This document shows, in pieces, positions 1 to 64,000 of a stretch of DNA of 64,000 bases (positions within the stretch are counted from its first letter, which is position 1; every line of letters starts with the position of its first letter). Origin of the DNA: Anaerolineales bacterium (lineage in GTDB: Bacteria > Chloroflexota > Anaerolineae > Anaerolineales > UBA11579). The translations under genes were made by a program, and so were the position numbers. The notes beneath the pieces are model-generated. The model saw only the letters and a program-made list of their open reading frames with translations, was not told where the DNA came from and did no database searches. The stretch covers positions 834,480 through 898,479 of the forward strand of contig JAHBVC010000001.1 of NCBI GenBank assembly GCA_019637755.1, in the 5' to 3' direction.

Positions 1-113
1 GCCTGGTCGCCCCGCACGCCAATGGTCAATGGGCACTGACCCCACAAGGGGTTGCCCTGGCCCAACGACAACAACAGGCGGCCAAGCCCGCCGAGGAGCG
101 CCGTCATGACTAG
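1..113 (+). CDS. Metal ABC transporter permease, C-terminal tail (partial, 5' end outside window)
   Basis: Read in the frame starting at base 3, the first 36 codons are open and end at a TAG at 111-113. The tail contains a short beta-wing-like stretch (NGQWALTPQGVALAQ) that closely resembles the last 30 residues of the next permease (NGSLHLTEAGRGLA). I infer that this is the end of a paralogous permease that also carries a C-terminal winged-helix domain, the two forming a heterodimeric membrane channel. Its stop overlaps the next start (ATG at 106) by 8 nt, which implies translational coupling. The membrane part lies outside the window, so the assignment rests on the tail and the arrangement only. 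Confidence 0.6.
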   Translation, partial: LVAPHANGQWALTPQGVALAQRQQQAAKPAEERRHD

Positions 114-1218
114 CGCCCAGATCGAAATTCAGCTAATCGGCATGGTTGTCGCCGCGGCCTGCGCACTGCCCGGGGTTTTCCTGGTGTTGCGCGGTATGGC
201 GATGATGAGCGATGCCATCAGCCACACGGTACTGCTGGGCATTGTGCTTAGCTTCTTTGTTTTAGATGATCTAGAGTCGCCCTGGTTGATCCTGGGTGCG
301 GCGGCGATGGGCTTGGTCACCGTGAGCCTGACTGAGCTGCTCAACCGCACCAAGCTGGTCAAGCATGATGCCGCCATTGGCCTGGTCTTCCCCGCGCTGT
401 TCAGCCTGGCCGTGATCCTGATCTCCCGCTTTGCGCGCGGTGTCCACCTGGATAATGACGCCGTGCTGCTCGGCGAGTTGGCTTTCGCACCGTTTGACCG
501 CTTGATGTTGTTTGGCACCCTGCTGCCGCGCTCGCTGGTGGTGATGGGGACTATCTTGCTGATCAATTTGGTGTTTATCACCGCGTTCTACAAAGAGCTC
601 AAGCTGGCCACCTTTGATGCCGGCTTGGCAGCGGCGCTGGGTTTCTCGCCGGCACTGATCCATTATGGCTTGATGGGGCTGGTGTCCTTCACCGCCGTCG
701 GGGCGTTTGACGCAGTGGGCTCAATTTTGGTGGTGGCCTTCATGGTGGCGCCCGCCGCCGGCGCCTACCTACTCACCGACAAGCTGAAGCGCATGTTGGC
801 CTACAGCGTGGCGCTGGGCGCGTTGGGTGCGCTGGGTGGCTACTGGATGGCCCATCTACTGGATGCCAATATTGCTGGCAGCATGGCGACCATCATCGGC
901 ATTCTGTTCCTGCTATGCCTGTTGTTTGCCCCGCAGCGTGGCCTGCTAGCCAGCAGTACGCGCCGCCGGCGCCAGCGCTGGGAGTTTGCCCAGACGATGC
1001 TTACCATCCACCTGCTGCACCACGAGGGTACGCCCGAGGCCAAGGTGGAAAACCGCCTCGACCATTTGCACGACCACTTACGCTGGGCCCCAGCCTTTGC
1101 GCACGGCGTAGTGCAACGCGCCGATGAACGCGGCCTGGTGCAGCTGGAAAATGGTAGCCTGCACCTTACCGAAGCCGGCCGCGGCCTGGCGCGTACAATG
1201 CTGGCGGATAGACGCTGA
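106..1218 (+). CDS. Metal (Mn/Zn/Fe) ABC transporter permease with C-terminal winged-helix tail
   Basis: A 370-residue multi-pass membrane protein of the ABC-3 (ZnuB/MntB/SitD) family. It forms the inner-membrane channel of a metal-ion importer with an ATPase and a binding protein encoded upstream, outside the window. The family look is clear from several hydrophobic helices, the early segment GVFLVLRGMAMMSDAISHTV and the late segment SILVVAFMVAPAAGAYLLT. After about residue 285 the membrane part ends and an 80-residue soluble domain follows; its end looks like the wing of a DtxR/MarR-type winged helix. I chose ATG 106 over an in-frame start at 52 because GAGGAG lies 7 nt upstream and the preceding gene ends just past it. 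Metal specificity cannot be read from the sequence. Confidence 0.85.
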   Translation: MTSAQIEIQLIGMVVAAACALPGVFLVLRGMAMMSDAISHTVLLGIVLSFFVLDDLESPWLILGAAAMGLVTVSLTELLNRTKLVKHDAAIGLVFPALFSLAVILISRFARGVHLDNDAVLLGELAFAPFDRLMLFGTLLPRSLVVMGTILLINLVFITAFYKELKLATFDAGLAAALGFSPALIHYGLMGLVSFTAVGAFDAVGSILVVAFMVAPAAGAYLLTDKLKRMLAYSVALGALGALGGYWMAHLLDANIAGSMATIIGILFLLCLLFAPQRGLLASSTRRRRQRWEFAQTMLTIHLLHHEGTPEAKVENRLDHLHDHLRWAPAFAHGVVQRADERGLVQLENGSLHLTEAGRGLARTMLADRR

Positions 1219-1220
1219 CT

Positions 1221-1254
1221 AAAAAAGACCGCTGCTTTTGCAGCGGTCTTTTTT
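1221..1254. terminator. Bidirectional intrinsic terminator between permease and metE
   Basis: A perfect 15-bp inverted repeat (AAAAAAGACCGCTGC) closes on a TTTT loop and is flanked by an A-run and a T-run. It can therefore end both the rightward permease transcript and the leftward metE transcript. It sits 3 nt after the permease stop and 2 nt from the metE stop. Confidence 0.92.
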
Positions 1255-1256
1255 TA

Positions 1257-3536
1257 TCAAGCACTCTTGCGCAAACTCTCGGCAGCCTGCACCATGCGCC
1301 GCAGCGAGGGCTCAACTTCTTTCCAGCCACGCGTTTTCAAGCCACAGTCGGGATTGACCCACAACTGGCTGGGTTGTAGTACGCCCAGAGCCTTGCGCAT
1401 CAGGTCTTCCATATCGGCTTGCGTGGGCACCAGCGGCGAGTGAATGTCGTACACGCCGGGGCCAATATCATTCGGATAGTGGTAGCGCTCGAACGCTTCC
1501 AGCAATTCCATCTTGGAACGCGAGGCTTCGATGGAGATGACATCTGCATCCATCTGGCCAATGGCCTCGATGATGTCGTTGAACTCCGAATAGCACATGT
1601 GCGTATGGATCTGGGTGTCATCCTTAACGCCCGCCGAGGAGAGCAAGAAACACTCCACCGCCCAGGCTAAGTAGGCATCCCAATCGGCACGGCGCAGCGG
1701 CAACCCTTCGCGGAAGGCAGGCTCGTCAATCTGGATGATGCGGATGCCATGCGCCTCCAGGTCTTGCACCTCATCCCGGATGGCGAGGGCGATCTGGCGG
1801 CAGGTATCGGCGCGCGGCTGATCATCACGTACAAACGACCACTCAAGGATGGTGACCGGGCCAGTGAGCATGCCTTTCATGTAGTGCTGGGTCAGCGATT
1901 GCGCATAGACTGCCCATTCCACTGTCATGGCATGGGGCCGCGAGACATCACCATAGATGATCGGTGGGCGCACGCCGCGCGAGCCGTAGCTCTGCACCCA
2001 GCCGTGCTGAGTGAAGGCAAAACCGCTGAGCTGTTCACCAAAGTATTCCACCATGTCGGTGCGCTCAAATTCGCCATGCACAAGCACATCGATGCCCAGT
2101 TCCTCCTGAAAGCGGATGGTGCGCTCGGTTTCCTCTTTCAGGAATTGGTTGTATTGCGCTTCGCTGATATCGCCCTTGCGGAAGGCGGCACGCTGGGCAC
2201 GCACCTCTTTGGTTTGCGGGAAGGAGCCAATCGTGGTGGTGGGGAACGGCGGCAGCGGGATGCTGAGCGCTTGCGCCTGCTTGCGCTGCGCATGCGGGCT
2301 GTGGCGGCGGGTCATGCTAGCATCCAGGGCCGCCATGCGCTGGCGCACGGCGGCATCATGCGTGCGTGCCGATTCGTGGCGGCTGCACAACGCGGCGCGG
2401 CTGGCCTCCAAGCCGGGGTTGGCTTTGCCATTGGCAACATCTTTGAGCACCGCCAGCTCATCGATCTTTTGGCGCGCGAAGGCCAGCCACGATTTGAGCT
2501 CCTCATCTAGCTGCGTCTCCAGAGCCAGGTCGTAGGGGCAAAACAGCAGCGAGCATGAGGGCGCAATTAGCACGTGCTCTGTGCCCAATTTGGCACTGGC
2601 TCGCTGCACGAAGCCGAGGGCAGCATCCAAATCAGCGCGCCACACGTTGCGCCCATCCAGCACACCTGCAGAGAGCAGCATCTTGGCCGGCAACGCCGCC
2701 AGCACCTCATCCAGCTGGCCGGGGGCACGCACCAGGTCTACATGCAGCCCGGCCACGGGCAAGCTGGCCGCCAGGGCCAGGTTGTCGCGCAAGTCACCAA
2801 AGTAGGTGGCCAGCATCAGTTTGGGGCCGGCGGCGCTGGCCAGGCGCTGGTAGGCGCTCTTGTAGGCCTCGCGTTGCGCCGGGGTGAGGTCCAGCACCAG
2901 GCAGGGCTCATCAATCTGCACCCAGTCGGCGCCGGCGGCGTGCAACTGGGCCAGCACTTCGGCATACACCGGCAGCACGGCGTGCAGCAGCTCCAGCGGA
3001 TCGAAGCCGGGGGTCAGGCTCTTGCCCAGCATCAGGAAGGTTACCGGGCCAATCAGCACCGGGCGGGTGCGGATACCCAGCGCCAACGCTTCTTCGAATT
3101 CATCCACCGCCTTGCTGGAGGCCAACTTGAACACCTGCCCGGCCGAGAACTCCGGCACGATGTAGTGGTAGTTGGTATCGAACCACTTGGTCATCTCCAT
3201 GGCGGGCACATTGCCAGCCGCGCCCTGCGAGCCGCGTGCCATGGCAAAGTAGGTCTCCAGGTCTACGCTGGCGCCCTGCCAGCCATAGCGCGGTGGCACG
3301 GCGCCCAGCATGACGGCTGTATCCAGCATCTGGTCATAGCTGGAGTAATCATTGGAGGGGATGAAATCCACCCCCGCGGCTTGCTGGGTCTGCCAGTTGG
3401 CAGCACGCAGTTCTTTGCCTACCTGCAAGAAATCAGCTTGGCTCAGTTTGCCTTTCCAATAGCTCTCCATCGCCTGCTTAAGTTCACGCTTGGCGCCAAA
3501 ACGCGGGTACCCCAAATTTGCTGTTCGAACTGCCAT
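1257..3536 (-). CDS. metE: 5-methyltetrahydropteroyltriglutamate--homocysteine methyltransferase (cobalamin-independent methionine synthase)
   Basis: A 759-residue protein, the usual MetE length. It transfers the methyl group of 5-methyl-tetrahydrofolate polyglutamate to homocysteine in the last step of methionine synthesis, without B12. The N-terminal repeat opens with the typical NLGYPRFGAKRELKQ. The C-terminal catalytic barrel has TTTIGSFPQT, HGEFERTDMVEYFGE, the segment IQIDEPAFREGLPLR and the zinc-ligand segment WVNPDCGLKTRGW. The start at 3536 rather than an upstream in-frame codon is supported by AAGGAG 6 nt before it and by family N-termini. It is monocistronic, closed by a terminator at its 3' end and led by a cobalamin riboswitch at its 5' end. 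Confidence 0.97.
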   Translation of the reverse strand: MAVRTANLGYPRFGAKRELKQAMESYWKGKLSQADFLQVGKELRAANWQTQQAAGVDFIPSNDYSSYDQMLDTAVMLGAVPPRYGWQGASVDLETYFAMARGSQGAAGNVPAMEMTKWFDTNYHYIVPEFSAGQVFKLASSKAVDEFEEALALGIRTRPVLIGPVTFLMLGKSLTPGFDPLELLHAVLPVYAEVLAQLHAAGADWVQIDEPCLVLDLTPAQREAYKSAYQRLASAAGPKLMLATYFGDLRDNLALAASLPVAGLHVDLVRAPGQLDEVLAALPAKMLLSAGVLDGRNVWRADLDAALGFVQRASAKLGTEHVLIAPSCSLLFCPYDLALETQLDEELKSWLAFARQKIDELAVLKDVANGKANPGLEASRAALCSRHESARTHDAAVRQRMAALDASMTRRHSPHAQRKQAQALSIPLPPFPTTTIGSFPQTKEVRAQRAAFRKGDISEAQYNQFLKEETERTIRFQEELGIDVLVHGEFERTDMVEYFGEQLSGFAFTQHGWVQSYGSRGVRPPIIYGDVSRPHAMTVEWAVYAQSLTQHYMKGMLTGPVTILEWSFVRDDQPRADTCRQIALAIRDEVQDLEAHGIRIIQIDEPAFREGLPLRRADWDAYLAWAVECFLLSSAGVKDDTQIHTHMCYSEFNDIIEAIGQMDADVISIEASRSKMELLEAFERYHYPNDIGPGVYDIHSPLVPTQADMEDLMRKALGVLQPSQLWVNPDCGLKTRGWKEVEPSLRRMVQAAESLRKSA

Positions 3537-3552
3537 GTCAGCTCCTTGGTAG

Positions 3553-3586
3553 AAACAAAAATCACCTAGCGTGCGCCAGGTGATTT
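3553..3586 (-). terminator. Intrinsic terminator in the metE leader (riboswitch expression platform)
   Basis: On the minus strand a 9-bp stem (AAATCACCT pairing with AGGTGATTT) is followed by a U-rich run. It lies between the cobalamin aptamer and the metE ribosome binding site, where a ligand-controlled terminator would be. I infer that B12 binding favours this hairpin and stops metE transcription. Confidence 0.8.
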
Positions 3587-3589
3587 GAA

Positions 3590-3715
3590 GCAAAGCCAAA
3601 GAGCCAGACGCGAGCCGGTGCGCGGGCCAGAGGCACATAACTGGGATCGGACTTTACCGTTGCGCGACAGTGCCGGACTTTCACCGGACTTCACCAGTTA
3701 ACCGCAATATGTAGC
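3590..3715 (-). promoter_or_regulatory. Cobalamin (AdoCbl-type) riboswitch upstream of metE
   Basis: The minus strand contains the conserved core of the cobalamin riboswitch: GGTGAAGTCCGGTGAAAGTC, then a CACTGTCGCGCAACGGTAA-like segment. The expected order is a G-rich entry, the GGTGAAA-TCC loop and the CGCAAC-GGTAA loop. A GTCTGGC...TTTGGC stretch sits where the B12-box partner is expected but is a poor match. The aptamer precedes a terminator and then metE. B12 repression of a B12-independent methionine synthase is an established riboswitch use. The ends of the aptamer are approximate. Confidence 0.85.
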
Positions 3716-3822
3716 TAGTGTAGAAAGTATAGCATGGCGCTAGCACTTTACACGTCCACACAAAGAAATTATCCAAGAAGCTTGCGGAAAATGAAAGCAG
3801 CTATAGTTTTTGACTGAGCTAA

Positions 3823-4785
3823 TCAGCTGATACTATTGTCATTTCTTCTTGGAGAATCTTCTTGCTCCTTTTTCATCAAGGATGAAAATCCCTTGAACCG
3901 GGGCCAGAACAAGTCTGGCGTCAACACTTCACCTGTTTCTCTTTCGACGCGTTCCGAGAAATTTCGCATTTGGCTTGCTAATTCACTAGACTTATTTTGC
4001 TCAACCTCAACATGAGTCCGACCCAAAACAGCTTCAGCCAGTTTTCGGCCCGGTATCATAAGCGAGAGGCCATAATGAGTAAATTTTCTATCAAGCACCT
4101 GATCTTCTTTAAAGAAACCTACCATTACCCCCACAAGAAATAGGCGCTCTTTATCTGGGAATTTTCTCTTGACGAAAACTGGCGATCCACTAACACCTGG
4201 ATAGGCCTGACATTCCACCAAGTAATACTCCGAATCGCCCAGCCACCTTTCAACTCCTGGCATCTTCTCCGAAGGCCTTAATGCAATTTTGCCAAATCGA
4301 GCTACAGGATAATTTCGATGGCTTCCTGTAAAGTTCTCGAACATGCCCACGTATACAACCTCATCACCCACGTCTAAGGGCCTCCAGTTAGCAAATTCAA
4401 AATGAACTTCGCCTAAAACCCAACCTGGAGCAAAAGTGGTTGCCTTAGTCTCCGCCTCATATTGAGAATCAGTAAAAGACGAGCCCTCTATTTTTAAAAT
4501 TGCAAGATCGACTAAGCCCTCATCCTCTGAATCAGGATACTGCCATTCCCAATCAGATTGAATCGGGACGTTATACACCCCTTTTGTATCACTTCTATTC
4601 ATCCTTATATACAAAGGGACATCATTGATTAAAGCTTCGCGTATTACATGTCTACATGTAACCACATAGACTGCCCCTTGCTCTTCCTCTCCATGAATAA
4701 AAAAGCAAGTTCCTATTGGCTTGTAATAGTTTTCCTCAAGCACTGAAACATAAGCTATAGAATCGAAAACCTGTGGAGGAATCAT
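3823..4785 (-). CDS. Trypsin-like (chymotrypsin-fold) serine protease-like protein
   Basis: A 320-residue protein with a full candidate catalytic triad in the right order: His46 in VVTCRHVI, Asp93 in VDLAILKIE and Ser199 in YPGVSGSPVF. This matches chymotrypsin-fold (S1/HtrA-like) proteases. There is no signal peptide, membrane helix or PDZ domain, so it is probably a cytoplasmic protease or protease-like module. The C-terminal 80 residues (from about 240) are charged and unassigned. It begins 18 nt after a small unknown gene and probably forms an operon with it. Base composition is visibly more AT-rich than neighbours (line 4441-4500 has 23 G/C in 60), which suggests acquisition. The substrate is unknown. 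Confidence 0.75.
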   Translation of the reverse strand: MIPPQVFDSIAYVSVLEENYYKPIGTCFFIHGEEEQGAVYVVTCRHVIREALINDVPLYIRMNRSDTKGVYNVPIQSDWEWQYPDSEDEGLVDLAILKIEGSSFTDSQYEAETKATTFAPGWVLGEVHFEFANWRPLDVGDEVVYVGMFENFTGSHRNYPVARFGKIALRPSEKMPGVERWLGDSEYYLVECQAYPGVSGSPVFVKRKFPDKERLFLVGVMVGFFKEDQVLDRKFTHYGLSLMIPGRKLAEAVLGRTHVEVEQNKSSELASQMRNFSERVERETGEVLTPDLFWPRFKGFSSLMKKEQEDSPRRNDNSIS

Positions 4786-4803
4786 TGCGAAAATGACTTT
4801 AAA

Positions 4804-5112
4804 CTAAACCAACTTTTGCATGGTAGTGATTAGCCATTGGATAAAACTAGCCTTCGCAGGCTCGTCGTCTGGAATCTCTTTCAAAATCCAACTAATGGCT
4901 GATACCGCTAGACGATGTTTTTTAGCCCTTTTATTTTTTGTCGTGGTCAATACTCGAATTGCTTCCGCAACCAATCGAATATCTTCGTATATTGGTTCTT
5001 GATAATTTAGATACTCTTGAAGGTAAATGCGCGCCGCCTTCGGTGCTCCTTTCTCGAGTATAGAATATTCTTGACTTCTAATTTTTTCCTCGCTCTTGTT
5101 TTGATTGTCCAA
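4804..5112 (-). CDS. Small hypothetical protein, first gene of a two-gene unit with the trypsin-like protease
   Basis: A 102-residue, mostly helical, charged protein that I do not recognise. It has a lysine/arginine-rich centre (TTTKNKRAKKHRLAV) and no membrane segment. The likely start is TTG at 5112, preceded by AAAGGGG seven bases upstream; the nearby ATG at 5119 is out of frame and gives only 13 codons. It is AT-rich like the protease gene 18 nt downstream and is probably co-transcribed with it. A partner or regulator role for the protease is only a guess from position. Confidence 0.55.
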   Translation of the reverse strand: MDNQNKSEEKIRSQEYSILEKGAPKAARIYLQEYLNYQEPIYEDIRLVAEAIRVLTTTKNKRAKKHRLAVSAISWILKEIPDDEPAKASFIQWLITTMQKLV

Positions 5113-5225
5113 TATTCATCCCCTTTCCACTTCTAAGCTGCAATAGGGTATCTAATCTTATTCTACAGTCACAATCAAAGACTCCCCAGAGAAAATGGAA
5201 ATGGTTCATGATGCATCTTAGAAGG

Positions 5226-5298
5226 TGCCCCCACGGGGAGTCGAACCCCGGTTTTGGCCTTGAGAGGGCCACGTCCTAGGCCACTAGACGATGAGGGC
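5226..5298 (-). tRNA. tRNA-Glu (anticodon CTC)
   Basis: On the minus strand a 73-nt cloverleaf can be drawn. The acceptor stem GCCCTCA pairs with TGGGGGC. The anticodon stem TGGCC/GGCCA encloses the loop CTCTCAA, giving anticodon CTC. The T arm is CCGGGG-TTCGACT-CCCCG. CCA is not encoded. It reads codon GAG. Confidence 0.96.
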
Positions 5299-5300
5299 TT

Positions 5301-5403
5301 GCGAACGGCGCAAATGTTCCTTGTAAAAAGGAGCCCTTGCGCCGTTCGCGTTGGAGTTGCTTGGTCTGCTGCGCATTCCTGCGCAACATCCAGAATACTC
5401 CAA
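5301..5403. repeat. Two abutting inverted repeats between tRNA-Glu and the DUF1295 gene
   Basis: The first element is a perfect 13-bp inverted repeat, GCGAACGGCGCAA at 5301-5313 and its complement at 5338-5350. Immediately adjoining is a nested hairpin: outer arms TTGGAGT (5351-5357) and ACTCCAA (5397-5403), with an inner TGCGCA-ttcc-TGCGCA at 5370-5385. Neither has a T-run, so these are not plain terminators. They fill the region between the tRNA promoter area and the DUF1295 stop. The function is unknown. Confidence 0.6.
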
Positions 5404-5450
5404 GGCCAGATTGAATCTGAGCCGAAATTTTACCAGTTATCTCTGTAAAA

Positions 5451-6254
5451 TCAGCTTGATTTTCGCGGCCAGGGGATGAAAGCAGGTGTGCGCTTCATGT
5501 AGGCCGTGTAGCCGGGCTTGCGGGCCGCGAGCGCACCGTCGAGCAGGTCTACGCCGGAGACGTAGCGCAGCAACCAGGTCATCACTACTGGGCTGAGCAG
5601 GCTGAGCACAGCCGCCAAGCCGAAGGCTAAGCCGCCGGCTGCGGCCAGCAACCAGAACGCCCACCACTGCACCGCATCACCAAAGTAGTTGGGATGGCGC
5701 GTCAAGCTCCATAGACCGCTATCCAACACTTTGCCTTTGTTGGCAGGGTCCGCTTTGAAGCGCTCGAGCTGCAGATCGCCCACGGCTTCAAAGTAGAAGC
5801 CCAGCAGCCACAACGCAGCGGCCAGCACATCCAACCAGCCCAGCGGGCGGGTGCCAAGCGCAGCGGCCAGCAGCGGCAAGCTGATGAGCCACATCAGCGC
5901 ACTTTGCAAAACGAACACCTTAAAGAAACTCACCCACCACCAGCTGGCGCCAGCTTGCTGGCGCATCTGCTGATAGCGGAAGTCTTCGCCTTTGCCCGCG
6001 TTGCGGCGGGCGATGTGCAGCATGAGCCGCAAGCCCCATACTGTGACCAACGCCAGCAGTAGGGCACGGCGTGCCGGCAAACCCTCCCCCGGTGTCAGCG
6101 CAACATACAGCCAGGCGGCGGTAACAAAGCCGCTGCCCCAGAAGATGTCTACGATGCTGGAGTCTTCAAGCCGCAAACTCAGCAGCCACCACAAGGTGAC
6201 CAAGGGCAGCAGGCAGATGCCGATAGTTAGAAAGGTGCTCCAGAAGAGGTCCAT
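5451..6254 (-). CDS. DUF1295 family membrane protein (steroid 5-alpha-reductase-like fold)
   Basis: A 267-residue integral membrane protein with about six hydrophobic helices. The C-terminal signature [20 protein letters not shown] is the RHPNYxGD motif shared by DUF1295 proteins, isoprenylcysteine methyltransferases and steroid 5-alpha-reductases. DUF1295 proteins are presumed to act on lipid or isoprenoid substrates; the substrate here is unknown. An upstream in-frame ATG at 6305 would make the N-terminus overlap the mutase promoter. I prefer ATG 6254, which has a -10-like TAAGAT 5 nt before it and gives the usual family length. It is divergent from the mutase gene. Confidence 0.82.
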
Positions 6255-6293
6255 GCCCAATCTTACCGTGGCGGGGCCGGCAGGTGGGTACGC

Positions 6294-6321
6294 TATAATT
6301 TCCATATTCGCCCCCAGGAGG
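6294..6321 (+). promoter_or_regulatory. Promoter -10 box and Shine-Dalgarno of the mutase gene
   Basis: A perfect TATAAT lies at 6294-6299 and AGGAGG at 6316-6321, five bases before the GTG start at 6327. No convincing -35 is visible. The Shine-Dalgarno is what decides the GTG start. Confidence 0.7.
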
Positions 6322-6326
6322 CTGCT

Positions 6327-8006
6327 GTGTACGATCCCGAAAAGATGAAGCAACTGCGTGACCAGGTGGACAATTGGGAAGATAACACCCTGCAACAAGG
6401 CAGCAGCCGCTTACCTGAGCGCAAAAAACAGTTCCTCACCACGTCCTCTGAGCCCATCAACCGCATCTACACCCCATTAGATGTAGCCCACATCGATTAC
6501 GAGAAGGATTTGGGCATGCCGGGTGAGTATCCCTTCACACGCGGCGTGCACCCCACACTGCACCGCAGCAAACTGTGGACGATGCGTATGTTTGCCGGCT
6601 TTGGCTCGGCCGAGGAGACCAACAAGCGCTTCAAGTACCTGTTGGAGCAAGGCCAGACGGGGCTCTCGACCGCCTTCGACCTGGCGACGCTGATGGGCTA
6701 CGACACCGACCAACCTGAAGCCGAGGGCGAATTCGGCGTGTGCGGGGTGGCGGTTTCCTCCCTCAAGGATATGGAAATCTTGTTCGACGGCATCCCGCTC
6801 GACAAGGTTTCGACGAGCATGACGATTAACTCGCCGGCCTCCATTATTTGGGCGATGTACATCGCCGCAGCCGAGAAACAGGGCGTGCGCCCAGACCAGC
6901 TGCGCGGTACGCTGCAGAACGACATTTTGAAAGAATACATTGCCCAGAAGGAATACATCTTCCCGCCGGAGCCTTCGATGCGCTTGGTGACCGACACGGT
7001 GGAATACGCCGCGCAGCATTTGCCGCAGTGGAACCCCATCAGCATCTCCGGCTACCACATCCGCGAGGCGGGCAGCACGGCGGCGCAAGAGTTGGCTTTC
7101 ACGCTGGCGGATGGCTTGGAATACGTGCGCTGGGGCATCGCCCGTGGGCTGGACATCGACGATTTTGCGCCGCGGCTGAGCTTCTTCTTCAACGCGCACA
7201 ATGACTTCTTCGAAGAGATTGCCAAATACCGCGCCGCCCGCCGCATTTGGGCCCGCGAGATGCGCGAGACTTTTGGCGCCAAGAACCCGCGCAGCTGGCT
7301 GATGCGCTTTCACACGCAGACGGCGGGCGTCTCGCTGACCGCGCAACAACCTGAAAACAACGTGGTGCGCGTGGCCATCCAGGCGCTGGCCGCCGTGTTG
7401 GGCGGCACGCAGAGCCTGCACACCAACAGCATGGACGAGGCGCTGGCGCTGCCCAGCGAGCACGCCGTGAAGGTGGCGCTGCGCACGCAGCAGATCATTG
7501 CCGAGGAAAGCGGCGTGACCAACACCGTAGACCCGCTGGGTGGCAGCTTCTTTGTAGAGGCGATGACCGATCGTATGGAGCAGCAGGCGTTGGACTACTT
7601 CCGCCAGATCGAAGACCTGGGCGGGGTGCTGCCGGCCATCGAGCGCGGCTTCTTCCAAAGCGAGATTGCCGAAGCGGCCTACCAATACCAGCGCGAGATT
7701 GATTCCAACGAGCGCCTCATCGTAGGCGTGAACGCATATGCAGACCAGGGCGGCTACAACATCCCGATCCTGCAAATGGACCCTGAGGGCGAGCGCCGCC
7801 AGCTGGAACGCCTGCGCACGCTGCGCGCCGAGCGCGACCCCGGCGCGCTGGGCCAAGCGCTGGACCGCCTGCGCATCGCCTGCCAAGGCACCGAGAATAC
7901 GATGCCGTACCTGCTGGATGCGGTGCGCGCCTACGCCACCCTGGGCGAAATTATGAGCCTGATGAAGGTGGAGTTCGGTGTGTACGAGGAGAGTACGGAA
8001 ATCTAG
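6327..8006 (+). CDS. mcmA1: Methylmalonyl-CoA mutase, catalytic (alpha) subunit without B12 domain
   Basis: A 559-residue catalytic barrel of methylmalonyl-CoA mutase, which interconverts (R)-methylmalonyl-CoA and succinyl-CoA. The family is clear from [62 protein letters not shown] and NTVDPLGGS. It stops before the C-terminal cobalamin-binding domain of fused mutases, so it is the split type. The missing domain is encoded at 28533-28940, next to the MeaB chaperone gene. Start GTG 6327 is fixed by the Shine-Dalgarno. Related mutases (ethylmalonyl-CoA, isobutyryl-CoA) share the fold, so substrate identity is likely but not proven. Confidence 0.93.
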
Positions 8007-8063
8007 CGTGCCTTCGGCACGCTTTGGAGTTTCTGCTCGGCGCAAGCCGAGCAACGAAACTCC
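8006..8063. repeat. Tandem hairpins downstream of mcmA1; rest of the gap to 8306 otherwise empty
   Basis: The first hairpin, directly after the stop, has GCGTGCC (8006-8012) pairing with GGCACGC (8016-8022) across a TTC loop and is followed by only three Ts. The second is larger: GGAGTTTC-TGCTCGGC (8026-8041), a GCAA loop, then GCCGAGCA-ac-GAAACTCC (8046-8063). The first may act as a weak terminator. From 8064 to 8293 I see no gene, repeat or recognisable motif before the promoter of the next gene. Confidence 0.6.
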
Positions 8064-8293
8064 ACGCTGCGGGCAAGTTTTAATCATCATCATGGTTGGG
8101 GGCAGGCTGCTGACCGTTAAAAGTTCAAGGCACTTGACATAGTGTGGGCGGGAATGCGATGAAAGCCTGCAGATAGATTTCATACCAGGTTGATACTACG
8201 AACCTGTGGGTTTTGGTGTTCTTGGCGTCCGCTGTCAAGCTTCTACTCAACATAAACACATACTGTGGCTGCACTTAGATAGAGTCTGAGAGT

Positions 8294-8299
8294 TATACT
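8294..8299 (+). promoter_or_regulatory. -10 box of the restriction-modification-like operon
   Basis: TATACT lies 7 nt before the ATG at 8307, with no Shine-Dalgarno in between, consistent with a leaderless transcript. No clear -35 or controller-protein box is seen. Confidence 0.5.
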
Positions 8300-8306
8300 G
8301 AATCCG

Positions 8307-8957
8307 ATGAAGGAAAAGCAGGTTGTTTCTAAACAGCGTGTCGTAGACCACGGCGAGGTGTTCACCAACCCGCGCGAGGTCAATGCCATGCTGGATTTGG
8401 TGAAGCAGGAGACCGAGCGCATCGACTCGCGCTTTTTGGAGCCGGCGTGTGGCACAGGCAATTTTCTGGCCGAAGTGATGGAGCGCAAGCTGCGCGTGGT
8501 CAGGCGAGATTACATGAACAGCCAGTTGGCCTACGAACGCTATGCGGTGTTGGCTGTTTCCTCCGTGTACGGCATAGATATTTTGCAAGACAATGTAGAA
8601 GCCTGCCGAGAGCGCCTGTTCGGCATCGTTGACCGCGAGTATTCTGAGCTATATAAGAACGACACTAAGGAAGACTTTCGCCGTGCGGTGCGCTATATAC
8701 TGGCCTGCAATATTGTGTGGGGGGATGCCTTGACCCTAAAGACCGTGGGGGACGACCCACAGCCCATCATTTTTCCTGAGTGGTCAGCCATCAACGGACA
8801 CCTGAAGCGGCGGGATTTCTCATTCAAAGAACTCATCAGCCAGGCCAGTATGCAAGAATTGCCGCTATTTTCTGATTTGGGCGAGGAAGTTTTTATTCCC
8901 CAGCCTGTGCGCGAATACCCACTGGTGCACTTTCTAAAGGTGGCCGATGCTATCTAA
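8307..8957 (+). CDS. Methyltransferase-like protein with SAM-binding motifs but no NPPY motif (RM-like operon, gene 1)
   Basis: A 216-residue protein resembling the N-terminal part of an N6-adenine DNA methyltransferase. Visible motifs are HGEVFTNP (16-22 region, motif X-like), FLEPACGTGNFL (motif I, 43-54), YGIDILQDN (motif II, 88-96) and NIVWGDAL (motif III). No NPPY catalytic motif IV follows; the protein ends about 80 residues later. It therefore probably binds SAM or assists rather than methylating alone. Its stop overlaps the next start by 11 nt, which implies coupled translation with a methyltransferase that has NPPY. A short stand-alone subunit M of this kind is known beside Eco57I-type methylases; its exact role is inferred. 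Confidence 0.75.
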   Translation: MKEKQVVSKQRVVDHGEVFTNPREVNAMLDLVKQETERIDSRFLEPACGTGNFLAEVMERKLRVVRRDYMNSQLAYERYAVLAVSSVYGIDILQDNVEACRERLFGIVDREYSELYKNDTKEDFRRAVRYILACNIVWGDALTLKTVGDDPQPIIFPEWSAINGHLKRRDFSFKELISQASMQELPLFSDLGEEVFIPQPVREYPLVHFLKVADAI

Positions 8958-10455
8958 CGCAACCTTCAACCCGGATGTGCTCAGTTGCCTGGCCAACCTA
9001 AGCAACGACGAGGTCTTCACCCCACCCCAGCTGGCCAACCAAATGCTGGACCTGCTGCCAGCCGAGATTTGGCAGGACAAGAACGCCACGTTCCTGGACC
9101 CGGCCTGCAAGACCGGGGTGTTTTTGCGCGAGGCGGCCAAGCGCCTGGATGCTGGCCTGCAGCAGCAGATACCAGACCGCCAGGCGCGCATCAACCACAT
9201 CTTTACCAAGCAACTTTTTGGCATCCCGGTCACCGAACTGACCGCCCTGATGAGCCGCCGTAGCCTGTACTGCTCCAAGTATGCAGACGGCAAGTATTCG
9301 GTGGCAGACGGCTTTGCAGATGAGCAAGGCAACATTCGCTATGAGCGTATTGAGCACACTTGGCAAAACGGCCGCTGCACATATTGTGGGGCGAGCGAAG
9401 AAGAATATGAGCGCGGCGAAGAACTTGAGACACACGCCTATAGATTTATACATACCCTCAAGCCCGAGGAGATTTTTGATATGAAATTTGATGTGATTAT
9501 TGGAAATCCGCCATATCACCTAAGCGATGCGGGGCACGGCATCAGCGCAAAACCTCTATTTCAGTTATTTGTCCAACAGGCTAAAAAACTGAACCCCTCA
9601 TATCTCTCAATGATTATTCCTGCAAGGTGGTACGCGGGCGGAAAGGGGCTTGATGACTTTAGAGATGCCATGCTAAATGACAAAAGAATGAAGGTCCTAG
9701 TTGATTATGAATCGAGCAAAGACTCCTTTGATGGCGTGAACATTGCTGGGGGAATTTGCTATTTTCTATGGCAAAAGAGCCATTTCGGTGATTGCGAAGT
9801 AATCAACGTGCAGCAAACGAGACACTATAGCGCGATGAGGCCACTGGATGAATTTCCAATCTTTATCCGAGCAAACAGAGCTGTTTCTATAGTCAAGAAG
9901 GTTGTCTCCACAGCAACAGACACATGGGACAACCATAACTACCCAAGGAATCCATTTGGTTTTGCAACAAATTACAGAGGCAGAACAAAATCATCTAGTG
10001 AATCGGTAAGACTACTCAGCAGTCAAGGGTTTGGATTTGTAAAAAGAAGTGAGGTTGTTAAAAACATTGAGCTAATTGATAAGTACAAAATCATAATTGG
10101 GCGTTTAGTACCCAGTAATGGTGAACTAGATGTAAACCCTGCTGATGGGTACCGCGTGATTACCAATACACGAATATTAAAGCCAGGCGAAATCCACACC
10201 GAATCATACTTACTGATTGGAGCTTTCAAAACTTTGAAGGAAGCCAAAAATTTCGATGGCTTTATAAAGTTGCGGTTTCCGAGGTTTCTGCTCAGACAGG
10301 CAATTTCATCAGTTAATGTAACAAAAGATTGTTTCAGATTTGTTCCCTACGAGGATTTCAAAGAGTCCTGGACAGACGAACAGCTTTTTAGGAAATATGG
10401 TCTCAGCAAAGATGAAATTTCCTATGTTGAATCAGTAATTCGTCCAATGGAATAG
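8947..10455 (+). CDS. Eco57I/TaqI-type N6-adenine DNA methyltransferase (RM-like operon, gene 2)
   Basis: A 502-residue DNA methyltransferase. It has DEVFTPPQLA (about 21-30), a motif I variant FLDPACKTGVFL (49-60, with Lys where Gly is usual), a Cys pair CTYC (144-147) and the catalytic FDVIIGNPPY (181-190), followed by a long region likely to hold target recognition. It should methylate adenine to protect host DNA. The gene is a mosaic: before about 9475 it is GC-rich like its neighbours (line 9061 has 39 G/C in 60), and after NPPY it becomes AT-rich (line 10021 has 19 in 60). It overlaps gene 1 by 11 nt and ends 5 nt before gene 3. Confidence 0.85.
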   Translation: MLSNATFNPDVLSCLANLSNDEVFTPPQLANQMLDLLPAEIWQDKNATFLDPACKTGVFLREAAKRLDAGLQQQIPDRQARINHIFTKQLFGIPVTELTALMSRRSLYCSKYADGKYSVADGFADEQGNIRYERIEHTWQNGRCTYCGASEEEYERGEELETHAYRFIHTLKPEEIFDMKFDVIIGNPPYHLSDAGHGISAKPLFQLFVQQAKKLNPSYLSMIIPARWYAGGKGLDDFRDAMLNDKRMKVLVDYESSKDSFDGVNIAGGICYFLWQKSHFGDCEVINVQQTRHYSAMRPLDEFPIFIRANRAVSIVKKVVSTATDTWDNHNYPRNPFGFATNYRGRTKSSSESVRLLSSQGFGFVKRSEVVKNIELIDKYKIIIGRLVPSNGELDVNPADGYRVITNTRILKPGEIHTESYLLIGAFKTLKEAKNFDGFIKLRFPRFLLRQAISSVNVTKDCFRFVPYEDFKESWTDEQLFRKYGLSKDEISYVESVIRPME

Positions 10456-10460
10456 CGTGC

Positions 10461-12992
10461 ATGCCTAAAGATTTCTTCCCGCCGCGGCCAGCGGGCAACC
10501 CGCGCATCTATGCCTATGAGGAAACCCACCCGGACTTCAAGGGCTTGCTTAAGGTCGGCTATACCACCGGCAGCGTAGCTGAGCGTGTGGCCCAGCAATA
10601 CCCCATCGTGCGCCCCGAGCAAACCTATCGCATCCTGCTGGATGAGAGCGCTATGCGGGCAGACGGCATGGCCTTCTCTGACCGTGATGTACACCGCTAC
10701 CTGAAAGCGAGGGGATTCAAAAACGTTGAGGGCGAGTGGTTTCGCTGCACGGTCAAGGATGTAGCCGCCGCTCTGGTGGCGCTGCGCAGCGGCGAGAGCA
10801 ACGAAGAGAACCGCACGCTGGATTTTGGCATGCGCCCGGAGCAGGAAGAAGCCGTGGCGCGCGCTGCAGCCTACTTTAAAAGTTACGCCAAACAAAACCC
10901 CGGTAAGACTCCGCACTTTCTATGGAACGCCAAAATGCGCTTTGGCAAAACCTTTGCCGCCTACCAGCTGGCCAGGCGCATGGGTTGGAAGCGCGTGCTG
11001 GTGCTCACCTTTAAGCCTGCTGTGCAAAGCGCATGGGAGGAAGACCTCACCGCCCATGTCGATTTCAAGGGTTGGCAGTTCATCTCCCGCACCGGCCTGC
11101 GTTACGAAGATGCTGACAAGAAAAAGCCCTTTGTGTGCTTCGGCTCTTTTCAGGATTATCTGGGGCGAGACCGCAGCACGGGCGGGATCAAACCCAAGAA
11201 CGAATGGGTGCATACCATCCCCTGGGATTGCGTGATCCTCGACGAATACCATTTCGGCGCCTGGCGTGAGCGCGCCAAGGGGCTGTTTGAGGGCGAAGAC
11301 GAGTATGAGTACGAGCAGCAGGTAGAAAGCCTGCAGCGGAGCGAAGACCCGGTGGACGAGTTTGAGCAAATCATGCCTGTCACCACCGGCGCCTATCTGT
11401 ATCTCTCTGGCACACCCTTCCGCGCCATCACCACGGGCGAATTCATCGAAGAGCAAATCTACAACTGGACCTATTCAGATGAACAGCGCGCCAAGGCAGG
11501 CTGGAAGGGGCCGGGGCGCAATGTTTATGCGGCCCTGCCGCGCATCGTGCTGCTGACCTACCGCCTGCCGGATGCCATTCGGGAGATTGCCCAGCAGGGT
11601 GAATTCAACGAATTTGACCTGAACGCGTTCTTCGCAGCCAGCGGCCGCGGTGCCAAGGCTAAGTTTCAGTATCCAAATGAAGTGCAAAAATGGCTCGACT
11701 TGATTCGCGGCGGTCTGATGGAAACCACGGTGGACGACCTAAAACGAAAGCCACCCCCTATGCCCTTCTCGGATGTGCGCCTGCTGAATGTGCTCTCGCA
11801 CACCTTCTGGTTCCTGCCCAGCGTAGCCGCCTGCCACGCCATGCGCAACCTGTTGATACAGAAGCAGAATAACTTTTACCGTGACTATAAGGTGGTCGTG
11901 GCAGCCGGTAGCGACGCTGGCATGGGTGTAGAAGCGCTCGGGCCGGTCTACGCCGCCATGGACGACCCCGACCCACTCAAGACCAAAACCATCACGCTTT
12001 CCTGTGGCAAGCTCACTACCGGCGTCACGGTCAAGCCGTGGACGGGCATCCTCATGCTGCGCAACTCCTCCAGCCCGGAGACCTATTTCCAAGCCGCCTT
12101 CCGCGTGCAATCTCCTTGGACTGTACCCGTGCCAGACAAGCCAGGCGAGGAGCAAATCCTCAAAGAAGAGTGCTATATTTTTGACTTTGCACCCGAGCGG
12201 GCACTGCGACAGATTGCAGAGTACAGCAACCGCCTCAACGTCAACGAAAGCAATTTGGAAAAGAAAGTCGGAGAGTTCATCAGCTTCTTGCCCATCCTGG
12301 CATTTGACGGCAGCTCCATGAAGCAAGTGGATGCCGCCGGCGTGCTGGAGATGGCGATGAGTGGCACCACGGCCACGCTGCTGGCGCGACGTTGGGAGAG
12401 CGCGCTATTGGTAAACGTGGACAACGGCACGCTATCGCGTCTGATGAGCAACGCCAAGGCCATGCAGGCACTGATGAGTATCGAGGGCTTTCGTAGCCTG
12501 AACCAGGACATTGAAACCATCATCAATAAGTCTGAGGGCGTGCAGAAACTCAAGCGCCAAGCCAAAGACAAAGAGCTAACTGAAAAACAAAAACGGGAGA
12601 TGACAGAGGCGGAGAAGGAGTACAAGAGCAAACGCAAGCAGATTCAGGAGAAGCTCATCAAGTTCGCCACGCGCATCCCAGTCTTCATGTACCTAACCGA
12701 CCATCGCGAGCGCGCGCTGAAGGACGTCATCACGCAGCTGGAGCCTGGCCTCTTCAGAAAGGTAACAGGGTTGGAAGTAAGAGATTTTGAACTACTGGTA
12801 AGCCTGGGTGTGTTCAATAGTGCCCTGATGAACGACGCGATTTACAAGTTCAAGCGTTACGAAGACGCCAGCCTGGAATACACCGGCATCAACAAGCACG
12901 AGGGCGAGGATGTAGGCTTATACGATACGGTGCTCAGCCGCAAGGAGTATAAAGGGCGAGTATTTGAGAATCAAGCTAGCCTTGAAAGCTAG
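10461..12992 (+). CDS. GIY-YIG-type nuclease/superfamily 2 helicase fusion (RM-like operon, gene 3)
   Basis: An 843-residue protein and the candidate restriction or effector subunit. Residues about 14-98 look like a GIY-YIG/T5orf172 nuclease: PRIYAYEE, LLKVGYTT, a following Arg42 and Glu92 in GEWFRC. Then comes an SF2 helicase core: Walker A-like MRFGKTFAA (Lys163), CVILDEYHF (DExH, 261-264), YLSGTPF (314-320) and YFQAAFRVQ (arginine finger about 548). A charged coiled-coil-like stretch follows near 690-740. It would act as an ATP-dependent DNA translocase with a nuclease head, analogous to type I/III R subunits. A terminator follows at 13006. Confidence 0.82.
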   Translation: MPKDFFPPRPAGNPRIYAYEETHPDFKGLLKVGYTTGSVAERVAQQYPIVRPEQTYRILLDESAMRADGMAFSDRDVHRYLKARGFKNVEGEWFRCTVKDVAAALVALRSGESNEENRTLDFGMRPEQEEAVARAAAYFKSYAKQNPGKTPHFLWNAKMRFGKTFAAYQLARRMGWKRVLVLTFKPAVQSAWEEDLTAHVDFKGWQFISRTGLRYEDADKKKPFVCFGSFQDYLGRDRSTGGIKPKNEWVHTIPWDCVILDEYHFGAWRERAKGLFEGEDEYEYEQQVESLQRSEDPVDEFEQIMPVTTGAYLYLSGTPFRAITTGEFIEEQIYNWTYSDEQRAKAGWKGPGRNVYAALPRIVLLTYRLPDAIREIAQQGEFNEFDLNAFFAASGRGAKAKFQYPNEVQKWLDLIRGGLMETTVDDLKRKPPPMPFSDVRLLNVLSHTFWFLPSVAACHAMRNLLIQKQNNFYRDYKVVVAAGSDAGMGVEALGPVYAAMDDPDPLKTKTITLSCGKLTTGVTVKPWTGILMLRNSSSPETYFQAAFRVQSPWTVPVPDKPGEEQILKEECYIFDFAPERALRQIAEYSNRLNVNESNLEKKVGEFISFLPILAFDGSSMKQVDAAGVLEMAMSGTTATLLARRWESALLVNVDNGTLSRLMSNAKAMQALMSIEGFRSLNQDIETIINKSEGVQKLKRQAKDKELTEKQKREMTEAEKEYKSKRKQIQEKLIKFATRIPVFMYLTDHRERALKDVITQLEPGLFRKVTGLEVRDFELLVSLGVFNSALMNDAIYKFKRYEDASLEYTGINKHEGEDVGLYDTVLSRKEYKGRVFENQASLES

Positions 12993-13005
12993 CGAAACTA
13001 CACAT

Positions 13006-13036
13006 AAAAGCGCAGCGGGTACCCGCTGCGCTTTTT
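13006..13036. terminator. Bidirectional intrinsic terminator
   Basis: A perfect palindrome, AAAAGCGCAGCGGGT followed directly by its complement and extra Ts, lies between the helicase gene (stop 12992) and the convergent gene ending at 13060. The A-run and T-run allow use in both directions. Confidence 0.9.
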
Positions 13037-13059
13037 TGATATCAAGTACTGGAGGCGGG

Positions 13060-13695
13060 CTACTTCCCGCCCATCCGGCTCACCACATCCAGCAGGGTCT
13101 TGAGCACCAGCTCGCTGGATTGGGCGCGGTGGGGTGTGGGGGCCATGGCGCTGTCGGCGACGAGCGCCTTGATGAGCGCCTCGCCCGTGCTGGCGCCTTG
13201 ATTCTTGGCGGTCATGTAGGTGAGGCCAGCATTGAGGATGTCTTGCATATTGATCTTGTCGTCATCGGCGCTGGAAGCAGACTGGCCGCCAGCAAGCTGG
13301 GTCAGCAGGGTACCAAGCGCGCCAGCGCCTGAGGGCGCGGCAGACGGCGCAGCCTGGCCGCCGCCCAGCAGCAGCTGGATGAGCTGCAAGATGTTGCCAG
13401 CGTCAATGTTCTGACCTTTAAACTGGCTGGCGGCCTGCTGCAAACCCTTGGCGTACAGCTGGGCGGAGCCGCTGTTCTGTTGGGTCAGCAATTCGGCAGC
13501 GTAGTCCAGCTGGCTGGTCTGTGAGCTGCCCTGCTTCTGCTCAATAGCATCGGTAATGGTCTTGAAAACCTGCACCATGTTGTCGCCATGGTCATGGTTC
13601 TGCGTGTCTGCCTTGTTGAGCTGGCTCTGCTGCTGAGCGAGGGTTTTGACCACCTGTGAGAACAGAGGGCCGAGATCGATCTGGTTGTTGGACAT
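13060..13695 (-). CDS. Conserved hypothetical protein with possible DhaL/DAK2-like motifs
   Basis: A 211-residue protein rich in Gln, Ala and Ser, without signal peptide or membrane segment. LNKADTQNHDHGDNMVQVF resembles the nucleotide/metal loop of DhaL/DAK2 proteins (D-x-D-H-G-x-NM), and SGSAQLYAKGLQQAASQF resembles their later S-G-S-x-x-L-Y motif. The middle is a low-complexity GGGQAAPSAAPSGAGA linker. The fit is partial, so I treat it as a DhaL-like domain at best, with no assigned substrate. The start ATG is preceded by AAAGGA. It is monocistronic and convergent with the RM-like operon. Confidence 0.5.
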   Translation of the reverse strand: MSNNQIDLGPLFSQVVKTLAQQQSQLNKADTQNHDHGDNMVQVFKTITDAIEQKQGSSQTSQLDYAAELLTQQNSGSAQLYAKGLQQAASQFKGQNIDAGNILQLIQLLLGGGQAAPSAAPSGAGALGTLLTQLAGGQSASSADDDKINMQDILNAGLTYMTAKNQGASTGEALIKALVADSAMAPTPHRAQSSELVLKTLLDVVSRMGGK

Positions 13696-13777
13696 TAATC
13701 AGGTTCCTTTAGTGAGATATGGCCCCTATAGTACTAACTCACGCCCCGAGAATCAAGGCTCGGTAAGGCTGCGCTTG

Positions 13778-14752
13778 CTAAAAGGCCAACATCTTAGCCA
13801 TCTCGTAATAGTCGAGATTGGCTTCACGCTGGCGGGTGATGACCTGCTCGAGTGGCACGGGCTCCACTTCGCGGCCGCGCAGGCCCATCATCACATCGCT
13901 CTGGCCCGCCAGCAACGCCTCGACGGCTTTGACGCCCATGCGGCTAGCCAGCAGGCGGTCGAAGGCGGTGGGCCGCCCGCCGCGTTGAATGTGCCCGAGG
14001 ATGGTGATGCGCGTGCTGAAGCCGACATCCATCTTTTCGAGGGCGCTGGCCAGCTCCGTGGTAAGAATGTTGGCGCCTTCAGAAACGATGACGATGGAGT
14101 GGGTCTTGCCGCGCTTATAGGCACTCTCAACCTTACCGGCAACCTCTTCGATGGTGACGGGCGCCTCGGGGATCAAAACCACTTCGGCGCCACCGATCAC
14201 GCCGGCCATCACGGCCAGGTAGCCGCAGTTGCGCCCCATCGTCTCAATGAGGAAGGCGCGGCGATGCGAAGAGGCGGTATCGCGCAGTTTGTCGATGGCA
14301 TCACTGATCGTATTCAGCGCCGTATCGACGCCGATGGCCATGTTGGTGCCCCACATGTCGTTATCGATCGTGGCGGGCACGCCCACTACCGGCAAGCCCT
14401 GCGCCACCAAAGCGCGCGCCCCGCGCATCGAGCCATCGCCACCGATGACGACCAGCGCATCGATGTTGTGCGATTGCAAGATCTCCAAGCCCTTTTGCTG
14501 GCCCGCAAGCGTGCGGAACTCATCACTGCGCGCGGTGCCTAGAATCGTGCCGCCACGCTGAATGATGCCGCCCACCTCGCGCGCTTCCAGCAAGGCCATG
14601 TCGTTGCGTAACAAGCCCTCGTAGCCATCACGGATGCCAAAGACATCGCACCCGTTATACAGGGCGGTGCGCACTACGGCGCGGATGCAGGTGTTCATGC
14701 CGGGGGCATCCCCACCGGAGGTAAGCACAGCGATGCGTTTGATATTAGTCAT
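13778..14752 (-). CDS. pfkA: 6-phosphofructokinase
   Basis: A 324-residue enzyme that phosphorylates fructose 6-phosphate at C1, the committed step of glycolysis. Family motifs are LTSGGDAPGMN at the N-terminus, VIGGDGSMRGA, GVPATIDNDMWGTNMAIGVDTALN, ETMGRNCGYLA and LGHIQRGGRPTAFDR. The GGDGS loop (Gly rather than Asp after GGD) favours ATP over pyrophosphate as donor. I chose ATG 14752 because the next 9 upstream residues do not resemble the family; Shine-Dalgarno signal is weak. It lies 74 nt downstream of dnaE on the same strand, with an inverted repeat between them. Confidence 0.94.
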   Translation of the reverse strand: MTNIKRIAVLTSGGDAPGMNTCIRAVVRTALYNGCDVFGIRDGYEGLLRNDMALLEAREVGGIIQRGGTILGTARSDEFRTLAGQQKGLEILQSHNIDALVVIGGDGSMRGARALVAQGLPVVGVPATIDNDMWGTNMAIGVDTALNTISDAIDKLRDTASSHRRAFLIETMGRNCGYLAVMAGVIGGAEVVLIPEAPVTIEEVAGKVESAYKRGKTHSIVIVSEGANILTTELASALEKMDVGFSTRITILGHIQRGGRPTAFDRLLASRMGVKAVEALLAGQSDVMMGLRGREVEPVPLEQVITRQREANLDYYEMAKMLAF

Positions 14753-14771
14753 GATAAATCGTGTGGATTGT

Positions 14772-14816
14772 AAAACCAATCAAGCAAATCTGTTAATCGA
14801 TTAATCGATTGGTTTT
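14772..14816. repeat. Inverted repeat between dnaE and pfkA (possible operator or terminator)
   Basis: AAAACCAATC (14772-14781) is matched by GATTGGTTTT (14807-14816), and inside lies the 14-bp palindrome ATCGATTAATCGAT (14796-14809). On the minus strand the right arm ends in TTTT, so it may be a weak dnaE terminator. The inner palindrome could be an operator for pfkA. Confidence 0.5.
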
Positions 14817-14826
14817 GATTAGCGAA

Positions 14827-17800
14827 CTAATGGATCTGTAAATCTTCCACCAGCACGTTGTTGGGGCCAAGCAACCCTTCCAGGCGCGCCAGCAGCTCCT
14901 CGTTAAGGTCCGTAGTGTCATTGGGGAACTCGATTAGGTAACTACGCCGGCCCTCAAAGACATAGAAATTGAAGCGATCTTTGCCCGGGTAGCTGATGAT
15001 CTCGCCATGCACCCGGCGAATATGCAAGATATCGCGCAGCTTATCGCCCAGGCTGCGCAGATACAGCGTGGCGATGCGCGGCGGGTGCTCGGCGCCGCCG
15101 GGGGGCAGCGCCACCATCGGCGGCAGGGGCGCCGGGCGCGGCTGGGCGGGTAGCCCGGCGATTGCCGGACTGACGCTGGCGCCAAGCTCGCTGGCCGCCG
15201 TGCGGGCAGCCGGAGCGGCTGGGTCTTGTACCAGCGGCGCTTCCGCCGGCAGCTCGGCGGTATACACCGGCTCGCTGAGATCCATGGCGATGGTGTGCTC
15301 GTCGCCGCCCTCAAGCGGCACGCTGGCCATCGGGGCATGGTCCTGCGCCTGCACGTCCCACCAATCGTCAGCAAAGGTCTCCGGCTCGGCCGGCATCTCG
15401 GGCATGTCCATCTCAACCTCGGGCTCCTCTATGCCCGCCGCTTGGGGCGCCGGGCTGGCTGCCGCCGCCACCGGCTGGGCCGGCGGAATGGCGGCCGGCG
15501 CCGGCTCCAGTGGCTTCACCAGGTTGAAGTTGGTATCGATCTTATCCACCAGCACTTTGGGCTCAGCGTTTTCAGCATCTACCTTGCCCTCTACCAGCAC
15601 CAGGTTATCCAGTTGCACCAGGTTGGCAAAGCGCTTCCAGGTTTCGGGAAAGACGACAAGCTCAATTAACCCGAGGCCATCATCCAGGGTGACGAAGGCC
15701 ATATCCTTGCCGCGCTTGGTCTGGAAGCTACGGAAGGTCTTCACCTGCCCGGCCACGCGCACGCGTTCTTCGTGCTGGGCCTCGCCCAGCTCGCTGGATT
15801 TATGTGTCACCACCTCGGCGATGGTGCTCATCATCTGGCTCAGCGGATGGTCCGAAACATACAAGCCGATGACTTCGCGTTCCCAACCCAAGCGTTCGCG
15901 CCGGGCAAATTCTTCATCGGCATGGTTTGCCGGCGCCAAGCTGATCGCCTGCTGCATGCCGCTGCTGGCGTCAAACATGCTCAACTGGCCAGCCTCTTTG
16001 GCGGCAAAATGCGCCGTGCTGGTAGCTACCACCTGGTCCACCACCGCCAGCAAGGCATGCCGGTCACCAAACGCATCCAACGCGCCGGCCTTCACTAAAC
16101 TCTCCAGCGGGCGCTTGCCCACATGGCGCAGGTCGACGCGGTGGGCAAACTCGCTCAGGTTTTCGAAGGGTTGTGAGTGCCCGCCCTGCTCGCGCCCGGC
16201 AATAATCGCTTCGATCGCGCCGCGGCCCACGTTCTTCACCGCGCCCAAGCCAAAGCGGATGGCGGCTTGCGTCTGGCGATCCTCGACCGCAAAATCCCAC
16301 ACACTGTAGTTAATATCCGGGGGCAGGACGTCAATGCCCATGCGCTGGCAATCCGCAATGTAGGCGGCCACTTTATCCGTATCGCCCTGGGTGACCGAGA
16401 GCAAGGCGGTCATGTACTCCACCGCGTAGTGCGCTTTGAGGTACGCGGTTTGCACGGCGATCAGCCCATAATCGGCAGCGTGGGCCTTGTTGAAGCCATA
16501 GCGGGCAAAGTTCTCCCAGTCCGCAAAAATGCCTTCGGCGGTCTTTTCAGCAATGCCCTGCTTGACGGCGCCATCAATGAATTTTTTGCGGTGCTTGTGC
16601 AGTTTGGCTTCGATCTTCTTGGCAATCGCTTTGCGCAGATCATCGGCTTCGGAGGGGGTGTAGCCAGCCACCTGCATCACCGCGAACATTAGCTGCTCTT
16701 GGTACACCGGAATGCCATAGGTCTCGGCAAAGATACTTTCGAGCTTAGGGTGCGCGTATTTTACGTCTTCCTTGCCGTGCATACGCGCAATATAGGTGGG
16801 GATGAAATCCATCGGCCCGGGGCGGAACAGCGCCACCATTGCCACGGCGTTCTCCAGCATCTTGGGTTTCATCGCCACCATCCAGCGGCGCATGCCCGAA
16901 CCTTCAAACTGGAAGACGCCAGCGGTTTCGCCGCGCCCTAAGAGCTCATACGTAGCCGGATCATCGATGGGGATGTTGTACAGGTTGAGCTCTACCCCGT
17001 GGCGGGCATTGATCAGCGCGCAGGCGCGCTGCATGATGGTGAGCGTCGCCAAACCCAGGAAGTCCACCTTGAGCAGGCCCAGCGATTCAAGCGTGGCCAT
17101 CTCAAACTGGGTCAGCTTCTTGATCGGCGTATCGTCGGTTGCCGCGCCAGTGGGGCGATGCAGCGGCACATAGTTCACGATCTCATCGTCGGCAATCACC
17201 ACACCGGCGGCGTGTGTGCCCGCACCGCGGATCACGCCCTCCATCTGTATCGCGGTGTTGAGCAACTCCTTGGACGTGGGGTTGCTGTTGTATTCGGCCT
17301 TGAGCTCGCGAATCTCTTCCAGGGCCTCGGTGATCGTGACGGGTTTGCCGGGGATGTTGGGGATCAGCTTGGCCACGCGGTCCACATCGCTGAGCGGCAC
17401 ATTCATCACGCGGCCCACATCACGCACCGCAGCCCGCGCCTTGAGCTTGTTGAAAGTGATGATCGCCGCCACACGGTCATCGCCGTAGCGGTGGGCAGCG
17501 TACTCCAGCATGCGCGCCCGCTTATCGTCCTGGAAGTCCAGGTCAATATCGGGCATGCTGATGCGGTCTACATTAAGGAAGCGCTCGAAGATCAACCCGT
17601 GAGCCAGAGGGTCCACCAGGGTGATGCCCAGCAGATAAGCCACGATCGAACCGGCCGCCGAGCCGCGGGCGTTGTACCAAATGCCCTGCTCTTTGGCATA
17701 TTTGCACAGATCCCACACGATCAGGAAGTACGCGGCAAAGCCCATCTGAATGATCGTACTGAGCTCGTGCTCCAGGCGCGCCTGCACATCGGCGGCCTGT

Positions 17801-18741
17801 TCGCGGCCCGGGTACAGACGCGGCAGGCCCTGCTCGCACAGGCTGCGCAGGTAACTCTCCGGCGTGTGGCCAGAGGGCACGTCAAACTGCGGCAAGCGGT
17901 AGCCACGGGTGCTCAGGTCCACATTGCAGCGCTCGGCGATCAGCAGCGTATTGCTTAGCGCCTCGGGCACCTCGCCAAACAGTTGCTCCATTTCCTGGCT
18001 ACTGCGCAGGTAAAACTCACCGTTCATGCGCATGCGGCGCGCATCGCTGAGCAGCGAACTGGTTTGTACACACAGCAGCACGTCTTGCAAACGTGCATCT
18101 TCTTTATTGATGTAGTGCACGTCATTGGTGGCGATGTAGCGGCTCTGGTAGCGCGGGCCGAGCTCACGCAGGACGCGGTTGACGCGCTTCTGGTCTTCCA
18201 TTTCGTGCGGCTGCAACTCAAGGAAGAAGCGTTCGGGGCCAAAGACTTCGTAGTACCAATCCAGCTTGGCACGCGCCTCGGCCAGGTTCTCCTTTTGGAT
18301 GGCGCGTGGCACCTCGCCTGACAGACAGCCAGAGGTCGCGATCAGCCCTTCGGAATGGGCCGCCAAGAATTCACGATCGATACGCGGGAAGTAGTAGAAA
18401 CCGTCCAGTTGCGAGGCGGAGGCAATCTTGAGCAGGTTTTGGTAACCGGTGGCATTCTCGGCCAGCAGCAACATATGGAAGGATTTCTTGTCCAGCTCCG
18501 GGTCGCGCTGCTGCATGCTGCGCTGCGCCAGGTAGGTTTCAATGCCAATGATGGGCTTGACGCCGACATTGTTGGCGGCATTGAAGAAATCGATCACGCC
18601 ATACAACGCGCCATGGTCGGTGATCGCCAGGGCGGGCATCTCCAACTCCTTGGCGCGCGCCACCAGCTTGGGGATCTTGCTGAATCCGTCCAGCAGCGAG
18701 TACTCGGTGTGGACATGCAGGTGGACGAAGGAGGAGGTCAT
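14827..18741 (-). CDS. dnaE: DNA polymerase III alpha subunit (replicative)
   Basis: A 1304-residue replicative polymerase. The N-terminal PHP domain keeps the metal motif HLHVHTEYSLLDG and AITDHGALYG. The palm holds ARGSAAGSIVAYLLGIT and the catalytic PDIDLDFQD (about 396-402). Helix-hairpin-helix and OB-fold regions follow, the latter at VRVAGQVKTFRSFQTKRGKDMAFV. After the OB fold a Pro/Ala/Glu-rich linker of roughly 160 residues leads to a compact C-terminal domain (RIATLYLRSLGDK onward). Start ATG 18741 matches the family N-terminus. The intact PHP His residues leave open a PHP-based proofreading role, as known for several bacterial DnaE proteins. A second, shorter DnaE is at 33817. Confidence 0.95.
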   Translation of the reverse strand: MTSSFVHLHVHTEYSLLDGFSKIPKLVARAKELEMPALAITDHGALYGVIDFFNAANNVGVKPIIGIETYLAQRSMQQRDPELDKKSFHMLLLAENATGYQNLLKIASASQLDGFYYFPRIDREFLAAHSEGLIATSGCLSGEVPRAIQKENLAEARAKLDWYYEVFGPERFFLELQPHEMEDQKRVNRVLRELGPRYQSRYIATNDVHYINKEDARLQDVLLCVQTSSLLSDARRMRMNGEFYLRSSQEMEQLFGEVPEALSNTLLIAERCNVDLSTRGYRLPQFDVPSGHTPESYLRSLCEQGLPRLYPGREQAADVQARLEHELSTIIQMGFAAYFLIVWDLCKYAKEQGIWYNARGSAAGSIVAYLLGITLVDPLAHGLIFERFLNVDRISMPDIDLDFQDDKRARMLEYAAHRYGDDRVAAIITFNKLKARAAVRDVGRVMNVPLSDVDRVAKLIPNIPGKPVTITEALEEIRELKAEYNSNPTSKELLNTAIQMEGVIRGAGTHAAGVVIADDEIVNYVPLHRPTGAATDDTPIKKLTQFEMATLESLGLLKVDFLGLATLTIMQRACALINARHGVELNLYNIPIDDPATYELLGRGETAGVFQFEGSGMRRWMVAMKPKMLENAVAMVALFRPGPMDFIPTYIARMHGKEDVKYAHPKLESIFAETYGIPVYQEQLMFAVMQVAGYTPSEADDLRKAIAKKIEAKLHKHRKKFIDGAVKQGIAEKTAEGIFADWENFARYGFNKAHAADYGLIAVQTAYLKAHYAVEYMTALLSVTQGDTDKVAAYIADCQRMGIDVLPPDINYSVWDFAVEDRQTQAAIRFGLGAVKNVGRGAIEAIIAGREQGGHSQPFENLSEFAHRVDLRHVGKRPLESLVKAGALDAFGDRHALLAVVDQVVATSTAHFAAKEAGQLSMFDASSGMQQAISLAPANHADEEFARRERLGWEREVIGLYVSDHPLSQMMSTIAEVVTHKSSELGEAQHEERVRVAGQVKTFRSFQTKRGKDMAFVTLDDGLGLIELVVFPETWKRFANLVQLDNLVLVEGKVDAENAEPKVLVDKIDTNFNLVKPLEPAPAAIPPAQPVAAAASPAPQAAGIEEPEVEMDMPEMPAEPETFADDWWDVQAQDHAPMASVPLEGGDEHTIAMDLSEPVYTAELPAEAPLVQDPAAPAARTAASELGASVSPAIAGLPAQPRPAPLPPMVALPPGGAEHPPRIATLYLRSLGDKLRDILHIRRVHGEIISYPGKDRFNFYVFEGRRSYLIEFPNDTTDLNEELLARLEGLLGPNNVLVEDLQIH

Positions 18742-18886
18742 TTGAGATTTTGGATTGCCGAGTGTTGATGCGCTGATCGCAAGGCCAGGCAACGCGTTAA
18801 CACAGTGATTCTAGCATTCTGAGCAGAACGAAACTACCCATGAAGCTTAAATTTGCGGGATTTTAAGATTGGGGCGCGTGGCAGGC

Positions 18887-19303
18887 TTAGCTAGCGGACA
18901 AAATTCCGCCCCACTCCGCCGGATCGCTGTCGCGCCGGGTCTCGGAGAAGGTCCACACATGCCCCGCCAGGTCAGCCACGCGGTATTGGCACTCGCCATA
19001 GGGAAAATCCTGCGGGGCAGCCAGAATCTGCGCCCCGGCCGCGCGGGCCTGCGCATGGTGGGCGTGCACATCAGCCACGCGCACCATCAGGCTATGGCTA
19101 TCCAGCGCACCGATCGGCAACGCGCCTTGCGTCAGCACCACGCTGCCGGTGTCCCCGATGCTGAGCTGGATGCGATGGCTAGCGATGCGCAGCCGCGGGC
19201 GAAAGCCAAAGGCGGTGCACAGCCAATCGGCCGCCGCCAGCACATCCGGGTAGGCCAAGGTGGGGATCACCTCGCTGCTGGGCATCGAACGATTGGGGCG
19301 CAT
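18887..19303 (-). CDS. VOC (glyoxalase/bleomycin-resistance) family protein
   Basis: A 138-residue single VOC module. The strand-helix start VIPTLAYPDVLAAADWLCTAFGF and the later DSHSLMVRVADVHAHHAQARAAGA and EYRV-like DLAGHVWTFSET segments are typical of glyoxalase-like proteins of the YaeR/PhnB kind. Such proteins bind a divalent metal and act on small molecules; the substrate is not evident. The start at 19303 has TATACT 7 nt upstream and no Shine-Dalgarno, so it is probably leaderless; ATG 19285 is an alternative. It is divergent from secA. Confidence 0.8.
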   Translation of the reverse strand: MRPNRSMPSSEVIPTLAYPDVLAAADWLCTAFGFRPRLRIASHRIQLSIGDTGSVVLTQGALPIGALDSHSLMVRVADVHAHHAQARAAGAQILAAPQDFPYGECQYRVADLAGHVWTFSETRRDSDPAEWGGILSAS

Positions 19304-19367
19304 GCGCGCAAGTATAAGACCTGCATAGGAACTTTTGAGCGGCCAACAGACGCAAAATATCGGGGGT

Positions 19368-19373
19368 TATAAT
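19368..19373 (+). promoter_or_regulatory. -10 box of secA
   Basis: A perfect TATAAT lies 28 nt before the secA ATG. An ATG at 19382, 8 nt after the box, opens only a three-codon frame (Met-Glu-Tyr-stop). The GGAG within it may serve as a distant Shine-Dalgarno for secA. Confidence 0.6.
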
Positions 19374-19400
19374 CGCGTTTCATGGAGTATTAGCCCCAAT

Positions 19401-23435
<4,035 letters not shown>

Positions 23436-23447
23436 GGAGCACACCGC

Positions 23448-24296
23448 ATGGCTGAATGGCACCTGATCCCTTCCGGCCGCGTATGGGTAGACCCCGGCGG
23501 CCCGTTCGGCCTGGTGCCGCGCGCCCTGTGGGGCCGCACCCAGCAGGCCAACGAGCACGGCCTGGTGCCGATGGACCTCACCTGCATGCTGATCTTCTCA
23601 GAGGGCAAGACCATCCTGGTGGATACCGGGTTGGGCGACAAGCTGGACGAGAAGGGCGTGCGCCAGTGGAACCTGGAGTATCCGCAAGGCCGCCTGCTCG
23701 AGAACCTGGCCGCCCACGGCGTGCGCCCGCAAGATGTTGACATCGTGCTGGATACCCATTTGCACGGTGATCACTGCAGCGGCAATACCACCCTGATCGA
23801 CGGCCAGTTGGCCGCCACCTTCCCCAAAGCCGAATACTGGGTGCAGCGCCTCGAATTTGCGGATGCGATGCACACCAACGAGCGCACGCGGGCCACCTAC
23901 CTACCCGAGAACTATGTGCCACTGTGGGAGCAAGGCAAGCTGCGCCTGCTGCATGGCGATACCCAGGTCACCAAAGAGGTGCGCTGCGTAGTCACCCCTG
24001 GGCACACACGTGCCATGCAGTGCATCCTCTACGAAGGCGACCCGCGCCCGCTGCTGTACGTGGCCGACCTGACCAGTTACGCGGTGCACATGGAGCGCCG
24101 CGCTTGGGTCACCGCCTACGATGTAGAGCCGCTCGAGACCATTCGCACCAAAGGCTACTGGCAAGACTGGGCGCTGGAAACGCAAGCCACCCTGGTCTTT
24201 GAGCACGACACCACCATGCCGGTCGGCACGCTCACTCGCACCAGCGAAGGCAAACTAAAAGTGCTGGCCGCGGCCAGCGCCCCCACGGAGGATTGA
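23448..24296 (+). CDS. MBL-fold metallo-hydrolase (N-acyl-homoserine-lactonase-like)
   Basis: A 282-residue metallo-beta-lactamase-fold hydrolase. The metal site THLHGDHCSGN supplies His104, His106, Asp108 and His109; VTPGHTRAMQCI supplies a further ligand. This arrangement suits two-metal hydrolases, including lactonases. The substrate is not evident. It begins 12 nt after the secA stop with AAGGAG upstream, so it may be co-transcribed with secA, and it shares a TGATG stop/start with the next gene. Confidence 0.85.
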   Translation: MAEWHLIPSGRVWVDPGGPFGLVPRALWGRTQQANEHGLVPMDLTCMLIFSEGKTILVDTGLGDKLDEKGVRQWNLEYPQGRLLENLAAHGVRPQDVDIVLDTHLHGDHCSGNTTLIDGQLAATFPKAEYWVQRLEFADAMHTNERTRATYLPENYVPLWEQGKLRLLHGDTQVTKEVRCVVTPGHTRAMQCILYEGDPRPLLYVADLTSYAVHMERRAWVTAYDVEPLETIRTKGYWQDWALETQATLVFEHDTTMPVGTLTRTSEGKLKVLAAASAPTED

Positions 24297-24541
24297 TGGC
24301 TAGCGATTTCTCTCGGCTGCAACGCCCACGTGTATCCATGCCCGCCGATGTGCAGGCTGCCTTGCGCGCTCGCGGCCTGCAAACCGCCTACCTCCAGCGC
24401 CCCGCCTACCAACAGAATGACTATCTCGCCTGGATCGGACGGGCAGTGCGGCCAGCTACGCGCCAAAAGCGCCTGGAGCAAATGCTGGATGAGTTGCAGC
24501 GCGGCGGGGTGTACATGAAAATGAAATGGAGCCCACGCTAG
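24296..24541 (+). CDS. Small YdeI/OmdA-like protein
   Basis: An 81-residue protein whose C-terminal half (NDYLAWIGRAVRPATRQKRLEQML) matches the YdeI/OmpD-associated (OmdA) domain: Trp-Ile followed by an R-x-x-TR-x-x-R pattern. Larger members are linked to bacteriocin tolerance; the function of short forms is unknown. The ATG at 24296 overlaps the stop of the metallo-hydrolase gene (TGATG), so translation is coupled. Confidence 0.7.
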   Translation: MASDFSRLQRPRVSMPADVQAALRARGLQTAYLQRPAYQQNDYLAWIGRAVRPATRQKRLEQMLDELQRGGVYMKMKWSPR

Positions 24542-24603
24542 CTAGGCCCCCCCTAGGTTGGCCCCTATCCCAGCAAACTGTCTTTAGTAGTTAGGTGGCA
24601 GGA

Positions 24604-24951
24604 ATGAGCACGTTCAAAATCAAGCGCATCTATGAGAAAGCCCAGGCCAGCGATGGCTATCGCGTCCTGGTGGATCGCCTGTGGCCGCGCGGCGTCAAAA
24701 AAGAAGTGGCCGCAGTCGATCTGTGGCTCAAAGACATCGCCCCCTCCGCGGAGCTACGCACCTGGTTCGGCCACGACCCTGAGAAATTTCCCGAATTCAG
24801 CCGGCGCTACAAAAGCGAGCTAAAAACCAACCCGGCCCTCAAGAGTTTGCGCCAGCTCGCCAAAGAGCACAAAACGATCACCTTGCTTTACGGCGCTAAA
24901 GATACACAGCATAACCAGGCGGTGGTGCTGCAAGCGTATCTAGGCTCATAA
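24604..24951 (+). CDS. DUF488 family protein (YeaO-like)
   Basis: A 115-residue DUF488 protein. Signature segments are FKIKRIYEKAQASDGYRVLVDRLWPRG and SAELRTWFGHDPEKFPEFSRRY. Family members are small cytoplasmic proteins with conserved Arg, Trp and Asp residues and no established function. ATG 24604 is preferred over GTG 24595: it follows GGTGGCAGGA and gives the usual start. It is convergent with mutM, 6 nt away. Confidence 0.88.
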   Translation: MSTFKIKRIYEKAQASDGYRVLVDRLWPRGVKKEVAAVDLWLKDIAPSAELRTWFGHDPEKFPEFSRRYKSELKTNPALKSLRQLAKEHKTITLLYGAKDTQHNQAVVLQAYLGS

Positions 24952-24957
24952 GCTCGG

Positions 24958-25776
24958 CTAAAGCCGCTGGCAATTGGGGCAGTAGTGGGTGCCGCGCTGG
25001 CCCACCACCATGCGAGTGATCGGAGTGCCACAACGTGGGCACGGCTCACCAGTTTGCTGGTAGGCCTTGAAGTAATTCTGAAACTGGCCGCCACGATAGA
25101 CCCAATCGATGCTGGCGCCATTGCGCCGGATGCCTTCGCGCAGCACTTTGCGAATGGCGCGCAACAGCCGCCCGGCGCCCGCCGCATCCACACTCTGGCT
25201 AGCCTGCAGTGGGTGCAACTGCGCCGTCCACAACGCCTCATCTACATAGATGTTGCCCAACCCGGCGAGAAACGCCTGATCCAACAGCAGCGGCTTTAGC
25301 TGGCGATTGCGCTCGGCCAGCATGCGCTGAAACACCGCTGGCGTCAGGGCCACATCGAACGGCTCAGGGCCAAGCTTGCTCAGCACCACTTCGGGGTCAT
25401 CCAGCAGCCAAATACGCCCAAATTTGCGGGCATCATCAAAGCTCAACTGCACATCATCATCAAAGAACATTTGCACGCGGGCAAAGCGGCTGAGCGGTGC
25501 TTCGCCGCGCCCCAGCAGCAGGTCCCCACTCATGCGCAGGTGCACCAGCAAGCTGCCTTGCGAAAGATCCAGGCGAATGTACTTGCCGCGCCGCCCCACG
25601 GCCAGCACCTGGCGCCCGGCGAGCTGCGCCGCAAAGCGGCGCGCACTGGGCGCGGCAATGCTGCGGCTCCAGCTCACCTGGGCGCCGCGGAAACGGCGGC
25701 CCAGCACGCTGAGGCCTTCGGGGTGCCCGCTTACCAGCGAGCGCGCAACAGTTTCAACTTCGGGAAGTTCGGGCAT
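24958..25776 (-). CDS. mutM: Formamidopyrimidine-DNA glycosylase
   Basis: A 272-residue base-excision repair enzyme that removes 8-oxoguanine and formamidopyrimidines and cleaves the abasic strand. It begins MPELPEVETVARSL, in which the Pro after the removed Met is the catalytic nucleophile and the next Glu is essential. It also has GLGNIYVDEALW and the C-terminal zinc finger CPRCGTPITRMVVGQRGTHYCPNC. A -10-like TAAACT lies 6 nt before the ATG with no Shine-Dalgarno. An imperfect palindromic repeat separates it from prs. Confidence 0.96.
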   Translation of the reverse strand: MPELPEVETVARSLVSGHPEGLSVLGRRFRGAQVSWSRSIAAPSARRFAAQLAGRQVLAVGRRGKYIRLDLSQGSLLVHLRMSGDLLLGRGEAPLSRFARVQMFFDDDVQLSFDDARKFGRIWLLDDPEVVLSKLGPEPFDVALTPAVFQRMLAERNRQLKPLLLDQAFLAGLGNIYVDEALWTAQLHPLQASQSVDAAGAGRLLRAIRKVLREGIRRNGASIDWVYRGGQFQNYFKAYQQTGEPCPRCGTPITRMVVGQRGTHYCPNCQRL

Positions 25777-25780
25777 GTTT

Positions 25781-25917
25781 TTAGTTTACAGTTGGCAGTC
25801 TACTGATGACAGAGAAAACAGCCACAACTGTAGCGAGTACTATTCATTTTCTTGTGGTTGCTCTTACTGTCGGCTGTAAACCGTAAACTGTCAACTGTAC
25901 GCTGTAAGCTGTCAACT
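25781..25917. repeat. Imperfect palindrome with heptanucleotide tandem repeats
   Basis: From 25874 six heptads run head to tail: CTGTAAA, CCGTAAA, CTGTCAA, CTGTACG, CTGTAAG, CTGTCAA. At 25781-25803 the same heptads occur on the opposite strand (CTGCCAA, CTGTAAA). An inner pair CCACAA (25822-25827) and TTGTGG (25852-25857) continues the inverted symmetry. The whole intergenic space between mutM and prs is therefore a long imperfect hairpin built from 7-bp units. Confidence 0.7.
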
Positions 25918-25918
25918 C

Positions 25919-26908
25919 TTACTCATTGAACATCTGGCCCACACTCACCCCCTTGTGGGCACGGTCGATCACTTCGCCGAGCAATTCGTTGACCGAGAGG
26001 ATGGTGAGCTTATCGCCCAGTTTGCGTTTGTCTTCCTCGGCGATCGGCACGGTATCCGTGGTGATGATGCCGGCCAGTGGCTGGCTCGAGAGGCGCTCGA
26101 TGGCCGGCCCGGAAAGCACCGCGTGCACAAACACCAGATACACATCGCGAGCGCCGGTCTTTTTCAACAACTGAATGGCATTGGAAACCGAACCGGCGGT
26201 ATCCACCTCATCATCCAGCAGGATCACATCCTTATCCACCACGTCACCCACCACGCTCATCGCCTCGGTACGCGCGTCGTGTGGGGTGCGGCGCTTCTCA
26301 ATAATTGCCAGCGGCACGTTGATGCGCTCCGCAAAGTTGCGCGCCCGCTTGGCGAAGCCCAGATCCGTGCTCACCACCACCGGGTCTTTCAGCGTCTTGC
26401 ACAGATCACCGACATGCTTGGAAAGAATGTGGAAGGCGGTGAGCACATCGCCCGGGATGGAGAAGAAGCCCTGGATCTGGCCCGCGTGCAGGTCCAGCGT
26501 CATGTAACGATCGGCCCCGGCGATCTGCACCATATCGGCCATCAAGCGCGCCACGATCGGCACGCGCGGCTGGTCCTTCTTGTCGGAGCGCGCGTAGCTC
26601 ATATACGGGATCACCGCCGTAATGCGCGCCGCCGAATCGAGGCGCAGCGTTTGCAGCATGATCAGCAGCTCCATCCAGTTGCGCTGCACCGGCCGCCCGG
26701 TGGATTGGATCACATACACATCCTGGCCTCGCACGCTGCCGTGCAAACGCACCATGATGTTTTCATTGGAGAATTCGATGATGTCGCGCCCGCTGAGCGG
26801 AACGTGGAGGTATTCGGCAATTTTCTGCGCCAACTCAGGGTTGCCGCTGCCGGTGAACAACTTGATATCGCCGTACAGGCCTTTGTTGCTGCGTGCCGCC
26901 GCGGTCAT
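25919..26908 (-). CDS. prs: Ribose-phosphate pyrophosphokinase
   Basis: A 329-residue PRPP synthetase that makes phosphoribosyl pyrophosphate from ribose 5-phosphate and ATP for nucleotide, His and Trp synthesis. Typical segments are DIKLFTGSGNPELAQKIAEYL, FSNENIMVRLHGSVRGQDVYVIQS, ITAVIPYMSYARSDKKDQPR, the metal/ribose loop TLDLHAGQIQGFF and the PRPP-binding VILLDDEVDTAGS (the family usually has DDMVDTAGT; here Glu replaces Met). Start ATG 26908 overlaps the stop of the acetyltransferase gene (ATGA), so the two are coupled. An upstream in-frame start would extend into that gene. Confidence 0.94.
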   Translation of the reverse strand: MTAAARSNKGLYGDIKLFTGSGNPELAQKIAEYLHVPLSGRDIIEFSNENIMVRLHGSVRGQDVYVIQSTGRPVQRNWMELLIMLQTLRLDSAARITAVIPYMSYARSDKKDQPRVPIVARLMADMVQIAGADRYMTLDLHAGQIQGFFSIPGDVLTAFHILSKHVGDLCKTLKDPVVVSTDLGFAKRARNFAERINVPLAIIEKRRTPHDARTEAMSVVGDVVDKDVILLDDEVDTAGSVSNAIQLLKKTGARDVYLVFVHAVLSGPAIERLSSQPLAGIITTDTVPIAEEDKRKLGDKLTILSVNELLGEVIDRAHKGVSVGQMFNE

Positions 26909-27456
26909 TGTGCGCCCTCGTTGCGCGCGTCCCATTCGGGGCGCAAAATACTCATGATGAGCACGTCCAAGTACATGCCTTCATTGTACCGCCCCTGGCG
27001 CTGGCGGCCTTCATGCACGAAGCCCGCTTTCTCATAGGCGCGGATGCCCGCCAGGTTGCGCTCATACACCTGCAGATACAAGCGGTGCAGGTTCAGGGTT
27101 TCAAAACCCACGGCCTGCATCAGTTGCATCGCCTCGGTGCCATAGCCCTGGTTCCAGTGCGCCTTAACGCCGATCATCAGCCCCAGTTCAGCGTTGCGAT
27201 CCAGCCAGTTGAGATTATGGAAGCTGCAATTGCCGATCGGCAACCAGCCCCCTTCATGCGGAATTTCGATCACCAGCGGCTGCTCGTGCAGCGAGCGGTT
27301 GGGCAGTTGTGCGAACCAGCGCTCTTCCTGCGCCATGGAGAGCGGCCAGTCACCGGCCAAGTTGCGGCGCACCTCGCGGTCATTCAGCCAACTGAGAAAC
27401 AGCGGCAAGTCTTCGCGTTCCACGCCGCGCAGGCGGATACGTTTGCCAAGGATCAC
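26905..27456 (-). CDS. GNAT family N-acetyltransferase (RimJ/RimL-like)
   Basis: A 183-residue GNAT protein. RIRLRGVEREDLPLFLSWLNDREV and the acetyl-CoA-binding part NAELGLMIGVKAHWNQGYGTEAM (Q/R-x-x-G-x-G/A pattern as NQGYGTEA), then LHRLYLQVYERNLAGIRAYEKAGF, are typical of RimJ/RimL-type acetyltransferases that act on protein N-termini or small amines. Start GTG 27456 is preceded by GGAG at 8 nt. It precedes prs with a 4-nt overlap. The substrate is unknown. Confidence 0.88.
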   Translation of the reverse strand: MILGKRIRLRGVEREDLPLFLSWLNDREVRRNLAGDWPLSMAQEERWFAQLPNRSLHEQPLVIEIPHEGGWLPIGNCSFHNLNWLDRNAELGLMIGVKAHWNQGYGTEAMQLMQAVGFETLNLHRLYLQVYERNLAGIRAYEKAGFVHEGRQRQGRYNEGMYLDVLIMSILRPEWDARNEGAQ

Positions 27457-27527
27457 AAGCGAACTCCAATCAGGCGAAACCGGGTCAGCTCACATGATAC
27501 TGCCGAATAGGCGTGCGCACAAAAAAT

Positions 27528-28523
27528 CTATTCGGCCAGCAAGGACTGCAAGGCCTGGCGCGGCGAGAGCTGGCGCGCCACCAGTTGCTCCAGCACGGCG
27601 GCGTAAGCGCCCGGCGCCAACTGGCTGCGCCAACGGCTCATTAGGGTGCGCCCCACCAGGTCTTCCAACTGGGTGTGCAAGCGGGCGCGTTCACGCCGCT
27701 GCCAATCGCCGCTGGCCTGCAAGTGCGCTTTGTGCTGGGCGAGCGCTGCCAACAGTTCTGGCAGGCCGCTGCCGTCGGTGGCCACCGTGCGCCGGATCGG
27801 GATCAGCCAATCGTCTACTGCGGCATCTGCGGGCGCCAGCACTTCTTCTACATGCCCGTGATGTTGCACTAAGTGCTTAGTAGGATGGCCCAGCTTGAGC
27901 ATGCCCAACAGGGCACGTTCGGCCGCCTCCACACCTGGGCGATCCGCCTTGTTAAGCACGAGAATATCGGCGATCTCCAAAATGCCCGCTTTGATCGCCT
28001 GCACATCATCCCCCAGGCCGGGCACATCTACCACCAGCACGGTATGCGCCAGCTTGGCCACTTCCACTTCAGATTGCCCGGCGCCTACGGTCTCGATGAG
28101 GATCACATCAAAGCCGGCGGCGTCCAACACCTGCGCCATGCCGGCGGTGGCCGCCGCCAGGCCGCCCAGCGAGCCGCGCGTGGCCATCGAGCGGATGAAG
28201 ACGCCGCGATCGCCGGAGAGCTCGCGCATGCGCACACGGTCACCCAGCACGGCGCCGCCGGTAAACGGGCTGCTCGGGTCAACGGCAACGATGGCAACTT
28301 TTAGCGGTTGGGGCGCCTGGCGATACTGCAGGGCGATTTGATTAACCAGTGAGGATTTGCCGGTGCCCGGCGCACCGGTAATACCGATCAGATGCGCCCG
28401 GCCGGTGTGCATGAACAATTGATTGAGCGCGGTTTGGCCGGCGAGGGTATCGTTTTCCACCTCGGTCAACAAGCGCGAGATGGCCAGGCGTTCGCCCTGG
28501 AGGACGGCGTCAGTGGCGCTCAC
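27528..28523 (-). CDS. meaB: Methylmalonyl-CoA mutase-associated GTPase MeaB (ArgK/LAO family)
   Basis: A 331-residue G3E GTPase that guards B12 loading and reactivation of methylmalonyl-CoA mutase. It shows GITGAPGTGKSSLVNQ (Walker A), AIVAVDPSSPFTGGAVLGDRVRM (MeaB signature), FIRSMATRGSLGGL, ETVGAGQSE and VLNKAD (base recognition). It follows the mutase B12 subunit by 9 nt on the same strand, so the two form an operon. The catalytic mutase subunit itself is 21 kb away at 6327. Confidence 0.95.
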   Translation of the reverse strand: MSATDAVLQGERLAISRLLTEVENDTLAGQTALNQLFMHTGRAHLIGITGAPGTGKSSLVNQIALQYRQAPQPLKVAIVAVDPSSPFTGGAVLGDRVRMRELSGDRGVFIRSMATRGSLGGLAAATAGMAQVLDAAGFDVILIETVGAGQSEVEVAKLAHTVLVVDVPGLGDDVQAIKAGILEIADILVLNKADRPGVEAAERALLGMLKLGHPTKHLVQHHGHVEEVLAPADAAVDDWLIPIRRTVATDGSGLPELLAALAQHKAHLQASGDWQRRERARLHTQLEDLVGRTLMSRWRSQLAPGAYAAVLEQLVARQLSPRQALQSLLAE

Positions 28524-28532
28524 GCAGCCTCG

Positions 28533-28940
28533 TTAGCTGGCCTTAGGGATGAGGCGGCGAATATCGTCAATGATGGCGTGGGTCGGGGAGCCCGGGCCGT
28601 AGACGCCATCCACGCCCATTTCTTTGAGCTTGGTTACGTCTTCATCGGGGATGATGCCGCCCACAAAAATACGCACATCGTCTTGACCGTTGGCGCGAAT
28701 GAGTTCGATGATACGCGGCACCAGGGTGAGGTGCGCACCGGAGAGGATCGAGAGCCCCACTGCGTCCACATCTTCCTGCAGGGTGGCTTCGGCGATCATT
28801 TCGGGGGTCTGGCGCAGGCCAGTGTAGATCACTTCCATGCCGGCATCGCGCAAGGCGCGCGCAATCACCTTGGCGCCGCGGTCGTGCCCATCCAGCCCCG
28901 GCTTGCCCACCAATACACGAATTTTCTTCTCTTCGGTCAT
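28533..28940 (-). CDS. mcmA2: Methylmalonyl-CoA mutase, cobalamin-binding subunit
   Basis: A 135-residue stand-alone B12-binding domain. The base-off signature [19 protein letters not shown] contains DxHxxG, whose His ligates cobalt. [13 protein letters not shown] and [18 protein letters not shown] line the nucleotide-loop pocket. It pairs with the catalytic subunit that lacks this domain. Start ATG 28940 has GGGAGC upstream; an upstream in-frame start adds only four residues. It is translated ahead of meaB. Confidence 0.94.
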
Positions 28941-28982
28941 GTATGCTCCCAAGGGGATTATAACCGTGGCTCCTCCAGCAAC

Positions 28983-29010
28983 AAAAACAGCCCCGCAGTG
29001 CGGGGCTGTT
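28983..29010 (-). terminator. Intrinsic terminator after rpsR
   Basis: An 11-bp stem AACAGCCCCGC/GCGGGGCTGTT with a 3-nt loop is followed on the minus strand by a T-run. It lies 21 nt after the rpsR stop and separates the ribosomal-protein unit from the mutase B12 subunit. Confidence 0.9.
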
Positions 29011-29030
29011 CGTTGGTAATGGTGGCCAGC

Positions 29031-29333
29031 TTAGTCAGACGATTGGTCGGTGTAGGACAGCAGCGCCAGGTGGCGGGCACGCTTGATGGCGCGGGCCAGC
29101 TTGCGCTGGTTGCGGGCGATCACACCCGTCTGGCGGCGCGGGCGGATCTTGCCCTCGGGGGTCAGGAAGCGCTTGAGCAGATCCACATCCTTGTAGTCGA
29201 TCTTGAGGTTCTTATCGGCCTCAAACGGATCCACCTTGGGCTTGCGGAAGAAGCGGCCACGACCGCCGCCACTGCGCTCTTCGCTGCTCTCTTCGCCTTC
29301 TACTCGGTCTTCACGATTGTCTCGGTATGCCAT
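29031..29333 (-). CDS. rpsR: 30S ribosomal protein S18
   Basis: A 100-residue S18. The conserved core [23 protein letters not shown] then [25 protein letters not shown] is unmistakable. It has an unusually long, Arg/Glu/Gly-rich N-terminal extension of about 40 residues. Start ATG 29333 follows AGGAAG. It is the third gene of a unit with rpmB and a small Cys-containing protein, rather than the usual rpsF-ssb-rpsR-rplI setting, and is closed by a terminator. Confidence 0.95.
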
Positions 29334-29347
29334 GCGTACTTCTCTTC

Positions 29348-29590
29348 CTAAGGATAAATTTCTTTCAACACAGGTTCGTAATTGCAGATGCAACCGCCCG
29401 CACGCGAGCAGCCTTCCACCGGCAATACGGGAACTTCAAATTTGTTGTAGACGCCTTGCACCGTCTGAGCCGTGCTGCAATCCTCCGGCCCAGCCACCCG
29501 CACCAGCTCCACGCGCTCGTTGGCTTGCAGCCGTGCCAGCGCCTGGCTCTGTTGCTGTTGCTTGTATGCGATGTGCTCGCTTACCGTCAT
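29348..29590 (-). CDS. Small Cys-containing hypothetical protein between rpmB and rpsR
   Basis: An 80-residue soluble protein that I do not recognise. The N-terminal half is helical and Gln-rich ([20 protein letters not shown]). The C-terminal half carries four cysteines, Cys38 and the cluster [10 protein letters not shown] (61, 67, 69), which could bind zinc or another metal. It sits tightly between rpmB (17 nt) and rpsR (14 nt), with AGGTAGA before its start. Co-expression with ribosomal proteins hints at a translation or zinc-related role, but this is inference. Confidence 0.65.
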
Positions 29591-29607
29591 GGCTTCTACC
29601 TGGGGGG

Positions 29608-29847
29608 TTAGCTAACGTCGGCCAGGGTCTTGCCGTTGGAGCGCAAGTAGGCCAGCAAGCCGTGCGCGTCAATGCTGCGCAAATCACGCGTGGTCACGCG
29701 CAGCTTCACAAAGCGCTTCAGCTCGGGCACCCAAATGCGGCGCTCCTGCAAGTTCACATCCCAGCGGCGGCGACTGCGCTTCTTGGAGAAAGGCACATTG
29801 TTGCCGTAGCTGGGGCCCTTGCCGGTGATGGATGATCGTTTGGACAT
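29608..29847 (-). CDS. rpmB: 50S ribosomal protein L28
   Basis: A 79-residue L28. SITGKGPSYGNNVPFSKKRSRRRW, RRIWVPELKRFVKLRVTTRDLRSID and the end LLAYLRSNGKTLADVS match the family. Zinc-ligand cysteines are absent, so it is a zinc-free form. Start ATG 29847 has AAGGAG 7 nt upstream; an in-frame codon 15 residues earlier lies before that site. First gene of the rpmB-unknown-rpsR unit. Confidence 0.93.
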   Translation of the reverse strand: MSKRSSITGKGPSYGNNVPFSKKRSRRRWDVNLQERRIWVPELKRFVKLRVTTRDLRSIDAHGLLAYLRSNGKTLADVS

Positions 29848-29930
29848 GAAAAAACTCCTTAGCAGCGGGACATTATACCAATGAAAGGGCAATTTGGAAA
29901 ATGAGCTGCAGCGCCACCGCCCCGAAAGCC

Positions 29931-30449
29931 TTAGCGCGCCACTTCCCAGGCCAGGTGCTCCAGTTCGGGGGCAATCAGCTGCTCCCAGGCCAGTTGCACC
30001 GCCGCCGGGCTGCCCGGGGTGGAGATAACCACCTTGCCGCGGTAGACTCCGGCAGTGGCGCGTGAAAACATGGCCGCCGCCCCCACCTGCGCATAGCTCA
30101 GCATACGAAACAACTCACCAAAACCCGGCAAGGTTTTCTCCAGATTGCGGCTCAGCACATCAAAGGTGGTATCCCGCCGCGAGATGCCCGTGCCGCCATT
30201 GAACAGCAGCAGCTGTGCCGGGCCAGCGGCCAGCGCATCCAATACGGCTTGAATCTCGGCTGGCTCGTCAGGCACGATGTGGTAAGCAGCCACCTGATGG
30301 CCTAACGCCTCGATCTGTGGGCGCAGGTAGTGCGCGTTGGTATCCGTTTCGGCGCGGCGGCTATCGCTGACGGTGATGATCGCCAGGGCCAGCGGGCCAC
30401 GCTGGGCGGCCAGTTGGCGATGGGCCTGCGAAGAGTCCGATGGGCTCAT
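29931..30449 (-). CDS. moaB: Molybdenum cofactor biosynthesis protein MoaB (MogA/MoaB fold)
   Basis: A 172-residue MoaB/MogA-type protein that adenylylates molybdopterin before metal insertion. The core [33 protein letters not shown], the [23 protein letters not shown] block and the early ITVSDSR are typical. No other molybdopterin gene is in the window. A -10-like TAAAAT lies 6 nt before the ATG, with no Shine-Dalgarno. It is divergent from the GH1 gene, 50 nt away. Confidence 0.93.
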
Positions 30450-30455
30450 GCTCTG

Positions 30456-30491
30456 ATTTTATCGCGGCGCGCCACGCTTCTCGTTTATACT
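30456..30491. promoter_or_regulatory. Divergent -10 boxes of moaB and the GH1 gene
   Basis: On the minus strand TAAAAT (30456-30461) is 6 nt before the moaB ATG; on the plus strand TATACT (30486-30491) is 8 nt before the glycosidase ATG. Both spacings predict leaderless transcripts. Confidence 0.5.
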
Positions 30492-30499
30492 GCCCGGCG

Positions 30500-31831
30500 A
30501 TGACGGAGCATTTCCCTGACAATTTCCTATGGGGCGCTGCTACGGCCGCCTTTCAAATCGAAGGCGCCGCCAGCGAAGATGGGCGCGGCGAGAGCATTTG
30601 GGATCGCTTCGCGCACACGCCGGGCAAAGTCTTCGGCGGCCACACGGGCGATCGCGCCTGTGACCATTACCATCGCTGGCGCGACGATATCCGCCTGATG
30701 CAGCAGTTGGGCTTGCAGGCCTATCGCTTCTCGATTGCCTGGAGCCGCATTCTGCCCGAAGGCTATGGCCGCGTAAACGCCAAGGGGCTGGATTTTTATA
30801 GCCGCCTGGTGGATGGCCTGCTCGAAGCCGGCATCCAACCCTATGCCACGCTCTACCATTGGGATCTGCCGCAAGCGCTGCAAGACCGCGGCGGCTGGCC
30901 GGCGCGCAGTACTGCCGAAGCCTTTGTAGAATTTGCCGAGCTGGCCAGCCAGCACCTCGGTGACCGCGTGGCTAGTTGGGCTACGCTCAACGAGCCGCAG
31001 GTGAGCGCGGATGCTGGCTACTTGCAGGGCCGCCACGCCCCAGGCCACACCAGCGTCGCCGAGCAAGTGGCCACTACACATCATCTCTTGTTAGCTCATG
31101 GCCTGGCCGTGCCCGTGCTGCGCCGCAACGCGCCGCAGGCGCAGGTGGGCATCGTGCTCAACCTGCAGCCACACACCGCCGCATCCGCGCGGCCTGAAGA
31201 CGTGCAGGCGGCACGCATCGGCGATGCTCTGCAGAACCGCCGCTTCCTCGATCCGCTTGCCGGCCGCGGCTACCCTCAAGAATTCGTTGCGCTGGACGAA
31301 GAAACCCTGCGCACCGTAGTTCACGCTGGCGATCTGGAAGCGATTGCTGCGCCAGTGGATTTCCTGGGCGTCAATCACTACTTCCGTACTGTGCACCGCA
31401 GCGAAAGCACGCCAGCCGAGGCAATCACCGTACCCGTGGGCAGCCACAAAACCGAGATGGGCTGGGAAGTCTATCCCCCGGGCATTGAGGAGATTCTGGT
31501 GCGCCTGCACCGCGAGTATCCCTTCCCGGCCTACTACATCACCGAGAACGGTGCCGCCTTCGCCGACGAGGTCAGCGAGGACGGCCACGTGCACGATGCG
31601 CCGCGCGTGGAGTATCTGCGCGCCTATCTCCACCACACGCAGCGCGCCATCCAAGCGGGTGTGCCGCTCAAAGGCTACTTCGCCTGGAGCCTGCTGGATA
31701 ATTTTGAATGGGCCTGGGGCTACAGCCGCCGCTTTGGGTTGATCTACGTAGACTTTGAAACCCAGACGCGTATCATCAAAGATAGCGGGCGCCTGTACAC
31801 CCAGATCATCAAAGAGAATAAGCTAGCGTGA
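30500..31831 (+). CDS. Glycoside hydrolase family 1 beta-glucosidase/beta-glycosidase
   Basis: A 443-residue GH1 retaining beta-glycosidase. It opens with FPDNFLWGAATAAFQIEGA. The acid/base Glu165 is in WATLNEPQ and the nucleophile Glu349 in YYITENGAAF. FAWSLLDNFEWAWGYSRRFGL is the +1/-1 subsite region typical of bacterial beta-glucosidases. No signal peptide, so it acts in the cytoplasm, probably on imported di- or oligosaccharides. I chose ATG 30500 because family N-termini begin here; an upstream in-frame start would run into moaB. Sugar preference cannot be fixed from sequence. Confidence 0.93.
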   Translation: MTEHFPDNFLWGAATAAFQIEGAASEDGRGESIWDRFAHTPGKVFGGHTGDRACDHYHRWRDDIRLMQQLGLQAYRFSIAWSRILPEGYGRVNAKGLDFYSRLVDGLLEAGIQPYATLYHWDLPQALQDRGGWPARSTAEAFVEFAELASQHLGDRVASWATLNEPQVSADAGYLQGRHAPGHTSVAEQVATTHHLLLAHGLAVPVLRRNAPQAQVGIVLNLQPHTAASARPEDVQAARIGDALQNRRFLDPLAGRGYPQEFVALDEETLRTVVHAGDLEAIAAPVDFLGVNHYFRTVHRSESTPAEAITVPVGSHKTEMGWEVYPPGIEEILVRLHREYPFPAYYITENGAAFADEVSEDGHVHDAPRVEYLRAYLHHTQRAIQAGVPLKGYFAWSLLDNFEWAWGYSRRFGLIYVDFETQTRIIKDSGRLYTQIIKENKLA

Positions 31832-31858
31832 GCCGTGATTGCAGGATCGCACTCCTGC

Positions 31859-31886
31859 TCACTGTTCACTCCTCACTATTCACCCT
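31859..31886. repeat. Heptanucleotide tandem repeat TCACNNN x4
   Basis: Four direct 7-bp units, TCACTGT, TCACTCC, TCACTAT, TCACCCT, fill the space between the convergent GH1 and aldehyde dehydrogenase genes and run into the latter's stop. A short hairpin (GCAGGA...TCCTGC, 31842-31859) precedes them. No T-run is present. Confidence 0.6.
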
Positions 31887-33594
31887 ACCAACTGAATACC
31901 GCGTGCCACAGCAACTTAACTAAATTCCATAGGCTGGGCTTGGCGTGATAGCGCGTATCCTGGCGAAAATAGCGATAGCTGTGCTTGGCCTGGGCATCAT
32001 ACGGATCCGGGAACGAGACGAATGGAGCGCGCACCACTGACTTCAACGGGCGCTCGAACATCAGCGGGTTGTTTACGAATCCAATGCCCGACTGGATGTC
32101 ATACCTATCGTGCCCCGGCGGGGCGCCCCACGGGGTGATGCACATGTAGTAGCCCAGCGCGCCCCAATGGTTCACCACCACCGTGCCGTAGTGCAGATCA
32201 TCCACCGCCTGCTCCACGGCCGCCGCTACCAGCGGGTCTTGCAGGCTCTTGGGGTGCACGATAATCGAGGCGGAGAGGGTGCCCCACAATTGCTGGTTGG
32301 CAAATTCCACCGCTTTGGCGATGAACTCCACCGTATCCTGCGCATCCAGCGCGGTTTCCGAAAACAGGCCGATGAAGGGCTCCTCGCAAAAGGCCAGTTG
32401 ATCCAGATCGGCTGGGTCAAGGCCCGGCACATAGGTCCACGGCAGGTGGCCGGGCGCCGGCTGGCCGAGCTGGCGCGCCGCCGGGTAGGCAGCCAGGAAC
32501 TTGGCGTGCAGGCGCGCCGCGCCGGGGTAATAGGCTGTCCGCGTCTCCAAGCCATCCAAATAGCTAGCGATGCCCTCGTTGAGCGCTTGGCGCTGCCCCC
32601 AGCTCGCATGCTGGATCAGCATGCGCGGCGTGATGCAATTGAAGCCGGCGTTGCGCACTAGCCAGCCGCCGATCTTGGCGGCTTGCTTGCGCACATCGCC
32701 GGCGCTCCACGGGCCGGGCACCACGATCACCGGGGAAATGTTGCCGAGTTCCGCGCTGAAGGGTTTGGTCACCAGGGGCTGGCGATTGCGCTTGCGCTGC
32801 TGGCCTTGTTCTCCTGGACCGAACACAATCGCCTCGTAGGTACGGTCAGAGCCAGTGAGGTGTAACTCATCGATCTCGGCATGCCCCACCAAGTAAGCGG
32901 CCACCTCGGCATCGCCCTCTACTACTTGCATATAGCCCGGCTCCACTAAGGCGCGGAAGCCCTCCTCGATCAACGGAGCCAGGTAGGCATTCACCGGGTT
33001 GATCTTGAGCATAACTGCGTGCCCTTCTACGAAGAGCTTGTGCAAAAAGTCATAGTTGACGGTGGAGGCAATGTTGCCGGCGGCCAGCACCAGGCAGGTC
33101 TTGGCCGGCGGATCGGTTTGGCGGTAGAAGGCGGCCCGCGGCGGCTCATCACCTTGTAGGCTGTCGTGCACGCGCACCTCAGCCTGGATGAAGGGCATCG
33201 CAATGCGGTCAGCCAGGGTCTGCGGGAACACATCCAGGCGCCACTCGCCGGCATGCTTCCAGCACACCTTGCCCGGCAGGCGTGGCTGGCCCACCTGCTG
33301 AATATCCACCAGTGCTTTGCGCAGATAGCGCAGCAGGCGGTAGGTGACGGTGAGCGTGAAGGTTTCCTCGCCTTCGGCCAGGCTGTGCGGAGCGGCGCCC
33401 TTGGCCGCCAGGCTGGCGGCGATCCAGCGCTCCTCGATGGCAGGCAGCTCGGCGAACAGCCGGTCGATCACGGCGATGCGCTCGGCCACCGCCAACTGCG
33501 CCCAGGCCTGCTTGCCGCGCTGCAGGCGTGCCAGCTTGGCATCCAGGGCGGCTTGGTCAGGCAGGGTGCGAGCGGGCGCGTGGGCTTCGGCCAT
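31885..33594 (-). CDS. Aldehyde dehydrogenase superfamily protein, divergent
   Basis: A 569-residue protein of the aldehyde dehydrogenase fold, longer than the usual 480-500. Recognisable parts are the dinucleotide region VLAAGNIASTVNYDFLHKLF, LTGSDRTYEAIVFG, SAELGNISPVIVVPG (general base/Glu loop) and the catalytic Cys in NAGFNCITPR. The later CEEPFIGLFSE matches the E-x-FGP loop region. It would oxidise an aldehyde with NAD(P); the substrate is unknown. The C-terminal 70 residues (from about 500) are an extra aromatic-rich tail. Start ATG 33594 begins the conserved part. Confidence 0.8.
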   Translation of the reverse strand: MAEAHAPARTLPDQAALDAKLARLQRGKQAWAQLAVAERIAVIDRLFAELPAIEERWIAASLAAKGAAPHSLAEGEETFTLTVTYRLLRYLRKALVDIQQVGQPRLPGKVCWKHAGEWRLDVFPQTLADRIAMPFIQAEVRVHDSLQGDEPPRAAFYRQTDPPAKTCLVLAAGNIASTVNYDFLHKLFVEGHAVMLKINPVNAYLAPLIEEGFRALVEPGYMQVVEGDAEVAAYLVGHAEIDELHLTGSDRTYEAIVFGPGEQGQQRKRNRQPLVTKPFSAELGNISPVIVVPGPWSAGDVRKQAAKIGGWLVRNAGFNCITPRMLIQHASWGQRQALNEGIASYLDGLETRTAYYPGAARLHAKFLAAYPAARQLGQPAPGHLPWTYVPGLDPADLDQLAFCEEPFIGLFSETALDAQDTVEFIAKAVEFANQQLWGTLSASIIVHPKSLQDPLVAAAVEQAVDDLHYGTVVVNHWGALGYYMCITPWGAPPGHDRYDIQSGIGFVNNPLMFERPLKSVVRAPFVSFPDPYDAQAKHSYRYFRQDTRYHAKPSLWNLVKLLWHAVFSW

Positions 33595-33621
33595 AGTGGC
33601 TGCAATTTTACGCCAGGAAAC

Positions 33622-33647
33622 AAAAAAGACGGCCGTTGGCCGTCTTT
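33622..33647 (-). terminator. Intrinsic terminator after tRNA-Lys
   Basis: A 10-bp stem AAAGACGGCC/GGCCGTCTTT with a 3-nt loop and a T-run on the minus strand starts 2 nt after the tRNA 3' end. Confidence 0.9.
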
Positions 33648-33648
33648 G

Positions 33649-33720
<72 letters not shown>

Positions 33721-33795
33721 AGAGAGGCGGAATTATACCAAAACTATTTCGCCCGGCGGCCAGGTCGCAAATCCAGCCCGAAGCTATTCCCATAG

Positions 33796-33814
33796 TAGAA
33801 TAGAACATACGTTC
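33796..33814 (+). promoter_or_regulatory. dnaE2 promoter with LexA-type (SOS) operator
   Basis: GAACATACGTTC at 33803-33814 is a perfect match to the Gram-positive LexA/DinR core GAAC-N4-GTTC. It directly abuts the -10-like TAGAAT (33796-33801) and ends 2 nt before the dnaE2 ATG, so a bound repressor would cover the transcription start. Confidence 0.7.
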
Positions 33815-33816
33815 CC

Positions 33817-36800
33817 ATGGTTGTGCACCTCAACGCCCACTCACATTTCTCGCTGCTGGCCGGTGTGCCAGCGCCCGCCGAGCTAGCCGCCGCGGCCGCC
33901 GCCGCCGGGCAGCCCGCCCTGGCCCTCACCGATCACAACCGCTTGAGCGGCGTGGTGGAGTTTGCCGAAGCCTGTGCCAGCTACAACATCCAGCCGCTCT
34001 TCGGCCTGCACGTCGTGCTGCCGGGCGGCCTGCCCCTGGTGCTGCTGGCCGAAGACGCGCGCGGGTGGGCCAACCTATGCCGCCTAAGCAGCGCGCTACT
34101 ACACGAAGAGAATGACGAGCGCCGCCCGTTGTCGTTGGCCGAGCTCCAGCGCAATCACGCCGGGCTGCTGTGCCTGGCGGGCTCACCCGCCGTAGCAGAT
34201 CCCTTGATGCCCACAGCAGAGCTGACCGCCGTAGCGCAACTGTTCGCCGGGCGCGGCTACCTACAAGCGCCGCCCACGGCGGTGGAGCCCAGCCTGGCCC
34301 TGGCGCGCCAGCTGGGGCTGCCCGCCGTGGCCTGCTGGCCGGTCTACTACCTACAGCCCGAACAAGCCGAGCTGCAACGCACCCTGACGGCGATGCGGCT
34401 CAACACCCCCCGCCAGCGCCTGCCGGCTGGCGCCACGGCGCCGCCCCAGGCCTGGTTTCCCAGCCCGGCCGAGATGCACGCCGCCTACGCCCAGCACCCC
34501 TCCCTGTTGGAGGCTACCCACGCGGTGGCGGCGCGCTGTCACTTCCGCCTCGAGCTTAACCGCCCCAATTACCCTGAACTGCGCTTGCCCGCCGGGCAAA
34601 CGCCGATCGAAGCGCTGCGCCAGCAAACCCTGCAAGGCGCTGCGCGCTACTACCCGGAGCGCAGCGCGGCCTTCACCGCCCGCATGGAGCACGAACTGGC
34701 CAGCATCGAAGCCAGCGGTTACACCAGCTTGTTCCTGATCATGGCCGAGATCGTGGCTTTTGCGCGCCGGGCAGATGTGCCGCTCTCCTCGCGCGGCTCG
34801 GCGGCTTCTTCACTGGTGGCGCATTGCCTGGGCATCACAACGCCCGACCCCTTGCGGCTGAACCTGTACTTCGAGCGCTTCCTCAATCCGGCCCGCCCCA
34901 CCCCGCCGGACATTGACACAGATATCTGCTCCGCGCGCCGCCACGAGATCATTAAACATGTCTACCAGGAGTACGGGCCTACCCGCGTGGCACTGGTAGC
35001 CACCATCAACCGCTTCCGGCTGCGCTCCGCTTTGCGCGAAGTGGCCAAGGCGCACGGCCTAAACGCTGAGGAGATCAAGCGTATGGCCGCCCAGTTGCCC
35101 CACCGCTGGTGGCAGCCCGGCCAGCCACAAGACGCCGCCGAGCCCTACGCCGAGCTGCACACCCAGTTCACCAGCCCGCGCCAGCAAGCCGTCTTGCAGG
35201 AGGCAAGTGCCATTCTGGATATGCCCCACCATCTCTCGCTGCACCCCGGTGGCATCGTCATCGCCACCGGCTCGCTCACTGACAGTGTGCCTGTGCAGCA
35301 TGCCGCCAGCGGGCGCGCCGTCACCCAGTACGATCTGAGCGGCGTGCAAAAAGTGGGGCTGGTGAAGATGGACCTGTTGGCCACGCGCGGTCTGACCGTG
35401 TTGGGTGATGTCGCCCAGCACATTGCCCAGCACCATCCCCACTTTGGCCGTACGCGCCTGGAGGTGCTGGACAACATTCCCGATGGTGACCCGGCCACCG
35501 CCGAAACAGTGCGCAATGGGCGCACCATCGGCTGCTTTCAAATCGAAAGCCCCGGCATGCGCGCCACTCTGAAAGAAGTGCAATCCGATACGATCGATAA
35601 CATTATGGTGGCCCTGGCGCTGTTTCGCCCCGGGCCGCTCACCGGCGGCCTGAAGGATGCCTTCGTGCGCCGCCACCTGGGCCAAGAGCCCGTGCAGCAC
35701 GTCCACCCCGCGCTCAAGCCATTGTTGGAAGAGACGCACGGCGTATTCCTCTACCAGGAACAAGTGCTGCGCGTGGCCCATGAATTGGCCGGCTTCAGCC
35801 TGGCAGACTCTGATCTGCTGCGCCGGGCGATGAGCCATTTTGATCCTGGCAAGCAGATGCAAACCCTCAAAGAGAAGTTCATCGCCGGCGCCGCCCAACG
35901 CCACGGCGTGCCTGCCGCACAGGCCCAGCGCATCTGGGACATGATGGCCGCCTTCGCTGGCTACGGTTTCCCCAAGGCGCACGCCGCCTCCTACGCGCTG
36001 ACCGCCTGGCGCTCGGCCTGGTGCAAGACCCACTTCCCGGCGGAGTTCATGGCGGCAGTGCTGGCCAATTGGGGCGGCTACTATGATCAAAACACCTACC
36101 TGCTGGAAGCGCGCCGGCTGGGGCTGCCGCTGCACGCGCCACACATCAACCATTCGCAAGAGCAATTCAGCGTCAGCTACCACGCCGGCCAGCCGCACCT
36201 CTACATGGGGCTGGCCCAACTGCGCGAGCTCACCCGCAACACCCAGGCGCGCCTGATCGCCCTGCGCCCCTTCCATTCGCTCAGCGATCTGCTGGTGCGC
36301 GCCGCCCCACGCCGCGCCGAGGCGCGCAATCTGATCGAAGCCGGTGCGCTGGAGGGGCTGGGCAGCATTCCCAGCCTGCTCCATGCGCTGGAAAACGGCA
36401 GTTGGCTGCCCGGCCAGTTGCCCTTGTTTGATAGCACGCCCAGCGACCAGCCAGATTGGCCCGCGGCGCAAAAAGCTGCCGCCCAACTGCGCCTGCTGGG
36501 CGCCAACCTGGCAGCCCACCCGCTCGACGTATACGCCGCGCGCATCCAGCACGCGGGGGCGCTCAGCACGCTGGAGGCACAGGCCCGGCCAAACCAGATC
36601 ATACGCGTGGCGGGCATGCGCCAAAGCTGGCGGCGGGTACGCACCAGCGCCGGCGGCTATCTATACTTCATGGATCTGGCAGACTTAGAGGGTACGCTGC
36701 GCGTGGTCATCCCGGCTGAGGTCTATCGCCAGGGCCGCGCCAGCTTTCAGGGCGAGAGGGTACTTATGGTCGAGGGGCGTTTGGAGCTCGGGCGCGAAGC

Positions 36801-36849
36801 GGTGGAGCCACTGTTGCGCGCCAGCCGGGTGACGCATTTCGCCGGCTAG
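33817..36849 (+). CDS. dnaE2: Error-prone DNA polymerase DnaE2 (ImuC)
   Basis: A 1010-residue C-family polymerase, shorter than the DnaE at 14827 and lacking its C-terminal extension. Motifs are SSRGSAASSLVAHCLGIT, catalytic PPDIDTDICSARR (about 363-368), LHPGGIVIATGSL, LFRPGPLTGGLKDAF, YGFPKAHAASYALTAWRSAW and a final OB fold (IRVAGMRQSWRRVRTSAGG). The PHP start reads HLNAHSHFSLL, with Asn replacing the first His of HxH, so metal binding is probably lost. Such polymerases perform damage-tolerant mutagenic synthesis, usually in the SOS response, which fits the LexA-type box upstream. No imuA or imuB is adjacent. Confidence 0.93.
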   Translation: MVVHLNAHSHFSLLAGVPAPAELAAAAAAAGQPALALTDHNRLSGVVEFAEACASYNIQPLFGLHVVLPGGLPLVLLAEDARGWANLCRLSSALLHEENDERRPLSLAELQRNHAGLLCLAGSPAVADPLMPTAELTAVAQLFAGRGYLQAPPTAVEPSLALARQLGLPAVACWPVYYLQPEQAELQRTLTAMRLNTPRQRLPAGATAPPQAWFPSPAEMHAAYAQHPSLLEATHAVAARCHFRLELNRPNYPELRLPAGQTPIEALRQQTLQGAARYYPERSAAFTARMEHELASIEASGYTSLFLIMAEIVAFARRADVPLSSRGSAASSLVAHCLGITTPDPLRLNLYFERFLNPARPTPPDIDTDICSARRHEIIKHVYQEYGPTRVALVATINRFRLRSALREVAKAHGLNAEEIKRMAAQLPHRWWQPGQPQDAAEPYAELHTQFTSPRQQAVLQEASAILDMPHHLSLHPGGIVIATGSLTDSVPVQHAASGRAVTQYDLSGVQKVGLVKMDLLATRGLTVLGDVAQHIAQHHPHFGRTRLEVLDNIPDGDPATAETVRNGRTIGCFQIESPGMRATLKEVQSDTIDNIMVALALFRPGPLTGGLKDAFVRRHLGQEPVQHVHPALKPLLEETHGVFLYQEQVLRVAHELAGFSLADSDLLRRAMSHFDPGKQMQTLKEKFIAGAAQRHGVPAAQAQRIWDMMAAFAGYGFPKAHAASYALTAWRSAWCKTHFPAEFMAAVLANWGGYYDQNTYLLEARRLGLPLHAPHINHSQEQFSVSYHAGQPHLYMGLAQLRELTRNTQARLIALRPFHSLSDLLVRAAPRRAEARNLIEAGALEGLGSIPSLLHALENGSWLPGQLPLFDSTPSDQPDWPAAQKAAAQLRLLGANLAAHPLDVYAARIQHAGALSTLEAQARPNQIIRVAGMRQSWRRVRTSAGGYLYFMDLADLEGTLRVVIPAEVYRQGRASFQGERVLMVEGRLELGREAVEPLLRASRVTHFAG

Positions 36850-37352
36850 GCGATGCGCGCCATGGCGGTGAATACCAACACCAGCGCGCCGAGCGCCAGG
36901 TTGAGCGCGATCAGACGCTGGAAGCGGCGCAGCAGCGCCGCCTCCTGGCGGTCGCTGCGCCCCTGGGCGCGCTGCAAAGCCGCCCGGCTCAACGCCGGGG
37001 TGACGCTCCAGGTCAGGTAGCCGGATACCGCCAGCATGCCAAAGAAGGCAATGTGCTTAAGGCAAATCGCCACGGCCCACGGATTGGATAGCGTGAGGAA
37101 GCCTTCATAGTTGGCGTTGCCATCCATCTGCAGCAGGCCAGTGAAGGTAAGCAAACCCAGGCTAAACCAGCCCAACGGGTCAAGGCGGCGATTGAGCGCA
37201 TCTGCCCAGGTGGCAAATTGTTTCGGTTTGAGGGTGCGGCGCATGCTGGGCAGCACGAACAGCGCCAGCGCCGCCAGGCCGCCCAGCCAGGCCACCGTGG
37301 CCAGCATGTGCAGCCAAAAAGAGAGTAGCAATGCCCAGGGAGGGATGCTCAT
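36846..37352 (-). CDS. CopD-like integral membrane protein
   Basis: A 168-residue protein with four predicted helices. SFWLHMLATVAWLGGLAALALFVLP and FSLGLLTFTGLLQM then ICLKHIAFFGMLAVSGYL carry the His residues typical of the CopD (copper resistance D) domain. It may bind copper or haem in the membrane; no direct evidence is visible. Its stop overlaps the dnaE2 stop from the opposite strand. It follows the TPR-like gene by 9 nt on the same strand and is probably co-transcribed. Confidence 0.82.
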   Translation of the reverse strand: MSIPPWALLLSFWLHMLATVAWLGGLAALALFVLPSMRRTLKPKQFATWADALNRRLDPLGWFSLGLLTFTGLLQMDGNANYEGFLTLSNPWAVAICLKHIAFFGMLAVSGYLTWSVTPALSRAALQRAQGRSDRQEAALLRRFQRLIALNLALGALVLVFTAMARIA

Positions 37353-37361
37353 GCCGGCCGG

Positions 37362-38477
37362 TTACCCGTCGCCGCGTTCCGCGCACGCACTGGCGTAGCT
37401 ATCGGCGGTGGCCTGATCCTCGGGCGAGAGCGGGGCAAAGCTGGCGGCCTGCAGCATCAACTCATTGGCCGAGCACCACTTCTCTTCGCGGGTCAGGCGT
37501 TCGGCCCGGTCAATCAAATCCAACGAATAGAAGGCTGAGGCCGTCGCCAAGCGGTCTTGTACGGTAAAGAAGTTGATGTCATGCAAATTGGGGGCGGCCG
37601 CCACCAGTGGCTGAAAGTATTGCACGGCCTGCTCCCAATCCACTTCCCAGAAGCTCTGGCCCACGATGTAATTCACCGCCCATTGGCGGTACATCACCGC
37701 GTCGGCATCCAGCGGGCCAATTTGCGCGGCGCGATTCAGATCATAGATGCCGCCTTCCAGGTCACCCACCGGCGGCAGAATGCGCCGCACGCCGCGGTTG
37801 CGCAGTGCGGTGTAGTACATGCCGTCAATCTCGATCGGGTTAAAGCTGGGGAAGTTAGTGCGCAAAGTATCCAGGGTGAGCAGCAGTGCATCCCAATCCT
37901 TGGCGGCCAGTTGGGCCTGGGCATCCGCATAGGCCTGGTCCTGACCGCGCAGATCAGGCGTGGGCGTGGGGCCGGCCTGATCGGGCTGCGGGGTGGCGGT
38001 GGCGCTTACACACAGCAGCGCCTGCGACAAGCTATCGAGGATGCCGGGGTATTGCGGATTAAGCTCACTGACATAGACGAAACGTTCGCGCGCCAACTCA
38101 CAGCGCCCGGCTTGAAAATCCGCCTGGGCAAGCTGAAACTGGGTCTCGGCCTCGATGGCCCGCGTCAGGCTTTCGGCCCCGGTGCGCGAAGCAATGCCCG
38201 CCTGTACGCCGATCAGCACCGCCAGGACCACCACCAACACGAAGCCGGCCACGACAGCGAAGATCCAGCGGCGGCTGCGCTTGGGCGCAGGGGCCGCGGG
38301 GGAACCTGCGGGCGCCTGGGTAGGCGAAGCCTCCGGCAGGCTAGGGGTAGCTTGCGTCTCAGCCAACGAGGCGTCAGCCGCTGGCTCGCTACTGGCGGCC
38401 GGGGGAGTGTGCGTTTTGCTGGTGCGTTTTTTGGGAGAACTGGGAACGGTGTTCTCGATATTGTCAGACTCTGGCAT
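37362..38477 (-). CDS. Membrane-anchored protein with TPR-like repeats
   Basis: A 371-residue protein. Residues 1-70 are a Pro/Ala/Ser/Thr-rich cytoplasmic segment. One membrane helix follows (WIFAVVAGFVLVVVLAVLIG, about 71-90), then an extracytoplasmic region of helical repeats (FQLAQADFQAGRCELARERFVYV, AYADAQAQLAAKDWDALLLTL) resembling TPR units. I do not recognise a specific family; it looks like a scaffold or sensor. TATAAT lies 7 nt before the ATG without a Shine-Dalgarno, so it has its own, probably leaderless, promoter. It lies just downstream of the sigma/zinc-finger pair. Confidence 0.65.
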   Translation of the reverse strand: MPESDNIENTVPSSPKKRTSKTHTPPAASSEPAADASLAETQATPSLPEASPTQAPAGSPAAPAPKRSRRWIFAVVAGFVLVVVLAVLIGVQAGIASRTGAESLTRAIEAETQFQLAQADFQAGRCELARERFVYVSELNPQYPGILDSLSQALLCVSATATPQPDQAGPTPTPDLRGQDQAYADAQAQLAAKDWDALLLTLDTLRTNFPSFNPIEIDGMYYTALRNRGVRRILPPVGDLEGGIYDLNRAAQIGPLDADAVMYRQWAVNYIVGQSFWEVDWEQAVQYFQPLVAAAPNLHDINFFTVQDRLATASAFYSLDLIDRAERLTREEKWCSANELMLQAASFAPLSPEDQATADSYASACAERGDG

Positions 38478-38530
38478 GAAGGCGATTATACCTGTAGCTT
38501 TTTAAGGCTCGCGCCGCCCCTCATCGCCAG

Positions 38531-38785
38531 CTAATCGGCGGTCTGATCAGCCTGCAGGCTTTCCACCGCGGCCAGCAGCGCCTGATACTCCTCGCCACAG
38601 CCAGAGCATAGCTCAAGGTGGCGCTTGATCAAGGGCAGCGCCTGTTCGGCGTTCTTGCCGTCCAGCTCCAGCTCAACAAAGCGGTCCAGGCTCTCATAGC
38701 AACTCTCGCAGCCGATCTCCTCCTTGTGCGTAGTGAGGATGCGCTGCAAGAGCTCTTTCAGGGTGGATGTATGCACGCGTGCCAT
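38531..38785 (-). CDS. Small zinc-finger (anti-sigma-like) protein
   Basis: An 84-residue soluble protein with the H-x-x-x-C-x-x-C motif HLELCSGCGEEY near the C-terminus and a further Cys pair CESC near residue 25. This is the zinc anti-sigma (ZAS) pattern of small anti-sigma factors. The gene lies 44 nt downstream of an ECF sigma factor gene on the same strand, so it probably holds that sigma factor inactive. It has no membrane helix, so the signal would be sensed in the cytoplasm. Start ATG 38785 has AGGAG upstream. Confidence 0.75.
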   Translation of the reverse strand: MARVHTSTLKELLQRILTTHKEEIGCESCYESLDRFVELELDGKNAEQALPLIKRHLELCSGCGEEYQALLAAVESLQADQTAD

Positions 38786-38829
38786 AAGTACGTCTCCTAG
38801 ACGGCGCAAAGCCGGACAATATTACTCAT

Positions 38830-39471
38830 TTATCCACCTTCAAATAAGCCCAAGGCTTCCTGAGCGGAGAAGCCAACCTGCTCTTCCAGGCGCTGTTTCA
38901 TGCGCTGGCGGGCATCATGCAGCAGTTTGTACAGCGCGTTGCGGTTGGTGTCCATGCGTTCGGCCACCACCTGTAGCGGCACGCCGTCTTGCAGAATGGC
39001 CAGCATGGCGGTGCGCTGGCGTTCGGTGAGCTCCTCAAAGATCAGGCGCTCTACGTTGCGCAACAGCTCCTGGCGGGCGGCCTGGCGCTCCGGCGAAGCC
39101 GCCGGGTCGCTCAGCAGCCGCGGCGTGTATTCTTCGCCCTCGGGCGTCTCGGTATAGGCCTGCAGCGACACATCGCGCCAGCGTTTACGGCGCAGATCCG
39201 AGAGGGCAACATGGATGGCAATTTTTTGCGCCCAGGTGAGAAAGCGGCTCTCACCGCGGAAGCTATCCAAACTGGCGAGCACCTTTAGCAGCGCATCCTG
39301 CACAAAGTCCTCACTGATGGCTTCCAGATCGCCGCTGACGCGGCCAGCCAGGGCGGCACGCAAACCGCGCAACAGGACCGACCGCAGGGCTTCGATCGCC
39401 TCCGGAGAAGAGGCCCGCAAGTCCTGCAGCCAGTCCTGATTGCTACGGATATGTAGGTCAGTTGTGGTCAC
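38830..39471 (-). CDS. ECF-type RNA polymerase sigma factor
   Basis: A 213-residue sigma-70 family protein. Region 2 includes DLEAISEDFVQDALLKVLASLDSFRGESRFLTWAQKIA, and region 4 is ELTERQRTAMLAILQDGVPLQVVAERMDTNRNALYKLLHDARQRM. There is no region 1 or 3, as in ECF factors. Start GTG 39471 has TATGAT 8 nt upstream and no Shine-Dalgarno. The next gene is a zinc anti-sigma-like protein. Regulon and signal are unknown. Confidence 0.88.
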   Translation of the reverse strand: MTTTDLHIRSNQDWLQDLRASSPEAIEALRSVLLRGLRAALAGRVSGDLEAISEDFVQDALLKVLASLDSFRGESRFLTWAQKIAIHVALSDLRRKRWRDVSLQAYTETPEGEEYTPRLLSDPAASPERQAARQELLRNVERLIFEELTERQRTAMLAILQDGVPLQVVAERMDTNRNALYKLLHDARQRMKQRLEEQVGFSAQEALGLFEGG

Positions 39472-39499
39472 GCAAGGAAATCATACCAGTGGCAACGGG

Positions 39500-41071
39500 T
39501 TAAGGCGCATAGCAGGAAAAGGTTTGGCCGGCCTGCTGGGCCAATACCTGGCCATCGCTCTGGGCAGACACGCGGGGGAAGCCAGGCTCCGCGCTGACCT
39601 GTTGCCAGGCGGCAGCAGCCCGCTGGCGTGACAGCGTCCACTCCCGCCAGCTTTGCCCATAGCCATCCTCAAAGTAGGCATTACAGGCGATGGCGACGGC
39701 CAACTGATCGGCCAGCGCCTGGTTTCCGGCGGCACGCTGAGTGTAGTAGCCCTCCACCAAAGCGGGCAGTGCATCCGGCGACAGGCCGGCCAGGTGGACA
39801 TAATCCACCGCCTGGCGCGTGGAGCTGCTGGCCGTCTGCAACCCATGGGCGATGTTGGCACGCGTGGTGAAAGCATCCAGATTCACCACGGGCAAGCTGG
39901 CCACAAAGCCGCAGGCGGCCAGCAACACCGTGGCGGCAAACCAGCGTTGCCGCCCGCTGAGCTCCAGGATCACCAGCGCCAGCAACAACAGGCCCAGCCA
40001 GATCATAAACAGATGAGGCAGCAAGCGCATGCTGGTGAAGCCATAGGCGGCTTCGTACAACTGCAGGCGCTGAAAGGCAGATACCAACACCACCGCGATG
40101 AGCGCCAGCAGCAGCACGCCCAGGGCAGAAAAGTAGCCTTGCTGGCGGGTGCTGCGCCGCGTCAGGCTGCTGAGCAGCACGAACAAGGCCAGCACCAAGG
40201 CGGCTACCAGGCACAACTCAGCGAAGCCACGGCGTGCATACTCAGCATACGTGGCGGTACTCAGGCTGCCGAGCACGTTCTCGGCCCCGCCGAAAAAGTA
40301 GCGAAACTGGACAACGACGAAAGCAGCCAGCAACAGGGCCACACTGGCCAGCACGACGCCTGCCTCAGTGAAGCCGATGAAGGGCTTAAGTGGCCCGGTT
40401 TTGGCCGCGCCGTGCTGGCTGCGCAGGAAGGCGTAGTGATACGCGCCGTACACCAGAATGGCCACCAGCCCCACCAGCACCAGCCGGAAGAGATACTCCG
40501 GCAGGCGTTCGATGCGCAGAAAGCTGAAGGTCTGCTGCAGCCCTTCGGCAAAGTAGCTATCGGCCGAGGCCAGCAAGGCCCCCAAAACAAACACTACCGG
40601 CAATGCCAGCAGCACGCCACGCAGCCAGGCGGCCCAGGGGCGCGGCACGGCTTTGCCACGCCGCGCCGCCGGCTTGAGCTCAGCACTGGCCAGCCAGCCA
40701 GCCGGCAGCAGGCTGGCCAGCTTGACGGCGAAATCGCTAAAGCGATAGTTCAGCCAATCGCCCGCCAGGAAATCGGCAGCGAAGAGCAGCAGCAACAGCA
40801 GCGCAAAGCCGCGCGTAAACAGCAGGGTGTACTCTTCCGTCAGGAAGCTGCTTACCGCGGCGAAACCAAACGACGCCAGGGCCAGCGGCCAACTGCGCCG
40901 GGCAGCGTGCAGGCGCACTTGCGTCGCCAGCCACAGGCCAGCCGCCAGCAGCAGGCTGATGAACAGGGTGAACGAGAACCCCCAGCGCTGATCCCAAAAC
41001 AATTGATCAAACGCCAAACCAAGGGCAATACAGACGGGAATAAAAAACGCAGGGCGCGACAAACGGGCCAT
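39500..41071 (-). CDS. DUF4173 family integral membrane protein
   Basis: A 523-residue protein with about a dozen hydrophobic helices and a soluble C-terminal tail of roughly 110 residues. The middle part (VLLALPVVFVLGALLASADSYFAEGLQ, LVGLVAILVYGAYHYAFL, TATYAEYARRGFAELCLVAALVL) matches the DUF4173/DUF4153 family of uncharacterised membrane proteins. Start ATG 41071 has AGGAGG 4 nt upstream. It precedes the sigma factor gene on the same strand by 28 nt, but that gene seems to have its own promoter. Confidence 0.8.
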   Translation of the reverse strand: MARLSRPAFFIPVCIALGLAFDQLFWDQRWGFSFTLFISLLLAAGLWLATQVRLHAARRSWPLALASFGFAAVSSFLTEEYTLLFTRGFALLLLLLFAADFLAGDWLNYRFSDFAVKLASLLPAGWLASAELKPAARRGKAVPRPWAAWLRGVLLALPVVFVLGALLASADSYFAEGLQQTFSFLRIERLPEYLFRLVLVGLVAILVYGAYHYAFLRSQHGAAKTGPLKPFIGFTEAGVVLASVALLLAAFVVVQFRYFFGGAENVLGSLSTATYAEYARRGFAELCLVAALVLALFVLLSSLTRRSTRQQGYFSALGVLLLALIAVVLVSAFQRLQLYEAAYGFTSMRLLPHLFMIWLGLLLLALVILELSGRQRWFAATVLLAACGFVASLPVVNLDAFTTRANIAHGLQTASSSTRQAVDYVHLAGLSPDALPALVEGYYTQRAAGNQALADQLAVAIACNAYFEDGYGQSWREWTLSRQRAAAAWQQVSAEPGFPRVSAQSDGQVLAQQAGQTFSCYAP

Positions 41072-41133
41072 AGGGCCTCCTCAGTGCAAAGGTTGTGTGC
41101 TATTACCCCCTACCCTGCCTATCAAAAGCTATC

Positions 41134-41244
41134 TCAACCTATCCGAATGGAACTCAAAATCATCGTAATGATCATGAGCAGCGCCAGGATGGCAAAGGCC
41201 ACCTGGCTGAACGACATTTTGGGTTTCTCTTGTTTCTTGGCCAT
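41134..41244 (-). CDS. 36-residue single-pass membrane peptide
   Basis: A short open frame with good signals. ATG at 41244 is preceded by GAGGAAACT and the frame ends in TGA at 41134-41136. The peptide has a Lys-rich start (MAKKQEKPKMSF) and then one hydrophobic helix (VAFAILALLMIITMIL) with a short polar tail, so it should insert with its N-terminus in the cytoplasm. It lies 18 nt after the response regulator gene and 62 nt before the DUF4173 gene on the same strand. I do not recognise a family. Confidence 0.6.
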   Translation of the reverse strand: MAKKQEKPKMSFSQVAFAILALLMIITMILSSIRIG

Positions 41245-41262
41245 AGTTTCCTCGAGGGGGAA

Positions 41263-41655
41263 CTATACCTCAGTAGCCCGGTCAGGAAACACTTTCTGGA
41301 TCGCAGCGGACAGCTCGGCCAGCGAGACGGGCTTGGTGATGTAGCCATTGGCGCCTGCTTGCAGCAACGCCTGCATGGTGCGCTCGTTGAACTCGGAGCT
41401 GAGGATCAGCACCGGCACCGTGGCGAACTCCGCCCGCTGGCGCATGAACTCCAGGAAATCCTGCCCACTCACCTGAGGCATGTTCAGATCCAGCAGGATC
41501 AGATCGCAGGGTTGCTGCGCCAGCAGCGCCTGGGCGGCACTGGGTGCATCCAGGAAGCTGCGCGTCTGAAAATCCAGCAGCTTGAGCATCAGGGCGATGG
41601 CGGCCGCCATCTCGGCGTCATCATCCACCAGCCAGGCCAGGCGCGGCTTATTCAA
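41263..41655 (-). CDS. Single-domain response regulator (receiver only)
   Basis: A 130-residue CheY-like receiver without an output domain. The acidic pocket is in AWLVDDDAEM, the phospho-acceptor Asp in LILLDLNMP, the Ser/Thr switch in LILSSEF and the Lys in GYITKPVS. It probably transmits phosphorylation by protein contact. The best start is TTG 41655: AAGGAG lies 4 nt before it, and it overlaps the uvrC stop by 8 nt, implying translational coupling. No cognate kinase is in the window. Confidence 0.85.
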   Translation of the reverse strand: MNKPRLAWLVDDDAEMAAAIALMLKLLDFQTRSFLDAPSAAQALLAQQPCDLILLDLNMPQVSGQDFLEFMRQRAEFATVPVLILSSEFNERTMQALLQAGANGYITKPVSLAELSAAIQKVFPDRATEV

Positions 41656-43522
41656 GGTGCTCCTTGATGCTGGCCGCCAGGCTGGAGGTGATGCCACTCA
41701 CCGCGGTCAACTGCGCTAGATCTGCCTGGCGCAACGCCTCCAGCGAGCCGAAGGCTTTGAGCAGGGCGCGGCGACGCTGCGGGCCGATGCCAGGAATGCT
41801 ATCGAGCTGTGAAACCAGGCTGCTCTTGCCGCGGCGGTTGCGGTGGGCGGTGATGGCGAAGCGGTGCGCCTCATCACGAATGCGTTGCAGCAGGAACAGG
41901 CCGGGGGCATTGCGCGGCAAAAGCAGCCCCTGGGCGTGCCCCGGGCGGAAGACCTCTTCATTTTGCTTGGCCAGTGAAATCAATGGCACGCGGTCAAGCA
42001 GGTTGAATTCCTCGAGCACCGCCACGGCCCGCGCCAATTGGCCGCGGCCGCCATCCACGATCAGCAGGTCGGGCAGGTTGGCAAAGGCGGCATCGGGCGC
42101 CTTGCCGGGCACTTCACCCGGCTGCTCGGCCAGCTGCTCTGCGGCGGCCCAGCGTTTGAAGCGCCGGGTCAGCACCTCTTGCATGCTGGCGAAATCATCC
42201 GGGCCTTCAACGCTCTTGATGTTGAAGCGCCGGTACAGCTTGGTGTTGGGTACGCCGCGGGAGAACACCACCATGCTGCTTACCGCCGCGGTCCCCTGTG
42301 TGTTGGAAATGTCGTAGCACTCAATACGCTCCGGGGCGCGCGGCAAGCCCAGCGCTTCCTGCAGATCGCTCAGCGCTTCGGTTTGGCGGTGGGCATCCGC
42401 CCTCCACTGCGTCTGCAAGGCCGCCAGGGTCTCGGCGGCGTTCTCGGCGGCCATCTGGATCAGATCGTGCTTGGGGCCCTGGCGTGGAATTTTGATCTCC
42501 ACACCGCCTTCGCCGCGCCGCTGGCTAAGCCACTGGCGGATCACCTGGGCCTCCTCCACCTCTTGTGGCAGCAAGACTTCGGGCGGCACGCTGGCGGCCT
42601 GCTCGTAATACTGCTTGATGAACTCAGCCATCACGTCCGCATCCGGGCTCTCGGCGGTATTTTCCATCATGAAGAATTCACGCCCGATGAGCTTGCCACC
42701 GCGAATGAAGAACACCTGTACGCAAGCCTCGCGCTCGGCGCGCGCCATGGCAATCACATCACTATCGACATAATCGCTGGAGATCACCTTTTGACGTTCG
42801 ACAATGCTTTCGATCGCCTGCAACTGGTCGCGCAGGCTGGCGGCTTTTTCATATTGCAGCTTGGCCGAGGCCAGTTGCATCTCGGCGGTGAGGCGGTTGG
42901 CGATCGGCTCGGTGCGCCCGTTGAGGAACTCACACAGGTCCGAGATCATCTGGCGGTAATTGGCCTGATCGATCTTGCCGATGCACGGGGCGGTGCACAA
43001 CTTGATGTCATAGTACAGGCAGGCGCGCGTATCTGTGCCGGTGATCTCGCGATCACACGTGAGATAAGGGAAGATCTTGCGCAGCACATCCAGAGTTTTG
43101 TGCACCGCCCACACGCTGGTATACGGGCCGAAATAGCGCGAGCCGTCACTGACCATCTGGCGCGTCACCGTCACCTTGGGGAAAGGATCCGCCCAGTGCA
43201 CCTTGATATAGGGATAGCGCTTGTCGTCTTTGAGGCGGATGTTGTAGTGCGGCCGGTGCTTTTTGATTAGGTTCATCTCAAGGATGAGCGCCTCAAGCTC
43301 TGAATCGACCACGATCCATTCGATGTCACGCACGCGTTGCACCATGTGCTCGGTGCGCGGGTGGTGTTGCGCGCCGGCATGGAAGTACGAGCGCACCCGG
43401 CTGCGCAAACTGAGCGCCTTGCCAATATAGATCACCTTGCCGCTCTCATCTTTCATGAGATAGCAGCCCGTGCGATCCGGCAGTGTGCTTAGCTGGGCCT
43501 GAATGTGTTCGGGGGGAAACAT
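41648..43522 (-). CDS. uvrC: UvrABC system protein C (excinuclease subunit)
   Basis: A 624-residue UvrC that makes both incisions in nucleotide excision repair. The GIY-YIG domain at the N-terminus has GCYLMKDESGKVIYIGKALSLRSR; the UVR motif lies at QLASAKLQYEKAASLRDQLQAIE. The RNase H-like domain has ECYDISNTQGTAAVSSMV and LPDLLIVDGGRGQL, with the catalytic His in RDEAHRFAITAHR. Helix-hairpin-helix motifs (SIPGIGPQRRRALLKAFGS) close the protein. TAGAAT lies 9 nt before the ATG. uvrB is 1.8 kb upstream, with two unrelated genes between. Confidence 0.96.
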   Translation of the reverse strand: MFPPEHIQAQLSTLPDRTGCYLMKDESGKVIYIGKALSLRSRVRSYFHAGAQHHPRTEHMVQRVRDIEWIVVDSELEALILEMNLIKKHRPHYNIRLKDDKRYPYIKVHWADPFPKVTVTRQMVSDGSRYFGPYTSVWAVHKTLDVLRKIFPYLTCDREITGTDTRACLYYDIKLCTAPCIGKIDQANYRQMISDLCEFLNGRTEPIANRLTAEMQLASAKLQYEKAASLRDQLQAIESIVERQKVISSDYVDSDVIAMARAEREACVQVFFIRGGKLIGREFFMMENTAESPDADVMAEFIKQYYEQAASVPPEVLLPQEVEEAQVIRQWLSQRRGEGGVEIKIPRQGPKHDLIQMAAENAAETLAALQTQWRADAHRQTEALSDLQEALGLPRAPERIECYDISNTQGTAAVSSMVVFSRGVPNTKLYRRFNIKSVEGPDDFASMQEVLTRRFKRWAAAEQLAEQPGEVPGKAPDAAFANLPDLLIVDGGRGQLARAVAVLEEFNLLDRVPLISLAKQNEEVFRPGHAQGLLLPRNAPGLFLLQRIRDEAHRFAITAHRNRRGKSSLVSQLDSIPGIGPQRRRALLKAFGSLEALRQADLAQLTAVSGITSSLAASIKEHLE

Positions 43523-43582
43523 CGCACAGATATTCTAGCATCCGTGCGTAGGCGCTGCGTAGATGCAGCGTAAGAATCGGCG

Positions 43583-44794
43583 TTAGGCCGGGGTGTCGCG
43601 CAGACGCTGGCGGGCGGCACGCTTGGCCAGCACTTCGCGGTAGAGCTCATCGTAGCCCTTGAAGGTGCGCTCCAGGGTGTGCTGCTCGGCGATCTCACGG
43701 GCGCGGGCGCTGAACGAGCTGGCCGACTGGTTGTTGAGCAATTTGATGATCGCGGCGGTCATGCCGCGCTCATCGCCCGAGCGCACCAGGTAGCCGCTCT
43801 TGCCGTGCTCAACCATCTCCGATACCGAGGTGGCATCCACCGCCACGACCGGCAGCCCGCTGGCAATCGCCTCCAACAGCACTAGGCTCTGCACTTCCAT
43901 CTCGCTGGCGGTGACGAACAGGTCAGCCATCCGGAACACTTTGGGCAGCTCGCTCTTGGCGTCCACGAAGCCCGGGAAGTGGCTGCGCTCGGCGATGCCC
44001 AGCTCAGCACACAGGGCAATCAGCTCCTGGCGCTCCACGCCGTCACCGGCGATCAGCAGGTGCGCCTGCGGGTTCTGGCGCATGGCCTGCGCGGCGGCGC
44101 GCACCACCGCGGGCACGTTCTTTTCGCTATCCAGGCGCCCAGCATGCAGGATCACCGCCGCCCCTGCCGGCAAGCCAAACTTCTGGCGCAAGGCGGCTTC
44201 TTCCTCCGCGGGCAGCGGCTCGGCGGTGAAGCGGCTGAGGTCAGCGCCGTTGCTCACTACGCGCACATCCACCTTGGTCTCTTCGTGGATCTCCCGCGCG
44301 GCGCGCAGCGAGGGCGCTACGACCAGATCGCAGCGCCGGATCACACCACGCGCATAGGCCCATGAGATCGATTCGACGGTGCGTGCCACCGCGGGCATAT
44401 CGGGCAAATAGGCATTGATCAGCCAGGGCATGGCGTGGGCGGTGAGCAGCACGGGAATGCGCAGGGCGCGTGCCGCGGCAATGCCGGCCAGGCCGGAATT
44501 GGTGGGATCATGCAAATGGACAATATCGGCCTGGAATTCCTGCAGGGCGGCTTTCATTTCCCCGGCGCCCCACACGGTGAGCCGCTGGCCTACGCGTAGT
44601 GGGTTGCGCCACGAGGTCAGGCGCACCAACTGCACCCCATGGCTTTCGGCTTGGTAGGCTTCTTTGCGGTCAGACGCACTAATCACCATCACCGCATGGC
44701 CCAAGCCCACGGCGCCACGCGCCAAGCGCTCCACCATAAAGGATTGCCCGCTGACCATAGGCGGATAGGACTGGCAAATGTGCGCAATCTTCAT
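43583..44794 (-). CDS. Glycosyltransferase family 4 (GT-B fold)
   Basis: A 403-residue retaining glycosyltransferase. The N-terminal half has HICQSYPPMVSGQSFMVERLARG and DIVHLHDPTNSGLAGI. The C-terminal donor-binding half has GRLDSEKNVPAVVRAA, AHLLIAGDGVERQEL, ADLFVTASEMEVQSLVLLEAIASGLPVVAVDA, the E-x7-E type motif of GT4 enzymes. It resembles enzymes that add hexoses to diacylglycerol or phosphatidyl-inositol, but acceptor and donor are not settled by sequence. It begins 11 nt after the deacylase gene and probably shares its transcript. Confidence 0.9.
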   Translation of the reverse strand: MKIAHICQSYPPMVSGQSFMVERLARGAVGLGHAVMVISASDRKEAYQAESHGVQLVRLTSWRNPLRVGQRLTVWGAGEMKAALQEFQADIVHLHDPTNSGLAGIAAARALRIPVLLTAHAMPWLINAYLPDMPAVARTVESISWAYARGVIRRCDLVVAPSLRAAREIHEETKVDVRVVSNGADLSRFTAEPLPAEEEAALRQKFGLPAGAAVILHAGRLDSEKNVPAVVRAAAQAMRQNPQAHLLIAGDGVERQELIALCAELGIAERSHFPGFVDAKSELPKVFRMADLFVTASEMEVQSLVLLEAIASGLPVVAVDATSVSEMVEHGKSGYLVRSGDERGMTAAIIKLLNNQSASSFSARAREIAEQHTLERTFKGYDELYREVLAKRAARQRLRDTPA

Positions 44795-44805
44795 ATAAAT
44801 TCGGG

Positions 44806-45285
44806 TTACATCATAGCCGCAATTTCAGCGGTTTTTGCATGGGTTAGCTCGATCAAGCTGGCCGGCGGCAAGGAGATGTTCAAGCCGCGCTGCCCGCCGG
44901 ATACATAGATCTGTGCAAACGCCAGGGCGCTACGATCCAGCACGACTTCGAAGCCTTTGGCTACCAGTGCCAGCGGCGAGATGCCACCGGTTTGCAAGCC
45001 GGTCAATTTCTCGGCCTGCGCCTGAGAGGCTAACTGCAGCTTCTTGCCGCCCAGGGCGCGGCCCAGCGCCTTGAGCTCGATCTGCGCAGCGGCGGGCACA
45101 ACCCCCAGCACCGGCTTGCCGCCTTCGGGGCGAATGGCCACAATCGTCTTGTACATCTGGGCTGGGTCAATGCCTAAATAGGCCGCGGCTTCAAGGCCGC
45201 TGAGCTTCTCAGCAGGCAGGGCATGTGCTTGGTACGCTATCCCCTTGGCAGCCAACATACGCGTAACGTTGTTTACCAAGCTCAT
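44806..45285 (-). CDS. Cys-tRNA(Pro)/aminoacyl-tRNA deacylase YbaK/EbsC family
   Basis: A 159-residue YbaK-type deacylase that hydrolyses mischarged tRNA (Cys- or Ala-tRNA(Pro)). TRMLAAKGIAYQAHALP, LGIDPAQMYKTIVA, VPAAAQIELKALGRALGGKKL and LTGLQTGGISPLAL are characteristic, including the catalytic Lys after MY and the GGISP loop. Start ATG 45285 has GGAGGAATAAC before it and lies 1 nt after the uvrB stop, so the two are closely coupled. Confidence 0.92.
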   Translation of the reverse strand: MSLVNNVTRMLAAKGIAYQAHALPAEKLSGLEAAAYLGIDPAQMYKTIVAIRPEGGKPVLGVVPAAAQIELKALGRALGGKKLQLASQAQAEKLTGLQTGGISPLALVAKGFEVVLDRSALAFAQIYVSGGQRGLNISLPPASLIELTHAKTAEIAAMM

Positions 45286-45286
45286 G

Positions 45287-47335
45287 TTATTCCTCCCCTC
45301 GCCCAGCAATAATGCGGATCTTCTCCCATGGCTTCAGATCGGCGCTTTCCGCCAGCAAGGTGCGCACATCGTAGAGCTGGTCGCGCAGCAGGGCGGCCTG
45401 CTCAAACTCCAGGTTCTTGGCCGCGGCGCGCATGCGCGCCTCCAACTCGCTGATCAGGCGCTCCATCTCCTTGCGCGACATGTCCTTGTCCGCGCTGGTC
45501 TTGTAGTCGGCCTGGCTCTCGGCCATCGAATGCACGCGGATCTGGTCAGTCAGATCGCGCACGGCCTTGATAATGCCCACCGGCTCGATGCCATGTGCCT
45601 GGTTGTAAGCCACTTGCTTCTCGCGACGGCGCTCGGTTTCCTGAATGGCGTAGCGCATCGAATCGGTCATTTTGTCGGCATACATGATCACGCGGCCGCG
45701 CACGTGGCGCGCCGCCCGGCCAATGGTCTGGATCAGGGCCGTCTCTGAACGCAAGAAGCCCTCTTTGTCCGCATCCAGGATCGCCACCAACGAGACCTCG
45801 GGCAGGTCGAGGCCCTCGCGCAGCAGGTTGATCCCCACCACGACGTCAAACACGCCCAGGCGCAGATCGCGCAGGATGCTGATGCGATCGAGGGTATCCA
45901 CCTCGGAATGCAGGTAATGTACTTTGATGCCCAGCTCGAGCAAATACTCGGAGAGGTCTTCGGCCATGCGTTTGGTGAGCGTGGTGACCAGGACGCGTTC
46001 GCCTTCGGCAATGCGCTTATTGATCTCGCCGATCAGGTCATCCACCTGGCCGGCAATCGGGCGCACCTCCACCTGCGGGTCCACCAGCCCCGTGGGGCGG
46101 ATGATCTGCTCCACCACTTGCTGGGCGTGCTTAAGCTCATACTCCGCCGGGGTGGCCGAGGTGTACATCACATAGCCCAGGCGCTCTTCAAATTCGTCAA
46201 AGGTCAGCGGGCGGTTATCCACCGCCGAGGGCAGGCGGAAGCCGTACTCCACCAGCACTTCTTTGCGGGCGCGGTCCCCGTTGTACATCCCACGCACTTG
46301 TGGAATGGTCATGTGCGACTCGTCGATGATCATCAGAAAATCGGCGGGGAAGTAATCGATCAGCGTCCAGGGCGGCGTGCCCGGGGCGCGCTGGTCCATA
46401 TGGCGCGAGTAATTCTCGATGCCGCTGCAATAGCCCACCTGGCGCAGCATCTCCAGGTCGTAGCGTGTGCGTTGCTCCAGGCGCTGGGCCTCCAACAGCT
46501 TGTCGTGCGATTTAAGGAAGGCCAGGCGTTCAACCAGCTCCTGCTCGATGCCGATGATCGCCGCGGCCAGCTTGTCTTCGTCGGTGATGAAGTGCTTGGC
46601 CGGAAAGATGGCAATGGTTTGCATCTCCCGGCGAATTTCTCCGGTCACGGTGTGGATCTCGGTAAGGCGTTCCACCTCATCACCGAAGAAGGTGATGCGG
46701 TAGGCCAGTTTATCCTGATAGGCTGGCACCACTTCCAGCGTGTCGCCGCGCACGCGAAAAGCGCCGGGCGAGAGATCCGTATCCTTGCGCTCGTAGTGAA
46801 TATCCACCAGGTGGCGCAACAAATTATCACGGCGGTAGACCTTGCCGCTTTCCAGATTCAGCACCACGCGGCCGTAGGCCTCCGGGTTGCCCAAACCATA
46901 GATGCACGACACCGAAGCCACCACGATCGTGTCGGAGCGCGACATCAGGGAGGTGGTGGCAGCCAGGCGCAGACGCTCGATCTCCTCATTGATGTCGGTC
47001 TCTTTTTCTATATAGAGGTCACTGCGCGGCACGTACGCTTCCGGCTGGTAATAGTCGTAGTACGAGGTAAAGAACTCCACCGCGTTGTTGGGAAAGAATT
47101 CTTTGAACTCAGCGTAGAGTTGTGCCACCAGCGTTTTGTTATGCGCCAGCACCAAGGTGGGCTTTTGCACCGCCTGGATGATGTTGGCCATGCTGAAAGT
47201 TTTGCCGGTGCCCGTGGCGCCTAGCAACACCTGTTGACGCTGACCCTGCTTGTAGCCGGCCAACAACTTCTCGATGGCTTCGGGCTGATCGCCAGTGGGT
47301 TTGAAGGGAGCTTGAAGGTCAAAGAGGGCTGCCAT
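45287..47335 (-). CDS. uvrB: UvrABC system protein B (excinuclease subunit)
   Basis: A 682-residue UvrB that verifies DNA damage and loads UvrC. Motifs: [35 protein letters not shown] (Walker A), the beta-hairpin [16 protein letters not shown]-like [28 protein letters not shown] (Walker B), [37 protein letters not shown] and the C-terminal UVR motif [29 protein letters not shown] 47335 begins the conserved part and is 6 nt after TATAAT, so the mRNA is probably leaderless. A near-LexA box overlaps the promoter. Confidence 0.97.
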
Positions 47336-47341
47336 CCGTCT

Positions 47342-47359
47342 ATTATAGAACATCGGTTT
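47342..47359 (-). promoter_or_regulatory. uvrB promoter with near-consensus LexA-type box
   Basis: On the minus strand TATAAT (47342-47347) ends 6 nt before the uvrB ATG. Directly upstream, at 47348-47359, the plus strand reads GAACATCGGTTT, differing from GAAC-N4-GTTC only in the last base. Position and form mirror the dnaE2 box. Confidence 0.55.
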
Positions 47360-47395
47360 CCAAATGAATAGTTGCTGTGGATTCAATGCGCTGAA

Positions 47396-47424
47396 TTGAC
47401 GAAGCCCCTACGCCAACGTATAAT
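47396..47424 (+). promoter_or_regulatory. secG promoter (sigma-A type)
   Basis: TTGACG (47396-47401), a 17-bp spacer and TATAAT (47419-47424) form a near-perfect housekeeping promoter, 36 nt before the secG ATG. Confidence 0.85.
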
Positions 47425-47460
47425 CCTCACGTTTAACCCTCATAGGACTGGTGTACTTAA

Positions 47461-47685
47461 ATGGAATCTCTTCTCGATATTGCAATTTTGATTGTCTCCG
47501 TGGCCCTGGTTGCCACCATTGTGCTGCAGAGCAAACAGGCTGGCCTGGGCGGCTTGGGCGGGGCTGAAATGACCACCTCGTTCTCCACGCGCCGCGGCTT
47601 GGAAAAGACCCTGTTCCGCGTCACCATCGTTTTGAGCGTGGTTTTCTTCCTGCTGGCCATTTACACGGTCTACGTTTCGGGCTAA
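47461..47685 (+). CDS. secG: Preprotein translocase subunit SecG
   Basis: A 74-residue SecG with two membrane helices (DIAILIVSVALVATIVLQ and FRVTIVLSVVFFLLAIYTVYV) around the conserved loop SKQAGLGGLGGAEMTTSFSTRRG. It stimulates SecA-driven translocation through SecYE. A strong promoter precedes it, and a solute-binding protein gene follows by 32 nt and may be co-transcribed. Confidence 0.94.
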   Translation: MESLLDIAILIVSVALVATIVLQSKQAGLGGLGGAEMTTSFSTRRGLEKTLFRVTIVLSVVFFLLAIYTVYVSG

Positions 47686-47717
47686 TTTCTGCCTTCGGGT
47701 AGCCCCGCCCACTCATC

Positions 47718-49448
47718 ATGCGTAAGCTTCGTTGGCAGCTCATTCTGGTGGGGCTGGCCCTGGCGGCCATCGCCATCCTGCTGCTGGCGCGCCAACCGCT
47801 GCTGCGCGGCCTGGGCGCCGAGCCCGGCCAAGGCGGCACCTATATCGAAGGCCTGGTGGGCACGATCGGCCGCCTGAACCCGCTGCTCGACGATGCCAAC
47901 CCGGCCGATCAGGACATTGACCGCCTGATCTTCAGTGGCTTGCTGCGCTACGACGAGCGCGGCAACCCGCAGCCCGATCTCGCCGAGGCCTGGGGCGTTT
48001 CGATCACCGGGGAAACCTACAACATCACCTTGCGCCCCAACCTCACCTGGCATGACGGCGCAGCGCTCACCACCCAAGACGTCGCCTTCACGATTGACCT
48101 GATGCGCAATGCCGAGCTGCCCATCGCCGCCGATCTGCGCGCGCTATGGGCCAAGGTGGAGGTGATCGTGCTGGATGAGCGCAATATGCAGTTCGTTCTG
48201 CCCAGCGCGTTTGCGCCCTTTACGGATTATCTAAGCTTTGGCGTGCTGCCGCAGCACATTCTGGGCAACCTCAGCCCCACCGAGCTGCTCAACGCACCTT
48301 ACAACCTTCAACCAGTGGGCTCTGGCCCCTTCCGCTTCGAAGAATTGCTCTCGGAGGAGGGCCAGATCGCCGGGGTGAGCCTGCGAGCCTGGGACGGCTA
48401 CTATGCCGGGCGCCCCTTCCTCGATCAGGTGATCTTCAACCTGTACGATAGCTCCGAAGACGCGTATGCGGCCTACCAGCGCGGGGATGTGATGGGAGTC
48501 AGTTACCTCAGCCCGCAGGTGCTCAACGAAGCGCTCAACGACCCCAATATCAGCATTTATTCCAGCCGCTTGCCGCGGCTGACCCTGCTGCTGTTCAACT
48601 TGGGCAGCAATGAAGTGCCGTTCTTCGAAGAGCAGGCGGTGCGTAAAGCGATCTTTGCTGGGATTAACCGCCAATGGATTGTTGACCAGTTCCTCGGCGG
48701 CCAGGCTTTCCTGGCCGAGGGGCCGATCCTTCCCGGCACCTGGGCCTACAACGAGAACCTGCCGCGCATCGCCTATGACCGTGACGCCGCGCTGACGGAG
48801 TTGCGCCAGGCTGGCTACTCCATCCCGGCCAGCGGCGGCGAGATCCGCAGCAAGGACGGCATCAGCCTCAGCTTCCAATTGGTCTACCCTGATACGCCGC
48901 TGCATGCGCAAATTGCTGCCAGCATCCAGAGCGATCTGGCCGCCCTGGGGATGGATGTGCGCCTGTTGGCCGTGCCGTATGCTGACTTGATCAGCAATTA
49001 TCTTGAGCCGCGTACCTACCAGGCCGCACTGGTAGATTTGAACCTCTCCAGCTACCCGGATCCTGACCCGTACCCCTTCTGGCACCAAGCGGCCATCTCG
49101 GGTGGGCAAAATTACGCCCGCTGGGATGATCGCCGCGCCAGCGAATACCTGGAAGAAGCACGCGTCTCGGTGGATACGCTGAAGCGGATACGCTTGTATC
49201 GCAACTTCCAAAATCACTTCATCAATGAAGTGCCAGCCGTGCCGCTGTACTTCCCCGTGTATAGCTACGGGGTCTCCCCATTGGTGCGCGGGGTTTCGAT
49301 GGGGCCGCTGTTCCAAACCAGCGATCGCTTTGCAACTCTGTCCGAATGGTTCCTAGTAGCCCGCAGCCAATTGGATGAGCTGGAGCCTACCGCCCAGCCG
49401 CAGCAACCGGATAGCGAAACACCGGCCAGCGATAGCCCACAGCAATAA
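47718..49448 (+). CDS. Extracellular solute-binding protein, family 5 (conventional domain order)
   Basis: A 576-residue peptide/oligosaccharide-type binding protein (SBP_bac_5). An N-terminal hydrophobic helix (LILVGLALAAIAILLLA, about 8-24) anchors it, with no lipobox Cys. The order is the family's usual one: VGTIGRLNPLLDDANPADQDI, LFSGLLRYDERGNPQPDLAEAW-like block, LRPNLTWHDGAALTTQDVAF, then FVLPSAFAPFTDYLSFGVLPQHIL, then NLQPVGSGPFRFEEL and a C-terminal LVRGVSMGPLFQ. A Gln/Pro/Ser-rich tail ends it. No permease genes adjoin, so it may serve a transporter encoded elsewhere. Confidence 0.88.
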   Translation: MRKLRWQLILVGLALAAIAILLLARQPLLRGLGAEPGQGGTYIEGLVGTIGRLNPLLDDANPADQDIDRLIFSGLLRYDERGNPQPDLAEAWGVSITGETYNITLRPNLTWHDGAALTTQDVAFTIDLMRNAELPIAADLRALWAKVEVIVLDERNMQFVLPSAFAPFTDYLSFGVLPQHILGNLSPTELLNAPYNLQPVGSGPFRFEELLSEEGQIAGVSLRAWDGYYAGRPFLDQVIFNLYDSSEDAYAAYQRGDVMGVSYLSPQVLNEALNDPNISIYSSRLPRLTLLLFNLGSNEVPFFEEQAVRKAIFAGINRQWIVDQFLGGQAFLAEGPILPGTWAYNENLPRIAYDRDAALTELRQAGYSIPASGGEIRSKDGISLSFQLVYPDTPLHAQIAASIQSDLAALGMDVRLLAVPYADLISNYLEPRTYQAALVDLNLSSYPDPDPYPFWHQAAISGGQNYARWDDRRASEYLEEARVSVDTLKRIRLYRNFQNHFINEVPAVPLYFPVYSYGVSPLVRGVSMGPLFQTSDRFATLSEWFLVARSQLDELEPTAQPQQPDSETPASDSPQQ

Positions 49449-49470
49449 AAACGCCCATCAGGGCGTTTTC
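49448..49470. terminator. Bidirectional intrinsic terminator
   Basis: AAAACGCCC/GGGCGTTTT with an ATCA loop lies between the convergent binding protein and transglycosylase genes; A- and T-runs on both sides allow use from either direction. Confidence 0.88.
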
Positions 49471-51904
49471 ATTGCGCCGCGTACAGCCGGCGGTAGATAT
49501 CGTAGATCTCGTAGATGCTGCGCAAATGCTCGCGCGTCTCAGTGAACTGGATGATCTCCACGAAGAGATCCGCATCCCCCTTGGCCTGCTCCTGCCAATA
49601 GATCGCATTACCGGCCCCGGCGTTGTAGGCCGCCAAAGCAACGTAAATATCGCCATCGAAGGCATTCAATTGGCGCGCCAAGTACTCAACGCCCAGGCGG
49701 ATGCTTACATTGGCACGGTAGAGATCCTCGTCGCTGTAATTGGGCGGCCAGCCACTCAGCGTTGCCATCTCCTGTCCGGTGACAGGCACAATTTGCAGCA
49801 AGCCGCGCGCCCCAGCCGACGAGGTGACAAAGCCCTCGTACAAGCTCTCCTGGCGCATCATGCTATAAACGAACAGCGGGTCGATGCTGCGCCGTGCGCT
49901 ATCTGTCTCCACCAGGTTCTGATAGTACAAGCCAAAGCGAATACGGTTGAAGTACATCGGGGCTTGCATGGTTTCGGCATCACTGAGCCCGGCCATGTTC
50001 AACACCTCGCGGGCGGCGAAGACCGCGCTGCGATACAGCCCCAGCTCCACCAAGTGATTGGCCAGGCGATACGAATTGGCCGCATCAGTCGCCAAATCCG
50101 CCCGCAGGCTCTCGAACTCCACCCGGGCTTGCTGGTAGCGGCCCAGTTGCCACAGCTCGGTGCCGCGCACAAAGCGCACATCCTGCCACAACGGGCCAGG
50201 CTGGCTGAGGTCTACATCGTTGGGGATGTTGAAGGTGCTGCGCAGCCAGGCCTCGGCCTGGTTGCGCTCGGTCACCAGGTCCACCTGGCGGTGGTAATCG
50301 GCAGGCGGCGAGAAGGGCGCCAGGCCGGCCAGGATGTCGGCAGCGCGCTCACTGTAATAGCCAGTCGGGTCAATTTGGGCCGTGGTACGCCAGGTGGTTT
50401 CGGCGGCGGCAGAGTCGCCCTGCGCCTGCTGTGCTTTGCCGATCCAGAATTGGCTTTGCGCCTGCTGCTCCAGGCTCAGGCTGGCCTGGTTGCTGCGGGC
50501 GAACAAGCTTTGGGCGGCCACGTATTCGCCCAGGCGATAGCGGGTGATGCCCGCCATGAATAGCGCATCGTAGGCGTATTCTGAGGCGGGGTACTCGTTG
50601 GCTACGCGCGGCAAGATCTCCGCCGCGCGGGTCAGCCGCCCGCCAATCTCGGCAATCAGGCCGGCCTGGTTGAGCAGGCGCGCCGCATTCGGTTCGCCGG
50701 CGTGGGCCACCACAAAGCCCTCCAGCGTGGCGATGGCCGCATCGTAGTTGTCCATGTAGCGCCACTGGATGTCAGCCTTCTGCCAATACCCATCCACCCA
50801 GTGCTCGCCCAACGGGTGCTCGGCCAGCATACTATCCAGTTCGCTGATCGCGGCGGCATAGTCCTCCGTGTTGCGCAGCGCCAGGGCGCGGAAGTAATGG
50901 GCGGTGTCCGCATGGTCAGCCGGGGCGCTGGCCAGGTAACGGTCAAAGGCGGCAATCGCCACCAGGTAGAGCTCGTTAGCCGTGCTGCCACTGCTGTTAA
51001 CGCCGGCATAGTAATCCACCAGCCCGCGCTGCAATTCATCCACCGGTTGGTTGGCATTGACCAATTCCACCAGGGCGGCATACGACGAGTAGGACAGCGG
51101 AAATTTGGCGACGGCGTCATTGAACAGCGCATAGGCCTGGGCACTATCGCCCAGCGCCAGGTAGGCGCGCCCCATCAGCAAATCCATATCCGCCTTGAGG
51201 TAATCATTGGCGGTGGTTGTGTATACATTTTGATAGGCCAGAATGGCGGCCTGATGGTCACCGCGGGCGGTATGCAGTTTGCCCAGCTTGACCTGCAAAG
51301 CCAGCGTATCGCCCAGGCGCGGGGCTGCCAGGGCCTGTTCATACGCCGCCTGAGCGCCGGCCAGGTCCCCGCCGGCCTGCAGCACATCGCCGCGCTGCTC
51401 GTGTACGTAGGCGGCCAGCAGCTCGGGCCGCAGCGCCAGGTAGGCTTGATACTCGGCATCCGCCGCGGCGGAGTTATTGGCGGCAGCATACAACTCCGCC
51501 AGGGCAAAATGCGCTCCGGCAGCCTCACTACTGCCAGGGTATTGCTCAAGCACCGCATTCAGCGCACGGCTGGCTTCGCTAGCACGCCCCAGCTTGGCAT
51601 ACGCGCGCCCAATCCCCAATTGCGCCGCGGCATGCAGCGAGGTTTCATCGCTTTGCAGGACGCGCTGATACTCCGCCAGTGCCGCTTCCCAGTCTCCATA
51701 GAAAAAGAGCTGATCCGCCGATTGCACCCGCGCCTGATTGGTGAGCGTGGGTGTGGCCGCGGGCTGGGCGGTGGCGGAGGGCAGGATCTGCACACTGGGC
51801 AGAGTAGACGTGGGCAACGAAGGATCGAGCACGCGTTGCAGATTGCACGCCAGGCTACTCAGCGTCAGGGCGAGCACAGTGAGGAGGATGGCTCGACGGG
51901 GCAT
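49469..51904 (-). CDS. Lytic murein transglycosylase lipoprotein with TPR-like repeats (Slt type)
   Basis: An 811-residue lipoprotein. The signal peptide ends in the lipobox LSSLAC (Cys20 lipidated). A long helical-repeat region (about 60-600) has TPR-like units such as DWEAALAEYQRVLQSDETSLHAAAQLGIGRAYAKLG. The C-terminal SLT domain has the catalytic Glu in SMMRQESLYEG, then SSAGARGLLQIVP, VSIRLGVEYLARQL and VALAAYNAGAGNA. It cleaves peptidoglycan glycan strands to anhydro-muropeptides at the outer face of the membrane. Start 51904 is set by the signal peptide and by TATAGT 7 nt upstream; upstream in-frame codons would place residues before the signal peptide. Confidence 0.9.
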   Translation of the reverse strand: MPRRAILLTVLALTLSSLACNLQRVLDPSLPTSTLPSVQILPSATAQPAATPTLTNQARVQSADQLFFYGDWEAALAEYQRVLQSDETSLHAAAQLGIGRAYAKLGRASEASRALNAVLEQYPGSSEAAGAHFALAELYAAANNSAAADAEYQAYLALRPELLAAYVHEQRGDVLQAGGDLAGAQAAYEQALAAPRLGDTLALQVKLGKLHTARGDHQAAILAYQNVYTTTANDYLKADMDLLMGRAYLALGDSAQAYALFNDAVAKFPLSYSSYAALVELVNANQPVDELQRGLVDYYAGVNSSGSTANELYLVAIAAFDRYLASAPADHADTAHYFRALALRNTEDYAAAISELDSMLAEHPLGEHWVDGYWQKADIQWRYMDNYDAAIATLEGFVVAHAGEPNAARLLNQAGLIAEIGGRLTRAAEILPRVANEYPASEYAYDALFMAGITRYRLGEYVAAQSLFARSNQASLSLEQQAQSQFWIGKAQQAQGDSAAAETTWRTTAQIDPTGYYSERAADILAGLAPFSPPADYHRQVDLVTERNQAEAWLRSTFNIPNDVDLSQPGPLWQDVRFVRGTELWQLGRYQQARVEFESLRADLATDAANSYRLANHLVELGLYRSAVFAAREVLNMAGLSDAETMQAPMYFNRIRFGLYYQNLVETDSARRSIDPLFVYSMMRQESLYEGFVTSSAGARGLLQIVPVTGQEMATLSGWPPNYSDEDLYRANVSIRLGVEYLARQLNAFDGDIYVALAAYNAGAGNAIYWQEQAKGDADLFVEIIQFTETREHLRSIYEIYDIYRRLYAAQ

Positions 51905-51911
51905 GCCAGCC

Positions 51912-51974
51912 ACTATACCGTAAAACGATTCCAGAGGCAGCTGCCTCATAGTGGCCTCATTTTTTGAGTACACT
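51912..51974. promoter_or_regulatory. Divergent slt/radC promoter region with central palindrome
   Basis: Minus-strand TATAGT (51912-51917) is 7 nt before the transglycosylase ATG; plus-strand TACACT (51969-51974) is 7 nt before the radC ATG. Between them is the perfect 14-bp palindrome GAGGCAGCTGCCTC (51934-51947), positioned to overlap both -35 regions, a plausible shared operator. Confidence 0.5.
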
Positions 51975-51981
51975 TAGGCGC

Positions 51982-52680
51982 ATGGGGGCTACCGAGCACC
52001 GCTACCGCATCTCCGATCTGGCCAGCAATGAACGCCCGCGTGAGCGCCTGAAAGCACAGGGCGCGGCAGCGCTCAGCACGGCGGAGCTGCTGGCGGTTTT
52101 GCTGCGCACCGGGCTGCAAGGCGAGAACGCCGTGGCGCTGGCCCAGCGTTTGTTGCAAAGCTTCGGCGGGTTGCCTGGCCTGCAACGCGCCGATTTTGCC
52201 GAGATGGAAGCTACGCTGGGCCTGGGCGAAGCGAAAACTGCCACGATCAAGGCGGCCATCGAACTGGGCCGCCGCCTGCACACCCAGGATCCGCAGCAAC
52301 GCCTGCGCATCAGCAGCCCAGCCGACGCCGCGGCGCTGCTGCAATACGAAATGAGCGCGCTGGAGCAGGAACACCTGCGCGCCATCCTGCTGAGCACGCG
52401 CAACGAAGTCATCGAAGTGGTAGAGATCTACCGCGGCTCGCTGAACAGCGCCCCGGTGCGCATCGCCGATGTGTTCAAGCCTGCCATCCGCAAGAACGCC
52501 GCGGCGCTCATTCTGGCGCACAACCACCCCAGCGGCGACCCAACGCCCAGCCCAGATGATGTTGCACTCACCAAAGCGATTCGTGAAGCGGGTGTATTGT
52601 TAGGAGTGGAGCTGCTTGACCATGTAGTGATCGGCCAGGGGCGTTTTGTCTCGTTGAAAGAAAAACGCTTGGGTTTTTAG
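51982..52680 (+). CDS. radC: RadC family JAMM/MPN protein
   Basis: A 232-residue RadC. It has the N-terminal helix-hairpin-helix-like part (RPRERLKAQGAAALSTAELLAVLLRTG) and the JAMM metal motif AALILAHNHPSGDPTPSPDD preceded by VEIYRGSLNSAPV. Despite its historical link to DNA repair, the molecular role of RadC is unsettled. ATG 51982 is 7 nt after a -10-like TACACT, with no Shine-Dalgarno. Divergent from the lytic transglycosylase gene. Confidence 0.92.
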   Translation: MGATEHRYRISDLASNERPRERLKAQGAAALSTAELLAVLLRTGLQGENAVALAQRLLQSFGGLPGLQRADFAEMEATLGLGEAKTATIKAAIELGRRLHTQDPQQRLRISSPADAAALLQYEMSALEQEHLRAILLSTRNEVIEVVEIYRGSLNSAPVRIADVFKPAIRKNAAALILAHNHPSGDPTPSPDDVALTKAIREAGVLLGVELLDHVVIGQGRFVSLKEKRLGF

Positions 52681-52692
52681 CGCGGCAAGCGC

Positions 52693-52974
52693 CTAGAACG
52701 TGATCTCAAAGCTGGTGAATTCGCTGCTGGCCGGCTGCCAGCTGAGTGCGCAGGAGTGCACATCAGCCGCGGGCGGCCCGCTGCCTACGGCGCGGGCCAA
52801 CTGCTCCAACTGCGGGCGCGGCCCTTCGGCCAGCAGCTCCACCGTGCCATTGGGCAGGTTGCGTACCCAACCCGTGAGCCCAAGCTGGCGCGCCGTCTGC
52901 CACACAAAATAGCGAAAACCCACGCCTTGCACGCCGCCGCTCACCTCGGCGTGCAAGCGTTCCGCGTTAGCCAT
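52693..52974 (-). CDS. acyP: Acylphosphatase
   Basis: A 93-residue acylphosphatase that hydrolyses carboxyl-phosphate bonds. AEVSGGVQGVGFRYFVWQTARQLGLTGWVRN gives the phosphate loop (VQGVGFR, with catalytic Arg), and LPNGTVELLAEG supplies the catalytic Asn. The start at 52974 overlaps the end of the upstream MA-type gene by 8 nt, so they form an operon. Confidence 0.94.
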   Translation of the reverse strand: MANAERLHAEVSGGVQGVGFRYFVWQTARQLGLTGWVRNLPNGTVELLAEGPRPQLEQLARAVGSGPPAADVHSCALSWQPASSEFTSFEITF

Positions 52975-54142
52975 GCTGGGCGCCCCCGCGTGCCGCCAGG
53001 CGCATCAGGCCCCATAAGAGCGCAGCCACCCCGGCGGCCGCGGCCAGCGCACGCCATTGCACCTGTGGCCATACACTGTGGCTTGCAAAACTGGCCTGAT
53101 ACCAATCCTGCTCCAGTTGCAAGAGATCGACGCCAAAGGCCGCCTGGGTGGCGTTGATACAATCGCCGCTGCGCGCATACGCCTCTACCAGCACGCCAAA
53201 ACCTGCGGTGTTAAAGCGCTGCAGCAGATAGCGTACCAAGGCCGCCGATTGCTGCAGCGCCAACTGGGCCTGCGCGCCCTCGCCGGGCAATGCCTGACAC
53301 AGCGTATACAACGGCAGCAGGCTGCCGGCCGCCGCCGCGGTTTGCAACTCTGCCGTGGCCGCCGGGCCATCGCTGGCCAGCCCGTAGGCAATCCCGGCCC
53401 GCAACCAAGCCGGCAGGTTGGCGTAGCCGCTGGCGCCCAGGCCATCGTAGAGCACCTGGTGTGCCACCTCCTGCTGCACCTGCGCCTCCACGTCTGGCCC
53501 CAACGCAAACAGCAGCACCCCCTGACCGGGCGGCATGTGGCCGGCCGCCCAGGGATAGTGCGCCAGCGTGGCCGCCCGCTCAAGATCAGCCGGCTGGTTG
53601 TAGACGCGCAGCGTGAGCGGCTGCGGCTCGCGCAGCGGCAGCAGCGCCTGCAGGCGCAGCACGCTGGCGCGGGCCGCGGCCAGCAGGCGCGTGGCATCGG
53701 CGGGTTGGCCGCTGTGCCAGAGCAACGTGAAGGGCGCTAGCTGCGCCTGCTGCCAGGTGAAGCGATTGTCTTCGTAGGTAAAGTGATACACCGGGCTTTC
53801 AAAAAAGTCGCCGTGATCTGAGGCAATGCGAAACCAATAACGAATTGGGCGAAAAGCCTGAGGTTGATTCTGGTTATCGAGGGCCACATGGACGTCCAAC
53901 TGGCCTGGGGTGATCTCGCCCTCATATACCCAGGTGCGCGGGTCATCACCAACTTGGTAAAAAACATAGCCTTCCAGGATCACCGGGCGGCTGGTGAAGC
54001 TGGCGCTGAAGTCTAAGCTTTCGCCAAAGTAATACTCTACGGATTGGGCAGTGAATTCAATCGCGCTTTGAGCCCGGGCATTCTGCACGCCCAGCAAACA
54101 CCCTATGAGAAGCGCCAGGCACCATTGGCCGATGCGTTGCAT
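52967..54142 (-). CDS. Membrane-anchored protein with a degenerate peptidase MA-like (gluzincin) domain
   Basis: A 391-residue protein. A signal peptide (CLALLIGCLLGVQNARA) leads to an extracytoplasmic beta-rich part, then a region resembling the MA-like gluzincin family, then a C-terminal membrane helix (WRALAAAAGVAALLWGLM). In active relatives one expects HExxH and, further on, a WLxEG-type segment. Here these read QEVAHQV and LPAWLRAGIAYG: the first His is Gln and the Glu is Ala. The protein is therefore probably catalytically dead and used for binding. TATAAT is 8 nt before the ATG. acyP overlaps its 3' end. Confidence 0.68.
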   Translation of the reverse strand: MQRIGQWCLALLIGCLLGVQNARAQSAIEFTAQSVEYYFGESLDFSASFTSRPVILEGYVFYQVGDDPRTWVYEGEITPGQLDVHVALDNQNQPQAFRPIRYWFRIASDHGDFFESPVYHFTYEDNRFTWQQAQLAPFTLLWHSGQPADATRLLAAARASVLRLQALLPLREPQPLTLRVYNQPADLERAATLAHYPWAAGHMPPGQGVLLFALGPDVEAQVQQEVAHQVLYDGLGASGYANLPAWLRAGIAYGLASDGPAATAELQTAAAAGSLLPLYTLCQALPGEGAQAQLALQQSAALVRYLLQRFNTAGFGVLVEAYARSGDCINATQAAFGVDLLQLEQDWYQASFASHSVWPQVQWRALAAAAGVAALLWGLMRLAARGGAQHG

Positions 54143-54197
54143 TAGGGCTCATTATACGAAAGCTGCGGCCGCGCCCTATGCGGCCAGCCACTCAGCC

Positions 54198-55244
54198 TTA
54201 CTCGTCACTGTCTTCGTCTGTGTCGTCGGGCAGATCGGGATTGGCAAAATCATCCAGGTCTTCGGGGGAGAAATCCAGCAGGCTAAGCTCGTCCATCTCA
54301 TTGGTAAAGGCCAGATTTTCGATGGCGCTTTCCAACAATTCGATCTCGTCATCATCCTCACTGCGCTCGATCATCTCTTCGAGCACATCCGAGATGCCAT
54401 TGCCACCGATCTGCGAGAGGGCCCAGGCGGCCGCCAGGCGCACTTCGCTCTCTTCATCTTGCAACAGGTCAAACAAGCCGGGGCGCGCCTCACTGAGCTC
54501 CAGTTCGCCGGCGGCACGGGCGGCCTCGCGGCTGATCTCACGGTTGGGGTCGCTCAGGCTTTGGATCACCATCGGGCTCCAGCGTTCATCTGCCGAGCGC
54601 CCCATGGCAAACAAAGCCGTGCTGACCCATTCCTCTTCGCCGCCTTCAAAGGCTTCTTCGATCATCTCGGCAATTTCGGGGCGGCTGGAGAAGCCCATCG
54701 CTTCCAGGGCGCGGCGCTGGATCAGCGGGTCTTCGCTGCCGTGCAGCACGTCCAACAAGGCGCTTTCGGCGGCCTGGTGCGCCGCAGCGGGAATATCGCC
54801 AACTTCGCCCAGGTAGACGAAGCGCCCGAGGGTATCGGCCGCCTGGGCGCGGGCTTCGCTATCCGGGTCATGCTGGAGCATGTGCACCAGTGGCGTCACC
54901 AGACGTGCCTGCTCGGTGATCCACAAGCCGCGGGCGGCCAGCGTGCGCACCCCTGCATCGGCGTCACTCAACGCCATCTCGTTCAGGGAATCGAAGTGCA
55001 TCACCTGGTTGCTCTCAGCCAAGCCTTCGCTCTCCTCGAGCACGGCGCGGCGGCGCGCCAGGGGCAGTTGCGGCCACAGCGTCTTCAGCGCGGCCAGATC
55101 CTCTGCCTCCAACGCCGAGAGGCGGTAGAGGGTGCGCATGGCCAGCGGGGTGTGTTCATCTTGCAGCGCCGCCAGCACTTGGCGAAAATCTACTTCGCTC
55201 TGCGCGCCAGCGTCAAAATCATCCATTGGAATTTCGTTTGTCAT
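54198..55244 (-). CDS. HEAT-repeat protein with acidic C-terminal tail
   Basis: A 348-residue soluble protein of repeated helix pairs typical of HEAT/armadillo units (DADAGVRTLAARGLWITEQARLV; DPNREISREAARAAGELELSEARPGLF; DEESEVRLAAAWALSQIGGN). The last 35 residues are almost all Asp, Glu and Leu/Pro. HEAT proteins bind partners rather than catalyse. It starts one base after the rseP stop, so it is translationally coupled to the site-2 protease and may be its partner, though that is only inferred from position. Confidence 0.82.
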   Translation of the reverse strand: MTNEIPMDDFDAGAQSEVDFRQVLAALQDEHTPLAMRTLYRLSALEAEDLAALKTLWPQLPLARRRAVLEESEGLAESNQVMHFDSLNEMALSDADAGVRTLAARGLWITEQARLVTPLVHMLQHDPDSEARAQAADTLGRFVYLGEVGDIPAAAHQAAESALLDVLHGSEDPLIQRRALEAMGFSSRPEIAEMIEEAFEGGEEEWVSTALFAMGRSADERWSPMVIQSLSDPNREISREAARAAGELELSEARPGLFDLLQDEESEVRLAAAWALSQIGGNGISDVLEEMIERSEDDDEIELLESAIENLAFTNEMDELSLLDFSPEDLDDFANPDLPDDTDEDSDE

Positions 55245-55245
55245 A

Positions 55246-56313
55246 TTAAGGCAGCACCAAAGGGTTGAGAAAATCTTGCAGATTGATATAGACCATCGCC
55301 ATTAGCAAGAAGGCCAGGCCCACCAGATTGACCGCATTTTGATAGGCCTGCGGGATCCGGCGGCCAAAGATCACTTCCGGCAAGGTGAACAGAATACGGC
55401 CGCCATCCAGCGCCGGCACCGGCAGCAAATTCAGCAGGCCGAGCGACACCGAGATCGAGGCGAAGAAGGAGAGCGTGTTTACACCGGAGGGCAGCGGGCT
55501 ATCCGGAGCGGAATCCGCCTCACGCACTTCCGTGTAGATATCGTACATGCCCTTATAGCCCACCAGGCGCCCCTGGCTCGAATCGAGCTCGCCGCGGGCA
55601 ATGCGCCCCGGCAGGCTCAGCAAAATATCGGCCTGATCGTAAATCGCCCGGCCGCCTTCCACCAGCGCCTGCGCAACGCCCACGGGCACCGAGGGGTGGC
55701 CCATCGAGATGCCGATGGCGCCATCTTCGGGCGCGGGGTCACGCGGCACTAGGGTGGTGCGCTCGATCTGCCCGTCGCGGGCGTACTCCAGCAGGATCTC
55801 ACGCCCCAGGTTGGCATAGATCGCCTCGCGCAAAACCTCGCTGCTGGTCACTACTTCCCCATTGACGCGGCGCAACTCATCGCCCACTTGCAAGCCGGCC
55901 TGCTCGGCGGGCGATCCGGCGGATACGCTCATCACCAGCACGCGGCTGGTATCCGGCTGGCCCAGCTGCACAAAGATCAGCGCGTACAGCAACAGGGCAG
56001 CCAGCAAGTTCATCGCCGGCCCGGCAATGAAGATAAAGATGCGTTTCCAGGGGCTGGCCGCCGAAAAGCCACCGGGCACGTTGGGGTCATTCTCGCCAGC
56101 CGGCATGGCAAAGCCGCCCAGGGGAATGGCGTTGAGGGTGAACTCGGTTTCCTGAATTTTGAACAGGCGCACCAGCCGCGGCGGGAAACCGATGCCGAAT
56201 TCTTGCACCGGAATGCCGCAGGCCTTGGCCGCCAGGTAGTGGCCCAACTCATGCACCACGATCAGCGCGGCGATCGCGCCGACAAATTGCAGCAAGGCAA
56301 TGATTGCATTCAT
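55246..56313 (-). CDS. rseP: Site-2 intramembrane zinc metalloprotease RseP
   Basis: A 355-residue S2P protease. The zinc site VVHELGHYLAAK (His21, Glu22, His25) lies in the first membrane helix. FGIGFPPRL and a PDZ domain (SVSAGSPAEQAGLQVGDELRRVNGEVV) follow, and the third ligand is in LLNLLPVPALDGGRILF. It cleaves membrane-embedded anti-sigma factors or signal peptides. TATAAT is 6 nt before the ATG, predicting a leaderless mRNA. The sigma/zinc-finger pair at 38.5-39.5 kb lacks a membrane helix, so it is not an obvious substrate. Confidence 0.95.
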   Translation of the reverse strand: MNAIIALLQFVGAIAALIVVHELGHYLAAKACGIPVQEFGIGFPPRLVRLFKIQETEFTLNAIPLGGFAMPAGENDPNVPGGFSAASPWKRIFIFIAGPAMNLLAALLLYALIFVQLGQPDTSRVLVMSVSAGSPAEQAGLQVGDELRRVNGEVVTSSEVLREAIYANLGREILLEYARDGQIERTTLVPRDPAPEDGAIGISMGHPSVPVGVAQALVEGGRAIYDQADILLSLPGRIARGELDSSQGRLVGYKGMYDIYTEVREADSAPDSPLPSGVNTLSFFASISVSLGLLNLLPVPALDGGRILFTLPEVIFGRRIPQAYQNAVNLVGLAFLLMAMVYINLQDFLNPLVLP

Positions 56314-56376
56314 GCAGGGATTATATCCACTGGCGGCGGAGCGCGGCGCAGTGCGCAGCTAAAAAGCAGATGAGGC

Positions 56377-57351
56377 TTAGGTGCCGATGAGCTGCGCCGG
56401 GCCGCCCGGGCTGGCGCGCAAGACGCGCTGCACGCCGGGGATCTCCGCCAGGCGCAGGGCCACTTCGGTGGAATCGGCGGCGTGGGTGAGCACATGCACG
56501 TTAGGCCCGGCATCCAGTGTGTAGCCGGCCTGCAGCCCTTCGGCGCGCCAAGCCGCCACGGCGCGCATCACTGCCAGGCTGGGCGGCTGCCAATACAACA
56601 AGGGCGGCTGCGAGGTCATCATCACCGCGTGCATCAGGTGATTGTCGAGCTCCATCACCGCCGCCAGCGCGGCCAGGTCTTGCGCCTCGATGGCGGCGCG
56701 CGCCTGCGCCAGGCGCTGCTCGGCGCCGTGCAAGCGGGCGGCCTGCAGCGGGCTGGTCTCCGCCAGCGGGTGGCCGGCGCTGGAGCCGACCGCCTTGTGC
56801 TCTTCGCTGATCACGGCAATGTTGTCGACCAGCTCCCAATGCTGGCGCGGGGCCACGGAGTAGGCGAAGCTGGCCTCATCGCTCTCGGCGGCGCGCCATT
56901 CTACAAAGCCATCCGGCACGGAGCGGCTGGCTGAGCCTGAGCCGCGGCGGGCCAGGCGCGAGAGGGCGCGCTCGTCCAATTGCAGGCCGGCGGCGCGGCT
57001 GGCGGCCAAGGCCAGGGCAGCAAATGCTGAAGAAGATGAAGCAATGCCTGAGCCGCTGGGAAAATTGTTGCTGCTTTCTACGCTGGCGAAGTGCTGAATG
57101 CCCGCCATGCTGCGCACAATATCCAGCACGGCGGCCACGCGCGCCACCTGCGGCGGGCTGGCCGGCGCGGCGTTGAGCTGCAGGGTATCGGCCGCCAACG
57201 CATCGTCAAAGCGCACGGTGGTGCGCGTCTCCAAGCCCGCCAGGTTCATCGAAAGCGAGCTGTTGGCAGGCAAACGCAACGCATCGTCGCGATTGCCCCA
57301 ATACTTGATGAAGGCGATATTCGGGTGAGCCAGTGCGGTGGCGCTTTGCAT
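56377..57351 (-). CDS. mvaD: Diphosphomevalonate (or phosphomevalonate) decarboxylase
   Basis: A 324-residue GHMP-fold decarboxylase of the mevalonate route to isoprenoids. Typical parts are [20 protein letters not shown] (Lys16), [21 protein letters not shown] (ATP loop), [16 protein letters not shown] (catalytic Arg) and [11 protein letters not shown] (catalytic Asp). The three residues needed for decarboxylation are all present. In some Chloroflexota an enzyme of this family acts on mevalonate monophosphate instead, so substrate is uncertain. Compared with common forms, WGK is WGN and CRSLFGG is SRSVPDG. It lies 32 nt upstream... of no isoprenoid partner; the opp operon end is next to it. 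Confidence 0.85.
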
Positions 57352-57383
57352 GCGATGGTTCGCCGGAGCTAAGGAGCGGCCGC

Positions 57384-58379
57384 TCAGGCCAGGAAGTCCT
57401 CAGCAAAATGGCAGGCCACCTGGTGCCCCGGGCGCAGCTCACGCAGCTGTGGCTCTTCGGCCGCACAGCGTTCCAGGCGGGCGATCGGGCAGCGCGGGTG
57501 GAAGCGGCAACCGCTGGGCGGATTCAGCGGGCTGGGCACATCGCCAGTGAGCACGGCGCGCGTGCGCTTGCGCTCCGGATCGGGCATGGGGATGGCCGAC
57601 ATGAGCGCCTGGGTGTAGGGGTGCAACGGCTTGGCGAAGAGCTCATCGCGGGTGGCTACCTCGACAATTTTGCCCAGATACATCACGGCGACGCGGTCGG
57701 AAATATGTTCGACCACCGCCAGGTTGTGCGCCACGAACAGATAGGTCAGCCCAAGCTCATCTTGCAAATCCTTGAGGATATTGAGCACCTGGGCCTGAAT
57801 CGACACATCCAGAGCCGATACCGGCTCATCGAGAATAATGAATTCGGGATCCAGCACGAGAGCACGCGCAATGCCGATGCGTTGGCGCTGGCCGCCGGAG
57901 AATTCGTGCGGGTAGCGGCTGGCATGGTATTCCTCCAGCCCCACCATCTTGAGCGCCTTGAGTACGCGCGCATAGCGTTCATCTACACTGCCAAGCTTAT
58001 GGATCACCAGGCCTTCGGCAATCGCATCGCCCACGGGCAACCGCGGATCGAGCGAAGCGTACGGATCCTGAAAGACGATCTGCATCTTGCGGCGCAACTG
58101 CTTGAGCTCTTCGCCACGCGCGGCGAAGACGTCTTGCTCGCGGAAGAAGACGTTGCCGCCGGTGGCGCTATCCAGGCGCAGCATGGTTTGGCTCACCGTG
58201 GTCTTGCCGCAGCCGGATTCGCCCACCAAGCCGAGCGTTTCGCCCTGCTTGATGCTGAAGCTGACATCGTCTACCGCTTTGACTTCGGCCACCTGATTGG
58301 ACAGGAAGCCATCATTGACTGTGTAGTATTTGCGCAGGTTCTCTACGCGCACCAAATCGTGAGCTTGTTTTGCACTCAT
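57384..58379 (-). CDS. oppF: Oligopeptide/dipeptide ABC transporter ATP-binding protein
   Basis: A 331-residue ATPase of the peptide ABC importer. Walker [19 protein letters not shown], the Q-loop [14 protein letters not shown], signature [19 protein letters not shown] and Walker [19 protein letters not shown] are intact. The C-terminal oligopeptide-family extension has [17 protein letters not shown] with four cysteines, a likely Fe-S or zinc site known in this family. Its ATG overlaps the oppD stop by 4 nt. Last gene of the operon; it lies 32 nt from mvaD. Confidence 0.95.
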
Positions 58380-59422
58380 ACACCCGCCAGCGTGATCGGG
58401 GCCGTGTGGCCCTCGGCGTTCTCATATAACCAGCAGCGCACCAGGTGGCCGGGGGCCACTTCCTGCAGGCTGGGTTCGGCATGGTTGCAGATCTCCAGGC
58501 CATACTGCTCGCGCGCTTTGCAGCGCGGGGCAAAACGGCAACTGGGTTGCAAGCCGATCAGGTTAGGCACCGCGCCGGGAATGGTTTCGAGGCGCTCTTT
58601 GACATCCCCCAAGACCGGGATCGATTCCTGCAGACCGACGGTGTACGGATGCAAGGGCTGCTTGAACAAGCGGCGCGTATCGGTCTGCTCGACGATCTGG
58701 CCGGCATACATCACCGCCACGCGGTCAGCCATCTCGGCCACCACGCCTAGATCATGCGTGATGAGGATGACCGAGGTGCCGGTTTCGGCGCTGAGCTCGC
58801 GCAGCAGATCCAGGATCTGCGCCTGGATGGTAACGTCCAGCGCGGTGGTGGGCTCATCGGCGATGAGCAGCTTGGGCTTGAGCGCCAAGGCCATGGCGAT
58901 CATTACGCGTTGCGCTTGCCCACCGGAGAGTTGGTGCGGGTAGGCTTTGGCGCGGCGCTCAGGGTCAGGAATGCCCACCTGGCGCAGCAGATCCACGGCG
59001 CGCGCCCAAGCCTCTTTCTTATCCAGCTTCTCGTGGATATCAAAGACTTCGACCAGTTGCGCGCCAATCGTGAACACCGGGTTGAGGCTGCTCTTGGGCT
59101 GCTGAAAGATCATCGAGACGTGCTGGCCGCGAATGCGGTTCATTTCCCGGCCGCTCTTCAGTAGCAGGTCTTCGCCTTCCAGAACGATCTCGCCGGAGAC
59201 GATCTTGCCGGGGGCATCCACCAGGCGCAGCACAGACAGCGAAGTTACGCTCTTGCCGCAGCCTGATTCGCCCACCAGGCCAAAGATCTCGCCGGGGGCA
59301 ACCTCAAAGCTGACGTCATCCACCGCGGTGAGCACACCGTCCTCGGTGAAAAAATATGTCTTGAGATGATTGACCGCCAGCAGGGGCTGCTGTGCGGCCG
59401 CAAGGGTGTTGTTTTTAGCCAT
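58376..59422 (-). CDS. oppD: Oligopeptide/dipeptide ABC transporter ATP-binding protein
   Basis: A 348-residue ATPase partner of OppF. Walker [22 protein letters not shown]-loop [14 protein letters not shown], signature [19 protein letters not shown] and Walker [19 protein letters not shown] are present, with the C-terminal Cys cluster [19 protein letters not shown]. It couples ATP hydrolysis to peptide import with OppBC. It starts 6 nt after the oppC stop. Confidence 0.95.
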
Positions 59423-59428
59423 GGCTAC

Positions 59429-60382
59429 CTATTTCTTGGCCACCTGTGCCAGGCGCGGGTCCATCGCATCGCGCACGCCATCCCCCAGCAGGTTGAAGGC
59501 CAGCACGGTGAGCATGATCGCCAGGCCGGGGAAGAAGACTAGATGCGGAGCGGTGAAAACCTGGTTGCGCTCGCTGCCCAGCATGGTGCCCCACTCCGGC
59601 GTGGGCGGCTGGGCCCCCAGGCCTAAGAAGGAGAGCGCGGCAGCTTCGAGGATCGCCGCGGCAATGCTCAGCGTAGCCTGCACCACCAGGGTGGGCAAGG
59701 CGTTGGGGAAGATACGAATGAACAGCAGGCGCAGCGGGTTGGCGCCCAGGGCGCGTGAGGCTGAAACGAACTCCTGCTCTTTAATCGAGAGCACCGAGGC
59801 GCGCACCAGGCGAGCAAACACGGGGATATTGACGATGGCAATCGCATACAACGCGTTCTGTAGGCCACGGCCGATCACGGTGATGATGGCAATCGCCAGC
59901 AAAAAGCTGGGGAAGGCTAAAACTACATCCATCATGCGCATGATCAGGTTGTCCACCCAACCGCCGACATAGCCCGAGAAGGCGCCAATCACCGCGCCGA
60001 CGATGACCGCCATGCCGATGGTGGAGAAGCCGATGAATAGCGAAACACGCGTACCGTAGAGGATGCGGCTGTATACATCGCGATAGTTGGCATCAATGCC
60101 CATGATGTGCTCGGGCTTATCCTCCGGGCAGCCCAACAAATGGATGCAGGGCGCCTCACGCTCTTTGAGCGTCTCTACCCCCAGCAAGGATTGCACGGGG
60201 TCGTAGGGCGCCAACACCGGCGCCAGGATCGCCACCAGGGTCAGAAACGCCAGGATGATCATGCCGGCAATCGCATTGCGTTGCTGGAACAGGCGGCGCC
60301 AGGTGAGCGCCGCCAGGCTGCGGGAGCGCAACGCATCGGTTGGCGCGGGGACAAGGGATTCGATAGTGGTATTGCTCGACAT
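59429..60382 (-). CDS. oppC: Oligopeptide/dipeptide ABC transporter permease
   Basis: A 317-residue inner-membrane permease with about six helices. An N-terminal OppC segment WRRLFQQRNAIAGMIILAFLTLVAILAP is followed by a loop with two Cys (HLLGCPEDKP) before the DVYSRILYGTRVSLFIGF helix. The EAA loop ASRALGANPLRLLFIRIFPNALP contacts the ATPases. It begins 2 nt after oppB ends. Confidence 0.94.
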   Translation of the reverse strand: MSSNTTIESLVPAPTDALRSRSLAALTWRRLFQQRNAIAGMIILAFLTLVAILAPVLAPYDPVQSLLGVETLKEREAPCIHLLGCPEDKPEHIMGIDANYRDVYSRILYGTRVSLFIGFSTIGMAVIVGAVIGAFSGYVGGWVDNLIMRMMDVVLAFPSFLLAIAIITVIGRGLQNALYAIAIVNIPVFARLVRASVLSIKEQEFVSASRALGANPLRLLFIRIFPNALPTLVVQATLSIAAAILEAAALSFLGLGAQPPTPEWGTMLGSERNQVFTAPHLVFFPGLAIMLTVLAFNLLGDGVRDAMDPRLAQVAKK

Positions 60383-60384
60383 GG

Positions 60385-61467
60385 CTATCTCAATCGAATG
60401 CGTGGATCAATATAGGCGTAGGAAATATCCACCAGCATGTTCACGACCACATAGCCGAGGGCGACCACAACGGTAAAGCCCTGGATGATGGGGTAATCGC
60501 GCCCGGTGATGGCGTCAAACAAGGCGCGCCCCACGCCCGAGATGCCAAAGGTAGTTTCGGTAAGCACCGCGCCGGCAAACAAGGTGCCGACCTGAATACC
60601 GATGACGGTGATCACTGGCAACAAGGCGTTGCGCAGGGCATGTTTGAGGATGACCAGGCGCTCGGCCACGCCTTTGGCGCGGGCGGCGCGCACATACTCA
60701 CGGCCGAGCACATCCAGCATGCTGGAGCGGGTGATGCGGGCAATAATGGCCAGCGGAATGGTGCTGAGCGCCACCGCCGGCAGGATCATATGGCGGAACG
60801 CATCGACAAACACTGACCATTGCCCGGTAATTAGTGCATTGAAGAAAACAAAGTTCGAGAAGAAATCGGCGGCCATGTACGCCGTGGTGCCACGCGTCAG
60901 GGCCCAGCCCCAGGCTTCGTAAAACGGCGTGGGGATCACACCAGCGGTCAGCCGCCCGGTGGGCGCCAGCCACAGCGGCGTATCTTTGAGCAGGATGGCA
61001 AACACATAGGCCAACATCAAGCCGAGCCAATACACCGGCATGGAGACGCCGATGTTGGCGCCCACCATGGTGGCCACATCCACCGAGGAGTTGCGCCGCA
61101 CAGCGGAGAGGATGCCCATAGGCACCCCCACCAGGATGGAGATCACCAAGGCCGAGAAGCCCAGCTCCAGCGTCACGGGCAGGCGCTCAATGATCATTTG
61201 CGATACCGGGCGGCTGTAGCGGATCGAATCGCCGAAGTTGCCACGCAGCAGGATCTCCTGCATGTAGATGCCCAGTTGCACCACCATAGGCTTATCCAGC
61301 CCCATGCGCTCATTGAACGCGTTGCAGGTGGCTTCGCTGGCGCGTTCGCCCAGGGCGGAGCGGCAGGGATCACCGGGGATGGCCCGCGCGATGACAAAGG
61401 TCACCACAAGGATGCCAAGGATCACCGGGATGGTGAGGAGGATACGTCTCAGAATGTACTTTGCCAT
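60385..61467 (-). CDS. oppB: Oligopeptide/dipeptide ABC transporter permease
   Basis: A 360-residue permease. The start AKYILRRILLTIPVILGILVVTFVIARAIPGDP is typical of DppB/OppB, and the EAA loop is YVRAARAKGVAERLVILKHALRNALLPVI. A longer than usual periplasmic loop (about 180-215, LKDTPLWLAPTGRLTAGVIPTPF) is present. It follows the binding protein gene by 104 nt on the same strand. Confidence 0.95.
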   Translation of the reverse strand: MAKYILRRILLTIPVILGILVVTFVIARAIPGDPCRSALGERASEATCNAFNERMGLDKPMVVQLGIYMQEILLRGNFGDSIRYSRPVSQMIIERLPVTLELGFSALVISILVGVPMGILSAVRRNSSVDVATMVGANIGVSMPVYWLGLMLAYVFAILLKDTPLWLAPTGRLTAGVIPTPFYEAWGWALTRGTTAYMAADFFSNFVFFNALITGQWSVFVDAFRHMILPAVALSTIPLAIIARITRSSMLDVLGREYVRAARAKGVAERLVILKHALRNALLPVITVIGIQVGTLFAGAVLTETTFGISGVGRALFDAITGRDYPIIQGFTVVVALGYVVVNMLVDISYAYIDPRIRLR

Positions 61468-61571
61468 TGGCCTGGTCTCTTTGAGCCAACGCGGGATGGG
61501 CTTGGCGAAGAACTCGCCTCACCCACCCCGCGCGGTTGCTCAGAGTCTAGGTACTAGAACTCGTTTGCAGA

Positions 61572-63275
61572 TTACTGGGCGTTGATGAAGCTATCCCACA
61601 GGTAACCGTAGTAGTCGAAGCTACCAGTGTTACCGACGTGGTACGGGCTGGATGCATCCAGACCGCGGGCCCAAGAGGCCACCACGTCATCCGCATCGAG
61701 GGCGGAACCGTCATGGAACTTGACGCCTTCACGCAGGCTGCAGGTCCACACGGTGGATTCGTCATTGGCGACACATGCGGTAGCCAACTCAGGGAAGGTT
61801 TCGCCGGAGTCCTGGCCGTATTCCAACAGGGTCTCAACGACCTGCTGGCAGGCGGTCAGGGACTCACCATCGGTCTCATCCGCGCAGTCCAAGCTGATCG
61901 GCTCGGCGTTCTGGATGACCACGATGCTGTCGGTGCCGTTGTCAAAGAAGTTGAACTGCGGAGCACCGAAGGGCGGGTAGTAAGCGCCTTGCAGCGCGGT
62001 GGAGGCGGCGTGCGAAGCAGAGCCGTGCGCCACCGGGATCAAGGGCACCAGCTCCTTGATGGCGTTGTTGGCCTGGGCATACAGCGGAGCGGCGGTGGCC
62101 AGGTCAGAGATCGAGGAGGCCTCTTGCAGGGCTTCGTAGATCTCAGCGTGGGCCGTACCAAACTGCGGGTTGTTGGCCGCAAAGTGGAAGTCCAGGAAGT
62201 TGGTGACGTGCGGGTAGTCCGCGCCCCAACCCAACAGGTGCATACCGTCGGTCAGAGTGCCGGAGGTGGACGCATCGATGAACTCACCGGATTCCATCGG
62301 CACGACTTCCACGGTGATGCCCAGGTTTTCCTGCAGTTGCGCCTGGATCTCAGTGGCTACACGAGCCGGCTCGGGCAGGTAGACGCGGAACACATCGCGG
62401 TAGTACAGCTTGGTGGTGAAACCATCCGGGTAACCGGCCTCGGCCAACAGGGCGCGGCCAGCTTCGGCGTCGAAGGTGTACCAGTCCTCGCCCTCACAAC
62501 CGTTGGGGATACCGCAGGGGGTGAAGTGGGTGGCGACTTCGGAGCCAGCCGGGTAGAAGTTATCCACAATGCGCTGGTAGTCCAGGCCCATGGCGATGGC
62601 GCGGCGCACATCCACATTGTCAAACGGGGCAGCCGTGTTGGTGAAGCCCACGTAGAAGACGTTGGGATTGTCCTGGTTGATCAGCTGCAGGTTGGGGTCG
62701 CTCTCGATGGTAGCGTAGTCAGACGGGCTGACGTTGGAGATGAAGTCCGCCGTGCCGGCCTGCAGTTCCTGCAAGCGGGCGGCGCCTTCGGTCAACCAGC
62801 GCAGGGTTACCGTGCTGGCTGCGCTCTTCTGACCCCAATAGTCGTCAAAGCGGGTGTAGACGATCTGGTTGCCACGATCCCACTGGGCCACCTTGAAGGG
62901 GCCAGTACCGATCGGGTTCTCCAGCAAGTCGCCGCTGCCGCCCGTGCGGGCGATGTGCTCCTGCGGCTGAATACCAAACGGCGTAAAGGCGATCTTGGCC
63001 TCGAACGCCGGGTCCGGCTTGCACAGGGTGAACACAACGGTCAGCTCATCCACCGCTTCGATGGAGAGCACCTTGCCGCCGTAATCACAGCTGCCGGCAT
63101 CCAGCTTCAGGCCTTCAAACTCTGCCATGGCGGCAAATTCATCCTGAGCCGCACCGGTGTCGCCACCGGTCGCGGTGTCCTCAGTGGTGGCTGCGGGAGC
63201 GGTAGCGCCGCCGCAAGCAACCAGCACGAGGCTCAGCGCCACGAGCAGAGCAAATAACGTGCTCAATTTCTTCAT
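61572..63275 (-). CDS. oppA: Peptide ABC transporter substrate-binding lipoprotein with circularly permuted domain order
   Basis: A 567-residue family-5 binding protein. The signal peptide ends in LVLVAC (lipidated Cys21), then a Thr/Gly/Ala linker. The mature part starts with what is normally an internal piece: VDELTVVFTLCKPDPAFEAKIAF, then NPIGTGPFKVAQWDRGN and the lobe-2 core to VPLIPVAHGSAS and ALQGAYYPPFGAPQFNFF, the usual C-terminus. Only then come SIVVIQNAEPISLDCADETDG, VVETLLEYG, FPELATACVAN and LREGVKFHDGSALDADDVVAS, normally the N-terminus. The final residues LWDSFINAQ would normally lead into the piece found near the start. I chose ATG 63275 (AGGAG at 9 nt) over ATG 63281 (3 nt). 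Confidence 0.9.
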   Translation of the reverse strand: MKKLSTLFALLVALSLVLVACGGATAPAATTEDTATGGDTGAAQDEFAAMAEFEGLKLDAGSCDYGGKVLSIEAVDELTVVFTLCKPDPAFEAKIAFTPFGIQPQEHIARTGGSGDLLENPIGTGPFKVAQWDRGNQIVYTRFDDYWGQKSAASTVTLRWLTEGAARLQELQAGTADFISNVSPSDYATIESDPNLQLINQDNPNVFYVGFTNTAAPFDNVDVRRAIAMGLDYQRIVDNFYPAGSEVATHFTPCGIPNGCEGEDWYTFDAEAGRALLAEAGYPDGFTTKLYYRDVFRVYLPEPARVATEIQAQLQENLGITVEVVPMESGEFIDASTSGTLTDGMHLLGWGADYPHVTNFLDFHFAANNPQFGTAHAEIYEALQEASSISDLATAAPLYAQANNAIKELVPLIPVAHGSASHAASTALQGAYYPPFGAPQFNFFDNGTDSIVVIQNAEPISLDCADETDGESLTACQQVVETLLEYGQDSGETFPELATACVANDESTVWTCSLREGVKFHDGSALDADDVVASWARGLDASSPYHVGNTGSFDYYGYLWDSFINAQ

Positions 63276-63348
63276 AGTCATAATCTCCTAAAGTTACTTC
63301 TCCGTCCAAAAAAATTTATACGTTTGGGTGGACCTGTGGCTCGTCGGC

Positions 63349-63358
63349 TCACCTCCTT
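63349..63358 (-). other. Strong Shine-Dalgarno-like sequence in the opp leader without an obvious gene
   Basis: The minus strand reads AAGGAGGTGA about 75 nt before oppA. No ATG follows at proper spacing, and a GTG inside the motif itself is too close to be served by it. Further on, GTCCA and TGGAC can pair around an A/T-rich loop. It may be a structured leader or anti-Shine-Dalgarno lure; no known riboswitch is recognised. Confidence 0.35.
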
Positions 63359-63387
63359 CCACTACCGTGCTGAAGGTAGAATTATTG

Positions 63388-63417
63388 ATTATAGTACCCT
63401 TTGGGGATACAGGTCAA
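63388..63417 (-). promoter_or_regulatory. opp operon promoter (sigma-A type)
   Basis: On the minus strand TTGACC (63412-63417), an 18-bp spacer and TATAAT (63388-63393) form a strong promoter about 110 nt before oppA. Confidence 0.82.
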
Positions 63418-63441
63418 CGCCCCGCACCCCTGGCGCGACAG

Positions 63442-64000
63442 TTAGTGAGACAAAATTTGGGAGAGGAACAGCTTGGTGCGCTCTTCCTTGGGCGAGCTGA
63501 ACACCTGCTGCGGGGTGCCTGATTCCACGATCAGGCCGTGATCCATAAAGATCACTTCATCCGCGGCGGCACGCGCAAAGCCCATTTCATGGGTTACGCA
63601 GACCATCGTCATGCCTTCTTTGGCCAGGGTCAGCATCACATCCAGCACTTCTTTGATCATTTCGGGATCGAGGGCGCTGGTGGGCTCATCGAAGAGCATG
63701 ATCTTGGGGTTCATCGCTAGGGCGCGGGCGATCGCCACGCGCTGCTGCTGGCCGCCGGATAGCTGCGCCGGAAACTTATCCGCCTTGTCCTGGATGCCCA
63801 CGCGGCGCAACTGCTCATGGGCAATGCGCACCGCCTCGTCCTTCTGGCGGCCACGCACCACGCGCTGCGCCATCACCACGTTATCCAGCACGGAAAGGTG
63901 CGGGAAGAGGTTGAACAACTGAAACACCATGCCGATCTCAGCGCGGATGCTGTTGATGTCTTTATTCTTTTCATTCAGGCGCTTGCCATCCACCCACACT
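63442..64000 (-). CDS. glnQ: Amino-acid ABC transporter ATP-binding protein GlnQ-like (partial, 5' end outside window)
   Basis: The C-terminal 185 residues of a polar amino-acid importer ATPase. Q-loop [19 protein letters not shown], signature [19 protein letters not shown], Walker [17 protein letters not shown]-loop [22 protein letters not shown] and the end [19 protein letters not shown] are typical of GlnQ/HisP. The Walker A region lies beyond the right edge. It imports amino acids with a permease and binding protein not seen here. The opp promoter lies just past its stop; no terminator is visible between them. Confidence 0.93.

Follow-up and report, generated by a model that had tools for sequence, protein, structure and literature searches.

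The palindrome GAACATACGTTC, which directly precedes the gene of an accessory C-family DNA polymerase, is best read as a LexA operator that would hold the gene off until the DNA is damaged, and the polymerase itself probably gains access to the sliding clamp on its own. We give this reading a probability of roughly 60%. The gene lies in a stretch of 64,000 nt that was analysed as a whole (the window); the DNA is from a relative of uncultured Anaerolineales (phylum Chloroflexota), and the genome comprises 2.26 Mb in two contigs and is 97% complete. The promoter region and the gene are arranged as follows.

33648–33720, minus strand: tRNA-Lys (CTT), next gene upstream, transcribed divergently from the polymerase gene
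33796–33801, plus strand: −10-like hexamer TAGAAT
33803–33814, plus strand: predicted LexA operator GAACATACGTTC, from sequence and conservation
33817–36849, plus strand: accessory C-family DNA polymerase of 1010 residues, with PHP, Pol3 palm/fingers and HhH domains

In the proposed mechanism, LexA would bind between the −10 hexamer and the ATG and thereby cover the predicted start site of transcription. RecA-stimulated self-cleavage of LexA would free the polymerase gene together with lexA, recA2, nurA, greA and others. The product would be a polymerase from a lineage next to DnaE2 that has kept its catalytic residues and lost the PHP proofreading residues, and it would probably get to stalled forks via its own clamp motif and not via ImuB. 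LexA binding, induction, low fidelity and clamp-mediated recruitment are what we infer from the sequence.

Gene start and promoter

The ATG of the polymerase gene is located at 33817, and GAACATACGTTC ends 2 bp upstream of it. An earlier note on this DNA had described a perfect GAAC-N4-GTTC palindrome between the −10 box and the ATG, and it is indeed present there. Contrary to the title of that note, the box does not overlap the gene start; it adjoins the start and lies outside the open reading frame. The hexamer TAGAAT is regarded as the −10 element because 8 of 10 relatives have TATAAT or TACAAT at that position. A promoter scanner found no TTGACA/TATAAT pair, and no −35 element was recognised at the polymerase gene. 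From the position of the −10 element, transcription is predicted to start at about 33808, inside GAACATACGTTC, which would leave an mRNA leader of about 9 bases. According to PMC3323433, GAACN4GTTC is the LexA box of B. subtilis and M. tuberculosis; the box at the polymerase gene has the identical palindrome and spacing in a different phylum.

Domains and phylogenetic placement of the polymerase

The polymerase consists of PHP, Pol3, finger and HhH domains, with a sub-threshold OB match ending at residue 995 of 1010. It is without the C-terminal tau-binding domain, a DnaE2 criterion, and its PHP site is degraded (HLNAH and FGLH versus HLHVH and IGIE in DnaE1), which is another. The motifs discussed below and the replicative polymerase are located as follows.

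34903–34929, plus strand: PPDIDTDIC, first two catalytic aspartates, by alignment
35362–35391, plus strand: VKMDLLATRG, third catalytic aspartate, by alignment
36415–36429, plus strand: QLPLF, predicted sliding-clamp-binding motif (residues 867–871; consensus QL[S/D]LF)
14830–18741, minus strand: replicative DnaE1 of the same genome (counted from the first ATG in its frame and without the stop codon)

The aspartates of PPDIDTDIC were placed by E. coli residue numbering, and all three catalytic aspartates are conserved in 40 of 40 aligned rows. DnaE1 and the accessory polymerase are about 15 kb apart in the window, and the spacing is about 19–30 kb in six other genomes of the genus (G001, G002, G004, G007, G008 and G010).

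The polymerase falls in a separate lineage, probably the sister of DnaE2; the members of this lineage are called orphans here. In each of three trees, the orphan rows are united in a single clade (100/100) that excludes the DnaE2 rows as well as the DnaE1 or DnaE1/3 rows. The first, second and third trees contained 20, 20 and 13 orphans, 8, 14 and 25 DnaE2 rows, and 12, 9 and 7 DnaE1 or DnaE1/3 rows, respectively. Left out of the second tree were close rows (three orphans and three DnaE1), the long rows of phage Leo2 and Butyrivibrio, and four orphans and one DnaE1. Of 30 DnaE2 loci fetched from Chloroflexota, 15 went into the third tree, which was computed with a simpler model (LG+G4). Taken alone, the five named DnaE2 rows of the first tree do not form one clade; together with three Anaerolineales DnaE2 rows they do (100/100).

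Profile scores are consistent with this placement. The polymerase reaches 661.8 bits with the NCBIfam model of the error-prone polymerase (PRK05672), 277 short of the cut-off of 939, and 678.4 bits with the NCBIfam model of the replicative DnaE1, against a cut-off of 1002. Three other orphans are likewise under both cut-offs. We therefore rejected a strict DnaE2/ImuC identity, for which the polymerase lies outside the DnaE2 clade in all three trees and below the model cut-off, and the label dnaE2/ImuC given in the earlier note was not retained. A DnaE1 identity was rejected in the same way, from the three trees and the score.

It is possible, although rather unlikely, that the polymerase is a fast-evolving DnaE2 and that the separate clade reflects a long-branch or sampling effect. 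Its domain set equals that of DnaE2, including the missing C-terminal domain, and the orphan clade has a long stem. When two phage PolC-like proteins serve as the outgroup, the orphan clade is sister to DnaE2 (SH-aLRT 100). This rooting is weak: it comes from a quick search with 9 orphans and the two phage proteins, and the DnaE1 rows do not form one clade in it. However, the orphans fall outside a clade (100/100) made up of the 25 DnaE2 rows of the third tree, of which 18 come from Chloroflexota genomes, and five ImuB-linked DnaE2 proteins score 925–1518 on PRK05672, the lowest (L130, 924.9) being just under the cut-off. Moreover, genome G032 has a tree-placed DnaE2 in addition to two contig-end fragments whose identity with the window protein is 54% and 49%. 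The separate lineage is thus the placement that we prefer.

The known accessory polymerases differ from this lineage in several respects. DnaE2/ImuC is described as part of a LexA-controlled imuA-imuB-dnaE2 cassette in M. tuberculosis and Caulobacter (PMC3919608, PMC10421592). Like that enzyme, the window protein is a non-replicative DnaE without the C-terminal domain, has an adjacent LexA box and co-occurs with DnaE1 in the same genome; unlike it, the window protein belongs to a separate clade, has no ImuB that we could find and scores below the DnaE2 cut-off. The C-terminus of the window protein, RVTHFAG, is without SRDF[H/R], which about 77% of DnaE2 are reported to have (PMC3919608, PMC10421592). 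The B. subtilis-type DnaE3 is reported to be both SOS-inducible and error-prone in some cases (PMC3919608), and it co-occurs with PolC. In the third tree, the DnaE3 of Listeria falls among the DnaE1 rows and not in the orphan clade.

Distribution of the orphan lineage

Matches to the polymerase (E < 1e-200, a threshold that fragments and truncated genes escape) were found in 15 of 396 genomes of the class, including the window's own; the distribution of the clade is therefore patchy. A scan of named genomes gave 17 loci, all titled Anaerolineales, Anaerolineaceae, Anaerolineae or Chloroflexi. For comparison, the cut-off of the error-prone model is exceeded in 41 of 151 genomes of the phylum. 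Four one-contig Chloroflexota genomes of 1.5–1.9 Mb (G437, G466, G497 and G525) have a DnaE just under that cut-off, at 860–894 bits.

Clamp motif and possible partners

DnaE2 was long held to require both ImuA and ImuB, and groups without the two have been described only recently. The earlier note had expected no adjacent imuA or imuB, and this holds: the sequences flanking the orphan loci, a few kb at most, contain no ImuB-like match, and such a match was present in the flanks of 21 of 30 loci fetched from genomes above the error-prone cut-off. In each of the 11 genomes of the genus, three of which are 68–76% complete, the Pfam models IMS and IMS_C identify one gene apiece, and by position both identify the same one. 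Of five ImuB references, IMS matches four, and either IMS or IMS_C matches all five. Since no second Y-family gene occurs in these 11 genomes, no ImuB was found. The lone Y-family gene in G000, the window's own genome, is an active-type dinB. A RecA model, which may miss a divergent ImuA, detects only two full-length RecAs in G000.

The ImuB clamp motif is reported to be essential for the mycobacterial mutasome (PMC10421592), and the clamp-motif consensus is given as QL[S/D]LF, with weaker variants in DnaE2 (PMC3919608). The window protein has a canonical QxxLF, unlike 14 DnaE2 references: none of these has QxxLF at the corresponding position of the alignment, where three read PLPLF and the others have a gap or other residues. 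In the first alignment QxxLF is present in 20 of 20 orphan rows, and in a wider set in 19 of 24. The five exceptions are G251, with QMSFF, and the deeper-branching G061, G051, G275 and G206, with weaker forms. The QLPLF of the polymerase and the retention of QxxLF among the orphans suggest that ImuB would not be needed to reach the clamp.

Accessory DnaE2-like polymerases from genomes without ImuA and ImuB are already in print as DnaE2B and DnaE2X, a few of them without any known partner in the account of PMC12926913; the lack of ImuA and ImuB is therefore not new in itself. The window protein resembles these groups as an accessory DnaE2-like polymerase in a genome in which no ImuB was found. 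The comparison of the orphan clade with DnaE2B and DnaE2X is by published description, our trees being without labelled rows of either group. The string 'Chloroflex' is absent from the main text of PMC12926913, and no Bacteroidetes DnaE2B reference was among the matches listed in plasmid searches.

These groups provide the model for a second alternative, in which the operator is real and the polymerase works in a DnaE2B-type mutasome with RecA and an active DinB that carries a tail like the N-terminus of RecA. DnaE2B-PolY-RecA modules are described in genomes without ImuA and ImuB (PMC12926913), and the DinB here ends with LDAALKSVQARFGATSLTRAS, which by eye is like the N-terminal helix of both RecAs; a PolY partner is therefore possible. 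Nevertheless, we consider this unlikely. In G000, dinB is not adjacent to the polymerase gene and has no LexA-type site at its start at one mismatch or fewer, most members of the clade retain QxxLF, and the clade lies outside the sampled DnaE2 rows in trees without identified DnaE2B or DnaE2X references. Two one-mismatch words do occur at the dinB locus of G000, one inside the IMS match and the other about 400 bp before it.

Access to the clamp by the polymerase's own motif thus remains the reading that we favour. A LexA-switched lineage with a canonical clamp motif and no ImuB offers a clean way to ask whether the main role of the partner is to give access to the clamp. A broader proposal is more doubtful: the orphans might constitute a further accessory DnaE class, so far confined to Anaerolineae, that would carry out SOS mutagenesis alone by its own clamp binding, without a Y-family partner and from a near-leaderless mRNA switched by LexA on the start site.

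Conservation of the box at the polymerase gene

GAACATACGTTC is the sole exact GAACN4GTTC in the window, a count that is uninformative by itself because at least one such word occurred in 37 of 100 shuffled windows (mean, 0.47). The whole genome contains 10 exact sites and 30 of the reversed word. Two of the 10 (L004 and L009) are within open reading frames of 240 and 209 residues, and the other eight are before or between genes, if the open frame upstream of lexA (L008) and the antisense frame at L011 are regarded as non-coding. A relaxed pattern, CGAACRNNYGTTYG with two mismatches, gave 43 matches versus 27 expected and was set aside.

The informative evidence is conservation. An exact box stands upstream of the polymerase gene in 11 of 38 regions from the clade, and in 0.15% of mononucleotide-shuffled upstream regions. 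These 11 are G012, from another genus, and every genus genome in which the gene is present (10 of 10); the gene was not found in the genus genome G003 (76% complete). The box begins 12–16 bp before the aligned protein start in all 11, and the invariant columns are 8 of 8 in the palindrome, 1 of 4 in the spacer (which has six forms), 1 of 30 upstream and 0 of 10 downstream. The 11 sequences are not independent, because they are related (G007 and G008, as well as G009 and G010, are near-copies at the box region). A chance match without function is highly improbable, because, against its frequency in shuffled windows and the excess of the reversed word in the genome, the box is conserved in 11 genomes with invariance limited to the palindrome and a nearly fixed position.

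The exact box is absent from the other 27 upstream regions. In eight of them a site with one mismatch lies within about 130 bp, compared with 4.1% of shuffles. Five of these eight loci are related (two titled Anaerolineaceae and three of family f13) and show TATAAT followed by GAATN4GTTC or GAACN4ATTC. In the remaining 19 regions, that distance contains no one-mismatch site either. A box in every member was thus not found, and the evidence for LexA control does not extend to the whole clade.

LexA and the putative SOS regulon

The earlier note had predicted a Gram-positive-type LexA, whose gene should have the same box. The genome encodes a LexA with the LexA DNA-binding and S24 peptidase domains (Pfam), and the lexA promoter carries the exact box GAACGCTTGTTC; the lexA promoters of G007, G008 and G010 also have an exact box. 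LexA was found in 20 of 21 further genomes of the class, the exception being G031. An exact GAACN4GTTC precedes lexA in 19 of these 20 genomes, which makes it very probable that this is the LexA box of the class. The boxes are typically near TTGACA and of the form caGAACN4GTTCgtgt. For five lexA loci from four genomes the start was not located; there the whole locus was searched and the boxes were read by eye. The lexA box of G005 has one mismatch, and G275 has two LexA loci, one with the box and one without.

In the literature searched, with most subscription papers outside its scope, neither LexA in Anaerolineae nor the orphan polymerase clade turned up as a subject, and there was no earlier study of an SOS regulon in this group, which is outlined here. 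For the genus survey, 16 of 16 sites were fetched for G007, 21 of 23 for G008 and 20 of 21 for G010, and the names greA, nurA and LexA were assigned from Pfam. lexA, the polymerase gene, greA and an ORF of 142 residues are boxed in all three genomes, and nurA and an ORF of 73 residues in two. In the window's genome, two sites with one mismatch each lie 31 bp apart at recA2, and an exact site is present in G007 and G010; the recA1 locus has no site at one mismatch or fewer. Loci L063 and L064 hold two complete recA genes, with LexA-type sites upstream of the second only.

At greA, the box adjoins what by eye resembles a −35 element in four genomes of the genus (L003, 1501–1512; L072, L093 and L107), which suggests that this transcription elongation factor is under SOS control. 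A LexA-type box also precedes nurA, which encodes an archaeal-type end-resection nuclease, in three genomes of the genus (L012, 1501–1512; L067 and L101). The 142-residue protein (L011, 1501–1942; L069, L083 and L103) belongs to no Pfam family, appears HTH-like by eye and is conserved together with its box; in G000, G007 and G008 its ATG lies one base past the box. PHROGs gave no clear family for the 142- and 73-residue proteins and two others (best E value, 0.021). A second LexA-like DNA-binding protein is encoded at C1:346767. Apparent mobile regions (L005, L010 and L002) contain two more boxes, close to integrase-like or HTH genes, as well as a second LexA-domain protein, and an element like that of L010, with its box, is also present in G010 (L088).

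Follow-up and report, generated by a model that had tools for sequence, protein, structure and literature searches.

The question raised by this locus is whether a family-5 solute-binding protein can be encoded in nature with its canonical N-terminal (N), middle (M) and C-terminal (C) segments in a rotated order, how such an order arose and whether the product still serves its transporter. The window analyzed here is a 64,000-nucleotide stretch of Anaerolineales DNA, in which a first-pass annotation, made from the letters alone, had proposed a natural circular permutant. It is concluded here with high confidence that the product of the gene is the substrate-binding lipoprotein of a DppABCDF-type di- or oligopeptide ABC importer and that this protein is naturally circularly permuted, the function being inferred and the rotation being envisaged as a near-neutral event.

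The gene is a single open reading frame (ORF) of 569 amino acids, with AGGAG read directly immediately 5' of its ATG. The first-pass annotation had placed the same gene at 61572-63275, but position 63275 belongs to a second ATG and the ORF runs to 63281. The product is a lipoprotein, encoded by the first gene of a dpp operon, in which the SBP_bac_5 segments are ordered M-C-N and not N-M-C (Table 1). Against the Pfam SBP_bac_5 profile (PF00496) the ORF scored 269.5 bits (cut-off 32.4) in two stretches, the larger of which aligned residues 68-371 with profile positions 62-365, and a profile search of the organism's own genome placed profile 62-365 upstream and profile 4-58 downstream within the gene; the canonical N-M-C profile order is not met. 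Alignment with PDB sequences matched residues 71-440 to HbpA 126-499 and residues 464-559 to HbpA 16-118. The pattern obtained with Escherichia coli DppA was the same, and the break was located by sequence alignment at DppA residues ~118-126. By definition, the two halves of a circular permutant match the complementary portions of a single canonical protein, joined at one junction and opened at one new break; the window protein satisfies this definition. The second family-5 protein encoded in the window (47718-49448) has the ordinary order (profile 2-357), as the annotation had stated, and the remaining family-5 matches of the same genome are also ordinary, one of them without a detectable C segment.

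Table 1. Features of the permuted binding-protein gene and its operon (positions in the window).
Feature	Position	Strand	Basis
DppF-like ATPase	57384..58379	-	family knowledge; conserved neighbour in relatives
DppD-like ATPase	58376..59422	-	family knowledge; conserved neighbour in relatives
DppC-like permease	59429..60382	-	family knowledge; conserved neighbour in relatives
DppB-like permease; residues 41-42 = Glu-Arg as in E. coli DppB scoop	60385..61467	-	alignment, PMC12136057
Permuted family-5 solute-binding lipoprotein (M-C-N), first gene of dpp-type operon	61572..63281	-	ORF, Pfam, PDB-sequence order, HMM segment order
Segment N, canonical N-terminal part, DppA ~15-118	61596..61934	-	PDB-sequence alignment, HMM segments
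Short junction, old C-terminus into old N-terminus	61935..61943	-	HMM segments, alignment
Segment C, canonical C-terminal part; contains Arg299, Asp355	61944..62417	-	HMM segments, alignment, PMC12136057
Segment M, canonical middle part, DppA ~126-345	62424..63086	-	PDB-sequence alignment, HMM segments
Flexible low-complexity linker and new N-terminal edge, to CDYGG motif (Cys65)	63087..63212	-	AF2 pLDDT, conservation
Signal peptide, lipobox LVAC, lipid-anchor Cys23	63213..63281	-	read from translation

The translation bears out the proposal that a signal peptide and lipobox had been grafted onto the new N-terminus, since LVAC and Cys23 are present in it, and a lipobox-like motif was found in 86 of 104 M-C-N ORFs. 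Cys65, in the CDYGG motif, is kept in more than 90% of the permuted relatives. Together with Cys87 (63021-63023), Cys65 (63087-63089) forms a nearly invariant pair at the new N-terminal edge of the permuted proteins, and an equivalent of Cys87 is absent from the common residues of the canonical proteins compared; a disulfide between the two is possible.

An AF2 model of the window protein, calculated from 93 permuted sequences, is a single body (pLDDT 93.9, pTM 0.89) with disorder limited to the first ~30 mature residues (pLDDT <60). The C-terminal 120 residues were predicted at pLDDT ~96; their placement relative to the usual N-terminus was not seen in coordinates. Model residues 37-428 were superposed on DppA-type chains by VIA-align (Z ~31, rmsd 2.5-2.8 for the best), and over this range the model has the bilobed fold of cluster C with its extra subdomain. 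Residues 429-547 were covered by neither Foldseek nor VIA-align; because both programs keep the sequence order, they confirm only the M-C part. The extra subdomain of cluster C corresponds to domain Ib of SapA, residues 69-229 (PMC8519434), and since model residue 46 aligns to SapA 173 in VIA-align, the new ends of the window protein lie inside domain Ib. In peptide-binding proteins the N- and C-termini are close together (PMC10924461), so that joining the old termini needs little.

Of the 23 other genomes in the family, 16 carry a co-linear orthologue of the window protein (60-87% identity). The annotation had suggested that the same order be sought in Chloroflexota genomes, and in a sample of the order ~108 of 251 genomes contained a match running through the junction over ~500 residues, with more co-linear orthologues elsewhere in the class and, beyond it, in other families of the phylum. 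The named carriers are Anaerolineales metagenome-assembled genomes, including the chromosome record CP075367.1, and the M-C-N order also occurs in two single-contig genomes (G005 and G011). With both halves complete in one ORF and their order kept in more than 100 orthologues, the identification of a natural permutant is upheld. Tandem permuted copies were observed at L063, L099, L121 and L122, and at L152 (G150:C9:1-10400) a canonical and an M-C-N binding protein flank dppBCDF in one cluster.

To trace the origin of the order, three HMMs were built from the permuted family for segments N (residues 450-562), M (66-286) and C (289-446). Among the distinct proteins of the loci collected up to this step, they gave 100 M-C-N, 35 N-M-C and 7 C-N-M arrangements. 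With few exceptions the M-C-N chains end 5-15 residues past segment N, and the cut is therefore precise. Segments were returned to the canonical order solely for tree building. In the joined tree, all M-C-N proteins form one clade (0.993), within which two C-N-M proteins are nested; the clade adjoins canonical Chloroflexota proteins (e.g. L136/L138), the exact sister varying between runs. It was supported by IQ-TREE (aLRT 99.9) and was also recovered in separate trees of segments N (0.75), M (0.65) and C (0.99). Because all segments, joined or separate, give one M-C-N clade, a single rotation is the simplest reading, and one ancient whole-gene permutation in Chloroflexota fits best. The M-C-N form was also observed in three genomes from the phylum of Arthrobacter (L198, L199 and L200), nested in the Chloroflexota clade; it reached them by transfer or binning error.

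Two other origins of the order were weighed. Many of the sampled genomes are metagenome-assembled, and the order might have been created by an assembly, binning or frameshift artefact, of which the annotation had itself named the first and the last. This is hardly conceivable: the same order in ~108 genomes of the order sample, in both single-contig genomes and in CP075367.1 comes from independent assemblies, which refute it, the permuted ORFs are uninterrupted and have a lipobox, and most of the loci checked adjoin dpp genes. Chance and assembly error are excluded by these many co-linear orthologues, and the artefact was ruled out. Alternatively, a truncated binding protein might have acquired a C-terminal N segment from a different paralogue without any rotation of the gene itself, an idea that has also been raised for TpMglB-2, the permuted part of which is poorly conserved (PMC4990184). 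Such a chimera is very improbable here, as the separate N, M and C trees each group the permuted proteins in a single clade and nest the two later permutants alike; however, the support in the N and M trees is limited and leaves room for an exchange between close paralogues at about the time of origin. Whole-gene rotation remains the preferred reading.

Further permutants were found. L061/L062, which lie inside the M-C-N clade, have the order C-N-M, and between their N and M segments they contain ...FLNAE...APSCDYGGEF, an M-C-N C-terminus running into the M-C-N N-terminal linker motif, as would be expected of a permutant fused head to tail and then permuted again. Other C-N-M proteins (L059, L060 and L071-L073) lie inside a canonical clade. 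Their canonical orthologues, the closest at 74-77% identity, align in two pieces, and the operon around them is unchanged (SBP-dppB-dppC-dppD-dppF-conserved gene); as judged from these sequences, this is a rotation in place within a canonical Chloroflexota dpp operon. In Bacillota, the phylum of [Clostridium] symbiosum, the order C-N-M is found in L202-L207 and in the OppA-like L208. L202-L208 share with the Chloroflexota C-N-M proteins the helix after which the chain stops (e.g. AKELLREAGY). An AF2 prediction of one C-N-M protein from just seven sequences was uninformative (pLDDT 43). The breakpoint shared by the Bacillota and Chloroflexota C-N-M proteins is read as convergent. In the family of uncultured Butyrivibrio, L209 (284-2140, +) and L215-L220 carry at the N-terminus the ~70 residues that normally end the chain, with the break inside C; these are Lachnospiraceae-type peptide-binding proteins with the canonical relatives L221, L222 and L232. 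Because canonical L221/L222 nest within this permuted group (0.987 in one tree, aLRT 98.9 in IQ-TREE), either a reversal or repeated events are implied. Finally, an actinomycetotal protein, L201 (1207-3069, -), is cut inside segment M.

On an 89-protein tree, the five segment orders need 8 changes, compared with a mean of 38 for shuffled labels. The 8 changes may be read as about seven rotations, the window's own counted, and one ambiguous change, with four breakpoints. By alignment, the C-N-M and in-C breaks are at DppA 344-346 and ~430, and they are inferred to fall in the other lobe than the M-C-N break. In this count L201 (one protein) and L208 each come from a single genome, and relations between subfamilies are weakly supported. 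As sampling outside Chloroflexota was thin and the profiles were derived from permutants, the count is only a lower bound for the sample and no measure of the true frequency. In plasmid records (129; 1,710), no place covered 80% of a permuted query, so that none was permuted as the two queries are; among 155 genomes from the phylum of Rhizobium, the best matches stopped short of the junction and the inspected loci were canonical; and in nine genomes of other lineages there was no junction-spanning match of the window type, bar the hint leading to L209. Taken with these bounds, the family-5 binding proteins are probably a natural hotspot of permutation. On this reading, Chloroflexota, Bacillota and Actinomycetota would have seen a minimum of seven independent rotations, using four breakpoints; among them would be a permutant permuted twice, a recent in-place rotation in an intact operon and possibly a reversal in Lachnospiraceae, with the lipid tether hopping round one fold while transport is kept.

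Beside the binding protein, two permeases and two ATPases are encoded (57384-61467), as in most of the relatives checked; the DppC, DppD and DppF identities are presumed from knowledge of the family. In E. coli, DppA R383 and D436 (mature 355 and 408) hold the dipeptide and meet the E41/R42 scoop of DppB (PMC12136057). By alignment, the equivalents of DppA Arg355 and Asp408 in the window protein are Arg299 and Asp355, and the permuted proteins retain the arginine in 31 of 34 cases and the aspartate in 33; Glu41-Arg42 is present in the DppB of the window. Since these residues are kept, the window protein most likely captures di- or oligopeptides and delivers them to DppBC, although its ligand, expression, binding and transport are all inferred.

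Approximately one-fifth of the permuted ORFs have more than 180 residues ahead of segment M, and most are not fused. An extra N-terminal part was observed at L083, L084, L088-L093, L097, L099, L112 and L113, with two such long proteins in tandem at L099. In the extended ORFs, Pfam recognized one or two Peripla_BP_6 domains (L084 and L097), SBP_bac_1 (L064) or SBP_bac_3 (L108). The 1086-residue protein L107 (1908-5165, +) consists of a caspase (Peptidase_C14), HEAT and FHA domains, followed by a permuted family-5 binding domain, and is possibly a sensor. The new N-terminus is inferred to tolerate cargo.

The most likely route to the permutant, itself inferred, would be tandem gene duplication and fusion followed by loss of the outer parts; no intermediate has been seen for the window protein's own clade. 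In the permuted chain the old N- and C-termini, neighbors in domain I, are joined by a few residues, the chain opens in the cluster-C-specific subdomain at DppA ~118-126, and a signal peptide, lipobox and long linker were added at the new start, by which the lipid tether came to sit on another subdomain. Despite the moved tether, the clamp of the Venus flytrap is retained, as are the residues that dock with DppB. As the lipoprotein is tethered by a flexible linker, a shift of the chain ends is inferred to be near-neutral, which would explain the independent permutations of other family-5 proteins. Furthermore, as the extended ORFs show, the permutation made the N-terminus available for fusion to other binding domains.

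Selection may instead have favored the new tether position or fusion. The permutant would then be the same, with an adaptive rotation in which a tether on another subdomain improves docking or allows fusions. The near-invariance of the Cys65/Cys87 pair, as though to fasten the new terminus, and the N-terminal extensions are consistent with this idea; it is nevertheless considered unlikely, though not negligible, as the independent permutants use other breakpoints, with no single tether site favored, and fusion is absent from most permuted proteins. A further alternative is that the permuted protein has left the importer and serves as a sensor or scaffold, as could be suggested by the caspase-FHA protein L107 and by the relatives fused to binding domains of the LivK, glutamate or sugar type. 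This is improbable for a protein whose gene leads a dppBCDF set, both in the window and in most relatives checked, with the ligand and scoop residues retained. An importer subunit rotated at little cost remains the preferred reading.

The window protein shares with DppA, HbpA and OppA (family 5, cluster C, PF00496) the fold, as judged by AF2 and VIA-align, sequence similarity in all segments, the operon with DppBCDF and the ligand-holding arginine and aspartate; however, its order is M-C-N and its lipid tether is at the cluster-C subdomain, whereas theirs is at domain I. Strand order is also rearranged between the Type I and Type II topologies of binding proteins, which Fukami-Kobayashi reportedly attributed in 1999 to domain dislocation. 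The change there is a deep one that separates classes of fold, whereas the family-5 permutants lie within one family with readable sequence identity. A closer parallel is TpMglB-2 (Tp0684), a natural permutant of a cluster B sugar-binding protein named 'Type Ic / Cluster Bc' by its authors (PMC4990184). It is likewise a naturally permuted, tethered ABC binding lipoprotein conserved among a set of relatives, but it has a cluster B sugar-binding fold, another breakpoint and a permuted part that is hardly conserved in sequence. The family-5 permutants belong to cluster C, are conserved in sequence throughout and arose in several independent events; the window protein, which is cluster C by sequence and fold, does not meet the Cluster Bc definition. 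No report of permutation in cluster C or family 5 was found in full-text literature searches, the scope of which excluded subscription papers and most preprints. This agrees with the annotation, which knew of no described case in the family, but TpMglB-2 is a precedent in another cluster of binding proteins.

To our knowledge, proteins permuted in nature are mostly single cases whose history is obscure. In this family, canonical and permuted orthologues (~74-77% identity, same operon) coexist, so that the route of rotation, its cost and the effect of the tether are directly testable. The permutation explains split or partial Pfam hits, and searches that keep sequence order can mis-annotate such proteins. 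In addition, naturally permuted binding proteins are material for sensor design. For the family itself, the finding means that the start and end of a well studied fold can move in nature with the transporter apparently still working.
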